DNA of 40,630 nt, taken from positions 1 through 40,630 of the forward strand of contig JAFODS010000024.1 in assembly GCA_017380575.1 (NCBI GenBank), read 5' to 3'. The notes below the pieces were generated by a model that worked only from the letters and a program-made list of their open reading frames with translations, did not search any database and was not told where the DNA came from. Positions 1 through 40,630 of the stretch are shown piece after piece. Origin of the DNA: Clostridia bacterium (GTDB lineage Bacteria; Bacillota; Clostridia; Oscillospirales; Acutalibacteraceae). Position numbers and translations under genes: made by a program. How positions within the stretch are numbered: the first letter of the stretch is position 1; each line of letters begins with the position of its first letter.

Positions 1-1185
1 GAAAGAAGTAAGCCGCACGTTAACATTGGTACAATCGGCCACGTTGACCACGGTAAAACAACATTGACAGCTGCTATCACAAAGACACTCGCTATGAAGG
101 GTGGCGCAGCATTCATCGACTACGCTAACATCGATAAGGCTCCTGAAGAGAGAGAGCGTGGTATCACAATCAACACAGCTCACGTTGAGTACGAGACAGA
201 TACACGTCACTACGCTCACGTTGACTGCCCGGGCCATGCTGACTATATCAAGAACATGATCACTGGTGCTGCTCAGATGGACGGTGCTATCCTTGTTATC
301 GCTGCAACAGACGGCCCGATGGCTCAGACTAAGGAACATCTCCTTCTTGCTCGTCAGGTTGGCGTTCCCTACATCATCGTATTCATGAACAAGTGCGACC
401 AGGTTGACGACGAAGAGCTTCTTGAACTCGTTGAAATGGAAATCCGTGAAACACTTAGCGAGTATGAATTCCCGGGTGACGACACACCGATCATCAAGGG
501 TTCAGCTCTTAAGGCTCTTGAGTATGCTGGTGGAGACACATCAGCTCCTGAGCTTGCACCTATCTGGGAGCTCATGGACGCAGTTGACTCTTACATCCCG
601 ACACCGGATCGTAAGGCTGACCTTCCGTTCATCATGCCTGTTGAAGACGTTTTCACAATCACAGGCCGTGGTACAGTTGCTACAGGTAGAGTTGAGCGTG
701 GACAGCTCAAGCTTTCAGAAGAAGTTGAAATCGTTGGTCTTACAGAAGAGAAGAGAAAGACTGTTGTTACAGGTATCGAAATGTTCCGTAAGCTCCTCGA
801 TTACGCTGAGGCAGGTGACAACATCGGTGCTCTCCTCCGTGGTATCCAGAGAACAGACATCGAGCGTGGTCAGGTTCTTGCAAAGCCCGGTTCAATTCAC
901 CCGCACACAAAGTTTGCTGGTCAGGTTTACGTTCTTAATAAGGACGAAGGTGGCCGTCATACACCGTTCTTCAACAACTACCGTCCTCAGTTCTACTTCA
1001 GAACAACAGACGTTACAGGCGTTATCAGCCTTCCTGAAGGCGTTGAAATGTGTATGCCTGGTGACAACGTTACAATGAACGTTGAGCTCATCACTCCGAT
1101 CGCTATCGAAGAAGGTCTTCGTTTCGCTATCCGTGAAGGTGGCCGTACAGTTGGTTCAGGCGTTGTTACAGCTATCAACGAATAA
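1..1185 (+). CDS. tuf: Elongation factor Tu (5' end cut by window)
   Basis: This is translation elongation factor Tu, the cytosolic GTPase that delivers aminoacyl-tRNA to the ribosome. The reading frame is open from base 1, so the start codon lies just outside the window. The first visible residues, [20 protein letters not shown], match the usual EF-Tu start after about six missing residues. Visible GTPase motifs are GHVDHGKTT (P-loop), the RGITI switch I region, DCPGHADY (G3), NKCD (G4; Cys where many have Met) and GSALKA (G5). Domains 2 and 3 follow and the protein ends [10 protein letters not shown] at a normal length. Heavy use of preferred codons fits very high expression. Upstream partners such as fusA cannot be seen. 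Confidence 0.97.
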
Positions 1186-1199
1186 TTAACCTAACTTTT

Positions 1200-1233
1200 A
1201 AAGAGGTAAGTCGCAAGGCTTACCTCTTTTTTT
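1200..1233 (+). terminator. Rho-independent terminator of tuf
   Basis: A perfect 10-bp stem (AAGAGGTAAG paired with CTTACCTCTT) has an 8-base loop and is followed by a run of seven or more T residues. It lies 15 bases after the tuf stop. Confidence 0.93.
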
Positions 1234-1295
1234 GTTTATAAGCTATACATTGTTTCAGGTTTGTACAATAACCGACATTTTATTCAGAAATGTTA

Positions 1296-1324
1296 TTGAT
1301 AATACAGTTTTCTTGTGTTAGTAT
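1296..1324 (+). promoter_or_regulatory. Predicted sigma-A promoter of the glycoside hydrolase gene
   Basis: TTGATA at 1296-1301 and TAGTAT at 1319-1324 are separated by 17 bases, about 30 bases before the hydrolase start. The match is fair, not perfect. Confidence 0.45.
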
Positions 1325-1352
1325 GATTTATATCACAAAAGGGGAAGATTGT

Positions 1353-2576
1353 ATGAAAATTATAGCTTTATTACTCACAATTATCACACCGTTTCTTACT
1401 ATGATTGTCGGAACTCCGTTCGCGAGATTTGATGATAATGTTACCGTAGCGAAAGAAAAAGTTGACGGATTTATGAAGGGTGTCTGCCATGCGGAGCCTG
1501 ACTACGAGTTGCTTAACGAAGGCAATATTGAATGGTTCCGTGATGATATTCCGTTTCCTTACGATGCAGACGGTAATCTTTCAAAAAGTTACATTAACTG
1601 GAAAGAAGAATCTAAAGAGTTTGCTGAAAACGGTGTAAGAATTTTTGGTATTACTCCGTATCCTGAAGATTATATGGAATACGGTCTTGATCCGCGTGAT
1701 CCTGCAGACAGAGAAGCTATTCAGGACATTGCACGTTTTTACGTTGAAGACCTCAAGGGCATTGTCGGTGCATTCCAGATTACTAACGAAATGGGTATCG
1801 ATCGTTTTACATTGCCTCTTACACTTGATGAAGCAGCTGAATTTATCGGTATGCAGCTTGAGGCTATGTATCCAATAAGAGGCGATGTCATTATCGGCTA
1901 TAATCTCGGCGGTCTTTCAATTGCGACTTTACCTTTCAAAATGATGAAATATAACAAATATTGTGACTATGTCGGTGTTGATATGTATCTTGGCTGTTTT
2001 GAGCCGGTGCTTAAAACTCCGAAACAGTTCAAAACAATCCTTAATTTTGTACGCCGTGTAACTAATAAGCCGATCATCCTTTGTGAATTCGGTTATATCG
2101 GTCTCGGTGAACCGAAATCAGAAGAAGAGAAAACAGCAATTCTTCAGCAGTATGGTTATAACAGCGAGGAAGAAGCTCGTGCTGATATAAACAACTTCAT
2201 TAATAAGCTTCCGAAAGATATGAAGAAAGAAATTCTTGAAGATTACAGTGACCGTTCTGACGAAGAAAAGGGCGACCTTATTTTTGATGGTGAGTACAGT
2301 AATCATCTTTACTGTGAACTTCAGGAAGGATTCGGTCTTTACAGATACGAGCATACGCCCGAAGGTCAGGCAAAATTCTTTGAGGATACAATTCCGATGG
2401 TTGCAGATCTTGACTACGTTATCGGTATGTTCGTTTACTGCTGGCAGGACAGCGGTGACTGTTATGTATGCGGTCAGGTAGAGTGTCCGGTTGAAACAAA
2501 GTGGGGTCTTGTGGATTATAACGGTGATCCGAAGCTCTCATACTATGCAGTAAAAGAAGCTTACGCAGAATTATAA
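1353..2576 (+). CDS. Secreted or membrane-anchored clan GH-A-like glycoside hydrolase
   Basis: A protein of 407 residues with an N-terminal hydrophobic segment (MKIIALLLTIITPFLTMIVG) that could be a signal peptide or anchor. The rest reads as a TIM-barrel glycosidase. An Asn-Glu pair in FQITNEMG suits the acid/base at the end of strand 4, a Glu in IILCEFGYIG suits the nucleophile on strand 7, and the ending WGLVDYNGDPKLSYYAVKEAY is typical of clan GH-A enzymes. The family and substrate cannot be named from sequence alone. I chose the ATG at 1353 because GGGGAAG lies 6-8 bases upstream; the open frame extends back to 1290 but without a ribosome site. It is a single gene between two terminators. 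Confidence 0.75.
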   Translation: MKIIALLLTIITPFLTMIVGTPFARFDDNVTVAKEKVDGFMKGVCHAEPDYELLNEGNIEWFRDDIPFPYDADGNLSKSYINWKEESKEFAENGVRIFGITPYPEDYMEYGLDPRDPADREAIQDIARFYVEDLKGIVGAFQITNEMGIDRFTLPLTLDEAAEFIGMQLEAMYPIRGDVIIGYNLGGLSIATLPFKMMKYNKYCDYVGVDMYLGCFEPVLKTPKQFKTILNFVRRVTNKPIILCEFGYIGLGEPKSEEEKTAILQQYGYNSEEEARADINNFINKLPKDMKKEILEDYSDRSDEEKGDLIFDGEYSNHLYCELQEGFGLYRYEHTPEGQAKFFEDTIPMVADLDYVIGMFVYCWQDSGDCYVCGQVECPVETKWGLVDYNGDPKLSYYAVKEAYAEL

Positions 2577-2582
2577 AATCAG

Positions 2583-2614
2583 AAAGCGACTTGCATTTGC
2601 AAGTCGCTTTTTTG
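2583..2614. terminator. Bidirectional terminator between hydrolase and phage-like repressor
   Basis: A 13-bp perfect stem (AAAGCGACTTGCA / TGCAAGTCGCTTT) with a 2-base gap is followed by TTT on the plus strand. It sits between the convergent ends of the hydrolase and the repressor. Confidence 0.88.
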
Positions 2615-3205
2615 TTAAAATTTTCCTCTTAACTCGACCACTTTGCCGATAATTGTAACGGGAAGAGTAACAATTTCCTCCGCGGTAAAAACAAGAGGTT
2701 CATAATCATTGTTGAACGGTATCAGGGTAAGCCCGGTACCGTTTTTTATTACCTTTTTGATGGTTGCATCAAGATTGTTGATAAGAACAACTCCGATTTC
2801 ACCGTTTTCTATATAATTCTGTTTACGGACAATTACAACGTCACCCTGACATATTCGCGGTGTCATACTGTCACCAACAACCCTGAGTCCGAAATGCTCG
2901 CCTTTAGCCGCCATTTCAGGAGAAATATCTTCATAATCTATTATATTTTCAATTGCTTCAGCGGGGCACCCTGCACGTACGTACCCCAGAACTGGGATGC
3001 TGTTCGGCTTTGTCGGTGTATTCTTTTTCATAAGAGTATCAATCGATACCCCAAAAATATCCGAAAGCTTTATTAATGCGTTTTTGTCGGGGAGGGTACG
3101 TCCTTTTTCCCATTGGCTGACAGCAGTCTGGTGAACGTCACAGAGCGATGCAAGCTCACGCTGAGTGATTCCTCGTTTTAATCTCAGATCTTTGATAATC
3201 GTCAT
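2615..3205 (-). CDS. XRE-S24 self-cleaving phage-type repressor (CI/LexA-like)
   Basis: A 196-residue DNA-binding repressor. Residues about 5-55 form an XRE helix-turn-helix (ITQRELASLCDVHQTAVSQW). The C-terminal half is an S24/LexA-type peptidase with an Ala-Gly cleavage site in YVRAGCP, the catalytic serine in VVGDSM and the catalytic lysine in ATIKKV. Such proteins cleave themselves when RecA is activated by DNA damage, which derepresses their targets. The start was set at the ATG at 3205, because AAGGTG lies 6 bases upstream; the in-frame GTG at 3214 falls inside that ribosome site. It is transcribed away from the six-gene lysis/tail-like operon and is probably its repressor. It is not the host LexA: it carries XRE rather than a winged helix. 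Confidence 0.9.
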   Translation of the reverse strand: MTIIKDLRLKRGITQRELASLCDVHQTAVSQWEKGRTLPDKNALIKLSDIFGVSIDTLMKKNTPTKPNSIPVLGYVRAGCPAEAIENIIDYEDISPEMAAKGEHFGLRVVGDSMTPRICQGDVVIVRKQNYIENGEIGVVLINNLDATIKKVIKNGTGLTLIPFNNDYEPLVFTAEEIVTLPVTIIGKVVELRGKF

Positions 3206-3231
3206 AAATTTCACCTTATAATATCTTTTTA

Positions 3232-3267
3232 CGATAATATTATGAGCGATACTATTAAAAAAGTCAA
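3232..3267 (-). promoter_or_regulatory. Repressor promoter overlapped by two direct-repeat operators
   Basis: On the minus strand TTGACT (3267-3262) and CATAAT (3244-3239) are 17 bases apart. Two near-identical 11-mers, CGATAATATTA at 3232-3242 and CGATACTATTA at 3247-3257, lie 15 bases apart centre to centre and cover the -10 box and the spacer. Each is partly dyad symmetric. They are good candidates for XRE repressor binding sites giving autoregulation. Confidence 0.6.
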
Positions 3268-3305
3268 TAGGAAATATAAAAATAATATTAAATTTATTAA
3301 AACTA

Positions 3306-3334
3306 TTGACAAAGTGAACAAATGTTCATAAAAT
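3306..3334 (+). promoter_or_regulatory. Operon promoter with embedded SOS-type palindrome
   Basis: TTGACA (3306-3311) and TAAAAT (3329-3334) are exactly 17 bases apart. Between them lies a perfect palindrome, TGAACAAATGTTCA (3315-3328). It contains GAAC-N4-GTTC, which is the Firmicutes LexA/DinR box consensus. A repressor bound here would block RNA polymerase directly. No other promoter is visible before 7518, so the site probably controls all six downstream genes. The site might instead belong to the adjacent S24 repressor. Confidence 0.75.
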
Positions 3335-3385
3335 AATAGATGTGCTATTGAATATACGTCGGACGAAACAGAAAGCGAGGTTAAA

Positions 3386-4030
3386 ATGAAAAGCATATCT
3401 GACGAAGTGATTTCAATTGAGGAAGCACGTGCTGCTCTGCGATGTATGCGGTTGTGCAGTTTTGATGAAGAAGAGGCTCTTGAAAGTATAGACAGTCTTG
3501 TTAGTCGAATCCGCAAAGTCGGGACAGCAAAGCTTGTTGAGGAAATAATTGAAAAAAGATTGAGCGAAACACAAAGGCTTTTTGTAAAAGAATATTGGTA
3601 TTCAAACAAAAATACAGCACAGATTGCAAGGGAAAACGGAGTTTCACAGGCTAATGTTTACAGAACGATAACAAGAGCAAACGAAACAATAAAAGAACTG
3701 ATAACACCTCTCGTAATATACCATAATGACCTTGTATCGGCTGAAATCACACCGTTATATTTCAATGAAATTATGAAAATTACTTCGGCTTTAAAGAAGG
3801 ATGAAGCTCAGTTGGCCGGACAACTGAAAAACATACGTCTTTCAAAAGCGGTAACGCCTGAGCAGGCAGCACAGGCGGTGTGCATTACCGTTAATGAGCT
3901 GGAGAAAATCGAAAACGGCAGAAAGATGCCGTCTGCGGAAATTCTTGAAAGATACAGCAAAGCTTTTAATGTTGAAATCAATCTTAAATTTATAAACGGA
4001 AAGGGACGATATGAATGGAAAGAAGCTTAA
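3386..4030 (+). CDS. Sigma-region-4-like / XRE two-headed regulator
   Basis: A 214-residue protein with two DNA-binding parts. Residues about 60-105 (LSETQRLFVKEYW, then IARENGVSQANVYRTITRA) resemble sigma-70 region 4 and phage late-gene activators of the ArpU/RinA kind. Residues about 145-205 (LSKAVTPEQAAQAV, then ELEKIENGRKMP) form an XRE-type helix-turn-helix. No sigma region 2 is visible, so it is unlikely to be a complete sigma factor. A ribosome site (GCGAGG) precedes the ATG. It is the first gene of the island operon and overlaps the next by 16 bases. It probably activates or tunes the operon, but its target is unknown. Confidence 0.7.
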   Translation: MKSISDEVISIEEARAALRCMRLCSFDEEEALESIDSLVSRIRKVGTAKLVEEIIEKRLSETQRLFVKEYWYSNKNTAQIARENGVSQANVYRTITRANETIKELITPLVIYHNDLVSAEITPLYFNEIMKITSALKKDEAQLAGQLKNIRLSKAVTPEQAAQAVCITVNELEKIENGRKMPSAEILERYSKAFNVEINLKFINGKGRYEWKEA

Positions 4031-4254
4031 CGGAACTCAGTGAAGATTATTTCAAGGCAGCTGAGGATATTAATTGCCTGATTGCGAAATACAGAAAACA
4101 GCTTAACGAAGCCTATATGGCAAACAATTACCTTAAAACTTACGAAATCAAGAGAAAATTAACGATATTCTATGACCAGAAAAGGGATATACTTGCTACT
4201 GCGTATGCGTTAAGGAATTACTATGAAAAAGACAGAAGGATGGTGCTGGCATGA
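4015..4254 (+). CDS. Small helical protein of the phage-like island
   Basis: A 79-residue charged protein I do not recognise. It looks entirely alpha-helical, with a likely coiled coil through the middle (KYRKQLNEAYMANNYLKTYE). No signal peptide or membrane segment is seen. The start overlaps the regulator by 16 bases, with GGGA 8 bases upstream, and the stop overlaps the next start as ATGA, so translation is probably coupled on both sides. Small helical proteins between regulator and tail genes are common in Firmicutes phages, but no function can be assigned. Confidence 0.72.
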   Translation: MERSLTELSEDYFKAAEDINCLIAKYRKQLNEAYMANNYLKTYEIKRKLTIFYDQKRDILATAYALRNYYEKDRRMVLA

Positions 4255-6215
4255 ATAAAATTATTCTGAAGGTTACGTCGAACCGCCTTGAAATTGAAAA
4301 GGATACATACACAACGGGTGGCAGCGTGAATTATGACAGTTGCTCGTTTGAATTTGATAACACATGGAACGGATTTATCAAAACTGCAGTTTTCGGTTTT
4401 GGTAATTCGGATTACACGAGAGTTGACCTCGACAACGATGAATGCAAAATACCTGCAATCTGTCTTCAGGATGAAGGCTTTATAAAAATAGGTGTCTACG
4501 GTGTAAACAGTGACGGGGTAGTTATTACAACGAATGCGGTCGCACATCGGGTAAATGAAGGCGTCGGTGAAGTAAACGACTGGTATGAAGAAGATAATCT
4601 CTTTGTATATAATGCCCTGAAAGAGCTTGAGGGTGCAATTGAAAAGTATAAGGGCGTACTTGAAACAAGATTTAACGACCTGCTTAAAAACCTGCGGAAT
4701 AAAGGAAGTGTCAGCGATATAGATGTTCTTCCGGGTGAGCCGGACGATTGGTATACTCCGTCGGAATTTCAAAAGTCCTCGGCTTTTCCGACAGCAACCG
4801 GTGCTGCAAAATACAACACGTACCTGAAGGCAATTTTCGGTGCTCTTGCAACCGAGTTTCCTGAATATGTAAGCGTTGAAGAAACAGGAACGGACGAGAG
4901 CGGAACGTTTCCGATTTATGCATATACTTTTGAACCTATTAATTATGAAAAGACTGTTCTTGTGACGGGATGTATTCACAGTAATAACGACGTAACACTA
5001 AAGGCACTGTCGCACTTTTTTGATGAATTGTGCCGTAATTTCAAAAATGACAGAACGCTTTCGTATCTGCGTTCAAAGGTTAAATTTGTTGTTGTACCTG
5101 TTGCGAATCCGTACGGATTTGTTAATAAGAGTAAGCGTAACGTAAACGGTGTTGACCTCGGAAAGAATTTTCCTTACAAATGGGATGAATGCAGTGCTGT
5201 TAATAAGGGCGACAGTCCGTTGAGTGAAAAAGAATCTGTTGCAATTCTCGGTATTATAGGCAGAATTTTTGAGGACAAGTTCTGTGCAGCTGTTGATGTT
5301 AATTCAGGATTGTTCAATTACTGCTCCAGGATGCTGTTCTATCCGAGATATAAGGATAATTGTCTGAGTGCACTTGCAGAAACTCTGAGCAGATACAACT
5401 ATGAAAACAGAGAAGATGATGTTACCGGCAAGGCGATTCTTGCTCCGTCGATGAATCCGAGCTTTACGAATTACCTCGCTGAAACTTTAGGTATAAATGC
5501 CTGCAGTATCAGTTGGTCGCCGTATGCTTGCTTAGGTGATGAGGTTACAAAGTTTGCCGAATTTATCGGAAATGTACTTTATTCTATATCGAAAAACAGC
5601 ACTTACACTCTTACAAAGGAAAAGCTTCCCTTTGTAAAACACTTTTCATGGAGGAGTTCAGGAAGCAATGACACTTGCAAGATAATTGCCTCTGAAACCT
5701 GTCGTAAAGTGCCGATAAGTGCATTTGAGCTTGATGTTGCAAATCCTTGTTGTATGACTCTTACGGGTTACGTGGTTCTTAAATTAACAAACAGCTGTAA
5801 TGTTACTGTTAATCCGGTGCTGTGGCAGGAAGATTCACCTGAGCAGACTTATGAAAAAAGAGCTGAAACAGATGCCTTTTCTCTTAGCCTGATGCTTGGT
5901 GAAGGTATTCATGTTATTCCTGTTGAGTCAGTTTTGCAGGCATACGCATCGGACACAAATACTCAGGTGGTAACTGTTTACCCGAAGAAGGTTCGTTTTG
6001 CACTTGCTGCAAAATCAGATATCGGTTCATCAGCCGAAATAATCGGTTGCTCATTCACACTTAACGCATTCCGAAGCGATTCGGGTAAGGCTGTTGAAAT
6101 CAGCAGACCTATGGGAAATGCAACAGATTTCACCGACCAGCACGAAGTGCCGACGCAGGAAGTTTTATATCCGAAGGAGATTGTTACGGAAAATGACCCG
6201 AGATATGATGATTAG
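4251..6215 (+). CDS. Phage tail-tip/receptor-binding-like protein with degenerate M14 carboxypeptidase domain
   Basis: A 654-residue protein. Residues about 1-110 resemble the beta-rich N-terminal module of Clostridia phage baseplate/tail proteins (EFDNTWNGFIKTAVFGF, IPAICLQDEGFIKIGVYGV). A helical linker (about 120-155) follows. Residues about 170-450 have the layout of an M14 zinc carboxypeptidase, but key residues are changed. The HxxE motif reads H243-S-N-N246. The NR substrate pair reads G304-K305 in VDLGKNFP. The third zinc ligand (usually DxHS) is Asn351 in VDVNSG. The expected catalytic Glu region reads ACSISWSP. The last 200 residues look beta-rich and unknown. It is therefore more likely a peptide- or wall-binding protein than an active peptidase. 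It overlaps its upstream neighbour by 4 bases. Confidence 0.72.
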   Translation: MNKIILKVTSNRLEIEKDTYTTGGSVNYDSCSFEFDNTWNGFIKTAVFGFGNSDYTRVDLDNDECKIPAICLQDEGFIKIGVYGVNSDGVVITTNAVAHRVNEGVGEVNDWYEEDNLFVYNALKELEGAIEKYKGVLETRFNDLLKNLRNKGSVSDIDVLPGEPDDWYTPSEFQKSSAFPTATGAAKYNTYLKAIFGALATEFPEYVSVEETGTDESGTFPIYAYTFEPINYEKTVLVTGCIHSNNDVTLKALSHFFDELCRNFKNDRTLSYLRSKVKFVVVPVANPYGFVNKSKRNVNGVDLGKNFPYKWDECSAVNKGDSPLSEKESVAILGIIGRIFEDKFCAAVDVNSGLFNYCSRMLFYPRYKDNCLSALAETLSRYNYENREDDVTGKAILAPSMNPSFTNYLAETLGINACSISWSPYACLGDEVTKFAEFIGNVLYSISKNSTYTLTKEKLPFVKHFSWRSSGSNDTCKIIASETCRKVPISAFELDVANPCCMTLTGYVVLKLTNSCNVTVNPVLWQEDSPEQTYEKRAETDAFSLSLMLGEGIHVIPVESVLQAYASDTNTQVVTVYPKKVRFALAAKSDIGSSAEIIGCSFTLNAFRSDSGKAVEISRPMGNATDFTDQHEVPTQEVLYPKEIVTENDPRYDD

Positions 6216-6372
6216 TGTTGAAATGGAGCTGTCGTCGCTTTTTCTTGCTTTAAGACTTTCAAAGCAGGTTGAACTGTGCAGGTTCAACGGCGACGACGAT
6301 TTTACACTTTTTCGTACCTTTGCAGAAATAATAAGGGAATATGAAAATAAAAAGGAGAAAGAGAATAAATGA
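6205..6372 (+). CDS. Small hypothetical protein before the endolysin
   Basis: A 55-residue protein, MMISVEMELSSL to the end, with no recognisable family. The start is uncertain: ATGs at 6193, 6205 and 6208 all overlap the end of the tail-like gene and none has a strong ribosome site, so translational coupling is likely. The lysine/glutamate-rich tail (NKKEKENK) runs into the endolysin start through an ATGA overlap. Similar tiny genes are common between tail and lysis genes in Firmicutes phages. Confidence 0.55.
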   Translation: MMISVEMELSSLFLALRLSKQVELCRFNGDDDFTLFRTFAEIIREYENKKEKENK

Positions 6373-7064
6373 GCAAAATCACTAATATAATTTTTAACGG
6401 TAAAAGCCATTACGTTACCTCAGCTTACGGTAAACGTAATGTATTAAATACAGAAGCAGGCACGACAAACTCATTTCATTACGGTACAGATTACGGCACA
6501 AACGGAAAGAAGATTGCACAGTATGCGATTGAAAAGGGGAGTGTCATAAGTTGCGGAAAGGCTTCTGACGGAGCTTTGTATGTGTGGGTTAAGTATCCGC
6601 GAATAAATAAAAAAATGCTTCACTATCACCTTGATAAAGTGAAAGTGAAAGCGGGTCAGGCAGTACAGAGAGGAACACTTCTCGGTTATACCGGAAAAAC
6701 GGGAAAGGCTACGGGAGTTCATCTTCATCTTGCTGTCAAGGATTTATCAACGGATAACTACGAAGATCCCGAAAAGTTCGCACTTTCATATAAAGAACCG
6801 ATTGTATATAAAAAGGGGACGTATGTTGTAACCGCAAACCTTCTCAGGGTAAGACGCGGACCTTCAACGGATTATGATTACAAAAAGTTTTCGTTCTTCA
6901 CTCCGAATGCTCAGTCACAGATACGAAAGCTTAACGCAGGAAACTCTGCACACGGTCTTGTTAAGGGCTGTGTATGTACGGTGTCCGAGGTTGATGATAA
7001 CTGGGGAAAGATTCCGTCGGGCTGGATCTGCCTTGATTACTGTAAGATGAAGGTGGCAACATGA
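6369..7064 (+). CDS. M23 endopeptidase endolysin with SH3-like domain
   Basis: A 231-residue cell-wall hydrolase. Residues 1-150 form an M23 (LytM-like) zinc endopeptidase with an HxxxD motif at H37-D41 (HYGTD), a histidine pair at H85/H87 and the HxH motif at H118/H120 (GVHLHLAV). It should cut peptide cross-links in peptidoglycan. The C-terminal part from about residue 160 (VVTANLLRVRRGPSTDYDY, later GWICLDY) is a bacterial SH3-like wall-binding domain. It has no signal peptide, so release depends on the holin genes directly downstream. It overlaps both neighbours by ATGA, which is a classic lysis-cassette arrangement. Confidence 0.9.
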   Translation: MSKITNIIFNGKSHYVTSAYGKRNVLNTEAGTTNSFHYGTDYGTNGKKIAQYAIEKGSVISCGKASDGALYVWVKYPRINKKMLHYHLDKVKVKAGQAVQRGTLLGYTGKTGKATGVHLHLAVKDLSTDNYEDPEKFALSYKEPIVYKKGTYVVTANLLRVRRGPSTDYDYKKFSFFTPNAQSQIRKLNAGNSAHGLVKGCVCTVSEVDDNWGKIPSGWICLDYCKMKVAT

Positions 7065-7279
7065 CAGACATTATAACGGCATTGATTGCCTTATGCGGTA
7101 CAATGTTCGGAACCTTCGGCGGAATACTTGCAGCAAACAAACTCACGGTATACCGCATCGAACAGCTCGAACAGAAGGTTTCAAAGCATAATAACCTTGT
7201 TGAAAGAATGTTTTTGGTGGAAAGTTCAGCAAAATCCGCACACCACAGAATAGACGAATTAAGGGAGGAAATTAAGTGA
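7061..7279 (+). CDS. XhlA-like lysis-associated membrane protein
   Basis: A 72-residue protein with one N-terminal membrane segment (IITALIALCGTMFGTFGGILAA) and then a charged, probably coiled-coil tail (IEQLEQKVSKHNNLVERM). Size, topology and position between endolysin and holin match XhlA-type proteins of PBSX-like lysis cassettes, which act with the holin. It overlaps the endolysin gene by ATGA and the holin gene by GTGA. The family call rests on layout and pattern, not on an alignment. Confidence 0.75.
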   Translation: MTDIITALIALCGTMFGTFGGILAANKLTVYRIEQLEQKVSKHNNLVERMFLVESSAKSAHHRIDELREEIK

Positions 7280-7518
7280 AAAAGATAAATCTTAAAGGTG
7301 TTTCTAACCAGACTTGGGTAAGGACGATTGTGTTGGTTCTTGCTCTTGTAAACCAAGCACTTGTTATGTTCGGAGTTACAGATAATGAAGTCGAGCTTGA
7401 AACATGGACGCGATACGCCACTTATATTTTTACCGTGATTTCAGCACTCTGGTCATGGTGGAAAAACAACAGCTTCACTGCGAAAGCGCAGGAAGCTGAT
7501 ACGTTACTAAAACAATAA
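7276..7518 (+). CDS. SPP1-family phage holin
   Basis: An 80-residue protein starting with GTG (the overlapping GTGA carries the previous stop). It has two membrane segments, about residues 16-34 (TIVLVLALVNQALVMFGV) and 47-63 (YATYIFTVISALWSWW), then a short charged tail. The phrase ending WWKNNSFT is typical of SPP1-type holins. It would open the cytoplasmic membrane to release the M23 endolysin. It is the last gene of the island operon, followed by a strong hairpin. Confidence 0.87.
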   Translation: MKKINLKGVSNQTWVRTIVLVLALVNQALVMFGVTDNEVELETWTRYATYIFTVISALWSWWKNNSFTAKAQEADTLLKQ

Positions 7519-7546
7519 GTTGAATTTTGAATAATCTCCTGAAAAA

Positions 7547-7578
7547 GACAGCCCTCTGATTAATTTCAGAGGGCTGTC
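7547..7578. terminator. Bidirectional terminator between island and gpmI
   Basis: A perfect 13-bp stem (GACAGCCCTCTGA / TCAGAGGGCTGTC) has a 6-base loop. On the minus strand it is followed by TTTTTC, so it serves gpmI well; on the plus strand it ends the lysis operon with a weaker T tract. Confidence 0.9.
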
Positions 7579-7596
7579 GCTTTATGCTGTATTAAA

Positions 7597-9111
7597 TTAT
7601 TTGATAAGGCTCTCGCCGTTCATTTCCTTGGGCTGTTCGAGTCCGAGGATTGTAAGCATTGTGGGAGCAATATCAGCAAGTCTGCCTGTTTCCTTAAGCT
7701 CGCAGTCGTAACCAACTACGCAGAAGGGAACGGGATTTGTTGAGTGAGGTGTGAAGGGCTTTCCGTCATCACCGATCATTCTGTCAGCGTTACCGTGGTC
7801 AGCTGTGATAAGCACAGCACCGCCCATTTCGAGAGTTGCATCGCAAACCTTGCCGACGCACTCGTCAACAGCTTCAACAGCCTTGACAGCAGCTTCCCAG
7901 ATACCTGTGTGACCAACCATATCGCAGTTAGCAAAGTTGAGGATAACTGCATCGTACTTGCCTGACTTGATCTGCTCAACAACAGCATCGCAAACAGGGT
8001 ATGCACTCATTTCGGGCATAAGGTCAAATGTCGGAACATCAGGAGACTGAATAAGAATTCTGTCTTCGCCTTCAAATGTTTTCTCTTCGCCGCCGTTGAA
8101 GAAGAATGTAACGTGAGCATACTTCTGTGTTTCAGCGATACGAAGCTGAGTCATATTCTTTGAAGCAAGATATTCGCCAAGGGTCATTGTAAGCTCTTCC
8201 GGAGGGAATGCAACTGTAACATTCGGCATTGTTTCGTCATACTGTGTCATGCAGACAAAATTAAGCGGGAAGAAACCATTCTTTCTCTCAAAACCGTCGA
8301 ATGACTCGTCAACGAAGGTTCTTGTAATCTGACGTGCACGGTCAGGACGGAAGTTGAAGAATACAACGCTGTCGTCAGCCTTGATTGTGCCTTCCTTATT
8401 AAGAACTGTCGGAACGATGAATTCGTCTGTTACGCCATTCTCATAAGAAGCAAGCATTGAAGCCTTGCCGCACTCAGCCTGAATGCCTTCACCGTAAACC
8501 ATAGCTGCATAAGCCTTTTCTACTCTGTCCCATGCGAAGTCACGGTCCATAGCATAGTAACGGCCTGAAATTGTTGCGATTTCGCCAACGCCGAGTTCCT
8601 TTGTCTTGTTGAAAACGTCCTCAACAAAGCCTGCACCTGATGTAACAGATACGTCACGACCGTCCATAATGCAGTGAACGTAAACCTTCTCAAGACCTTC
8701 CTTCTTAGCCATTTCAAGAAGACCGAAAAGGTGCTCGATATGGCTGTGAACACCACCGTCAGAAAGAAGACCTATAAGGTGAAGAGCTGTGCCCTTTTCC
8801 TTACATGAAGCGTAAGCATCCTTGAGAGCCTTGATGTCAAAGAACTCACCGTCTGTGATAGACTTTGAAATCTTAACGAGCATCTGATAAACAACACGGC
8901 CTGCACCGATGTTTGTGTGACCAACTTCGCTGTTACCCATCTGACCGTCAGGAAGACCAACGTCAAGACCTGAAGCACCGATTGTTGTGAACGGGTTTTC
9001 AGCGAAAAGCTTTGAAAGGTTAGGTGTGTTGGCAGCTTCAATTGCATTGCCCTTATCACCGGGGTTGATGCCGAAGCCGTCCATAATACATAATACTACT
9101 GGTTTTTTCAT
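7597..9111 (-). CDS. gpmI: 2,3-bisphosphoglycerate-independent phosphoglycerate mutase
   Basis: A cytosolic glycolytic enzyme of 504 residues that interconverts 3- and 2-phosphoglycerate using two metal ions. It starts KKPVVLCIMDGFGINP and has the phosphoserine motif DGQMGNSEVGHTNIGAGR, CIMDGRDV, FFNFRPDRARQ and the metal-binding ADHGNADRM. The length is normal for the alkaline-phosphatase-like mutase family. It is the third gene of pgk-tpiA-gpmI, 64 bases after tpiA, with a hairpin in that gap. Confidence 0.97.
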   Translation of the reverse strand: MKKPVVLCIMDGFGINPGDKGNAIEAANTPNLSKLFAENPFTTIGASGLDVGLPDGQMGNSEVGHTNIGAGRVVYQMLVKISKSITDGEFFDIKALKDAYASCKEKGTALHLIGLLSDGGVHSHIEHLFGLLEMAKKEGLEKVYVHCIMDGRDVSVTSGAGFVEDVFNKTKELGVGEIATISGRYYAMDRDFAWDRVEKAYAAMVYGEGIQAECGKASMLASYENGVTDEFIVPTVLNKEGTIKADDSVVFFNFRPDRARQITRTFVDESFDGFERKNGFFPLNFVCMTQYDETMPNVTVAFPPEELTMTLGEYLASKNMTQLRIAETQKYAHVTFFFNGGEEKTFEGEDRILIQSPDVPTFDLMPEMSAYPVCDAVVEQIKSGKYDAVILNFANCDMVGHTGIWEAAVKAVEAVDECVGKVCDATLEMGGAVLITADHGNADRMIGDDGKPFTPHSTNPVPFCVVGYDCELKETGRLADIAPTMLTILGLEQPKEMNGESLIK

Positions 9112-9134
9112 AATTAATCACCATTCCAAAAATA

Positions 9135-9156
9135 TGGGACGCTTTTCGGCGTCCCA
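9135..9156 (-). terminator. Intercistronic hairpin between tpiA and gpmI
   Basis: An 8-bp perfect stem (TGGGACGC / GCGTCCCA) with a 6-base loop is followed on the minus strand by TATTTTT. It may act as a partial terminator or an RNA-stability element, lowering gpmI output relative to tpiA. Confidence 0.6.
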
Positions 9157-9175
9157 CGTAATAATTGTTGATTGA

Positions 9176-9943
9176 TTATTTGCTTGCTGCCTTAACGATA
9201 GCTGCAAAATCGGGAGCCTTAAGAGCTGCACCGCCGATAAGACCGCCGTCAACGTCTTCTTTGCTGAGAAGCTCGTCAGCGTTAGCTGCGTTCATTGAAC
9301 CGCCGTACTGAACAACAAATTTGTCAGCTGCTTCCTGGTCGTAAAGCTCAGCGATAAGCTCGCGGATAGCCTTACAAACTTCTTCAGCCTGGTCAGCTGT
9401 AGCTGTCTTGCCTGTACCGATAGCCCAAACAGGCTCGTAAGCGATAATGATTCTGTCAAGCTCTTCCTTTGAAACGCCTGCAAGAGCAATCTTTGTCTGA
9501 GAACGAACAACTTCCATTGTGATGTTCTGCTCTCTCTGCTCAAGATACTCACCAACGCAGAGGATAACTGTCATACCGTTGTCAAGAGCAGCTCTTGTAC
9601 GGTCACGTACAGTAACGTCTGTATCGCCGAAGTATGTTCTTCTTTCAGAGTGACCTGTGATAACATACTCAACACCGCAAGCCTTAAGCATTTCAGCTGA
9701 AACTTCGCCTGTGAAAGCACCGCTTGCTGCCCAGTGGCAGTTTTCAGCGCCAACTTTAATGTTTGAACCCTTTGTAGCTTCAAGAGCTGCGAAAAGGTCG
9801 ATATAAGGTACGCAAACAACAACGTCACAGTCAGCATCTGCTACGAGAGGCTTGATTTCGTTGATAAGAGCTGTTGCTTCAGCAGGAGTCTTGTTCATTT
9901 TCCAGTTACCTGCGATAACTGCTTTACGAAGTGATTTATTCAT
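9176..9943 (-). CDS. tpiA: Triosephosphate isomerase
   Basis: A TIM-barrel enzyme of 255 residues that interconverts dihydroxyacetone phosphate and glyceraldehyde 3-phosphate. It starts with RKAVIAGNWKMNKT (catalytic Asn and Lys) and has the catalytic His in ITGHSERR, the catalytic Glu in IIAYEPVWAIGTGKTA (loop 6) and the phosphate-binding VQYGGSMNAANA and GGLIGGAALK. It begins 19 bases after pgk with an AAAGGACG ribosome site, so the two are co-transcribed. Confidence 0.98.
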   Translation of the reverse strand: MNKSLRKAVIAGNWKMNKTPAEATALINEIKPLVADADCDVVVCVPYIDLFAALEATKGSNIKVGAENCHWAASGAFTGEVSAEMLKACGVEYVITGHSERRTYFGDTDVTVRDRTRAALDNGMTVILCVGEYLEQREQNITMEVVRSQTKIALAGVSKEELDRIIIAYEPVWAIGTGKTATADQAEEVCKAIRELIAELYDQEAADKFVVQYGGSMNAANADELLSKEDVDGGLIGGAALKAPDFAAIVKAASK

Positions 9944-9962
9944 CTTTGTGACGTCCTTTCAA

Positions 9963-11153
9963 TTATTTGTTGTTAAGAGCTACGATACCCGGAAGCTCCT
10001 TGCCTTCGAGGAATTCAAGTGAAGCACCGCCGCCTGTTGAGATGTGAGACATCTTGTCAGCGAAGCCGAGCTTCTGAACAGCAGCAGCAGAGTCGCCGCC
10101 ACCGATGATTGAGATAGCACCTGACTCAGCAACAGCAGTAGCAACTGCGATTGTACCCTGAGCGAAGTTTTCCCACTCTGAAACGCCCATAGGTCCGTTC
10201 CAGATAACTGTACCGCTACCCTTGATAGCGTTTGCGAAGAGCTCCTGTGTCTTAGGACCGATGTCAAGACCCATCCAACCGTCAGGAATATCGTCGCTGT
10301 TAACGATCATAGCTTCTGTGTTAGGATCGTATTCCTTACCAGCCTTGTTATCAACGGGGATAAGGAAGTTAACACCCTTAGCCTTAGCTGTTTCCATCAT
10401 CTGCTTTGCATCTTCAACACGGTCAGCCTCAAGAAGAGATGTACCGATGTTGTGACCGAGAGACTTCATAAATGTGTAAGCCATACCACCGCCAACGATG
10501 ATTGTGTCACACTTGTCAAGAAGGTTTGTAATAACACCGATCTTGTCAGAAACCTTAGCACCGCCGAGGATAGCAACGAGGGGACGCTTCGGGTTAGCGA
10601 GAGCACCGCCGATGAAGTTGATTTCCTTCTGGATAAGGTAACCGCAAGCTGCGGGAATATAATCTGCTACACCTGTTGTTGAACTATGAGCTCTGTGAGC
10701 TGAACCGAATGCATCGTTAACATAAAGGTCAGCAAGGTCAGCAAGCTTCTTTGAGAATTCAGGATCGTTCTTTGTTTCTTCCTTGTGGAAACGAACGTTT
10801 TCGATGATCATAACGTCACCGTCGTTAAGAGAAGCAGCAAGGCTCTGTGCGCTTTCGCCAACAACGTCTGTTGCCATCTTAACTTCCTTACCAAGGAGCT
10901 CAGAAAGACGAACTGCAACCGGAGCAAGAGAGAACTCAGGCTTGAATTCACCCTTCGGTCTGCCGAGGTGAGAGCAAAGGATAACCTTCGCATTGTTTTC
11001 GATAAGGTACTTGATTGTGGGGAGTGAAGCAACAATTCTCTTGTCGCTTGTGATAACGCCGTCCTTGAGAGGTACGTTGAAGTCGCAACGAACGAGAACT
11101 CGCTTACCGCTTACTTCAAGATCCTCAACGGTCATCTTGTTAAGTGCATCCAT
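9963..11153 (-). CDS. pgk: Phosphoglycerate kinase
   Basis: A cytosolic kinase of about 396 residues that makes ATP from 1,3-bisphosphoglycerate. Motifs are [11 protein letters not shown] near the N-terminus, [17 protein letters not shown], the hinge region [12 protein letters not shown], and GGGDSAAAV with [15 protein letters not shown] at the C-terminal nucleotide site. I prefer the ATG at 11153: AAAGG lies about 9 bases upstream, whereas the in-frame ATG at 11162 touches that ribosome site. It is the first gene of the pgk-tpiA-gpmI operon. No gap gene is adjacent. Confidence 0.97.
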
Positions 11154-11219
11154 TGTTTTCATCCTTTCAAAATAACTGCACGGGACTTATATCCCACGCT
11201 TAATTTTTTTACAGGTAGT

Positions 11220-11248
11220 ATTTTATACTAAAAAGGGAAATTTTGCAA
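11220..11248 (-). promoter_or_regulatory. Predicted promoter of pgk-tpiA-gpmI
   Basis: On the minus strand TTGCAA (11248-11243) and TAAAAT (11225-11220) have a 17-base spacer, about 65 bases before the pgk start. It diverges from the serC promoter. Confidence 0.6.
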
Positions 11249-11376
11249 GTAAATTCATGTCAAAAAATTAACATTTATCAGTATATACATAATTTGCCTG
11301 AATTTCGTTTGTTTATGCACGATTTTGTGCAATTTTTAGGGTATAATTGATACATAAAAAATGTATTAATTACATA

Positions 11377-11406
11377 TTGACAATAATATAACAATAGGAG
11401 TATAAT
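11377..11406 (+). promoter_or_regulatory. Predicted promoter of serC-serA
   Basis: TTGACA (11377-11382) and a consensus TATAAT (11401-11406) are separated by 18 bases. The leader then holds a small hairpin, ATCGG-GTAGAA-CCGAT (11428-11443), before the ribosome site TGGAGG. Confidence 0.75.
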
Positions 11407-11462
11407 ACTCTGCAATAATATAAAAATATCGGGTAGAACCGATGTAATATGGAGGCATTCTT

Positions 11463-12545
11463 ATGGCAAGAGTATACAATTTCTCGGCAGGTCCTTCAAT
11501 GTTGCCTGAGGCAGTTCTTAAAAAGGCAGCAGAGGAAATGCTTGACTATCAGGGCTGCGGACATTCAGTTATGGAAATGTCACACCGTTCAAAGGTTTTC
11601 CAGTCAATTATCGAAGGTGCACGCGAGCTCGTAAAGGAGCTTTACAACGTTCCTGACAACTATAAAATTCTTTTTGTCCACGGCGGTGCATCAACTCAGT
11701 TTGCTGCTCTTCCTCTTAACTTTATGAATAAGTCAGGCAAGGCTGACTTTATCATTTCAGGTCGTTGGGCAAAGATGGCTTACAATGAAGCAAAAAAGTA
11801 CGGCGATGTTCAGATTGCCGCTTCTTCAGAAGACAAGATGTTCTCATACATTCCGAAGACAACACGTGAAAGCTTCCGTCCGGATGCTGATTACGTTTAC
11901 TATTGTATGAACAACACAATCTACGGTACTAAGTACAACTACATTCCCGATACAGGCGATATTCCGCTTGTTTGTGACGTTTCATCATGCTTCTTCTCAG
12001 AGCCTCTTGACGTTTCAAAGTTCGGTGTTGTTTACGGCGGTGTACAGAAGAACGTTGCTCCTGCAGGTCTTGCAATCGTAATTGTACGTGAGGATCTTCT
12101 CGGCAATGCACGTGATTATACACCGACAATGCTCAATTATCAGACACACGCTGATGCTGAATCACTTTACAACACTCCGCCGTGCTATATCATTTATATC
12201 TGTAAGCTTGTTCTTGAGTGGATCAAGGGCTTCGGCGGTCTTGAAGAGATGAAGGCACACAACGAAAAGAAGGCAAAGATTCTTTACGATTATCTTGAAA
12301 CAAGTAAGATGTTCAAGGGTACAGTTGTTAAGGAAGACCGTTCACTTATGAACGTTCCGTTCGTTACAGGTGATGCTGACCTTGATGCAAAGTTCGTTAA
12401 GGAATCAACAGAAGCAGGCTTCATCAACCTCAAGGGTCATAAGACAGTCGGCGGTATGAGAGCTTCTATTTACAACGCTATGCCTATCGAAGGTGTTGAA
12501 GCACTTGTAGAATTTATGAAGAAGTTCGAAGAAGCTAATTCATAA
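11463..12545 (+). CDS. serC: Phosphoserine aminotransferase
   Basis: A pyridoxal-phosphate enzyme of 360 residues that makes 3-phosphoserine from 3-phosphohydroxypyruvate and glutamate. It starts MARVYNFSAGPSMLPEAVL, the hallmark SerC N-terminus, and continues with MEMSHRSK, FVHGGASTQF, the VCDVSSCFFSEP region and the PLP-lysine motif YGGVQKNVAPAG. The C-terminus has GHKTVGGMRASIYNAMP. TGGAGG precedes the ATG. serA follows 12 bases later, so the two form one serine-synthesis operon. Confidence 0.97.
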   Translation: MARVYNFSAGPSMLPEAVLKKAAEEMLDYQGCGHSVMEMSHRSKVFQSIIEGARELVKELYNVPDNYKILFVHGGASTQFAALPLNFMNKSGKADFIISGRWAKMAYNEAKKYGDVQIAASSEDKMFSYIPKTTRESFRPDADYVYYCMNNTIYGTKYNYIPDTGDIPLVCDVSSCFFSEPLDVSKFGVVYGGVQKNVAPAGLAIVIVREDLLGNARDYTPTMLNYQTHADAESLYNTPPCYIIYICKLVLEWIKGFGGLEEMKAHNEKKAKILYDYLETSKMFKGTVVKEDRSLMNVPFVTGDADLDAKFVKESTEAGFINLKGHKTVGGMRASIYNAMPIEGVEALVEFMKKFEEANS

Positions 12546-12557
12546 GGAGATGTCATA

Positions 12558-13682
12558 ATGTATAACATTCTTACACTTAATAAAATTGCCGCTTGCGGTA
12601 CAGATAAGTTCGATAAAAACCTCTACGCATACGGTGAAGATATTGCAAACCCCACAGCGATTATGGTTCGTTCAGCTTCAATGCACGAAATGGAGCTTGC
12701 TCCCGAAACAATCGCAATCGCACGTGCAGGTGCAGGTACAAATAATATTCCGGTTGAAGCTTGTGCTGAAAAGGGTGTTGTAGTTTTCAATACACCCGGT
12801 GCAAATGCTAACGCAGTTAAGGAATTGGTAATCTGCGGTATGTTTATGGCTTCACGCCGTGTGTCGGTTGCTCTTGACTGGTGCAAAACTCTCAAGGGTG
12901 AGGGCGATGCAGTAGGCAAGCTTGTTGAAAAAGGTAAGTCACAGTTCGCAGGTCCCGAAATTCTCGGTAAAACTCTCGGCGTAATCGGTATGGGTGCAAT
13001 CGGATTCAAGGTAGCACAGGCTGCTGAAGCACTCGGAATGAAGATTGTCGGATATGACCCGTACATCTCAGAGGGAATCAAATCTGCAATGTCTGCTGAT
13101 ATGGTGCTCGTTGACGATATCAATGAAATCTTCAAGCAGAGCGATTACATCACAATCCATGTTCCTCTTACAGATTCAACAAAGAACACTGTAAATAAAG
13201 AAACACTTGCTCTTTGTAAGGACGGCGTAAGAATTCTCAACTTCGCACGTGGTGGTCTTGTTAATAACGATGACCTCAAGGCTGGTCTTGAAAGCGGTAA
13301 GGTTGCAGCTTATGTAACAGATTTCCCGTCAGATGACGTTATCGGTGTTGACGGAATTATCGCAATTCCTCACCTCGGTGCATCAACTCCCGAAAGTGAA
13401 GACAACTGTGCTATGATGGCTGCAGATGAGCTTATCGCTTACATCGAAAAGGGTGAAATCGTAAACTCAGTAAATATGCCTGCAATGAAGCTTGAGGCTG
13501 TCAGCGGTGCACGCACATGTGTTATCCATAAGGCTGAAGCAACAGATGCTGTCAAGGCTGCACTCGGTGCAGATGCTAAGTCAGCAACAAGAGGCGCTTT
13601 TGCTTACACTGTAGCTGATGTCGATGCACTTGCAGCGGTTGAAGCAATTGACGGTGTAATCAAGGTAAGAGTTATTAAATAA
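12558..13682 (+). CDS. serA: D-3-phosphoglycerate dehydrogenase
   Basis: An NAD-dependent dehydrogenase of 374 residues, the first step from 3-phosphoglycerate to serine. It has the D-2-hydroxyacid dehydrogenase pattern: substrate-binding AGAGTNNIP, the Rossmann motif LGVIGMGAIGFKVAQ, the YDPYIS turn, HVPLTDSTKN, the catalytic Arg in NFARGGLVNN and the catalytic His in IPHLGASTPE. The last 80 residues resemble a shortened ACT-like domain (VDALAAVEAIDGVIKVRV), which hints at serine feedback. It lacks the extra intervening domain of long SerA proteins. AGGAGA precedes the ATG. Confidence 0.95.
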   Translation: MYNILTLNKIAACGTDKFDKNLYAYGEDIANPTAIMVRSASMHEMELAPETIAIARAGAGTNNIPVEACAEKGVVVFNTPGANANAVKELVICGMFMASRRVSVALDWCKTLKGEGDAVGKLVEKGKSQFAGPEILGKTLGVIGMGAIGFKVAQAAEALGMKIVGYDPYISEGIKSAMSADMVLVDDINEIFKQSDYITIHVPLTDSTKNTVNKETLALCKDGVRILNFARGGLVNNDDLKAGLESGKVAAYVTDFPSDDVIGVDGIIAIPHLGASTPESEDNCAMMAADELIAYIEKGEIVNSVNMPAMKLEAVSGARTCVIHKAEATDAVKAALGADAKSATRGAFAYTVADVDALAAVEAIDGVIKVRVIK

Positions 13683-13700
13683 GTATAACAGTATATCGGT

Positions 13701-13732
13701 AATGGTGGGTTTTTCCCACCATTATTTTTTTG
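13701..13732 (+). terminator. Terminator of serC-serA
   Basis: A 9-bp perfect stem (AATGGTGGG / CCCACCATT) with a 5-T loop is followed by ATTTTTTT. Confidence 0.93.
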
Positions 13733-13784
13733 CAAAAGTTAAAATTTACCGGTTGTGTTTTAAGCAACAAAACTAAAATGTATG

Positions 13785-13813
13785 TTGACAAAGTGATAGG
13801 GAAATGTTATGAT
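13785..13813 (+). promoter_or_regulatory. Promoter of the activase-like gene
   Basis: TTGACA (13785-13790) and TATGAT (13808-13813) have a 17-base spacer, 77 bases before the start codon. Confidence 0.8.
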
Positions 13814-13889
13814 ACTCGCAATATTGTAAACTGACTTATTATATCATTTTGCGAAAAATAACAGATGTTTAAATATACGGGAGGAAAAA

Positions 13890-16800
13890 ATGAAGGAGTA
13901 TCGTGCAGGAATTGACGTTGGTTCAACGACGGTTAAGTTGGCGATTATTGACGAAAATAACGAAGTTGTTTTCGGTGTATACCGACGTCATATGGCACAG
14001 TGCCGTGAGGTGCTTGCAGAGCTTCTTAAAGAAGCTGTTGAAGAAACAGGAATAAAAAAACTTAAGATTAACATAACAGGTTCAGGCTCAATTAATCTTT
14101 CAAAATCGCTTGATATTCCGTTTGTGCAGGAGGTAGTTGCTGTTGCGACTGCCTTAAGATTCTATGCTCCGCAGACGGATGTTGCAATTGAGCTTGGCGG
14201 TGAAGATGCAAAAATCATTTACTTCAGAGGCGGTCTTGACGAAAGAATGAACGGCGTTTGTGCAGGCGGTACCGGTTCATTCATCGACCAGATGGCGGCT
14301 CTTCTTCAGACTGATGCGGCAGGACTCAACGAAGCCGCAAAGGACTATAAGCAGATTTACCCCATCGCAGCAAGATGCGGTGTTTTTGCAAAAACAGATA
14401 TTCAGCCGCTTATCAACGAGGGTGCAACAAAGGCTGACCTCGCAGCTTCAATTTTTCAGGCTGTTGTTAACCAGACAATTTCGGGTCTTGCCTGCGGTAA
14501 GCCGATTAAAGGCTGTGTTGCCTTCCTTGGCGGTCCGTTACACTTTATGCCTGAGCTTAAGAATGCTTTTATAAGAACTCTTAAACTCACAGACGAAACA
14601 ATTGCAGATCCGAAAAATTCGCATCTTTTCGCAGCTGCAGGTGCCGCTATGACAGACGGAGGAAGCGAAGTAGAGCTTGAAGAGCTTATTTCACGCTTTG
14701 ATCAGGGTATTGAAGTTTCTTTTGAAATGCCCCGTCTTCCGGCTCTTTTTGAAAATAAAGAAGAGTACAATGAATTTGTAAAAAGACACAGCGAGGCTGT
14801 TGTTCCGAAGGCTGATATTTCAACTTACAGCGGTGACTGCTTCCTTGGTATTGACGCAGGCTCAACGACAACCAAAATCGTTCTTATCAGCGACGAAGGT
14901 AAGCTTCTTTATTCTTTCTATTCAAGTAACGAGGGTAATCCTCTTGAAACAGCTAAAAGAGCTATTGCAGAAATTCACGAAAAGCTTCCCGAAACCGCAC
15001 GTATCGCAAGAACATGCTCAACAGGCTACGGTGAAGGACTTCTTAAAACAGCTTTCAACCTCGATGAGGGTGAAGTTGAAACAATCGCTCACTGTACTGC
15101 CGCATCATTCTTTGACAAGGATGTTGACTGTGTTCTTGATATCGGCGGTCAGGATATGAAATGCATTAAGCTGCGTGACGGTGCTGTTGATACAATTATG
15201 CTCAACGAAGCTTGTTCTTCGGGTTGCGGTTCTTTCATCGAGAACTTTGCAAATTCACTCAACTATACTGCAGCTGAATTCAGTAAAGAAGCTCTTTTCG
15301 CAGAAAATCCCGTTGACCTCGGTACACGCTGTACTGTTTTTATGAACTCAAACGTTAAGCAGGCACAGAAGGAAGGTGCAGGTGTTCCTGATATTTCTTC
15401 AGGTCTTGCTTACTCGGTTATTAAAAATGCACTTTATAAGGTTATCAAGCTTGCTGACAGCAAGGATCTCGGTTCGCACATTGTTGTTCAGGGCGGTACC
15501 TTCCATAATCAGGCTGTTCTCAGAGCATTTGAAAAGATTTCGGGAGTTAATGCAATCTGTCCGGATATTTCGGGTGTTATGGGTGCTTTCGGTGCGGCTC
15601 TCCTTGCAAAGAACCGTTACAACGGACAGCCTTGCTCAATGATGTCTCTTGAAGAGATTCTTAACCTTACATATACAAGCACAACAACACGTTGTAAGGG
15701 TTGTTCAAACAACTGTATGCTTACAATCAATAATTTCCCTGACGGTCGCCGTCATATTACAGGTAACCGTTGCGAAAAGGGTGCAGGCGAGAAGAACCGT
15801 TCAAAAGCACCGAATATGGTTGAATATAAGCTCAAGAGAATTTTTGACTACCCGAATCCCGAAAACGCTCCGCGTGGAGTAATCGGTATTCCGAGGGTTC
15901 TCAATGTTTACGAAAACTTCCCGTTCTGGGCAACATTCTTCCATAAGCTCGGCTTCAGCGTTGAGGTTTCTCCACTTTCAGACAGAAAAATTTACGAGCT
16001 TGGTATGGAATCTATTCCGTCTGAATCGGAATGTTATCCAGCAAAGCTTTCACACGGTCACGTTCAGTGGCTTATTAATAAGGGTATTAAAACAATTTTC
16101 CACCCCTGTATTTATTACGAACGCCAGGAAACACCCGATGCACAGAACCATTACAACTGTCCTATTGTTGTTTCTTACGCTGAAAATCTTAAGAATAATG
16201 TTGAGGCTGTCAGCGAAGGCGATGTAAAATATCTTCGTCCGTTTATGGCTTTCACAAGTGAAGAAATTCTTGCAGACCGTCTTGTAAAGCTTTGTCAGAA
16301 GGAATGGTCAATCGGTGAAGATGAAGCTCGTGAGGCTGTTCACGCTGCGTGGATTGAGCAGATAAAGGCAAAGGAAGCAATCCGCGAAGAGGGTGCAAGA
16401 GTCCTTGCTGAAATGGAAAAGAATAACGGTTACGGTATTGTTCTTGCAGGAAGACCGTACCATATTGACCCCGAAATCAATCACGGTATTCCCGAGATGA
16501 TCGCATCTTACGGCTTGTCGGTTCTTACGGAAGACAGCCTTCCGATTAACTTCAACCCCGAAAGACCGATGCGTGTAAATGACCAGTGGGTTTACCATTC
16601 ACGTCTTTATACCGCTGCAGAGTTCGTCTGTAAGCGTGATGACCTCGAGCTTATTCAGCTCAACTCTTTCGGTTGCGGTCTTGATGCAGTTACAACAGAT
16701 CAGGTTTTTGAAATCCTTGATAACAGCAACAAGCTTTACACCGTTCTTAAAATTGACGAAGTTAACAACCTCGGTGCCGCAAGAATCAGACTCCGCAGTC

Positions 16801-18113
16801 TTCTTGCCGCAATGAAACAAAGACACGAAAGAAACGTTAAGCCTGACCCGAAGCCTCTCAATTATAAGAGAGCTGAGTTTACTCAGGCTATGTTCGATGA
16901 AAAGTACACGCTTATCGTTCCGCAGTTCAGTCCGATTCATCTTGATATGGCTGAGCCGGTTCTTGCAAAGTACGGCTTCAATATTGAAGTTCTTCAGAAT
17001 GACAACCGTCAGGCAATTGATACAGGTCTTAAATTTGTTAATAACGATGCCTGCTTCCCGTCAATAACCGTTGTCGGTCAGATTATGGACGCTGTGTTAT
17101 CAGGCAAGTATAATACCGATAAGCTTGCAATCATAATGACACAGACAGGCGGTTGCTGCCGTGCAAGTAACTACGTCGGTTTCATCCGCCGAGCTCTCGG
17201 CAGTGTCGGACTTTCTCATATTCCTGTTATCTCGCTCAATGCGAACGGTATGGAAAAGAATGAGGGATTCAAGCTTCCGAAGAAGATGCTCTGGGACGCT
17301 ATAAAGCTTATTATTTTCGGCGACTTGTTTATGCGATGCCTTTACCGTGTACGCCCGTACGAAAAGGTTGAAGGCTCGGCAAACAAGCTCCACGCTGAAC
17401 TCCGTGAACTTTGTATCGCTCACCTTACAGGTGAGGATAAAACATATTCCTACAACGAGCTTTGCCAGAAGATTGTTGATGAATTTGATAAGTTCCCGAT
17501 TCACGAGAATGTAAGAAAGCACCGTGTCGGTGTTGTCGGTGAAATCCTTGTTAAATATATGCCTCTTGCGAATAATCACATTGTTGAGCTTCTTGAAAGA
17601 GAGGGTGCAGAGGCTGTTGTTCCCGACCTTATTGACTTCTTTAACTATTATATTTATAAGAACGATTACAAGCATCAGTACCTCGGTTCAAGATGGACAG
17701 CTTCTGCGATTGCTCACGTTGGTGTACGAATGATCCGAATCCTTAAGCGCCCTGCTCTCAAGGCTCTTGAAAACAGTAAACGCTTTGAACCACCGATGAA
17801 GATTGAAGATGTTGCCGAGCTTGCAAAGCCCTTCCTTTCGCTCGGTAATCAGTACGGTGAAGGTTGGTTCCTTGCGGGTGAAATGGCAGAGCTTATCACT
17901 ACAGGTACACCTAATATTGTTTGTATCCAGCCTTTTGCATGTCTTCCGAATCATGTTGTCGGTAAGGGTGTTATCAAGGCGATGAAAAATATGTATCCGC
18001 AGGCAAATATTGCTGCGGTTGACTACGACCCGGGTGCATCAGAGGTTAATCAGGTTAACAGAATCAAGCTTCTTCTTTCTGCAGCAGACGAGATGGCAAA
18101 GAATGCAAAATGA
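13890..18113 (+). CDS. Giant 2-hydroxyacyl-CoA dehydratase activase-related protein (two ASKHA modules plus double-cubane-like region)
   Basis: A cytosolic protein of 1407 residues of the BadF/HgdC activase family. Module 1 (about 1-265) starts with the phosphate-binding AGIDVGSTTVKLA and has the cysteines NGVCAGGTGSF and AARCGVFA. Module 2 (about 315-575) repeats this with LGIDAGSTTTKIV, NEACSSGCGSF and GTRCTVF. In HgdC these cysteines hold a [4Fe-4S] cluster at the dimer interface. A Cys cluster follows (RCKGCSNNC, GNRCEKG), then a long dehydratase-like region (about 650-1400; GFGCGLDAV, TGGCCRASN, FACLPNHVVGKG). Proteins of this type are thought to couple ATP hydrolysis to low-potential electron transfer, but the substrate is unknown. 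GGGAGG precedes the ATG. Confidence 0.88.
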   Translation: MKEYRAGIDVGSTTVKLAIIDENNEVVFGVYRRHMAQCREVLAELLKEAVEETGIKKLKINITGSGSINLSKSLDIPFVQEVVAVATALRFYAPQTDVAIELGGEDAKIIYFRGGLDERMNGVCAGGTGSFIDQMAALLQTDAAGLNEAAKDYKQIYPIAARCGVFAKTDIQPLINEGATKADLAASIFQAVVNQTISGLACGKPIKGCVAFLGGPLHFMPELKNAFIRTLKLTDETIADPKNSHLFAAAGAAMTDGGSEVELEELISRFDQGIEVSFEMPRLPALFENKEEYNEFVKRHSEAVVPKADISTYSGDCFLGIDAGSTTTKIVLISDEGKLLYSFYSSNEGNPLETAKRAIAEIHEKLPETARIARTCSTGYGEGLLKTAFNLDEGEVETIAHCTAASFFDKDVDCVLDIGGQDMKCIKLRDGAVDTIMLNEACSSGCGSFIENFANSLNYTAAEFSKEALFAENPVDLGTRCTVFMNSNVKQAQKEGAGVPDISSGLAYSVIKNALYKVIKLADSKDLGSHIVVQGGTFHNQAVLRAFEKISGVNAICPDISGVMGAFGAALLAKNRYNGQPCSMMSLEEILNLTYTSTTTRCKGCSNNCMLTINNFPDGRRHITGNRCEKGAGEKNRSKAPNMVEYKLKRIFDYPNPENAPRGVIGIPRVLNVYENFPFWATFFHKLGFSVEVSPLSDRKIYELGMESIPSESECYPAKLSHGHVQWLINKGIKTIFHPCIYYERQETPDAQNHYNCPIVVSYAENLKNNVEAVSEGDVKYLRPFMAFTSEEILADRLVKLCQKEWSIGEDEAREAVHAAWIEQIKAKEAIREEGARVLAEMEKNNGYGIVLAGRPYHIDPEINHGIPEMIASYGLSVLTEDSLPINFNPERPMRVNDQWVYHSRLYTAAEFVCKRDDLELIQLNSFGCGLDAVTTDQVFEILDNSNKLYTVLKIDEVNNLGAARIRLRSLLAAMKQRHERNVKPDPKPLNYKRAEFTQAMFDEKYTLIVPQFSPIHLDMAEPVLAKYGFNIEVLQNDNRQAIDTGLKFVNNDACFPSITVVGQIMDAVLSGKYNTDKLAIIMTQTGGCCRASNYVGFIRRALGSVGLSHIPVISLNANGMEKNEGFKLPKKMLWDAIKLIIFGDLFMRCLYRVRPYEKVEGSANKLHAELRELCIAHLTGEDKTYSYNELCQKIVDEFDKFPIHENVRKHRVGVVGEILVKYMPLANNHIVELLEREGAEAVVPDLIDFFNYYIYKNDYKHQYLGSRWTASAIAHVGVRMIRILKRPALKALENSKRFEPPMKIEDVAELAKPFLSLGNQYGEGWFLAGEMAELITTGTPNIVCIQPFACLPNHVVGKGVIKAMKNMYPQANIAAVDYDPGASEVNQVNRIKLLLSAADEMAKNAK

Positions 18114-18137
18114 TTGAAGGGGATTTAGGAGTATAAA

Positions 18138-18590
18138 ATGAAGGTTTTTGAACAGATTATCTCAAACCACGCTTTTGTTTCGTTTGCATCGGCTTGGTTT
18201 GCAGCACAGTTTGCGAAAGGAATTCAGGGTATATTTAAAGAAAAATCAATCAAAGGTTTCCGTCGGGTTATTGCGAACGGCGGTATGCCGAGTTCACATT
18301 CATCAAGTGTATGTGCTCTTTGCACAGCAAGTGTTTTAGCATACGGCTTTGATTCTTTTCAGTTCGCAGTGTCTGCACTTATTGCACTTGTTGTAATGAA
18401 CGACGCTTTCGGTGTGCGATACGAAACGGGAAAGCATTCAAAGGTTCTTAAAAAATTGCTCAAAGAGGGCGACGTTGATATGGACGTTGAGCTCAAGGTT
18501 GCTGTCGGACACACACCGCGTCAGGTTTTGGTCGGTGCTGTTCTTGGTATTGCAGTTTCTCTTGCCCTTAAGTATTTGTTTTACAATTAA
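18138..18590 (+). CDS. Divergent PAP2 (DUF212, YuiD-like) membrane protein
   Basis: A 150-residue membrane protein with about four hydrophobic segments. The motifs GGMPSSHSSSVCAL and GHTPRQVLVGAVLG are those of the DUF212 branch of the PAP2 acid-phosphatase superfamily, and YETGKHSKVL is a typical middle segment. The substrate is unknown. It begins 24 bases after the activase-like gene with TTAGGAG upstream, so the two are probably co-transcribed. A hairpin terminator follows. Confidence 0.88.
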   Translation: MKVFEQIISNHAFVSFASAWFAAQFAKGIQGIFKEKSIKGFRRVIANGGMPSSHSSSVCALCTASVLAYGFDSFQFAVSALIALVVMNDAFGVRYETGKHSKVLKKLLKEGDVDMDVELKVAVGHTPRQVLVGAVLGIAVSLALKYLFYN

Positions 18591-18605
18591 TTTCTGAATA
18601 GTTTT

Positions 18606-18637
18606 AACAAGGCAGCCGTGAGGTTGCCTTGTTGACT
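18606..18637 (+). terminator. Terminator after the DUF212 gene
   Basis: A 12-bp stem with one G-U pair (AACAAGGCAGCC / GGTTGCCTTGTT) is followed by GACTTTTATA. Its 3' arm overlaps the -35 box of the glpK promoter. Confidence 0.8.
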
Positions 18638-18660
18638 TTTATATGCATAAAGTATATAAT
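18632..18660 (+). promoter_or_regulatory. Promoter of glpK, with leader hairpin
   Basis: TTGACT (18632-18637) and TATAAT (18655-18660) have a 17-base spacer. The leader contains a stem TCGGGG (18674-18679) / CCCCGA (18695-18700) directly before the GAGGAGG ribosome site, which could modulate glpK translation. Confidence 0.75.
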
Positions 18661-18719
18661 TTACTTAATTACATCGGGGGATTAATAAGTGTTTCCCCGA
18701 AAAATGAGGAGGCAGACCT

Positions 18720-20222
18720 ATGTATATTATGGCTCTTGACCAGGGTACAACAAGCTCTCGTGCAATCGTTTTTGATAAGCAGGGAAAAATAGTATCCAAA
18801 GCACATAATGAGTTTGACCAGATTTATCCGAAGACAGGCTGGGTTGAACACAATCCTATGGAAATTCTTTACAGCCAGCTCAAAGCAATCGCTGCTGTTA
18901 TCAATTCAGGTGAATTTGACGTTTCAAAAATTGCAGGTATCGGCATCACAAACCAGCGTGAAACAACAATCATCTGGGATAAAGACACAGGTAAACCGGT
19001 TTACAATGCAATCGTATGGCAGTGCCGCCGTACTGCTGAGCTCTGCGAACAGTTGAAGGCTGAAGGCCTTGGCGATTACATCCGCGAGCACACAGGTCTT
19101 CTTATCGATGCTTATTTCTCAGGCACAAAAATCAAGTGGATTCTTGACAATGTTCCCGGTGCAAGAAAAGCGGCAGAAAGCGGTAAGCTCCTTTTCGGTA
19201 CTGTTGAAACGTGGCTCATCTGGAATCTTACGGGCGGTAAGGTTCACGTGACAGACTATTCTAATGCATCAAGAACAATGCTCTTTGATGTCGATAAGCT
19301 TCAGTGGGACGAATATCTTTGCGAAAAGTTGGGCGTTCCGATGTGTATGCTTCCGACACCTGTTGAGTCAAGCAAGGTTTACGGTGAGGTTGCTCCGAAC
19401 ATTCTCGGTCTTGAAGAGCTTGCAGGTATTCCGATCTGCGGTGCGATAGGTGACCAGCCTGCTGCACTTTTCGGTCAGGCTTGCTTCAAACCCGGTCAGG
19501 CAAAGAATACATACGGCACAGGCTGTTTCCTTCTTATGAACACAGGCGATAAGAGAGTTGATTCAAAGCACAATCTTCTTACGGGTGTTGCATGGAGCCT
19601 TAACGGAAAAACAACTTATTCAATCGAAGGCAGTGCATTCAATGCAGGCTCCGTAATCAAGTGGCTTCGTGATGAAATTCATCTTATTGATAACGCAAGC
19701 CGATGCGACGAGCTTGCAGAAAGCGTTCCTGATGCGAACGGAATGTATATTGTTCCTGCATTTACAGGTCTTGGTGCTCCGTACTGGGATATGTATGCAA
19801 GAGGAACAATAGTAGGTCTTACACGCGGTGTCAACCGTGCTCACTTTGCAAGAGCTGTTCTTGAAAGTATTGCTTTCCAGTCAACGGATTTGCTTGAAGC
19901 TATGACAAAGGATTCAGGCATCCAGCTCTCTGAACTTCGTGTTGACGGTGGTGCAAGTGTAAGTAATATTATGATGCAGATTCAGGCTAACCTCATCCGT
20001 ACAATGGTTAACCGTCCGAAGACTGTTGAAACAACAGCTCTCGGTGCGGCATATCTTGCAGGTCTTGCAGTCGGAATGTGGTCAGACATCAACGAAATCG
20101 AACACAATCGTGAGGTTGAAAAAGTATTCATCCCGAAAATGGAACAGGAAGACAGAGATAAGCTTTATAAAGGCTGGCTTCGTGCTGTTGAACGTTCAAA
20201 GGGTTGGGAAACAGAAGACTAA
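18720..20222 (+). CDS. glpK: Glycerol kinase
   Basis: A cytosolic FGGY-family kinase of 500 residues that makes glycerol 3-phosphate. Motifs are MALDQGTTSSRAIVFD at the N-terminus, GWVEHNPMEI, GITNQRETTIIWD, IVWQCRRT, YFSGTKIKWI, CGAIGDQPAALFGQ, and GGASVSNIMMQIQA near the C-terminal adenine site. The length is normal. GAGGAGG lies 8 bases before the ATG. Malic enzyme follows after 33 bases with no clear terminator, so the two may share a transcript. Confidence 0.97.
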   Translation: MYIMALDQGTTSSRAIVFDKQGKIVSKAHNEFDQIYPKTGWVEHNPMEILYSQLKAIAAVINSGEFDVSKIAGIGITNQRETTIIWDKDTGKPVYNAIVWQCRRTAELCEQLKAEGLGDYIREHTGLLIDAYFSGTKIKWILDNVPGARKAAESGKLLFGTVETWLIWNLTGGKVHVTDYSNASRTMLFDVDKLQWDEYLCEKLGVPMCMLPTPVESSKVYGEVAPNILGLEELAGIPICGAIGDQPAALFGQACFKPGQAKNTYGTGCFLLMNTGDKRVDSKHNLLTGVAWSLNGKTTYSIEGSAFNAGSVIKWLRDEIHLIDNASRCDELAESVPDANGMYIVPAFTGLGAPYWDMYARGTIVGLTRGVNRAHFARAVLESIAFQSTDLLEAMTKDSGIQLSELRVDGGASVSNIMMQIQANLIRTMVNRPKTVETTALGAAYLAGLAVGMWSDINEIEHNREVEKVFIPKMEQEDRDKLYKGWLRAVERSKGWETED

Positions 20223-20255
20223 TTTCTCATAGGCATTATTGGAGGATAATTTATA

Positions 20256-21425
20256 ATGGACTACGCAAAAGAATCTCTCAAGCTCCACTACGAGTGGAAC
20301 GGAAAGATTGAAGTAATCGCAAGAGCAAAGGTTGATAACAAAGAAGCACTTTCTCTTGCATACACACCCGGTGTTGCTCAGCCGTGTCTTGAAATTCAGA
20401 AAGACGTAAATAAGAGCTATGAACTCACACGCCGTTCAAACCTTGTTGCCGTTATTACGGACGGTTCAGCTGTTCTCGGACTCGGTGATATCGGTCCCGA
20501 AGCAGGTATGCCTGTTATGGAAGGCAAGTGTGTTCTTTTCAAAGAGTTTGGTGGTGTTGATGCTTTCCCTCTCTGTATCCGTACTCAGGATGTTGATGAG
20601 TTCGTAAACACTGTTCTGCTTCTTTGCGGAAGCTTTGGCGGTATTAATCTTGAAGATATCGCGGCACCTCGTTGCTTTGAAATTGAAAGAAAGCTTAAGG
20701 AAAAGGCAGATATTCCTATTTTCCACGACGATCAGCACGGTACGGCTGTCATCTGCTGTGCGGCACTTATCAATTCTCTTAAGATTGTAGGAAAGAAGAT
20801 TGAAGACTGTACCGCAGTGTTCAACGGTGCAGGTGCGGCAGGCGTTGCAATCGCAAAGCTTTTTAAGGTTATGGGCATTGGCGACATAATTATGTGTGAC
20901 CGCAAGGGTGTTATCTGTGACGGTGACGACCTTGCACCCGCAAAGCAGGATATTGCAGATTTTACAAATAAAAACCACGTACGCGGAACACTTGCAGATG
21001 CAATGAAGGGTGCAGATATCTTTATCGGTGTTTCTGCTCCTGGCGTTGTTACACAGGATATGATCTGTTCAATGGCGAAGGATCCGATTGTTCTTGCAAT
21101 GGCAAACCCTGTGCCTGAAATTATGCCCGACCTTGCGAAGGAAGCTGGTGCGGCAGTTGTCGGAACGGGAAGAAGCGATTTCCCGAATCAGGTTAATAAC
21201 GTTCTTGCATTCCCGGGAATCTTCCGCGGTACTCTTGACGTAAGAGCAAGCGATATTAACGAAGAAATGAAGATTGCAGCGGCAAAGGCTCTTGCGGATC
21301 TTGTTTCCGATGAAGACCTCAGTCCTGATTATGTTATCCCGAAAGCGTTTGACCCGAGAGTCGGCGGTGCGGTTGCGGCAGCAGTTGCACAGGCAGCAAA
21401 AGACTCGGGCGTAGCACGAATCTGA
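20256..21425 (+). CDS. NAD(P)-dependent malic enzyme, short form
   Basis: A cytosolic enzyme of 389 residues that oxidatively decarboxylates malate to pyruvate. Motifs are LAYTPGVAQPC near the N-terminus, VITDGSAVLGLGDIGPEAGMPVMEGK, IFHDDQHGTAVICCAAL, the dinucleotide-binding FNGAGAAGVAIAKL, and MANPVPEIMPD. It is the short bacterial type without a phosphotransacetylase fusion. Cofactor preference cannot be told. TTGGAGG precedes the ATG. Confidence 0.95.
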   Translation: MDYAKESLKLHYEWNGKIEVIARAKVDNKEALSLAYTPGVAQPCLEIQKDVNKSYELTRRSNLVAVITDGSAVLGLGDIGPEAGMPVMEGKCVLFKEFGGVDAFPLCIRTQDVDEFVNTVLLLCGSFGGINLEDIAAPRCFEIERKLKEKADIPIFHDDQHGTAVICCAALINSLKIVGKKIEDCTAVFNGAGAAGVAIAKLFKVMGIGDIIMCDRKGVICDGDDLAPAKQDIADFTNKNHVRGTLADAMKGADIFIGVSAPGVVTQDMICSMAKDPIVLAMANPVPEIMPDLAKEAGAAVVGTGRSDFPNQVNNVLAFPGIFRGTLDVRASDINEEMKIAAAKALADLVSDEDLSPDYVIPKAFDPRVGGAVAAAVAQAAKDSGVARI

Positions 21426-21437
21426 ATATAAAAAATT

Positions 21438-21466
21438 AAGCTTGGCAGAATTTCTGCCAAGCTTTT
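21438..21466. terminator. Bidirectional terminator between malic enzyme and rqcH
   Basis: A 13-bp perfect inverted repeat (AAGCTTGGCAGAA / TTCTGCCAAGCTT) is followed by TTT on the plus strand, and by TAATTTTT on the minus strand. It lies between two convergent genes. Confidence 0.9.
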
Positions 21467-21489
21467 TAAGTTGTTGATTATCTCAGAGT

Positions 21490-23238
21490 TTATTTGATTT
21501 CCATTTTATCGATTTTTTCTTTGTTGGGTGTGACGTTTACCGAATAATAAACGTGATAAATAACCTTGCCCGGAGGTGCTCCCTGAGGCTTTTTAAGATG
21601 CTTTACGTAAGTGTAATCAACGGGAACGAGCTTTGCATCTCTTGCTTTGCTGTGATATGCCGCAATTTCTGCCGCTTCAACAATCGCATCGTCGCTGATT
21701 TCTTTGTTATCGCTGATGATTACAACGTGTGAACCTGGGAACTTCTGTGTGTGAAGCCACATATCGGATTTTGATGCAGTTTTCAACGAAAGCTTATCGT
21801 TCTGCATATTGTTCCTGCCGACAAGCACTCTGAAGCCGTCCGTTGTCATATACTCCATAGGAGGAAGAAGCTTCGGCTGCTTCTGATTGTTCTTCTTCTT
21901 GAATTTCATAAATCCGCTGACAACAAGCTCATTTCGGATTTCTTCAATCTCTGCTTGAGTGGAAGCTCTGTCAAGGGAATCTGCGACTGTTTCAAGATAT
22001 TGAAGGTCGTTCTGTCCCTGCTCAATAAGCTCTGTCAGCATAGCTTCAGCTGTTTTTGCCTTGCGGTAATCCTTGAAATATTTCTGTGCATTTGCGGCAG
22101 GTGTTTTGGAAGGGTCAGCTTTGATTCTGATTATCTTATTTTCGTCGTAATAATTTTCAAGGTCGTAAAAAGCCGCACCTTTTTCGAGCCTGTAAAGGTT
22201 GGCGTTGATAAGCTCTGCACTTATGCGAAGCTGTTCTCTGTCTGCACATTGACGAAGCTCAGCCTGCTGAAGGCTGATTTTTTTTGAAATTCGTGCAATT
22301 GCAGAACCGAGGAATTTAACAAGGTCCTGTGCCTTTTGCCTTGTTCTGTCAAGTCTGTCACATTCAAAATAAAACTCATCAAGAAGTTCAGAAAAACTTG
22401 ATTTTTCTTCTGAAGAGTATTTTGTGCCGTATTGATTTATCGGCATAAACGAAAAGTCAACGGGTTTTCCGGTTTCGTCCTTGAGCATAAAAGCAACAGC
22501 GTTTCCTGTTTCAACAATCTGTCTGAGATTATCGATTCTATCCTTCAGCTCTTCAAATCCTGTATCGCTTACCTCATCAACAAAATGCTCGGAAAACTCA
22601 CCTGCAAGCTCACGGCTTGTAAGTGGCGATACACCCTGAAGCGATGAAAGAATTGCAGAAGAAAGTGTTTTTGTTTCAAATGTTTTAATCTGCGAAATTA
22701 TGTTATCTGTTGAATGTTCAAGTATGTTGAGCTTGTTCTGCGGTGGGGGAGAAGTGTATCTGAATCCCGGAAGTATCTGCCTTACAGTCGATTGGCTGAG
22801 GTCAACTCTTTTGAGTGCATCTATAATTTTGCCTTCTTCGTCGAAAAGAATGATATTGCTGTGCTTTGCCATAATTTCAATGGACAAGGTAAGCTTTACT
22901 CTGTCGCCGATTTCGTTTGTTGCATCAAAATCAATGTAAAGCACGCGGTCAAGCTCAGACTGTCTGATGTCAATAAGTGATGCATTGACGAGCCTTTTTC
23001 TCATCAGCATACAGAACATAGGCGGTGTAGCGGGATTTTCGGGTGCATGCTGTGTGAAGTGGATTCTCGGACTGTTGGCACGTACGCTGAGAAGAAGCTT
23101 CTTTGCACCGCTTTTTGTGCGCAGGTGAATAACCAGCTCCTCTCGTGAAGGCTGGTGAATTTTTTCAACTCTGCCGAATTGTGCACAGTCGAGTATTTCT
23201 TTTTTTGCAAGATTCAGAAGTATTCCGTCAAGTGCCAT
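21490..23238 (-). CDS. rqcH: RqcH / NFACT ribosome quality-control protein
   Basis: A cytosolic protein of 582 residues, homologous to bacterial RqcH and eukaryotic Rqc2/NEMF. These bind stalled 50S subunits and help add alanine tails that mark unfinished peptides for decay. The N-terminal NFACT-N domain starts MALDGILLNLAKKEI and keeps the Asp-Arg pair (ELDRVLYIDF) needed for tailing in Bacillus. A long coiled coil runs over about residues 280-430. The C-terminal NFACT-R (DUF814) domain has GFRVLVGRNNMQND, DMWLHTQKFPGSHVVI and KHLKKPQGAPPGKVIYH. It was formerly annotated as a fibronectin-binding protein. Confidence 0.94.
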   Translation of the reverse strand: MALDGILLNLAKKEILDCAQFGRVEKIHQPSREELVIHLRTKSGAKKLLLSVRANSPRIHFTQHAPENPATPPMFCMLMRKRLVNASLIDIRQSELDRVLYIDFDATNEIGDRVKLTLSIEIMAKHSNIILFDEEGKIIDALKRVDLSQSTVRQILPGFRYTSPPPQNKLNILEHSTDNIISQIKTFETKTLSSAILSSLQGVSPLTSRELAGEFSEHFVDEVSDTGFEELKDRIDNLRQIVETGNAVAFMLKDETGKPVDFSFMPINQYGTKYSSEEKSSFSELLDEFYFECDRLDRTRQKAQDLVKFLGSAIARISKKISLQQAELRQCADREQLRISAELINANLYRLEKGAAFYDLENYYDENKIIRIKADPSKTPAANAQKYFKDYRKAKTAEAMLTELIEQGQNDLQYLETVADSLDRASTQAEIEEIRNELVVSGFMKFKKKNNQKQPKLLPPMEYMTTDGFRVLVGRNNMQNDKLSLKTASKSDMWLHTQKFPGSHVVIISDNKEISDDAIVEAAEIAAYHSKARDAKLVPVDYTYVKHLKKPQGAPPGKVIYHVYYSVNVTPNKEKIDKMEIK

Positions 23239-23249
23239 AGTTTATATCC

Positions 23250-23984
23250 TTATGCGAATTTAACAGGGTTTTCCTGTCTGATATCGATTATCGGTGTGTC
23301 TTTGAATTTATCCTGAAGCTTATCCTTCAGAACGGGAACAACGGGAAATTCAGTTTCGTAATGCCCTGCGGCAAAAAGAGATATTCCTGCACTGAGAGCA
23401 TCAAGAAAATCGTTGTGCTTTGCATCACCTGTGATGAAAGCGTCAATTTTTCCTGCTTCAAACATAAGCGAAGCACCACCGCCTGTGCAGATTGCAACCT
23501 TACGGATTTTATTGCCTGCATCGGCAAAACGCACCTTTGTATCAAGCTTTTCAGCAAGCAAACAAGCAAGTTTTTCTGCGTTTGTTTCGTCAATGTCAGC
23601 ATAGCGAAGAATCGGGTTTTCGCCTTTGTATGCATCGAAGCCGAGGATTTCTGCAAGCGTATCGTTGGTACCTCCGTCAGCGATGTCAAGGGGAGTGTGG
23701 CAACAGATTGCATTGATTGAATTTGCCACAAGTTCAAAAGGTACACAGCCCTTTGTAAATTTTTTCATCGCGCTGAAAATAACGGGATGATGGCTGATGA
23801 TGAGGTTTGCATCGAGCTCTTTTGCTTTCTCGACAGTCCATTCGTCAATATCAAGAACAACAACAGCTTTTTTAACCTCAGCGTTCATGTCGCCGACGAG
23901 CATACCGCTGTTGTCCCATTCTTCCTGAGTTTCGATGGGTGCAAAAGTGTTTATAAATTCAAAAAAATCTCTTACGGTTGCCAT
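23250..23984 (-). CDS. Nif3-like dinuclear metal-centre protein (GTP cyclohydrolase I type 2 family)
   Basis: A 244-residue Nif3/YqfO-type protein that usually forms a hexameric ring with two metals per subunit. Visible are WDNSGMLVGD, the metal-binding SHHPVIFS, CCHTPLDIADGGTND, ICTGGGASL, TGDAKHND and GHYETEFP. The biological role of the family is unsettled. It overlaps the end of trmK by one base (TAATG); this trmK-nif3 pair is conserved in many Firmicutes. Confidence 0.94.
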   Translation of the reverse strand: MATVRDFFEFINTFAPIETQEEWDNSGMLVGDMNAEVKKAVVVLDIDEWTVEKAKELDANLIISHHPVIFSAMKKFTKGCVPFELVANSINAICCHTPLDIADGGTNDTLAEILGFDAYKGENPILRYADIDETNAEKLACLLAEKLDTKVRFADAGNKIRKVAICTGGGASLMFEAGKIDAFITGDAKHNDFLDALSAGISLFAAGHYETEFPVVPVLKDKLQDKFKDTPIIDIRQENPVKFA

Positions 23985-24652
23985 TATTTCACCTCGTTGA
24001 GTATTTTTTCTAATGTTTTGATTTCTTCGTTTTCGGGGTCGGATTTTCTGAGTGCCTCAAGTCTGACTTCTGTTCGGTGGAGCTTCTTTTCGCAGAAGGA
24101 AACAGATGCTTCGTCATTCCTTTCGGAAAATCCGCCAAGAAGGATTTCTGCTTCACTGTGTTCTGTTTTTCTGCCTGTATAGACAGCAGCCATACAGATG
24201 TATGTTTTTCCGTCCTCAAAGCAAGCGTCCTCTTTTATAATGTCAAATCCGTTATCCCAAAGCCATTTGCGAAGTGTTTCATCGTGGGACTGTGGCTGAA
24301 GAATAAGCTGTATATTTTCGTTCTTTACCCAAGGGGCAACTTCAAGAATTTCAGAGATAAGTATACCGCCCATACCTGCGATAACAATGTCATCAACCTC
24401 AGAAGAGTTGACACATTTAAGTCCATCGGAAAGACGCAATTGTACCTTTTCGGCAATACCATAGTTTTTTACGGTAGCTTCAGCGTTTTCCAATGGACCT
24501 TTTCTCAAGTCTGCGGCGATGGCACAGGGGACTGTACCGTCAAGTATGAGTGCGGCAGGAAGGTAAGCGTGGTCCGTTCCGATATCGGCAAGCCTGGAGC
24601 CTTTTCTTACCATCTGAGCCGCCATATTCAGTCTTGATTTGAGTTTAAGCAT
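23984..24652 (-). CDS. trmK: tRNA (adenine(22)-N1)-methyltransferase TrmK
   Basis: A 222-residue methyltransferase of the TrmK/YqfN family that modifies A22 of tRNAs using S-adenosylmethionine. The SAM-binding region is GSRLADIGTDHAYLPAALI. The family motif VDDIVIAGMGGILISEIL follows, then LILQPQSHDETLRKWLWDNGFDI. The C-terminal 50 residues form a helical tail. Its start codon overlaps the DUF1858 stop by one base (TAATG), so the genes form a coupled minus-strand operon. Confidence 0.95.
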   Translation of the reverse strand: MLKLKSRLNMAAQMVRKGSRLADIGTDHAYLPAALILDGTVPCAIAADLRKGPLENAEATVKNYGIAEKVQLRLSDGLKCVNSSEVDDIVIAGMGGILISEILEVAPWVKNENIQLILQPQSHDETLRKWLWDNGFDIIKEDACFEDGKTYICMAAVYTGRKTEHSEAEILLGGFSERNDEASVSFCEKKLHRTEVRLEALRKSDPENEEIKTLEKILNEVK

Positions 24653-24855
24653 TATTTGCTTGCAAGATAAGCGTTGATATCAGCAACAAGCTCTTCAACG
24701 TCTACGCCGTGTACCTGACAAGCCATTTCAATGCTTTCGCCTCTTGCAGAGGGGCAACCGAGACAGTGCATACCCATTTCAAGGAAAAACTTTGCAGTGC
24801 CTACGTCAGCGTCAAGAACGTCGCCGATAATCATATCTTTTGTTACTTCTGTCAT
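24652..24855 (-). CDS. DUF1858 small protein
   Basis: A 67-residue cytosolic protein with the DUF1858 pattern: VTKDMIIGDVLDADVGTAKFFLEMGMHCLGC, with the CxGC cysteine pair, then VHGVDVEELVADINAYL. The function is unknown; members often occur beside redox or hybrid-cluster proteins. It is the first gene of the trmK-nif3 operon, with a CGGAGG ribosome site. Confidence 0.92.
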   Translation of the reverse strand: MTEVTKDMIIGDVLDADVGTAKFFLEMGMHCLGCPSARGESIEMACQVHGVDVEELVADINAYLASK

Positions 24856-24887
24856 GTTAATTACCTCCGAAAAAAATATACAAATAT

Positions 24888-24916
24888 ATTATACACGTAA
24901 TTTTTTATATTTTCAA
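24888..24916 (-). promoter_or_regulatory. Promoter of DUF1858-trmK-nif3
   Basis: On the minus strand TTGAAA (24916-24911) and TATAAT (24893-24888) have a 17-base spacer. Confidence 0.75.
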
Positions 24917-24939
24917 GTTAAAAAAATATCCTCTTTTAC

Positions 24940-24968
24940 TTTTCAAATCGAAATAAAGATGATATACT
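24940..24968 (+). promoter_or_regulatory. Weak predicted promoter of ispE
   Basis: TTTTCA (24940-24945) and TATACT (24963-24968) have a 17-base spacer, 34 bases before the preferred start. The -35 box is poor. Confidence 0.45.
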
Positions 24969-25002
24969 TATAAAGTAAATTATGTTGATACGAGGTATGC
25001 AA

Positions 25003-25875
25003 ATGAAAGTGATTTACGATGCAGCGGCAAAAATCAACCTTATGCTTGATATTCTTGCTCGTCTTGATAACGGCTATCACAGCCTTTTTATGCTTATGCA
25101 GTCCGTTGACCTTTACGATACTGTAACTGTCGAAACAGATTCTTCAGGTGCAATCAGTATAACTTCTGATGAAGAGGGTATACCTTGCGATAAAAGAAAC
25201 ATTGCTTACAAAGCGGCAGAAGCTTTCTTTAATTACACAGGTATAAAAAATAAAGGAATAAAAATCCATATTGAAAAGAGAATTCCTTTTGAAGCGGGAA
25301 TGGCAGGCGGAAGTGCTGACGGTGCAGCGGTTATAGCTGCTCTCAATGATATATACGAAACAAGCCTTTCTCAGCAGGAGCTTTGTAAAATCGGCCTCAA
25401 GGTAGGTGCTGACGTACCTTTCTGCCTGACGGGCGGAACCTGCCTTGCACAGAATGTCGGTGAAATTCTTTCTCCGTTGCCGCCGCTTGATGATTGCTAT
25501 ATCGTTCTTGCAAAGCCGGAAAGGGGAGTGTCAACAAAAGAAGCATTCGCGGCATTTGACACTGCAACCAATATCCGTCACCTTGATACATGTGCAATGC
25601 TTTATGCGGCTTCTCAGGGTGATCTTAATGAAATCTGTAAAAGGACAAAGAATGTTTTCGAACAGCTTATCGAAGTTCCTGAAAGAGTTCCGATCAAGTC
25701 GACCCTTAACCGTCACGGTGCACTTGCTGCGTGTATGAGCGGAAGCGGACCGACAGTATACGGAATTTTTGATGATGAATCAAAGGCTCAGTCAGCTGCA
25801 TCGGCTCTGAAATCAATTGTCAAAAACATTTATATAACCAAGCCTGTAAAATCGGGCCTTGTAAGAAAAAACTGA
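25003..25875 (+). CDS. ispE: 4-diphosphocytidyl-2-C-methyl-D-erythritol kinase
   Basis: A GHMP kinase of 290 residues in the MEP isoprenoid pathway; it phosphorylates CDP-ME. Motifs are AAAKINLMLDILARLDNGYHSL at the N-terminus, the ATP-binding PFEAGMAGGSADGAAVI and the C-terminal SGSGPTVYGIF. I chose the ATG at 25003 because GAGGT lies 6 bases upstream; earlier in-frame ATGs at 24982 and 24997 have no proper ribosome site. A terminator hairpin follows. Confidence 0.96.
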   Translation: MKVIYDAAAKINLMLDILARLDNGYHSLFMLMQSVDLYDTVTVETDSSGAISITSDEEGIPCDKRNIAYKAAEAFFNYTGIKNKGIKIHIEKRIPFEAGMAGGSADGAAVIAALNDIYETSLSQQELCKIGLKVGADVPFCLTGGTCLAQNVGEILSPLPPLDDCYIVLAKPERGVSTKEAFAAFDTATNIRHLDTCAMLYAASQGDLNEICKRTKNVFEQLIEVPERVPIKSTLNRHGALAACMSGSGPTVYGIFDDESKAQSAASALKSIVKNIYITKPVKSGLVRKN

Positions 25876-25890
25876 ACAGATGAAAATAAA

Positions 25891-25913
25891 ACCGGCTCCC
25901 GAAGAGAGCCGGT
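25891..25913. terminator. Bidirectional terminator between ispE and dockerin gene
   Basis: An 8-bp stem, ACCGGCTC / GAGCCGGT, with a 7-base loop. The minus strand continues TTTTATTTT, the plus strand AATTTATT. Confidence 0.82.
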
Positions 25914-25933
25914 AATTTATTATCTGTTAAAGA

Positions 25934-26950
25934 TTACTGCCATGTGAATGAAACTGAGTTTTCCTTAAGGTTAACGTTGTAGTTAACACCCTTCTTGAAT
26001 TCAAAGTTTCGTGCAGAATATGTTGCGTTGTGTTCAACCTTATCAACTTCTTCAAGACCCTTGATAAATGCCTGCATCATATCAGCATCTGTGAACACAA
26101 GCTTAGCATCAAGCTTAACCTGCTGAACTGCTTCAGGAGTTGAACCGAAGCCGTCAAGAGCACCGGGAACGAAGCCTGTAAGCCACCATGAATACTGAAG
26201 GCCTCGTGAGAAGAGAGTCTGGTTGTTTCTGTAAAGTGTCATACTCATCTTGATAAGAAGATCGTCGTCTGCACACTTGAAGTAGTTAACACCGTTTTCG
26301 TCAATAAGTGAGTTGTCACCGAAGTCACGGTAGTAAAGACCGATTTCAGCACCGATAAGAACCCAGCCGTACTGACCCTTCCAAAGCTGAACCATCCACT
26401 CTTTGTCGTCATACTCAAAGAAGATTCGAGTTGTATCGAACCAACAGATGATTACGGGAGCTGCAAGGTCATAAATATATGTATAACCGAATGTTCTCTG
26501 CCATGCGTTACTTGAAGCGTAGAAAACACCTTCTTTTGCATCAAAAGAGAAACCGAGCAAGCCTGAACCGTCAGGGTTTGTTACCTTACCTGTTGCGGGG
26601 TCATACCAGAAACCACCGATGATTTCAACACGACCTGAGTCAACCGGTGTACCTGCAGGGAAGCTTGTAATTTTGCCAACAGAGAAGTGAAGGATATAAA
26701 GTGCGTCAGTAGCGTTGACCTGCTTGTCACCGTTAACGTCAGCAGCTTTAAGCTCAGCTGATGTAAGAGTTACAACACCTGTGCAGTGTCTTACAATCAT
26801 AAGCGCATCAAATGAGTTGATTGCAGCGTCACTGTTAGCGTCACCGAGCGAATTGTCTGCAGCACTTGAGCCGACTGTAAGGAAGGCTGCCATACTTGCA
26901 ACAATTGAAAGTGTGAGAATGATTGAAATTATTGATTTAGTGAATTTCAT
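25934..26950 (-). CDS. Secreted dockerin protein with a DUF4474-like domain
   Basis: A 338-residue exported protein. Residues 1-31 are a signal peptide ending SSA-AD. Residues about 36-92 form a type I dockerin with two calcium-loop repeats (DANSDAAINSFDAL and DVNGDKQVNATDAL). The rest (about 108-338) has FWYDPATGKV, NAWQRTFGYTYIYDLAAP, IFFEYDDKEWMVQLWKGQYG and AEIGLYYR, a pattern I associate with the DUF4474 family of Clostridia dockerin proteins; its function is unknown. It is not a recognisable sugar-degrading enzyme. AGGAGG precedes the ATG, and it follows another dockerin gene by 21 bases, so the two are one operon. Confidence 0.85.
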   Translation of the reverse strand: MKFTKSIISIILTLSIVASMAAFLTVGSSAADNSLGDANSDAAINSFDALMIVRHCTGVVTLTSAELKAADVNGDKQVNATDALYILHFSVGKITSFPAGTPVDSGRVEIIGGFWYDPATGKVTNPDGSGLLGFSFDAKEGVFYASSNAWQRTFGYTYIYDLAAPVIICWFDTTRIFFEYDDKEWMVQLWKGQYGWVLIGAEIGLYYRDFGDNSLIDENGVNYFKCADDDLLIKMSMTLYRNNQTLFSRGLQYSWWLTGFVPGALDGFGSTPEAVQQVKLDAKLVFTDADMMQAFIKGLEEVDKVEHNATYSARNFEFKKGVNYNVNLKENSVSFTWQ

Positions 26951-26971
26951 TTTCTGTTTCCTCCTTCTGAA

Positions 26972-27841
26972 TTATAAAGACGGAATTAAACCGACTGAGT
27001 ACTGAAGAATCATAAGTGCGTCTGATGAGTTGATTTTTTCGTCCTTTGAAACGTCTGCAATAACTTTTACAGAATCATCGAGGACGATAGCTCCGACGGA
27101 GTGCTGAAGGATCATAAGTGCATCCTGTGAATTGATTTTGAAATCTCCGCTTACGTCACCGGAAAGCTTTTCGCCTTTGCGGATAAAGTTTACGTCAAAA
27201 GGAGCACGTTTTCCGCCGAATGTCGCATAAAGTGTTGCCTTACCCGGTTCAATGGAATCAACGCCTTGCGGAACAGCCCAGCTGATGAGCTTATTTTCGG
27301 GGAAGGAAACGATTTTGGAAATGCCGTCTTTGTACTTTACGTTGAGCGAAAGACCGGTAAGGTCAAGCTCTGTAAATTCAACGTCGCCAAGACCGCTGAG
27401 CTTCCAGTCAACGTCCTGTATAAGGCTTGTTTTCTTCGGAGAAGTAACAACAGTAATGCTTTCAACCTCAACAAGATTAACCTGAACGGTAGCATAAACG
27501 TTTGAAGGAAAATCATTGCAGTAAATGCGCATTGTGTTTTTGCCGGCAGACCAGCTTCCGCTGTCGCTGTTTGTGTACATGTTCGGCCACTTGCCTACAG
27601 CGTAAGAAACTTCCTTTGAATTATAGGAAAGAACTGTGCCCGAGATATCAAGACTGCCGCCGATTACGGAAATGACGCCGGATTTGTTGTAAGACCAGTC
27701 AATTCCCTGATAGAACGTCGTTTTTGTTGGCTTTTTGACGACCGTGACGTCTGCTGCAAACGATGAAACAGTAAAACAAGGAAGAATCATTACAAGTGAA
27801 AGCACGATACAAATGACTGTTCTGAACTTTTTGCTATTCAA
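26972..27841 (-). CDS. Secreted Ig-like protein with C-terminal dockerin
   Basis: A 289-residue exported protein. The start is a TTG at 27841 with AGGAGG 8 bases upstream. An N-terminal signal peptide (TVICIVLSLVMILPCFTVSSFA) is followed by two similar beta-rich repeats, each opening with a phrase like KKPTKTTFYQGIDWSYNKSG and SPKKTSLIQDVDWKLSGLG, which look like bacterial Ig-like (Big) domains. The last 65 residues are a dockerin with DVSGDFKINSQDALMIL and DVSKDEKINSSDALMIL. It is the first gene of a two-gene dockerin operon. Confidence 0.87.
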   Translation of the reverse strand: MNSKKFRTVICIVLSLVMILPCFTVSSFAADVTVVKKPTKTTFYQGIDWSYNKSGVISVIGGSLDISGTVLSYNSKEVSYAVGKWPNMYTNSDSGSWSAGKNTMRIYCNDFPSNVYATVQVNLVEVESITVVTSPKKTSLIQDVDWKLSGLGDVEFTELDLTGLSLNVKYKDGISKIVSFPENKLISWAVPQGVDSIEPGKATLYATFGGKRAPFDVNFIRKGEKLSGDVSGDFKINSQDALMILQHSVGAIVLDDSVKVIADVSKDEKINSSDALMILQYSVGLIPSL

Positions 27842-27882
27842 TTTTATTTCCTCCTGACTAAAAAGTATTTATAATCAGCATT

Positions 27883-27911
27883 ATTATACATTAAAAATAT
27901 AAGAGTGTCAA
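27883..27911 (-). promoter_or_regulatory. Promoter of the minus-strand dockerin operon
   Basis: On the minus strand TTGACA (27911-27906) and TATAAT (27888-27883), both consensus, have a 17-base spacer. Confidence 0.87.
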
Positions 27912-27955
27912 CAAATAAAATTCAGACGGGAAGAGAAGGGGGAAGACATTACCTA

Positions 27956-27984
27956 TTGACAAATCGGTAGTATTAGTATATAAT
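27956..27984 (+). promoter_or_regulatory. Promoter of the plus-strand dockerin/cohesin genes
   Basis: TTGACA (27956-27961) and TATAAT (27979-27984), both consensus, have a 17-base spacer. The leader holds a small stem, CTACA / TGTAG, near 28003-28017. It diverges from the minus-strand dockerin promoter 45 bases away. Confidence 0.87.
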
Positions 27985-28067
27985 TTATCCGAATATGATG
28001 CGCTACATATGGTGTAGTGTGCCTTTTGACACATATTCCTACATTAATTTAATAAGGAATGACGAAA

Positions 28068-29039
28068 ATGAACAAATCATTCAGAAGATTTCTGTCATTG
28101 ATTCTTGCTGTGTTTACGGTGCTCAGCTGTGTGGCTTTTGCTTCTGCGGAAGAGGCAGTTGCTGAGTTTAAATACGGTGACATTACTTCAGACGGAAATA
28201 TCAATTCTTCAGATGCTCTCGCAGCACTTAAGCATTCAGTCGGAATCGCTTTGCTTGAAGGTGAGGCATTAAGAGCTGCTGATGTCAACGGTGACTCAAG
28301 CGTCAACTCATCCGATGCTTTGGATGTTCTTAAGTATTCGGTCGGAAGCATCAAGCTTTTTCCGATAGAAGTTGCGGTTAAAAAGCCCGGAACTGATGCA
28401 GAAATTCTTGCTCTTTATGCAAAAACAATTAACGAAGCAAAGAAAACAATCCCTGCATATAAGCTTAAAGCTTCAACAAAGGGCTTGAAAGTGGCTTTCT
28501 CCGGCACAGCAATGTCTTTCGTTCCGAAGGACGAAGTTGCAGCAATGGAAAAAGACATGATGAAGGAAAGCTCTTTCCAGAATATCTTCAGAGCAGGTTC
28601 TTCAACAGCTTTTGCAAACCTTCCCGGTGAATGCAAAATCACAGATCCTTCATTGCTTAAGGAAGTGAAGCTTACTGAGCTTGCTGACGGCAACTATCAG
28701 ATCGATATAGCATTCAAGGATGATAAAAATCCGAAGGCAGGCAGTCCTGTTGTTACAATGCTCAACGTTCCCGATAAGGACACATTCATCAAGCAGATGA
28801 ATGACGAACTCGGTTCTGCAGTCGGCGATGAAGATATCAGTGCTTCAGCTGAGCTTAAAAACCTTGAGTATACAAATTGTCGCATCTCATGTGTAATTGA
28901 TGTAAAGACAGGCAACTTCGTTTCTGTTAATACAGAGTATGATATGCGTACAAATATGACAACTTATGTTGCATTCTTCTCAATGGGTACAGATACAACA
29001 ACAAAAACAGTAAACGAGTACTCAAATTTCATTTATTAA
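28068..29039 (+). CDS. Secreted protein with N-terminal dockerin and unknown C-terminal domain
   Basis: A 323-residue exported protein. A signal peptide (residues 1-26, ending CVAFASA) precedes a dockerin at about 33-92 with two repeats, DITSDGNINSSDALAAL and DVNGDSSVNSSDALDVL. The rest, about 110-323, is unrecognised: an alpha/beta-looking domain with KGLKVAFSGTAMSFV, LADGNYQIDIAFKDD and a beta-rich ending. The ATG at 28068 is preferred, since AAGGA is too close to the ATG at 28059. The cohesin-like gene follows after 95 bases with no clear terminator between. Confidence 0.85.
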   Translation: MNKSFRRFLSLILAVFTVLSCVAFASAEEAVAEFKYGDITSDGNINSSDALAALKHSVGIALLEGEALRAADVNGDSSVNSSDALDVLKYSVGSIKLFPIEVAVKKPGTDAEILALYAKTINEAKKTIPAYKLKASTKGLKVAFSGTAMSFVPKDEVAAMEKDMMKESSFQNIFRAGSSTAFANLPGECKITDPSLLKEVKLTELADGNYQIDIAFKDDKNPKAGSPVVTMLNVPDKDTFIKQMNDELGSAVGDEDISASAELKNLEYTNCRISCVIDVKTGNFVSVNTEYDMRTNMTTYVAFFSMGTDTTTKTVNEYSNFIY

Positions 29040-29134
29040 TTAAGTTTTAGCTCATCGGCGATTTCGCCTAAATCGTAAGATGTCTAAATATATGTGCGTA
29101 GCACAAATCTATAAAGGAGAAATGGTGATTAAAT

Positions 29135-30145
29135 ATGAACAAATTTGCTAAAATTTTGTCAACTGTTATTTCTGTAACATTGGCACTCAGCATTGCAATC
29201 GTTATGCTCACATCTGCTCTTGCTGCAGTTGGCGCTAAGTTCTCAATGAATCTTGTTGAAGAAACAGATTCTAAGGTTGTTGTTGCAGTAAAGCTTGAGA
29301 GCGGTTCTTTTGCAGCTCTTGACTTCGGTATTGCAGCTAACTCTGCAAAGATCAAGAAGTGCGAAAAGATTGACATTAACGTTGATATTGCTCTTGCAGG
29401 CGGTGTTCAGGCACAGAATCCTGCAACAGGTCTTTACGGTTGTGCGGTTGATCCTGCTTACGATACAGTAGGTGGCGTTATTGCAACTTACACATTCGAA
29501 AAGGTAGCAGGTGCTAACATTTCTAAGGAAGACTTTGAAATGAACGTTACAAACTGCTCAGAGGACTTCGAAGTTGTTAACAACATTCCTGTATACGTAG
29601 CTCCGACAGAGGCTCCGACAGAAGCTCCGACAGAGGCTCCGACAGAAGCTCCGACAGAAGCTCCGACAGAAGCTCCGACAGAAGCTCCGACAGAAGCTCC
29701 GACAGAAGCTCCGACAGAAGCTCCCACAGAGGCTCCGACAGAGGCTCCCACAGAGGCTCCGACAGAGGCTCCGACAGAAGCTCCGACAGAGGCTCCGACA
29801 GAGGCTCCGACAGAAGCTCCGACAGAAGCTCCGACAGAAGCTCCGACAGAAGCTCCGACAGAAGCTCCGACAGAAGCTCCCACAGAAGCTCCCACAGAAG
29901 CTCCGACAGAGGCTCCCACAGAAGCTCCCACAGAGGCTCCCACAGAAGCTCCCACAGAGGCTCCGACAGAAGCTCCGACAGAAGCTCCGACAGAGGCTCC
30001 GACAGAGGCTCCCACAGAGAAGCCTGTTGATGGCGAAGTTGTTAACCCCGATACAGGTGACAGCGTAACAGCTACAGCAGCTATCTTCTCTCTTCTCGCA
30101 GTAAGCGGTGCAGCAATCGTTGCGCTTCGTAAGAAGGAAGACTAA
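29135..30145 (+). CDS. Cell-surface cohesin-like protein with APTE-repeat spacer and sortase anchor
   Basis: A 336-residue surface protein. Residues 1-31 are a signal peptide. Residues about 33-152 resemble a cohesin, the dockerin-binding beta-sandwich (SKVVVAVKLESGSFAALDFGIA; GGVIATYTFEKVAG). Residues 156-295 are exactly 35 copies of Ala-Pro-Thr-Glu, an extended wall-spanning spacer. The C-terminus is a cell-wall sorting signal: NPDTGD, a hydrophobic segment (AIFSLLAVSGAAIVAL) and RKKED. It should be cut by sortase after Thr and linked to peptidoglycan, so it could hold dockerin proteins such as its three neighbours. The start is uncertain: AAAGGAG lies 16 or more bases upstream, GGTG closer. 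Confidence 0.82.
   Translation: MNKFAKILSTVISVTLALSIAIVMLTSALAAVGAKFSMNLVEETDSKVVVAVKLESGSFAALDFGIAANSAKIKKCEKIDINVDIALAGGVQAQNPATGLYGCAVDPAYDTVGGVIATYTFEKVAGANISKEDFEMNVTNCSEDFEVVNNIPVYVAPTEAPTEAPTEAPTEAPTEAPTEAPTEAPTEAPTEAPTEAPTEAPTEAPTEAPTEAPTEAPTEAPTEAPTEAPTEAPTEAPTEAPTEAPTEAPTEAPTEAPTEAPTEAPTEAPTEAPTEAPTEAPTEAPTEAPTEAPTEKPVDGEVVNPDTGDSVTATAAIFSLLAVSGAAIVALRKKED
29600..30019 (+). repeat. 35 x 12-bp tandem repeat encoding APTE
   Basis: Thirty-five uninterrupted units of GCT-CCG/C-ACA-GAA/G. The Ala and Thr codons never vary. Pro varies between CCG and CCC and Glu between GAA and GAG, and the variants are clustered, which suggests expansion by unit duplication. The opposite strand is also open through the array, as a by-product. 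Confidence 0.97.
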
Positions 30146-30207
30146 TTTTTGTTCACAAGGGTTGTTATTCCGGATAAGACCCTTCTGATACCAAACTTAT
30201 AACGCCC

Positions 30208-30252
30208 CCACACAGACCTATGGGCGTACGGTCTGTGTGGTTTTTCTTTTTT
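30208..30252 (+). terminator. Terminator of the cohesin-like gene
   Basis: An 11-bp perfect stem (CCACACAGACC / GGTCTGTGTGG) with an 11-base loop is followed by TTTTTCTTTTTT. Confidence 0.93.
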
Positions 30253-30280
30253 ATAATATGTTTTTATAATTTCAATATTC

Positions 30281-30322
30281 TTATTTTTTAAGCGGTGATT
30301 ACTCACCGTTTATTTTTTTGCC
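30281..30322. repeat. Direct repeat R1 (hairpin with T tract)
   Basis: It contains the perfect stem CGGTGA-TTAC-TCACCG followed by TTTATTTTTTT. A near-copy is at 30599-30641 with one arm altered (CTAACCG). It could act as a terminator on the plus strand. Confidence 0.75.
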
Positions 30323-30383
30323 GTGATTTTTACAACTTCGGGTTTGTCGGGATCTTTGATTTCGCACAATCTATATCTGTACA

Positions 30384-30457
30384 CGTAGGGACCGGCCTCC
30401 CGGACGGTCCGCAGATTCTGCTGTATTAACGGACGGTCGAGGACGCCCGTCCCTACG
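30384..30457. repeat. 74-bp palindromic block, inverted partner of 30776-30849
   Basis: Bounded by CGTAGGGAC and GTCCCTACG. The block and about 60 bases to its left match the reverse complement of 30772-30900 with few differences, giving an imperfect inverted repeat of about 130 bases. Confidence 0.85.
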
Positions 30458-30598
30458 CAGTTGATTTAATACAGAGTTCGTAGGGGACGGGTTTCCCGTC
30501 CCGAAAAAACAGCGTTAATTCACGGGAGCCGAAACGGCTCCCCTACGGACACGTCTGAAATTGTTTCGTAGGGCACGTCGCTTTCCGTCGTGTCCTAC

Positions 30599-30641
30599 TT
30601 ATTTTTTTAAGCGGTGATTACTAACCGTTTATTTTTTTGCC
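30599..30641. repeat. Direct repeat R2, near-copy of R1
   Basis: It shares AAGCGGTGATTACT, then ACCGTTTATTTTTTTGCC, with R1 at 30281-30322, followed by a diverged copy of the same flank. Confidence 0.75.
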
Positions 30642-30775
30642 TTTTTCAAATTCGGGTTTATCAAGCAATTTTAAAATTATTATTGTAGGGGACGACGTCC
30701 TCGACGTCCCGTCAGAAATGTGCAAAATGTCGGGCAGATAATATCTGCCCCTACGAACCTTGTTTCAGTCAACTG

Positions 30776-30849
30776 CGTAGGGACGGGCGTCCTCGACCGT
30801 CCGTTAATTCAGCAGAATCTACGGATGGTCCGGGAGGCCCATCCCTACG
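30776..30849. repeat. 74-bp palindromic block, inverted copy of 30384-30457
   Basis: Starts CGTAGGGACGGGCG and ends CCATCCCTACG. It is followed by GATTGTGCGAAATCAAAG, which is also found reverse-complemented beside the first copy. Confidence 0.85.
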
Positions 30850-30931
30850 AGCACAGAGTCAGATTGTGCGAAATCAAAGAACTACACAAACTCGAATTTA
30901 TTGATTTCTTGATATTATGTAAAAATGTTTC

Positions 30932-30960
30932 TTGACAATGTTAAAACGAAGTGCTAACAT
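30932..30960 (+). promoter_or_regulatory. Promoter of the padR operon
   Basis: TTGACA (30932-30937) and TAACAT (30955-30960) have a 17-base spacer, just before the triple repeat at 30966. Confidence 0.72.
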
Positions 30961-30965
30961 ATATA

Positions 30966-31010
30966 CATAGATTTACAATGCATAGATTTAAAATACATAG
31001 ATTTAAAATA
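30966..31010 (+). repeat. Three 15-bp direct repeats in the padR leader
   Basis: CATAGATTTACAATG, then CATAGATTTAAAATA twice, perfectly abutting, followed by CATGG. They start a few bases after the -10 box, so they cover the transcription start and leader. This is a plausible array of operator half-sites for PadR autoregulation. Confidence 0.8.
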
Positions 31011-31025
31011 CATGGAGGTAGTGTT

Positions 31026-31370
31026 ATGAAAATCAGCAAAGAACTTTTAAAGGGAAGCACATCTCTGCTTGTGCTTTCGGCAATCAACTCGTCAGATATG
31101 TACGGCTATGAAATCGTGAAGAAAATCAAAGTCGCTTCCGATGATGTGTTCAATCTCAATGAAGGAACGCTTTATCCGATTCTTCACGCGATGGAAAAGG
31201 AGCATCAGGTCGAGAGTTATTGGCAGGAGGTTGACGGCAGAAAACGTAAATATTACCACATAACTAAAAAAGGCAAAAAGCTTTTACAGGAAAAGTCAGA
31301 TGAATGGAAGGTGTATTCTGACTCTGTCGAAAAGGTTATGTGTCTTGGCACTCAGCCTCTGACGGTATGA
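31026..31370 (+). CDS. PadR-family transcriptional regulator
   Basis: A 114-residue winged-helix repressor. It has the PadR core: LKGSTSLLVLSAINSSDMYGYEIVKKI, the LNEGTLYPILHAMEKEH recognition region and the RKYYHITKKGKKLL wing. The start is the ATG at 31026, with TGGAGG 8 bases upstream; the frame is open further back through the 15-bp repeats, but that part is leader. The next gene starts 15 bases downstream, so it is co-transcribed with two paralogous membrane proteins. This is the usual PadR plus HAAS/DUF1700-like arrangement that often answers to membrane or antibiotic stress. Confidence 0.94.
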   Translation: MKISKELLKGSTSLLVLSAINSSDMYGYEIVKKIKVASDDVFNLNEGTLYPILHAMEKEHQVESYWQEVDGRKRKYYHITKKGKKLLQEKSDEWKVYSDSVEKVMCLGTQPLTV

Positions 31371-31385
31371 TGCGGGGTTGAGGTT

Positions 31386-32837
31386 ATGACTTACAACTTT
31401 GACGCTTATCTAAATTCCGTCAAACGGAACATAAAAAACAAAAAGCTCCACGCAACGATATGCGCAGAGCTCGAAAGCCACCTACAGGATTCAGCCGACT
31501 TCTATGTTGAAATCGGCTATGACGAAGAAACAGCAAACAGGAAAGCTCTTGAAGATATGGGCGAGCCCACAACCGTTGGTGAAAGTATGGCAAAGCTACA
31601 TAAGCTTTCGGTTTGGCAGAAATTTTTGTTTTCAGGCTTTTTGTTCGTAGCGGTATTAAAATTTCTTGATATTTTTTCTGTGAATTCTGTGGTGACCGGT
31701 TGGCTGACACAGTTCATTCTGATGAATCAACCGAAGGATGCTTTTATGCTTTCGGGAGAGATTGTTTCTCTTCTGATTACGGTAACGGCAGGTATTGCAA
31801 TAACGCTGTACACTAAACGAAAATCACCCGCAACAGCTTCAATAGTTATTCTTTTGCTGGAAGTTCCTTCCTTATGGTGCTTCAGCAGTGTCGTTTGGAT
31901 GACAATAAAAGGCAATCTGGATGAATACCTGCAGGAAACGGTTGCTCTGACAGCTGTTGATTATACCGTCATTACTATTTCAGCGGTTTTGATTTTTTCA
32001 GCACTTCTGATTCCGGCAATATGCGTGATAAGAGCTATAGGAAAACCTTTTTTTGATAGCCGAAAACTGAAGAAGAATGTAAAAATATTCACAGTTTCAT
32101 TTGCTTTAGTATTGTCTGCTGTTTATCTCGGTATTTTTGCCTATGTTGACCGTAAAGACAAAGAACAGTTTGAACTTTATTCGCGAGTGGTTGCGGATAT
32201 GTGCGACCTTTGTATGGAAAAAGGCAGAATTACTGCTGATGATTTTGAAGAGGTAAAAGAAAGATTTGATTATCTTGAAATTAAGGAAATAGACCTGAAC
32301 GATTACGATATAGAATATAACGGTTATTACGGTGCCGATAAATATTATTGTGCACGTATAGGTGACGGTCTTATGATTAACTCTTATCTTCAGTTGGCGA
32401 CATCTTCGAGCGGTTCATTTATGTTCGGTGCAGAAGCTGACAGGCTTATGTATACTTTTGACCTGACTTTAAGATATTTTAAAATTTCAAGATATATTAA
32501 TTATAAAAACCGTTGGGAAGGTTCATACGATGTGGCATCATATATTTCCGAGTTTATTGAACGTGCTCAGCCGGGCGACAGCGTTGATGACTATTTGATG
32601 AAAGTAAAGGAAACGAGTTCTGATTTTTCATATTTTTATTATGCAGGACTGCAACAGGATGATGAGTATTATATGAATAGCGCAACATTGGAGTCGATTC
32701 TTTCTGATTCTCCCGAAACTTATGCCGAAGAACGGTATACTACACAGTTGGATATGTCAGGCTTTTTCGGGCAGTGGTATTACTATATTACTGCCGATGA
32801 CGGTAAGTTTGTTTCAGCACGCGATATGAGTGATTAA
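31386..32837 (+). CDS. PadR-associated membrane protein, HAAS/DUF1700-like N-terminus (copy 1)
   Basis: A 483-residue membrane protein. Residues 1-78 are a helical cytosolic domain (YLNSVKRNIKNKKLHATICAELESHLQDS; ETANRKALEDMGEP), the type found beside PadR regulators. Four to five membrane segments follow over about residues 80-270, then a C-terminal, probably extracytoplasmic region of about 215 residues (KEQFELYSRVVADMCDLCMEKG and onward) that I do not recognise. The role is unknown; it may sense envelope stress for PadR. The first 80 codons are nearly identical to copy 2. Confidence 0.82.
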   Translation: MTYNFDAYLNSVKRNIKNKKLHATICAELESHLQDSADFYVEIGYDEETANRKALEDMGEPTTVGESMAKLHKLSVWQKFLFSGFLFVAVLKFLDIFSVNSVVTGWLTQFILMNQPKDAFMLSGEIVSLLITVTAGIAITLYTKRKSPATASIVILLLEVPSLWCFSSVVWMTIKGNLDEYLQETVALTAVDYTVITISAVLIFSALLIPAICVIRAIGKPFFDSRKLKKNVKIFTVSFALVLSAVYLGIFAYVDRKDKEQFELYSRVVADMCDLCMEKGRITADDFEEVKERFDYLEIKEIDLNDYDIEYNGYYGADKYYCARIGDGLMINSYLQLATSSSGSFMFGAEADRLMYTFDLTLRYFKISRYINYKNRWEGSYDVASYISEFIERAQPGDSVDDYLMKVKETSSDFSYFYYAGLQQDDEYYMNSATLESILSDSPETYAEERYTTQLDMSGFFGQWYYYITADDGKFVSARDMSD

Positions 32838-32875
32838 AACTGTGTTGGCATCAGCTTTTACAAAGAGGTGGATTA

Positions 32876-34300
32876 ATGAATTATAATTTCGATGATTATC
32901 TTAACACCGTCAAACAGAATATAAGCAACAAAAAGCTCCACGCACCGATATGTGCCGAGCTTGAAAGCCATCTGCAGGATTCAGCTGATTTCTACGTTGA
33001 AATCGGCTATGACGAAGAAACCGCAAACAGGAAAGCTCTTGAAGATATGGGCGAGCCCACAACCGTAGGCGAGAATATGGCAAAGCTACATAAACTTTCT
33101 CTATGGCAAAGAACATTGATAATTCTTTTTTGTTTCTTTGCAACACTGAAAATTCTTGATCTTTTATGTGGCTGGTGGATTGATCAGGGTATATTTGGAT
33201 ACGAAGGATACTTTTCCGATGTACTGTTTATCCGTGCAGGCAGTTTCTTCTTCTTTTCGGAAATTCTTGTGTTCGTTTTTATGTTTGCTGTCGGATTTGC
33301 CCTGGCACTATATACTAAGCGAAGCGTACCTATATGGATGAATGTGATTGTTACCGTTTTGGAAATACGGCCGATATGGGTTTTTAGTTTTATATCTTAT
33401 ATGTCAGTGTGTGGAAGACTTGATGAGTATTTAGCAGTTGTCAGAGAGTATGACGGTACTGCTCATTTAGACATTTCTGAATATGTTGTATCTATAATTA
33501 TTTCTGGTTTGATGATATCGGCACTTTTCTTCTGCTATGTGTGTTCCATAAAAAGTATTAATAAAACTTTTTATGACGGTCGCAAAACTAAAAGAATGGC
33601 AATGATTGTTATGGGAGCATTGCTTGTTGCGAGTGTCAGCATATATACATATGTTTACGTCTATATTGATAAGCGTGACAAGGCACAGTATGAGGTTTAC
33701 TCAAGAACTGTATCGGATATTTGTGACTTGTGTCTTGAAAACGGCACTATGACAGCAGATGATTTCAATATGATTAAGGAAAAATTCAGCTACCTTGATT
33801 TCAAGGAAGTTGATCCTGAATCGATAAATAATTATACCACAAATTGCGATACTGTTCTTTTTGCTGAAACGGGAGAAAGCACAATGGTGGTTTCGGGATT
33901 ATATCTTGGAAAAAGTGCAAGAGGAGCACTATATCTGGAAACTTATGTTTCAAATATAGGGTTTGATTTGAAACCTAAACTGTTTTATTGTTTAAACATG
34001 TTGACCTTTGATAACCGTTGGGAAGCATCTTCGGATACAGTTGACAGTATGATTGAGATGTTCGGCACAGGGTTGGAAAGCGGTACGGTAACCGAGGGTG
34101 ACAGTGTAGGGGGATACATCAACAAGGTTAAGGAAACATCTTCTCACATAAGGTATAAATATTATGAAATACCGGCTTATCCTTCAGAATTTGCTGAGGA
34201 GTATTGCACCGAACTTGTTGAATCGGGTATTTTTGGTTTTTTCATATTTTCATATCGGTGCCGACAACGGAAAAGTTACACATTCGAGTGTAACTCTTGA
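32876..34300 (+). CDS. PadR-associated membrane protein, copy 2 (C-terminus frameshifted)
   Basis: A 474-residue paralogue of the preceding gene, starting 38 bases after it. Residues 1-78 are almost identical, the membrane part is clearly diverged, and the outer domain is again related (KAQYEVYSRTVSDICDLCLENG). Compared with copy 1, which ends ITADDGKFVSARDMSD, this one ends in the unrelated FSYRCRQRKSYTFECNS. Reading one frame over from about 34253 gives GADNGKVTHSSVTLD and a stop at 34304, which matches copy 1. A recent 1- or 2-base indel near 34245-34255 therefore changed the last 17 or so residues. Confidence 0.8.
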   Translation: MNYNFDDYLNTVKQNISNKKLHAPICAELESHLQDSADFYVEIGYDEETANRKALEDMGEPTTVGENMAKLHKLSLWQRTLIILFCFFATLKILDLLCGWWIDQGIFGYEGYFSDVLFIRAGSFFFFSEILVFVFMFAVGFALALYTKRSVPIWMNVIVTVLEIRPIWVFSFISYMSVCGRLDEYLAVVREYDGTAHLDISEYVVSIIISGLMISALFFCYVCSIKSINKTFYDGRKTKRMAMIVMGALLVASVSIYTYVYVYIDKRDKAQYEVYSRTVSDICDLCLENGTMTADDFNMIKEKFSYLDFKEVDPESINNYTTNCDTVLFAETGESTMVVSGLYLGKSARGALYLETYVSNIGFDLKPKLFYCLNMLTFDNRWEASSDTVDSMIEMFGTGLESGTVTEGDSVGGYINKVKETSSHIRYKYYEIPAYPSEFAEEYCTELVESGIFGFFIFSYRCRQRKSYTFECNS

Positions 34301-34389
34301 TTAAGCTGATTGTCGAAGTTTTTAATCGATGTCTGAAGTGAATATACTATACCTGATTATGTCACAAAATCTATTTATTAATAAACTAA

Positions 34390-34415
34390 AAGGCTGTCTC
34401 GTTTGAGACAGCCTT
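34390..34415. terminator. Bidirectional terminator between padR operon and galK
   Basis: An 11-bp perfect stem (AAGGCTGTCTC / GAGACAGCCTT) with a GTTT loop lies between convergent transcripts. AATTATTT follows on the plus strand and TTAGTTTATT on the minus strand. Confidence 0.85.
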
Positions 34416-34432
34416 AATTATTTAAGTAATTA

Positions 34433-35716
34433 TCAATAAAGTTTAATTCCACCGAAAGGTCTGATTGAAAGAACGTGGCATGAGCCTTCGCCGTAAACAG
34501 CCTCAATTGTTGAACGGAAATCTTCGAGCATATCATTAGGAACGAAAGCTTGGATTGTGCCTGCGAAACCGCCGCCGTGAACTCTCCATGCACCCTTGCC
34601 CTTAAGCATCTCTTCGCAAAGAAGAAGAGCAACTGAAAGTCCCTGCTCCTGCGGAGCCTTTGTTGTGAATACGTTCTGGTTGTACATATAAGATGAACGT
34701 CCGCTTTCGATAACGATTTCCTTGAACTTGTCAAAGTCACCGTTTGTAAGAGCTTCAACTTCTGCCATAGCTCTCTTGTTTTCATTGTAGAAATGAACTG
34801 CACGAAGAACAGCACGGTCACCGCATTCTTCTCTTACCTGCTTGATGTGAGCCATAAATTCGTCTTCAGGTACATCACGGAGAACATCCTTGCTGAATAC
34901 GCCTGCAGCGTTTTCCATCTCACCGCGAACAGCCGCATAATCGTCTGTAAGGTCAGCGTGGCTTCCGCCTGTGTCTACGATGCAAAGAGCGTGACCGCAA
35001 GCAGCAAAGTCAAACTCAACCTTGTTGATTACAGGCTCTGACGGATCATTAAAATCAATTGTGATGAAGCTGCCGACCGAGCTTGCCATCTGATCCATAA
35101 GACCGCAGGGCTTGCCAAAATAAACATTTTCAGCATACTGAGCAATCTTTGCAATGTCAACGGCAGAAACCTTGCCGTCGTTGTAAAGGTGGTTAAGAAT
35201 TGTACCGATAAGAACCTCATAAGCGGCAGATGATGAAAGACCTGAACCTGCGAGAACACAGCTTGCACTTGCAGCGTTGAAGCCGCCGATGTTGTAGCCG
35301 TATTTCTTGAAGCCTGCACACATACCGCGAATAAGACCTGATGACTTGCCGTATTCGTTTTCGTGCGGCTCAAGGTCAGAAATATCAATTTCAATCATAC
35401 CGTGGCCGAGGCTCTTTTCGCAAGCGATCATATCGTCACGCTTTGAAGCAGCAGCAACTGTATCAAGGTTAACGCTTGCAGCAAGAACCTTACCGTGGTT
35501 GTGGTCTGTGTGGTTACCGCCAACCTCTGTTCTGCCGGGTGCACTGAAAAATTCGATGCCGTCGCAGTCACCGAAAAGCTCAACATAAGCGTCAAGAATT
35601 TCTGTCTGACGTGTCTTCTGTGCGGCTACAGCCTCGTCACTTAAATAAACTTCCTTAAGTCTTGCGTCGAACTCACCTGAAGCGAGTTTTTCTTTAATCT
35701 GAGTTGAATTAGCCAT
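34433..35716 (-). CDS. galK: Galactokinase
   Basis: A cytosolic GHMP kinase of 427 residues that makes galactose 1-phosphate from galactose and ATP. Motifs are FSAPGRTEVGGNHTDHNHGKVL (galactose-binding signature), the ATP loop CVLAGSGLSSSAAYEVL, CGLMDQMASSVG with the catalytic Asp region, and RVHGGGFAGTIQAF. It is at the long end for bacterial galactokinases. The start overlaps the upstream gene's stop by 8 bases, with AGGAGG placed 9 bases upstream. No galT or galE is adjacent. Confidence 0.95.
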   Translation of the reverse strand: MANSTQIKEKLASGEFDARLKEVYLSDEAVAAQKTRQTEILDAYVELFGDCDGIEFFSAPGRTEVGGNHTDHNHGKVLAASVNLDTVAAASKRDDMIACEKSLGHGMIEIDISDLEPHENEYGKSSGLIRGMCAGFKKYGYNIGGFNAASASCVLAGSGLSSSAAYEVLIGTILNHLYNDGKVSAVDIAKIAQYAENVYFGKPCGLMDQMASSVGSFITIDFNDPSEPVINKVEFDFAACGHALCIVDTGGSHADLTDDYAAVRGEMENAAGVFSKDVLRDVPEDEFMAHIKQVREECGDRAVLRAVHFYNENKRAMAEVEALTNGDFDKFKEIVIESGRSSYMYNQNVFTTKAPQEQGLSVALLLCEEMLKGKGAWRVHGGGFAGTIQAFVPNDMLEDFRSTIEAVYGEGSCHVLSIRPFGGIKLY

Positions 35717-36473
35717 TTGCTGATTTCCTCCTGTACTGAATTTTCAAAATCTTGCTTAAAGCAAAGGTTGAAATGCTTATAAGAATAAACAAAAGAATGA
35801 ACGGAACAAGGAATGCCGCTGAAAGCGGGTCGAACACGTTTCTACCAATGAACGTGTATGATATGAGCTGGGGCACAAAGCCCAGAAGCGAAAGAATTAT
35901 AAAATCCTTGTATTTGAATCCCATTGCACCGTAAAGCTTGCTTACGGGGTTTGGCGGTATACTCGGTATAAGTCTGAAAACCGCAAGCAACCACGGATTG
36001 CCTCTTCCGTCGTTTTCGATAACCGTACGTATGGTTATGTTTTTCTTGAGTATGCTTTGTATTGCATCAGAACCGACACGCTTACCCCAATAGTACCTCA
36101 GCGAGAAAAGGATCGTCAGTCCTGCAAGGTTTATCGGGATTGAGAAGTAAGCGGGGAAGACGGTACTCGTGATGGCACAAAGAAGCGAGAGGGGATAAAA
36201 CTGAAGCGGAAAAATCCCTTTGAATGTGTAAAGGAAAACAATAACGACAAAAATACTCAGTTTATCATCCATTGTTTCAACGGCTCGCTCAGCTTGCCAG
36301 AGGTATGTTGTGTAAGTCTGATACCATTGCTGTATATTCGTGTTTTGAGTGAGGATGAGTAAAACTATAAAAACGACAGCTAAAATAAGACAAAGCAAAG
36401 AAACAATATACAAAAGAGAACGGATATGCTCTTCACGTGTTTTCTTGGCACTTTTTTTGTTTGCCTTTGTAAT
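35709..36473 (-). CDS. TVP38/TMEM64 (DedA-like) membrane protein, apparent AUU start
   Basis: An integral membrane protein of 254 residues in the SNARE-associated/TVP38 family, some of whose members move lipids across membranes. The family core is IPPNPVSKLYGAMGFKYKDFIILSLLGFVPQ, with about six membrane segments. No ATG, GTG or TTG with a ribosome site is found. A TTG at 36413 is possible but has no such site and would start right at the first membrane helix. An ATT at 36473 lies 8 bases after a perfect GGGAGG and adds a lysine-rich cytosolic tail, ITKANKKSAKKTREEHIRSL, so I take it as the start. It is co-transcribed with galK. Confidence 0.8.
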   Translation of the reverse strand: MTKANKKSAKKTREEHIRSLLYIVSLLCLILAVVFIVLLILTQNTNIQQWYQTYTTYLWQAERAVETMDDKLSIFVVIVFLYTFKGIFPLQFYPLSLLCAITSTVFPAYFSIPINLAGLTILFSLRYYWGKRVGSDAIQSILKKNITIRTVIENDGRGNPWLLAVFRLIPSIPPNPVSKLYGAMGFKYKDFIILSLLGFVPQLISYTFIGRNVFDPLSAAFLVPFILLFILISISTFALSKILKIQYRRKSANG

Positions 36474-36525
36474 TTTACTCGCCTCCCTTCAAAAGCATAA
36501 TTAACCATCATAATTTAACTTATAT

Positions 36526-36554
36526 ATTATACAAGGTTTTCCTTCTTTGGTCAA
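36526..36554 (-). promoter_or_regulatory. Promoter of the TVP38-galK operon
   Basis: On the minus strand TTGACC (36554-36549) and TATAAT (36531-36526) have a 17-base spacer, about 50 bases before the GGGAGG ribosome site. Confidence 0.8.
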
Positions 36555-36600
36555 TAGATTAATTCCACGATAAATGTCGTAATATGACTTATTTGTTTTA

Positions 36601-36629
36601 TTGACTATGGGAAAAATTTGTGTTATGAT
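36601..36629 (+). promoter_or_regulatory. Promoter of the phosphoglucomutase gene
   Basis: TTGACT (36601-36606) and TATGAT (36624-36629) have a 17-base spacer. It diverges from the TVP38-galK promoter. Confidence 0.8.
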
Positions 36630-36665
36630 TTATAAGGCAATCTATAGTGGAAATGGGGCTTGATT

Positions 36666-38306
36666 ATGGACTACAAAGCAAAATATCAGGAATGGCTCGG
36701 CTTTGACGAGGAAACAAAGGCGGAGCTTCTTGCCATTACTGACGAAAAGGAAATTGAAGACAGATTTTATAAGGATCTTGAGTTTGGCACGGGCGGACTT
36801 CGCGGCGTTATGGGTGCAGGTGCAAACCGTATGAACAAGTACACGGTAAGTAAGGCAACAAAAGGCCTTGCTGACTACCTTATAGATGAATATAAAGAAA
36901 ATATCAGCGTTGCAATCGCTTACGATTCAAGAAACAATTCAGCACAGTTTGCAGCTTTCGCCGCAGAAGTGCTTTGTGCAAACGGTATCAAGGTTTTCCT
37001 TTACGATACTCTTATGCCCACACCTGTGCTTTCATTCACAGTTAAGCACCTCGGCTGTACTGCAGGTATCGTTCTTACTGCAAGCCACAATCCGAAGGAA
37101 TATAACGGCTATAAGATTTATGACGAAAACGGATGTCAGCTTGTACCGCAGTATGCTAACAAGGTTATTGATTTTGTTAACGCTGTTACAGACATCAAGA
37201 ACGTTGCACATATGCCTCTTGACGAAGCAAAGGAAAAAGGTCTCTTCGTTTCAATCGGCATGGAAGTGCTTGATGCGTTCCTTGAGGCTGTAAAGAAGCA
37301 GTCACTTTACGAAGAAAAGTCAGATATCAAAATTGTTTATACAGCTCTTCACGGTACAGGTAATATTCCGGTACGTAAGGCTATCGAGGGAATGAACGTT
37401 TCAATCGTTAAGGAGCAGGAGCTTCCCGACGGTAACTTCTCAACAGTACGTTCACCTAACCCCGAGGAGAAGGACGCTCTTACACTTGCTCTCAAGCAGG
37501 CTGAGGCAGAGGGTGCAGACCTTGTTTTCGGTACAGACCCTGACTGTGACCGTATCGGTGCAGGCGTAAAGCACGACGGTAAGTATGTGCTTATCACAGG
37601 TAATCAGATGGGTGCTTTGCTTGTAAACTTTGTTCTTACAATGAGAAAGGCTGAGCTTAACGACAAGTCAACTCTCGTTAAAACAATCGTTACAAGTGAA
37701 CTCGGTGCAAATATTGCAAGAAAATTCGGACTTAACATCGTTGAAACACTTACAGGATTTAAGTATATCGGTGAAAAAATCAATCAGTACGAAGCAAGCG
37801 GTGACAGAGAATTTGTTATCGGTTACGAGGAAAGCTACGGTTACCTTACAGGCACACACGCAAGAGATAAGGACGCTGTTGTTTCTGCACTTCTTGTTTG
37901 TCAGATGGCTGCATATTATTACAATAAGGGTATGACCCTCATCGATGCACTTAACGAGATTTATGCTGAGTACGGCTTCTACCTTGATGCACTTGACACA
38001 TTCACACTCAAGGGTATTGACGGTGCGCAGAAGATTCAGAGCCTTATGAACGAATTCCGTGAAAACGGCAGTAAGTTCTTTGACGGCATCAAGGAAGTTT
38101 TCGACTTCTCAAAGGGTATCGGTGACCTCCCGAAGGAGAACGTTCTTAAATATGTTTTCAACGACGGTTCATGGATGGCAATCAGACCTTCAGGTACAGA
38201 ACCGAAGATCAAACTCTACTATTCAATCCAGGATGCTGACAGAGATAACGCATATGCACGTCTTGATGCAATCCGTGCAAAGATGAGCGAAATTGTTGAA
38301 GCATAA
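36666..38306 (+). CDS. Phosphoglucomutase/phosphomannomutase (alpha-D-phosphohexomutase)
   Basis: A cytosolic enzyme of 546 residues that interconverts hexose 1- and 6-phosphates; it could link galactose breakdown (galK is divergent) to glycolysis. Motifs are FGTGGLRGVMGAG, the phosphoserine loop ILTASHNPKEYNGYK, the metal loop GTDPDCDRIG, the sugar loop GYEESYGYL and the phosphate-binding RPSGTEPKIKLYY. The long form resembles Bacillus PgcA. I chose the ATG at 36666; the TTG at 36660 is in frame, but GGGG suits the ATG better. Confidence 0.95.
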   Translation: MDYKAKYQEWLGFDEETKAELLAITDEKEIEDRFYKDLEFGTGGLRGVMGAGANRMNKYTVSKATKGLADYLIDEYKENISVAIAYDSRNNSAQFAAFAAEVLCANGIKVFLYDTLMPTPVLSFTVKHLGCTAGIVLTASHNPKEYNGYKIYDENGCQLVPQYANKVIDFVNAVTDIKNVAHMPLDEAKEKGLFVSIGMEVLDAFLEAVKKQSLYEEKSDIKIVYTALHGTGNIPVRKAIEGMNVSIVKEQELPDGNFSTVRSPNPEEKDALTLALKQAEAEGADLVFGTDPDCDRIGAGVKHDGKYVLITGNQMGALLVNFVLTMRKAELNDKSTLVKTIVTSELGANIARKFGLNIVETLTGFKYIGEKINQYEASGDREFVIGYEESYGYLTGTHARDKDAVVSALLVCQMAAYYYNKGMTLIDALNEIYAEYGFYLDALDTFTLKGIDGAQKIQSLMNEFRENGSKFFDGIKEVFDFSKGIGDLPKENVLKYVFNDGSWMAIRPSGTEPKIKLYYSIQDADRDNAYARLDAIRAKMSEIVEA

Positions 38307-38321
38307 AATTTGTTTTAATTA

Positions 38322-38350
38322 TTGACAAAACGACGGCCGTTATGTATAAT
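38322..38350 (+). promoter_or_regulatory. Promoter of tRNA-Leu
   Basis: TTGACA (38322-38327) and TATAAT (38345-38350), both consensus, have a 17-base spacer, 19 bases before the tRNA 5' end. Confidence 0.9.
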
Positions 38351-38369
38351 GTAACGGTCGTCAAGATAA

Positions 38370-38456
38370 GCTGGTGTGGCGAAATCGGCAGACGCAAGGG
38401 ACTTAAAATCCCTCGGTGGCAACACCGTACCGGTTCAAGTCCGGTCACCAGCACCA
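38370..38456 (+). tRNA. tRNA-Leu (anticodon UAA)
   Basis: 87 nucleotides including an encoded CCA. The acceptor stem is GCTGGTG / CACCAGC with discriminator A. The anticodon stem AGGGA / TCCCT frames the loop CTTAAAA with anticodon TAA. A long variable arm (CGGTGGCAACACCG) marks it as class II. The T arm is ACCGG-TTCAAGT-CCGGT. Confidence 0.97.
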
Positions 38457-38487
38457 AAATCCGTTCTCTTATGAGGGCGGATTTTTT
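38456..38487 (+). terminator. Terminator of tRNA-Leu
   Basis: AAAATCCG / CGGATTTT form the outer stem with an inner CTC / GAG pairing, then a T run. Confidence 0.85.
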
Positions 38488-38495
38488 GTTTGATA

Positions 38496-38524
38496 TTGAT
38501 TTTTGCGCAAATAAGTGCTAAGAT
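38496..38524 (+). promoter_or_regulatory. Predicted promoter of the GDPD gene
   Basis: TTGATT (38496-38501) and TAAGAT (38519-38524) have a 17-base spacer, 34 bases before the start codon. Confidence 0.55.
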
Positions 38525-38558
38525 ACTACCATTATTTTACTTGAAAGGTGACGTTACA

Positions 38559-39407
38559 ATGCTTCCGTTTCTCAACAAAATCATTACTCTGATTCTTGTA
38601 CCGATTTACTTGTCGACCTGGTCACCCGTGTACCATATCGTCAAGCTTTTCAATCCTCCGCAGGAGCTTATTTCAATTTCTGAAAACGGTATCGGTTCTC
38701 CCGAAGACCCCGTTTATCTTACTGCTCACCGCGGTGTAAGTGCACTTGCACCCGAAAACTCTACTATGTCTTTCGTTGAGGCAGTTAATAATAATTACTA
38801 CTCAGCCGAGTGCGACATTCAGCTTACAAAAGATAACGTATGGGTTCTTAACCACAACAGCGATACAGGCTCATGGTTCTGCCAGTATGCAGAAATCAAA
38901 GATACCACTCTTGAAGAGCTTAAGACATTCAACTACAAATGGGGTGCAAACTTCTGGAAGTATCCTGATATGAGAATTGCTACTCTTGACGAGTACCTTG
39001 ATGTTTTTGTTGGAACAAACACAAGACCGCAGATAGAACTCAAGGCTGACAATTACGACCTTCTTTATACTGTTGTTGATGCAATTAAGGCAAAGGGTCT
39101 TACAGAGCAGGCGATTGTTATTTCATTCGACCTTGAACAGCTTAAGGTTATTCACGAGTTTGACCCGTCAATCGAACTCTGGTATCTCATCGACGAAATC
39201 ACACCCGAAAACATTGCAGCGGCACAGGCTGTTGGTGAGAATGTATGGCTTTCGCCGAGCTACACCGCAAATACTCAGGAAACAATCCAACTCGCACTTG
39301 ATGCAGGTATCGGCGTTTCCTTCTGGACAGTCAATACAATTGAAGATGCAAAAATGCTCTATGATATGGGCGTAAGATATATGGAAACAGATATCCTTTG
39401 CAACTGA
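38559..39407 (+). CDS. Glycerophosphodiester phosphodiesterase family protein
   Basis: A 282-residue protein with an N-terminal hydrophobic segment (IITLILVPIYLSTW), so probably exported or membrane-anchored. The GDPD TIM-barrel starts at LTAHRGVSALAPENSTMSF and continues with ECDIQLTKDNVWVLNHNSD, which holds the conserved Glu, Asp and His; later come PQIELKAD and FWTVNTIEDAKMLYDMGVRYMETD. It should hydrolyse glycerophosphodiesters, or phosphodiesters in wall teichoic acid or lipid. The ATG at 38559 follows AAAGGTGA; earlier frame (from 38490) overlaps the promoter. Confidence 0.9.
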   Translation: MLPFLNKIITLILVPIYLSTWSPVYHIVKLFNPPQELISISENGIGSPEDPVYLTAHRGVSALAPENSTMSFVEAVNNNYYSAECDIQLTKDNVWVLNHNSDTGSWFCQYAEIKDTTLEELKTFNYKWGANFWKYPDMRIATLDEYLDVFVGTNTRPQIELKADNYDLLYTVVDAIKAKGLTEQAIVISFDLEQLKVIHEFDPSIELWYLIDEITPENIAAAQAVGENVWLSPSYTANTQETIQLALDAGIGVSFWTVNTIEDAKMLYDMGVRYMETDILCN

Positions 39408-39410
39408 TAA

Positions 39411-39450
39411 AAAACACTTATAACGGTCTTTAGGCTGTTATAAGTGTTTT
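39411..39450 (+). terminator. Terminator of the GDPD gene
   Basis: A 14-bp perfect stem (AAAACACTTATAAC / GTTATAAGTGTTTT) with a 12-base loop, T-rich at its 3' end. It is the last clearly Clostridia-like feature before the sequence changes. Confidence 0.88.
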
Positions 39451-39571
39451 ACTTTTGGTCAACAGTATGGTATACTTTAATTACCAACAACACATAAGTC
39501 TGAAACGCAACATATTACGCACATTCGTGCAGTTTTCTCTTTGACATACGTGGGTATGACTGCATCGAAAA

Positions 39572-40006
39572 GCTAGTGGATGTGCCGGATCTACGACAGG
39601 AGGTATCAAGGTTGACCGAATCATCATCGCATTCAAGGCTGTTTACAGCGAAATCAAGCGCAGGCTTCATCCTATGTCGGTCTCCCATACGAGGATGAGC
39701 GGCCATCATCTTGCAGACAGTGCGGTTCATGCTGTCCTTATGTACATCGTGGTCTATTTTCTTGTGATCTTTGTCTCGATAGTTGCAGTCATGATATGCG
39801 GATGTAATGCTACCGAGGCTGTGTCGGGAGTTATTGCTTCGGTCGGCAGTGTCGGACCTGGTCTTGGCGAGCTGGGCAGTCTTGAGAATTATTCGATGCA
39901 GCCTGTGATGGCGAAGTTCATATTTACGTTTGATATGTTTCTTGGTCGTGTCGAGATATATCCGGTGCTTATAGTATTGTCAATGATATTCAGGAGGAAC
40001 AGGTAG
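39572..40006 (+). CDS. TrkH potassium transporter, C-terminal fragment (foreign, Bacteroidales-like)
   Basis: About 144 residues of the C-terminal end of a TrkH/KtrB-type potassium channel subunit, in a frame open from 39560 but without a start. It begins SGCAGSTTGGIKVDRIIIAF, the third/fourth pore-loop signature (CAGSTTGGIK), continues RRLHPMSVSHTRMSG, and has the last pore motif in ASVGSVGPGLGELG, ending VLIVLSMIFRRNR. Several hundred N-terminal residues are missing. Codon use is more GC-rich at third positions (gtc, atc, ctc, tcg, cgg) than in the rest of the window. The fragment begins abruptly near 39570, with no upstream homologue. This suggests an assembly join, not a pseudogene. Confidence 0.8.
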   Translation, partial: ASGCAGSTTGGIKVDRIIIAFKAVYSEIKRRLHPMSVSHTRMSGHHLADSAVHAVLMYIVVYFLVIFVSIVAVMICGCNATEAVSGVIASVGSVGPGLGELGSLENYSMQPVMAKFIFTFDMFLGRVEIYPVLIVLSMIFRRNR

Positions 40007-40516
40007 TGGGGAAGGCGGATTTTCTTTATTCTGGGTTTCTGTCGAAACTTAAATATGAGCCTACGCCGTGTCAGGAGGGGCTTCTGCATAAGGTTGCAGA
40101 TTTCGTCAGTTCGGACGAGGGGGATATCCTCGTGGTCAACGGATATGCGGGTACGGGAAAGACGACAGCGATCTCGGCGGTGATTGCCGTTATGAAGGAA
40201 TTCCAGACGAAATGTGTCCTTCTTGCCCCTACAGGCCGCGCAGCCAAGGTTCTTTCTTCATATGCCGGGCAGCCTGCATATACGATCCATAAGCATATCT
40301 ATCGCCAGAAATCGGTCGGGGGAGACGGATTCGGCCAGTTCAGTCTGGCTCCGAACAAGGATAAGGAAGCTCTTTTCATTGTCGATGAGGTTTCGCTGAT
40401 CGGTATAGACTCCGGCCAGCAGCAGTCTACGGCTGCCTTCGGTACAGGCAATCTCCTTGAAGACCTCATTTCTTTTGTCAGGGCGGGAGTCGATTGCAAG
40501 GTAATCCTGATAGGAG
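40006..40516 (+). CDS. RecD-like superfamily 1 helicase, N-terminal fragment (foreign, Bacteroidales-like)
   Basis: About 170 residues of an ATP-dependent helicase, starting at a GTG that overlaps the trkH stop by one base (TAGTG). Visible are the Walker A motif NGYAGTGKTTAI, motif Ia LLAPTGRAAKVL, TIHKHIYRQ and Walker B LFIVDEVSLI. It runs to CKVILIG, where family members continue with Asp and PAQLPPV. Here the frame changes to GFIKGKGSPV at 40517, so the last credible base is about 40516. The trkH-helicase order supports a single foreign segment. Confidence 0.8.
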
Positions 40517-40578
40517 GCTTCATCAAGGGAAAAGGTTCCCCAGTGTGTCGTTACTACATATCTAGCGCCATTTTTCAT
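40497..40578 (-). CDS. 5' end of an unrelated minus-strand gene (third genome segment)
   Basis: On the minus strand an ATG at 40578 has AAAAGGAG 9 bases upstream and encodes MKNGARYVVTTHWGTFSLDE, then ASYQDYLA. Beyond about 40497 the frame runs into the helicase segment read backwards and loses meaning. The clear ribosome site and sensible codons suggest a true gene start of unknown function. The roughly 20 bases at 40497-40516 make sense in both genes, so this looks like a join at a shared short sequence. Confidence 0.5.
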
Positions 40579-40630
40579 ACTTTTTGACTCCTTTTCTGTC
40601 AGTCCTCCCGAAAAATAGGCGCAAAAATAC

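Follow-up and report, generated by a model that had tools for sequence, protein, structure and literature searches.

A candidate SOS-driven lysis-and-release operon of phage origin, conserved across a genus of Clostridia

Colicin operons, in which a LexA-controlled promoter serves cargo and lysis gene as one operon, are plasmid-borne and include an immunity gene and a small lysis protein; they are not known to include an endolysin or phage holin. The promoters of the clostridial Bcn5/UviAB systems are UV-inducible and SOS-linked. The Bcn5/UviA-UviB operons of Clostridium perfringens and C. algidicarnis are described as consisting of a sigma factor, a holin, an endolysin and a leaderless M14 (MpaA-like) protein (PMC9527704, PMC4885068), and non-lytic, holin-mediated secretion has been argued for Bcn5 as well as for clostridial toxins (PMC9527704). 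The type 10 secretion systems of Serratia and Yersinia have a holin/endolysin cassette that is not part of a phage and has regulators and essential genes around it; they are presented as Gram-negative systems with spanins, the Yersinia one being called SOS-insensitive, and with a cargo other than a phage fibre (PMC10847048). R- and F-type tailocins are described as SOS-linked, phage-derived and released by a lysis module (PMC10538166).

The window, by which we mean the whole 40,630-nucleotide stretch of DNA that was analysed, contains a block (2615-7518) whose ORFs read as an S24 repressor gene divergent from one coupled operon of seven genes. The literature, searched mostly at the level of titles and abstract openings, yielded no recognised account of such an island. 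The block is probably a domesticated, virion-less, SOS-driven lysis-and-release operon that descends from the distal late operon of a siphophage, with its fibre, lysin, XhlA and holin. This reading starts from the gene set and its coupling, the LexA box, the operator-like repeats, the conservation of the block and the lack of recognised virion genes alongside it.

Architecture and boundaries of the block

All of the listed ORFs are open at the positions claimed for them in an earlier reading made from the sequence alone, and the operon genes do overlap as that reading had proposed, the measured overlaps being 16, 4, 8, 4, 4 and 4 bases rather than the range of 1-26 bases that it gave. The strong right-hand terminator was borne out: a hairpin of 13 pairs at 7547-7578, listed on both strands, lies in a 78-nt stretch with a folding energy of -28.3 kcal/mol (z -6.5). 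On the left side of the block there is a 12-pair hairpin at 2583-2610. The housekeeping flanks stand as far as EF-Tu and gpmI are concerned; for the ORF at 1290-2576, labelled 'GH', no significant match was obtained in Pfam, NCBIfam or PDB sequences.

The operon opens with a regulator gene (3386-4030, forward strand) that joins a sigma-region-4-like part (TIGR02937 3.9e-7 and PF04545 0.00096, both below cut-off) to an XRE part (PF01381 9.5e-11), and it was detected in 17 of 18 congeners. A general sigma70-ECF model is matched by 24 of 25 regulators, the match of the window's own being confined to the region-4 end and below cut-off. The frequent partner of the regulator is a probably helical protein of 79 aa (4015-4254, forward strand), which belongs to no family beyond one chance-level Pfam match and is conserved in the genus and at many loci of other genera. 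The regulator was not found in 50,697 phage records by tblastn, nor in viral contigs in a weak search with one peptide pattern; the block was not found in plasmids by blastn.

In its gene order, judged from sequence, the operon is similar to the distal part of the late operon of siphophages, and a viral contig (L233) has tail genes followed by fibre, XhlA and holin-like genes. Because this gene order is repeated throughout the genus and recurs elsewhere with parts exchanged, we regard the block as more than a chance arrangement.

The LexA box and the operator-like repeats

The operon promoter (3306-3334, forward strand) is of the sigma-70 type, TTGACA-17-TAAAAT, with 11 of 12 consensus bases, and is visible in the alignment. 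Between its -35 and -10 elements lies a LexA/SOS box, GAACAAATGTTC (3316-3327), which the sequence-only reading had not listed. In the genus, 16 of 17 loci have the box ahead of the regulator gene. Its core, ACAAATGT, also precedes lexA in 18 of 18 genomes, the site of lexA itself being AAACAAATGTTT in all 18, so that a box inside the promoter shares its core with the box of lexA.

A gene-order search matched 24 of 394 genomes, mostly in part; 8 loci were taken from it, 7 of them entering the box count. A wide search with the sigma part alone matched 127 of 398 genomes. Only the upper group of the latter was used (42 genomes above about 1e-24, by our own count and cut), because the weaker hits were mostly short partial region-4 matches. 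Overall, of 55 regulator genes examined 43 have the box ahead of them, against 2 copies in the remaining 859,537 bp of those loci. The 12 of 55 regulators without a box become 13 of 56 if L270 is counted, a boxless locus left out before the count because its match is one 80-aa ORF; L076, which has no regulator gene on its contig, also lies outside the count.

The window's own genome has five further GAAC(AAAT/ATTT)GTTC sites, one of them ahead of a Y-family polymerase gene. The genome as a whole shows no enrichment of the broader pattern GAACN4GTTC (33 sites against 122 in a reversed control); 12 of the 33 were inspected (that in the window, that at C12 and ten more), and five of the six inspected sites that have no AAAT/ATTT centre fall within long ORFs of other kinds. 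A barnase-like gene with an SOS box (L189) was considered as a possible cargo; its upstream part is not one open frame.

The S24 (LexA/CI-like) repressor with its HTH (2615-3214, reverse strand; PF00717 9.9e-30, PF01381 1.1e-16, phrog_4 5e-44) has an Ala-Gly site, a GDSM serine and lysine motifs that we take to be those of its class. Its gene adjoins the operon in 12 of the 17 genus loci that have upstream sequence. Two operator-like repeats, which were likewise new relative to the earlier reading, accompany it: O1, ATAGATGTGCTATT (3336-3349), directly downstream of the -10 element, and O2 (3237-3256), which covers the repressor's own promoter. The exact O1 copy is single in the window's genome, and the 7 places with at most one mismatch do not exceed the reversed control. 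Within the genus, the O1 and the O2 pattern each occur at all 12 loci where the S24 gene is adjacent and at none of the 5 where it is not; in other genera O1 occurs in 6 and O2 in 5 of 9 loci with S24. Gene and repeats are thus missing together, and 4 of the 5 loci that have neither keep the box and the operon. The SOS control that had been proposed for the block is backed by the LexA box, more strongly than the S24 gene alone implied, and the SOS wiring of the operon appears, at the sequence level, well supported.

Phage-derived genes, their conservation and rival readings

The largest product of the operon (4251-6215, forward strand; PF00246 1.2e-16, phrog_4722 9.5e-65, phrog_19695 1.1e-9) joins a phage-type N domain (about residues 1-104) to an M14 carboxypeptidase fold with a degenerate zinc site. 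It had been called tail-tip-like; fibre-like protein with an M14 fold is the better name. The M14 zinc ligands are HxxE and a third His, in place of which the window has HSNN and Asn. Among 15 long homologues, both ligand motifs are intact in 3, Asp replaces Glu in 2 more, and the set is incomplete in 10; L062, where the fibre gene of one congener (G013) is split over two frames, lies outside this alignment. Two congeners (L065, L072) retain the N domain alone. A simple enzyme-bacteriocin is disfavoured because the zinc ligands are incomplete and because of these two N-domain-only congeners. No immunity gene was recognised in the block. The 54-aa protein encoded next to the fibre (6208-6372, forward strand) matches no family, and its BLAST matches come from 6 congeners and lie in every case at the tuf-gpmI site; its gene is kept in L065, where the C-terminal part of the fibre is gone, while no copy was detected in L063 or L067-L070, all of which have that part.

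The N domain is the best-kept part of the fibre, with a mean pairwise identity of 50% against 38% for the M14 core and 36% for the C-terminal part, and with a higher identity than the M14 core in 101 of 105 pairs. It is present in 12 viral contigs, beside tail genes in all 7 that are annotated, and a related form of it is carried by a second fibre-like gene, with an SOS box, elsewhere in the genome. These observations, together with its sole retention in two congeners, speak for anti-phage suicide, in which phage attack or prophage induction would elicit SOS, the cell would lyse while phages are still being assembled, and the liberated fibre with its phage-type N domain would spoil or redirect phage tails. 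That explanation is nevertheless unlikely: PADLOC matches are limited to the two regulators, mostly to their HTH parts, with none for the other six proteins, so that no known defence system was identified; in other genera the N domain is unrelated (hhalign probability 0.8%, no detectable homology), which likewise does not support a fibre N domain common to all genera; and some loci have no recognised fibre gene.

The lysis genes, all on the forward strand, encode an M23 endopeptidase endolysin (6369-7064; PF01551 1.5e-13, 17-row alignment), whose C-terminal half looks SH3-like by our own reading only, an XhlA-like membrane/coiled-coil protein (7061-7279; weak PF10779 0.078, phrog_1863 2.7e-19) and an SPP1-type holin (7276-7518; PF04688 4.8e-27, TIGR01592 6.1e-17, above cut-off). 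The three occur together with open frames in 17 of 18 congeneric genomes, which suits lysis and is compatible with secretion. Holin-mediated secretion of the fibre-like protein without lysis, for which there is the literature model noted above and which would fit the sharing of one operon by holin, endolysin and a large co-transcribed protein, seems to us improbable.

Whether the block is conserved without virion genes and with intact frames had been named as a check, and the outcome in the genus was in favour: besides the 17 genomes with open lysis genes, NG86 dN/dS for the block genes is 0.02-0.21 wherever dS is finite (dS often exceeds 1), which indicates purifying selection. Block genes evolve faster than the adjoining gpmI or tpiA in the four comparable pairs. 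Protein distances track those of LexA (Mantel r 0.68-0.85; 0 of 2000 shuffles for each of 7 proteins). An occurrence only beside complete prophages, or as scattered remnants, was looked for in the genus and was not what was found. A decaying prophage remnant could account for the phage derivation of the genes, for the split fibre gene of L062 and for the truncated ones of L065 and L072; set against the purifying selection, the codivergence with LexA, the retention of the box where the S24 gene is missing and the same plan in several genera, it is highly improbable.

No integrase, terminase, capsid or portal was recognised when the ORFs were read in the window and at 17 congener loci; terminase alone was sought by model. 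Among the 18 congeners, TerL was found in one, on another contig than its block, a sheath above cut-off in none (with one sub-threshold match), and Dit in none, although the Dit model matched just one of the 14 control genomes. These results agree with the claim that the block is not a simple prophage or R-tailocin, although the absence of tail or terminase genes is weak evidence because the genomes are MAGs. A split tailocin, whose lysis and fibre half would lie here and its tail genes elsewhere, might draw on the second SOS-box fibre-like gene. It was rejected as the main reading on the same sheath, Dit and TerL counts, which come from incomplete genomes, and has very little probability.

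In other genera the same plan appears with other lysins (amidase_3, GH25, NlpC/P60, M15), and fibre and holin are swapped too. By our own reading, about 12 of 31 loci there are header-only, with the regulator, with or without the small protein, and no lysis genes, and 9 of these 12 have the box. They would fit a reading in which the SOS-controlled regulator pair, as a DNA-damage transcription factor, is the selected unit and, in some lineages, the lysis genes are simply carried along with it; the open lysis genes in 17 of 18 congeners and the substitution of other intact lysins elsewhere make this very unlikely. A wider and rather doubtful proposal is that these loci are family-wide, SOS-triggered free-fibre islands, in which the particle has been discarded, fibre and lysis genes serve as an altruistic weapon, fibres, lysins and holins are interchangeable behind a common LexA-regulated header, and the conserved phage-type N domain has phage tails as its target, so that phages released by kin, or attacking them, are poisoned or re-targeted.

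Proposed function and comparison with known systems

For the lysis-and-release operon that we favour, we infer the following course. In an undamaged cell LexA, plus the local S24 repressor where present, would keep the operon off. DNA damage would activate RecA, LexA and the S24 repressor would be cleaved, and the promoter would open to give one coupled transcript for the sigma-4-like regulator, fibre-like protein, endolysin, XhlA and holin. Holin and endolysin would then lyse the producing cell. The fibre-like protein would escape along with other cytosolic proteins made under SOS, and these may attach to the walls of neighbouring cells or act on them. If this is true, lysis cassettes outside phages are not solely Gram-negative, and gut Clostridia possess, as a stable chromosomal trait, an SOS-wired version whose modules can be swapped. 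Experiments could then ask whether commensals burst when antibiotics, inflammation or phage attack damage their DNA in the gut, and what a tail fibre is capable of on its own.

The M14 proteins of Staphylococcus phage StB27 and Bacillus phage Palmer, whose M14 regions are 31.8% and 24.7% identical to the window's, belong to complete phage genomes, unlike that of the window. Similarly, the block differs from R- and F-type tailocins in that no tail genes are recognised in the locus and neither sheath nor Dit, the only two tailocin genes searched for genome-wide, was found above cut-off in the genus.

The Bcn5/UviAB operons are like the block in being clostridial and in combining a sigma factor or regulator, a holin, an endolysin and an M14-domain protein. 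UviA, however, is placed in the TcdR sigma family, a placing that the model matches of the block's regulators do not bear out, and UviB is a BhlA-family holin, whereas the block has a region-4-only/XRE regulator with its 79-aa partner, an SPP1-type holin, a phage-type fibre N domain and a chromosomal place across a genus. Between the Bcn5 cargo and the fibre-like protein the M14 class is the one feature seen to be shared. The plasmid records that tblastn matched, 11 and 17 in number, included no Clostridium, in a collection that may lack a Bcn5 plasmid.

As in type 10 systems, the holin and endolysin genes of the block lie outside a prophage. No spanin genes were recognised among the window ORFs, and none are expected without an outer membrane, so the block is taken to work like a type 10 system and is not classed as one. 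With colicin operons it shares a LexA-box promoter and the placing of a candidate cargo and lysis genes in one operon. By analogy, the best reading is that the operon works like the colicin, Bcn5/UviAB or type 10 secretion cassettes.

The putative lysis block and its conservation in the genus

The open reading frames (ORFs) described in the sequence-only reading are present. A gene for an S24/HTH repressor, recognised by profile search, occupies 2615-3214 on the minus strand, and an operon of seven genes (3386-7518) lies on the opposite strand. The operon encodes, in order, a 214-aa regulator with a sigma-region-4-like part (under curated cut-offs) and an XRE part, a 79-aa protein, a fibre-like protein of 654 aa, a 54-aa protein, an M23 endopeptidase, an XhlA-like protein and an SPP1-type holin, and its successive genes overlap by 16, 4, 8, 4, 4 and 4 bases. 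The block is flanked by the EF-Tu gene upstream and by gpmI, tpiA and pgk downstream; a neighbouring protein that had been labelled “GH” matched no family.

The genus set comprises 18 genomes of 61-97% completeness, with 5 of the 18 congeners at least 90% complete, and all 15 congener loci traced to source records come from MAGs, so that claims of absence are weakened by genome incompleteness. The regulator occurs in 17 of the 18 genomes and the fibre protein, whole or partial, in all 18. In 17 of 18 loci (the window and 17 congener loci) the M23, XhlA and holin genes come next, always in that order; the remaining locus, L071 of genome G002, stops inside the fibre gene. By reading, eight loci including the window lie at or beside the tuf-gpmI site, and the others occupy several different sites among housekeeping genes. 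Distances between block proteins correlate with LexA distances (Mantel r 0.68-0.85, 12 to 18 genomes), and for each of the seven proteins none of 2000 permutations reached the observed r. The sequence-only reading had proposed conservation among relatives as a check, and the block is indeed kept in the genus, with NG86 dN/dS of 0.02-0.21 wherever dS is finite (six pairs); since dS is often above 1, and for the fibre gene beyond the formula in two pairs, these ratios indicate constraint rather than its exact strength. In the four of these six pairs that allowed a comparison with gpmI and tpiA, both have a lower dN than every block gene.

No virion genes were recognised beside the block, with three virion families assessed by model and the others by reading of ORFs. 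The only PF03354 terminase match among the 18 congeners is at G008:C38:105173-105691, because of which genome G008 may carry a prophage. Three congeners have, between holin and gpmI, an extra XRE-type protein of 259-282 aa (L060:6908-7687, L062:2054-2902, L063:12936-13715) that is absent from the window.

Promoter elements and probable SOS control

The operon promoter (-35 at 3306-3311, -10 at 3329-3334) contains, at 3316-3327, the sequence GAACAAATGTTC, which has the form of the Firmicutes LexA box, an assignment put to the test within the data. The sequence AAACAAATGTTT stands ahead of lexA in 18 of 18 congeneric genomes, 73-87 bp 5' of the lexA profile match, or 138 bp before it in G002, whose lexA copy is fragmentary. 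Six sites in the window's own genome share the centre of the lexA box: three precede this operon, a Y-family polymerase gene and a second fibre-like gene, and the other three lie upstream of ORFs that encode proteins of 88 aa and 262 aa and a barnase-like/barstar pair. The looser pattern GAACN4GTTC occurs at 33 own-genome sites versus 122 for the reversed control, and is thus not enriched per se. When [GA]AAC(AAAT/ATTT)GTT[CT] is counted in the 330 bp ahead of the regulator gene, the box is present at 43 of 55 loci: 16 of 17 in the genus, and in other genera 23 of 31 found with the regulator profile and 4 of 7 found with a second query. The remaining 859,537 bp of these loci hold two copies.

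Two operator-like repeats, O1 (3336-3349) and O2 (3237-3256), both match in all 12 genus loci with an adjacent S24 gene and in none of the five without; among nine S24-bearing loci of other genera, O1 occurs in six and O2 in five. O1 has a single exact copy in the own genome, and the seven places that match there when one mismatch is allowed do not exceed the reversed control. Four genomes (G003, G004, G008, G009) are without the S24 gene and both repeats and keep the LexA box and the operon; no second S24-type match is listed for them. The fifth S24-less locus, L071, is also without the box, and an S24-type match lies on another G002 contig.

The best-supported reading is damage-triggered lysis and release: DNA damage would activate RecA, leading to cleavage of LexA (and of the S24 repressor), the operon would be switched on, and holin and endolysin would lyse the cell and bring about release. 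An anti-phage reading of the operon is kept as a novel, less likely alternative.

Three of the other boxed sites may be described briefly. At L189 (G000:C76:6001-13000), 2573-3447, the box lies near an ORF for a barnase-like RNase (PF00545, 1.4e-8) and a barstar gene (PF01337, 1.3e-14), and the stretch from box to RNase ORF is not one open frame. The 262-aa protein (L188:3038-3880) weakly matches, short of the cut-offs, a sigma-4/LexA-like HTH in its C-terminal part and is a possible further SOS regulator. The 88-aa protein (L186:4011-4324), with one N-terminal hydrophobic segment, is possibly, at a guess, a division inhibitor.

Probable phage origin and divergence of the fibre-like protein

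Twelve viral contigs, seven of them annotated, carry relatives of the window's fibre N domain. L233 has, in this order, a tape-measure-like and a Dit-like gene, two tail-like genes, and the N-domain fibre, XhlA and holin-like genes (names beyond the available models come from reading of ORFs); in L234 and L236 the N-domain gene instead comes immediately after a tape-measure-like gene. In TP901-1 the N-terminal domain of BppU attaches it to Dit (PMC6115969). A docking role for the window's N domain is inferred from gene position, since what exists otherwise is phrog_19695, which spans the domain, and the sole hint of a PDB search, a non-significant match to a phage “Fiber Upper” chain (6v8i, E 0.7). 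The M23 enzyme has relatives in 12 viral contigs; for the regulator, a weak search of the viral contigs and a tblastn search of 50,697 phage records gave none.

The M14 region of the fibre matches carboxypeptidases and phage M14 proteins. Among 15 long homologues, HxxE and the third His are intact in three (L067, L069, L070), Asp replaces the Glu of HxxE in two (L068, L071), and the zinc ligands are incomplete in ten, including the window, in an alignment-dependent tally of these zinc ligands. This loss points to a fibre that works by binding in many species, or to one in which the N domain counts most. That domain is the best-kept part (mean pairwise identity 50%, versus 38% for the M14 core and 36% for the C-terminal part), exceeds the M14 core in identity in 101 of 105 pairs, and stands alone in two congeners (L065, 120 aa; L072, 129 aa).

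The second fibre-like gene of the own genome, likewise an orphan (G000:C12:7586-9008 = L077:7586-9008; also L078-L081), has an SOS box of its own just upstream and encodes a related N domain (hhalign 96.7%) together with a C part that is LRR-like (DUF285, weak); a box precedes this gene (four genomes) or a more distant relative (one) in all five cases examined. It adjoins manA- and SPOCS-like genes (names by reading); the distant relative, L081, is at another place.

Related loci in other genera and comparison with known systems

The regulator profile matched 37 of 398 family genomes, in 11 of 135 genera (E 1e-15 or better), and its sigma part alone matched 42 of 398 at better than 1e-24, a cut of our choosing. 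All 31 other-genus loci from the former search were examined by ORF reading, by which about 13 (among them L125, whose lysin is uncertain) have a lysin plus XhlA and/or holin, six are partial or cut by a contig edge, and about 12 have the regulator with or without the 79-aa gene only. Of eight lysins examined with Pfam, that of L125 had no lysin match and the others belonged to amidase_3, GH25, NlpC/P60 and M15 families. Of eight proteins examined in the fibre position, two matched Big_2, three tail-fibre families and one coiled coils, and two had no match; the other-genus N domain has no detectable relation to the window's. At six loci in genera g98 and g19 a similar operon is led by a regulator that lacks XRE and has no S24 gene next to it; three have the 79-aa gene, and two (L264, L266) have no box.

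Five loci of genus g4 (L141, L143, L149, L151, L152) carry a boxed regulator and 79-aa partner with no lysis genes recognised, which raises the question of whether the pair is a stand-alone SOS transcription factor. In genera g16 and g87 (L124, L128, L129, L140) the island lies at most about 8 kb from ftsX/murein-hydrolase/S41-protease-like genes (names by reading), a neighbourhood that hints at an old shared site.

Colicin operons are a precedent for the scheme of damage, lysis and release, as are Bcn5/UviAB and the T10SS. Bcn5 is the nearest analogue of the window's operon: its published description has a sigma factor, a holin, an endolysin and a bacteriocin with an M14 domain, and favours non-lytic release (PMC9527704). 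The T10SS is defined as holin/endolysin/spanin clusters outside phages, and that of Yersinia is described as SOS-insensitive (PMC10847048).
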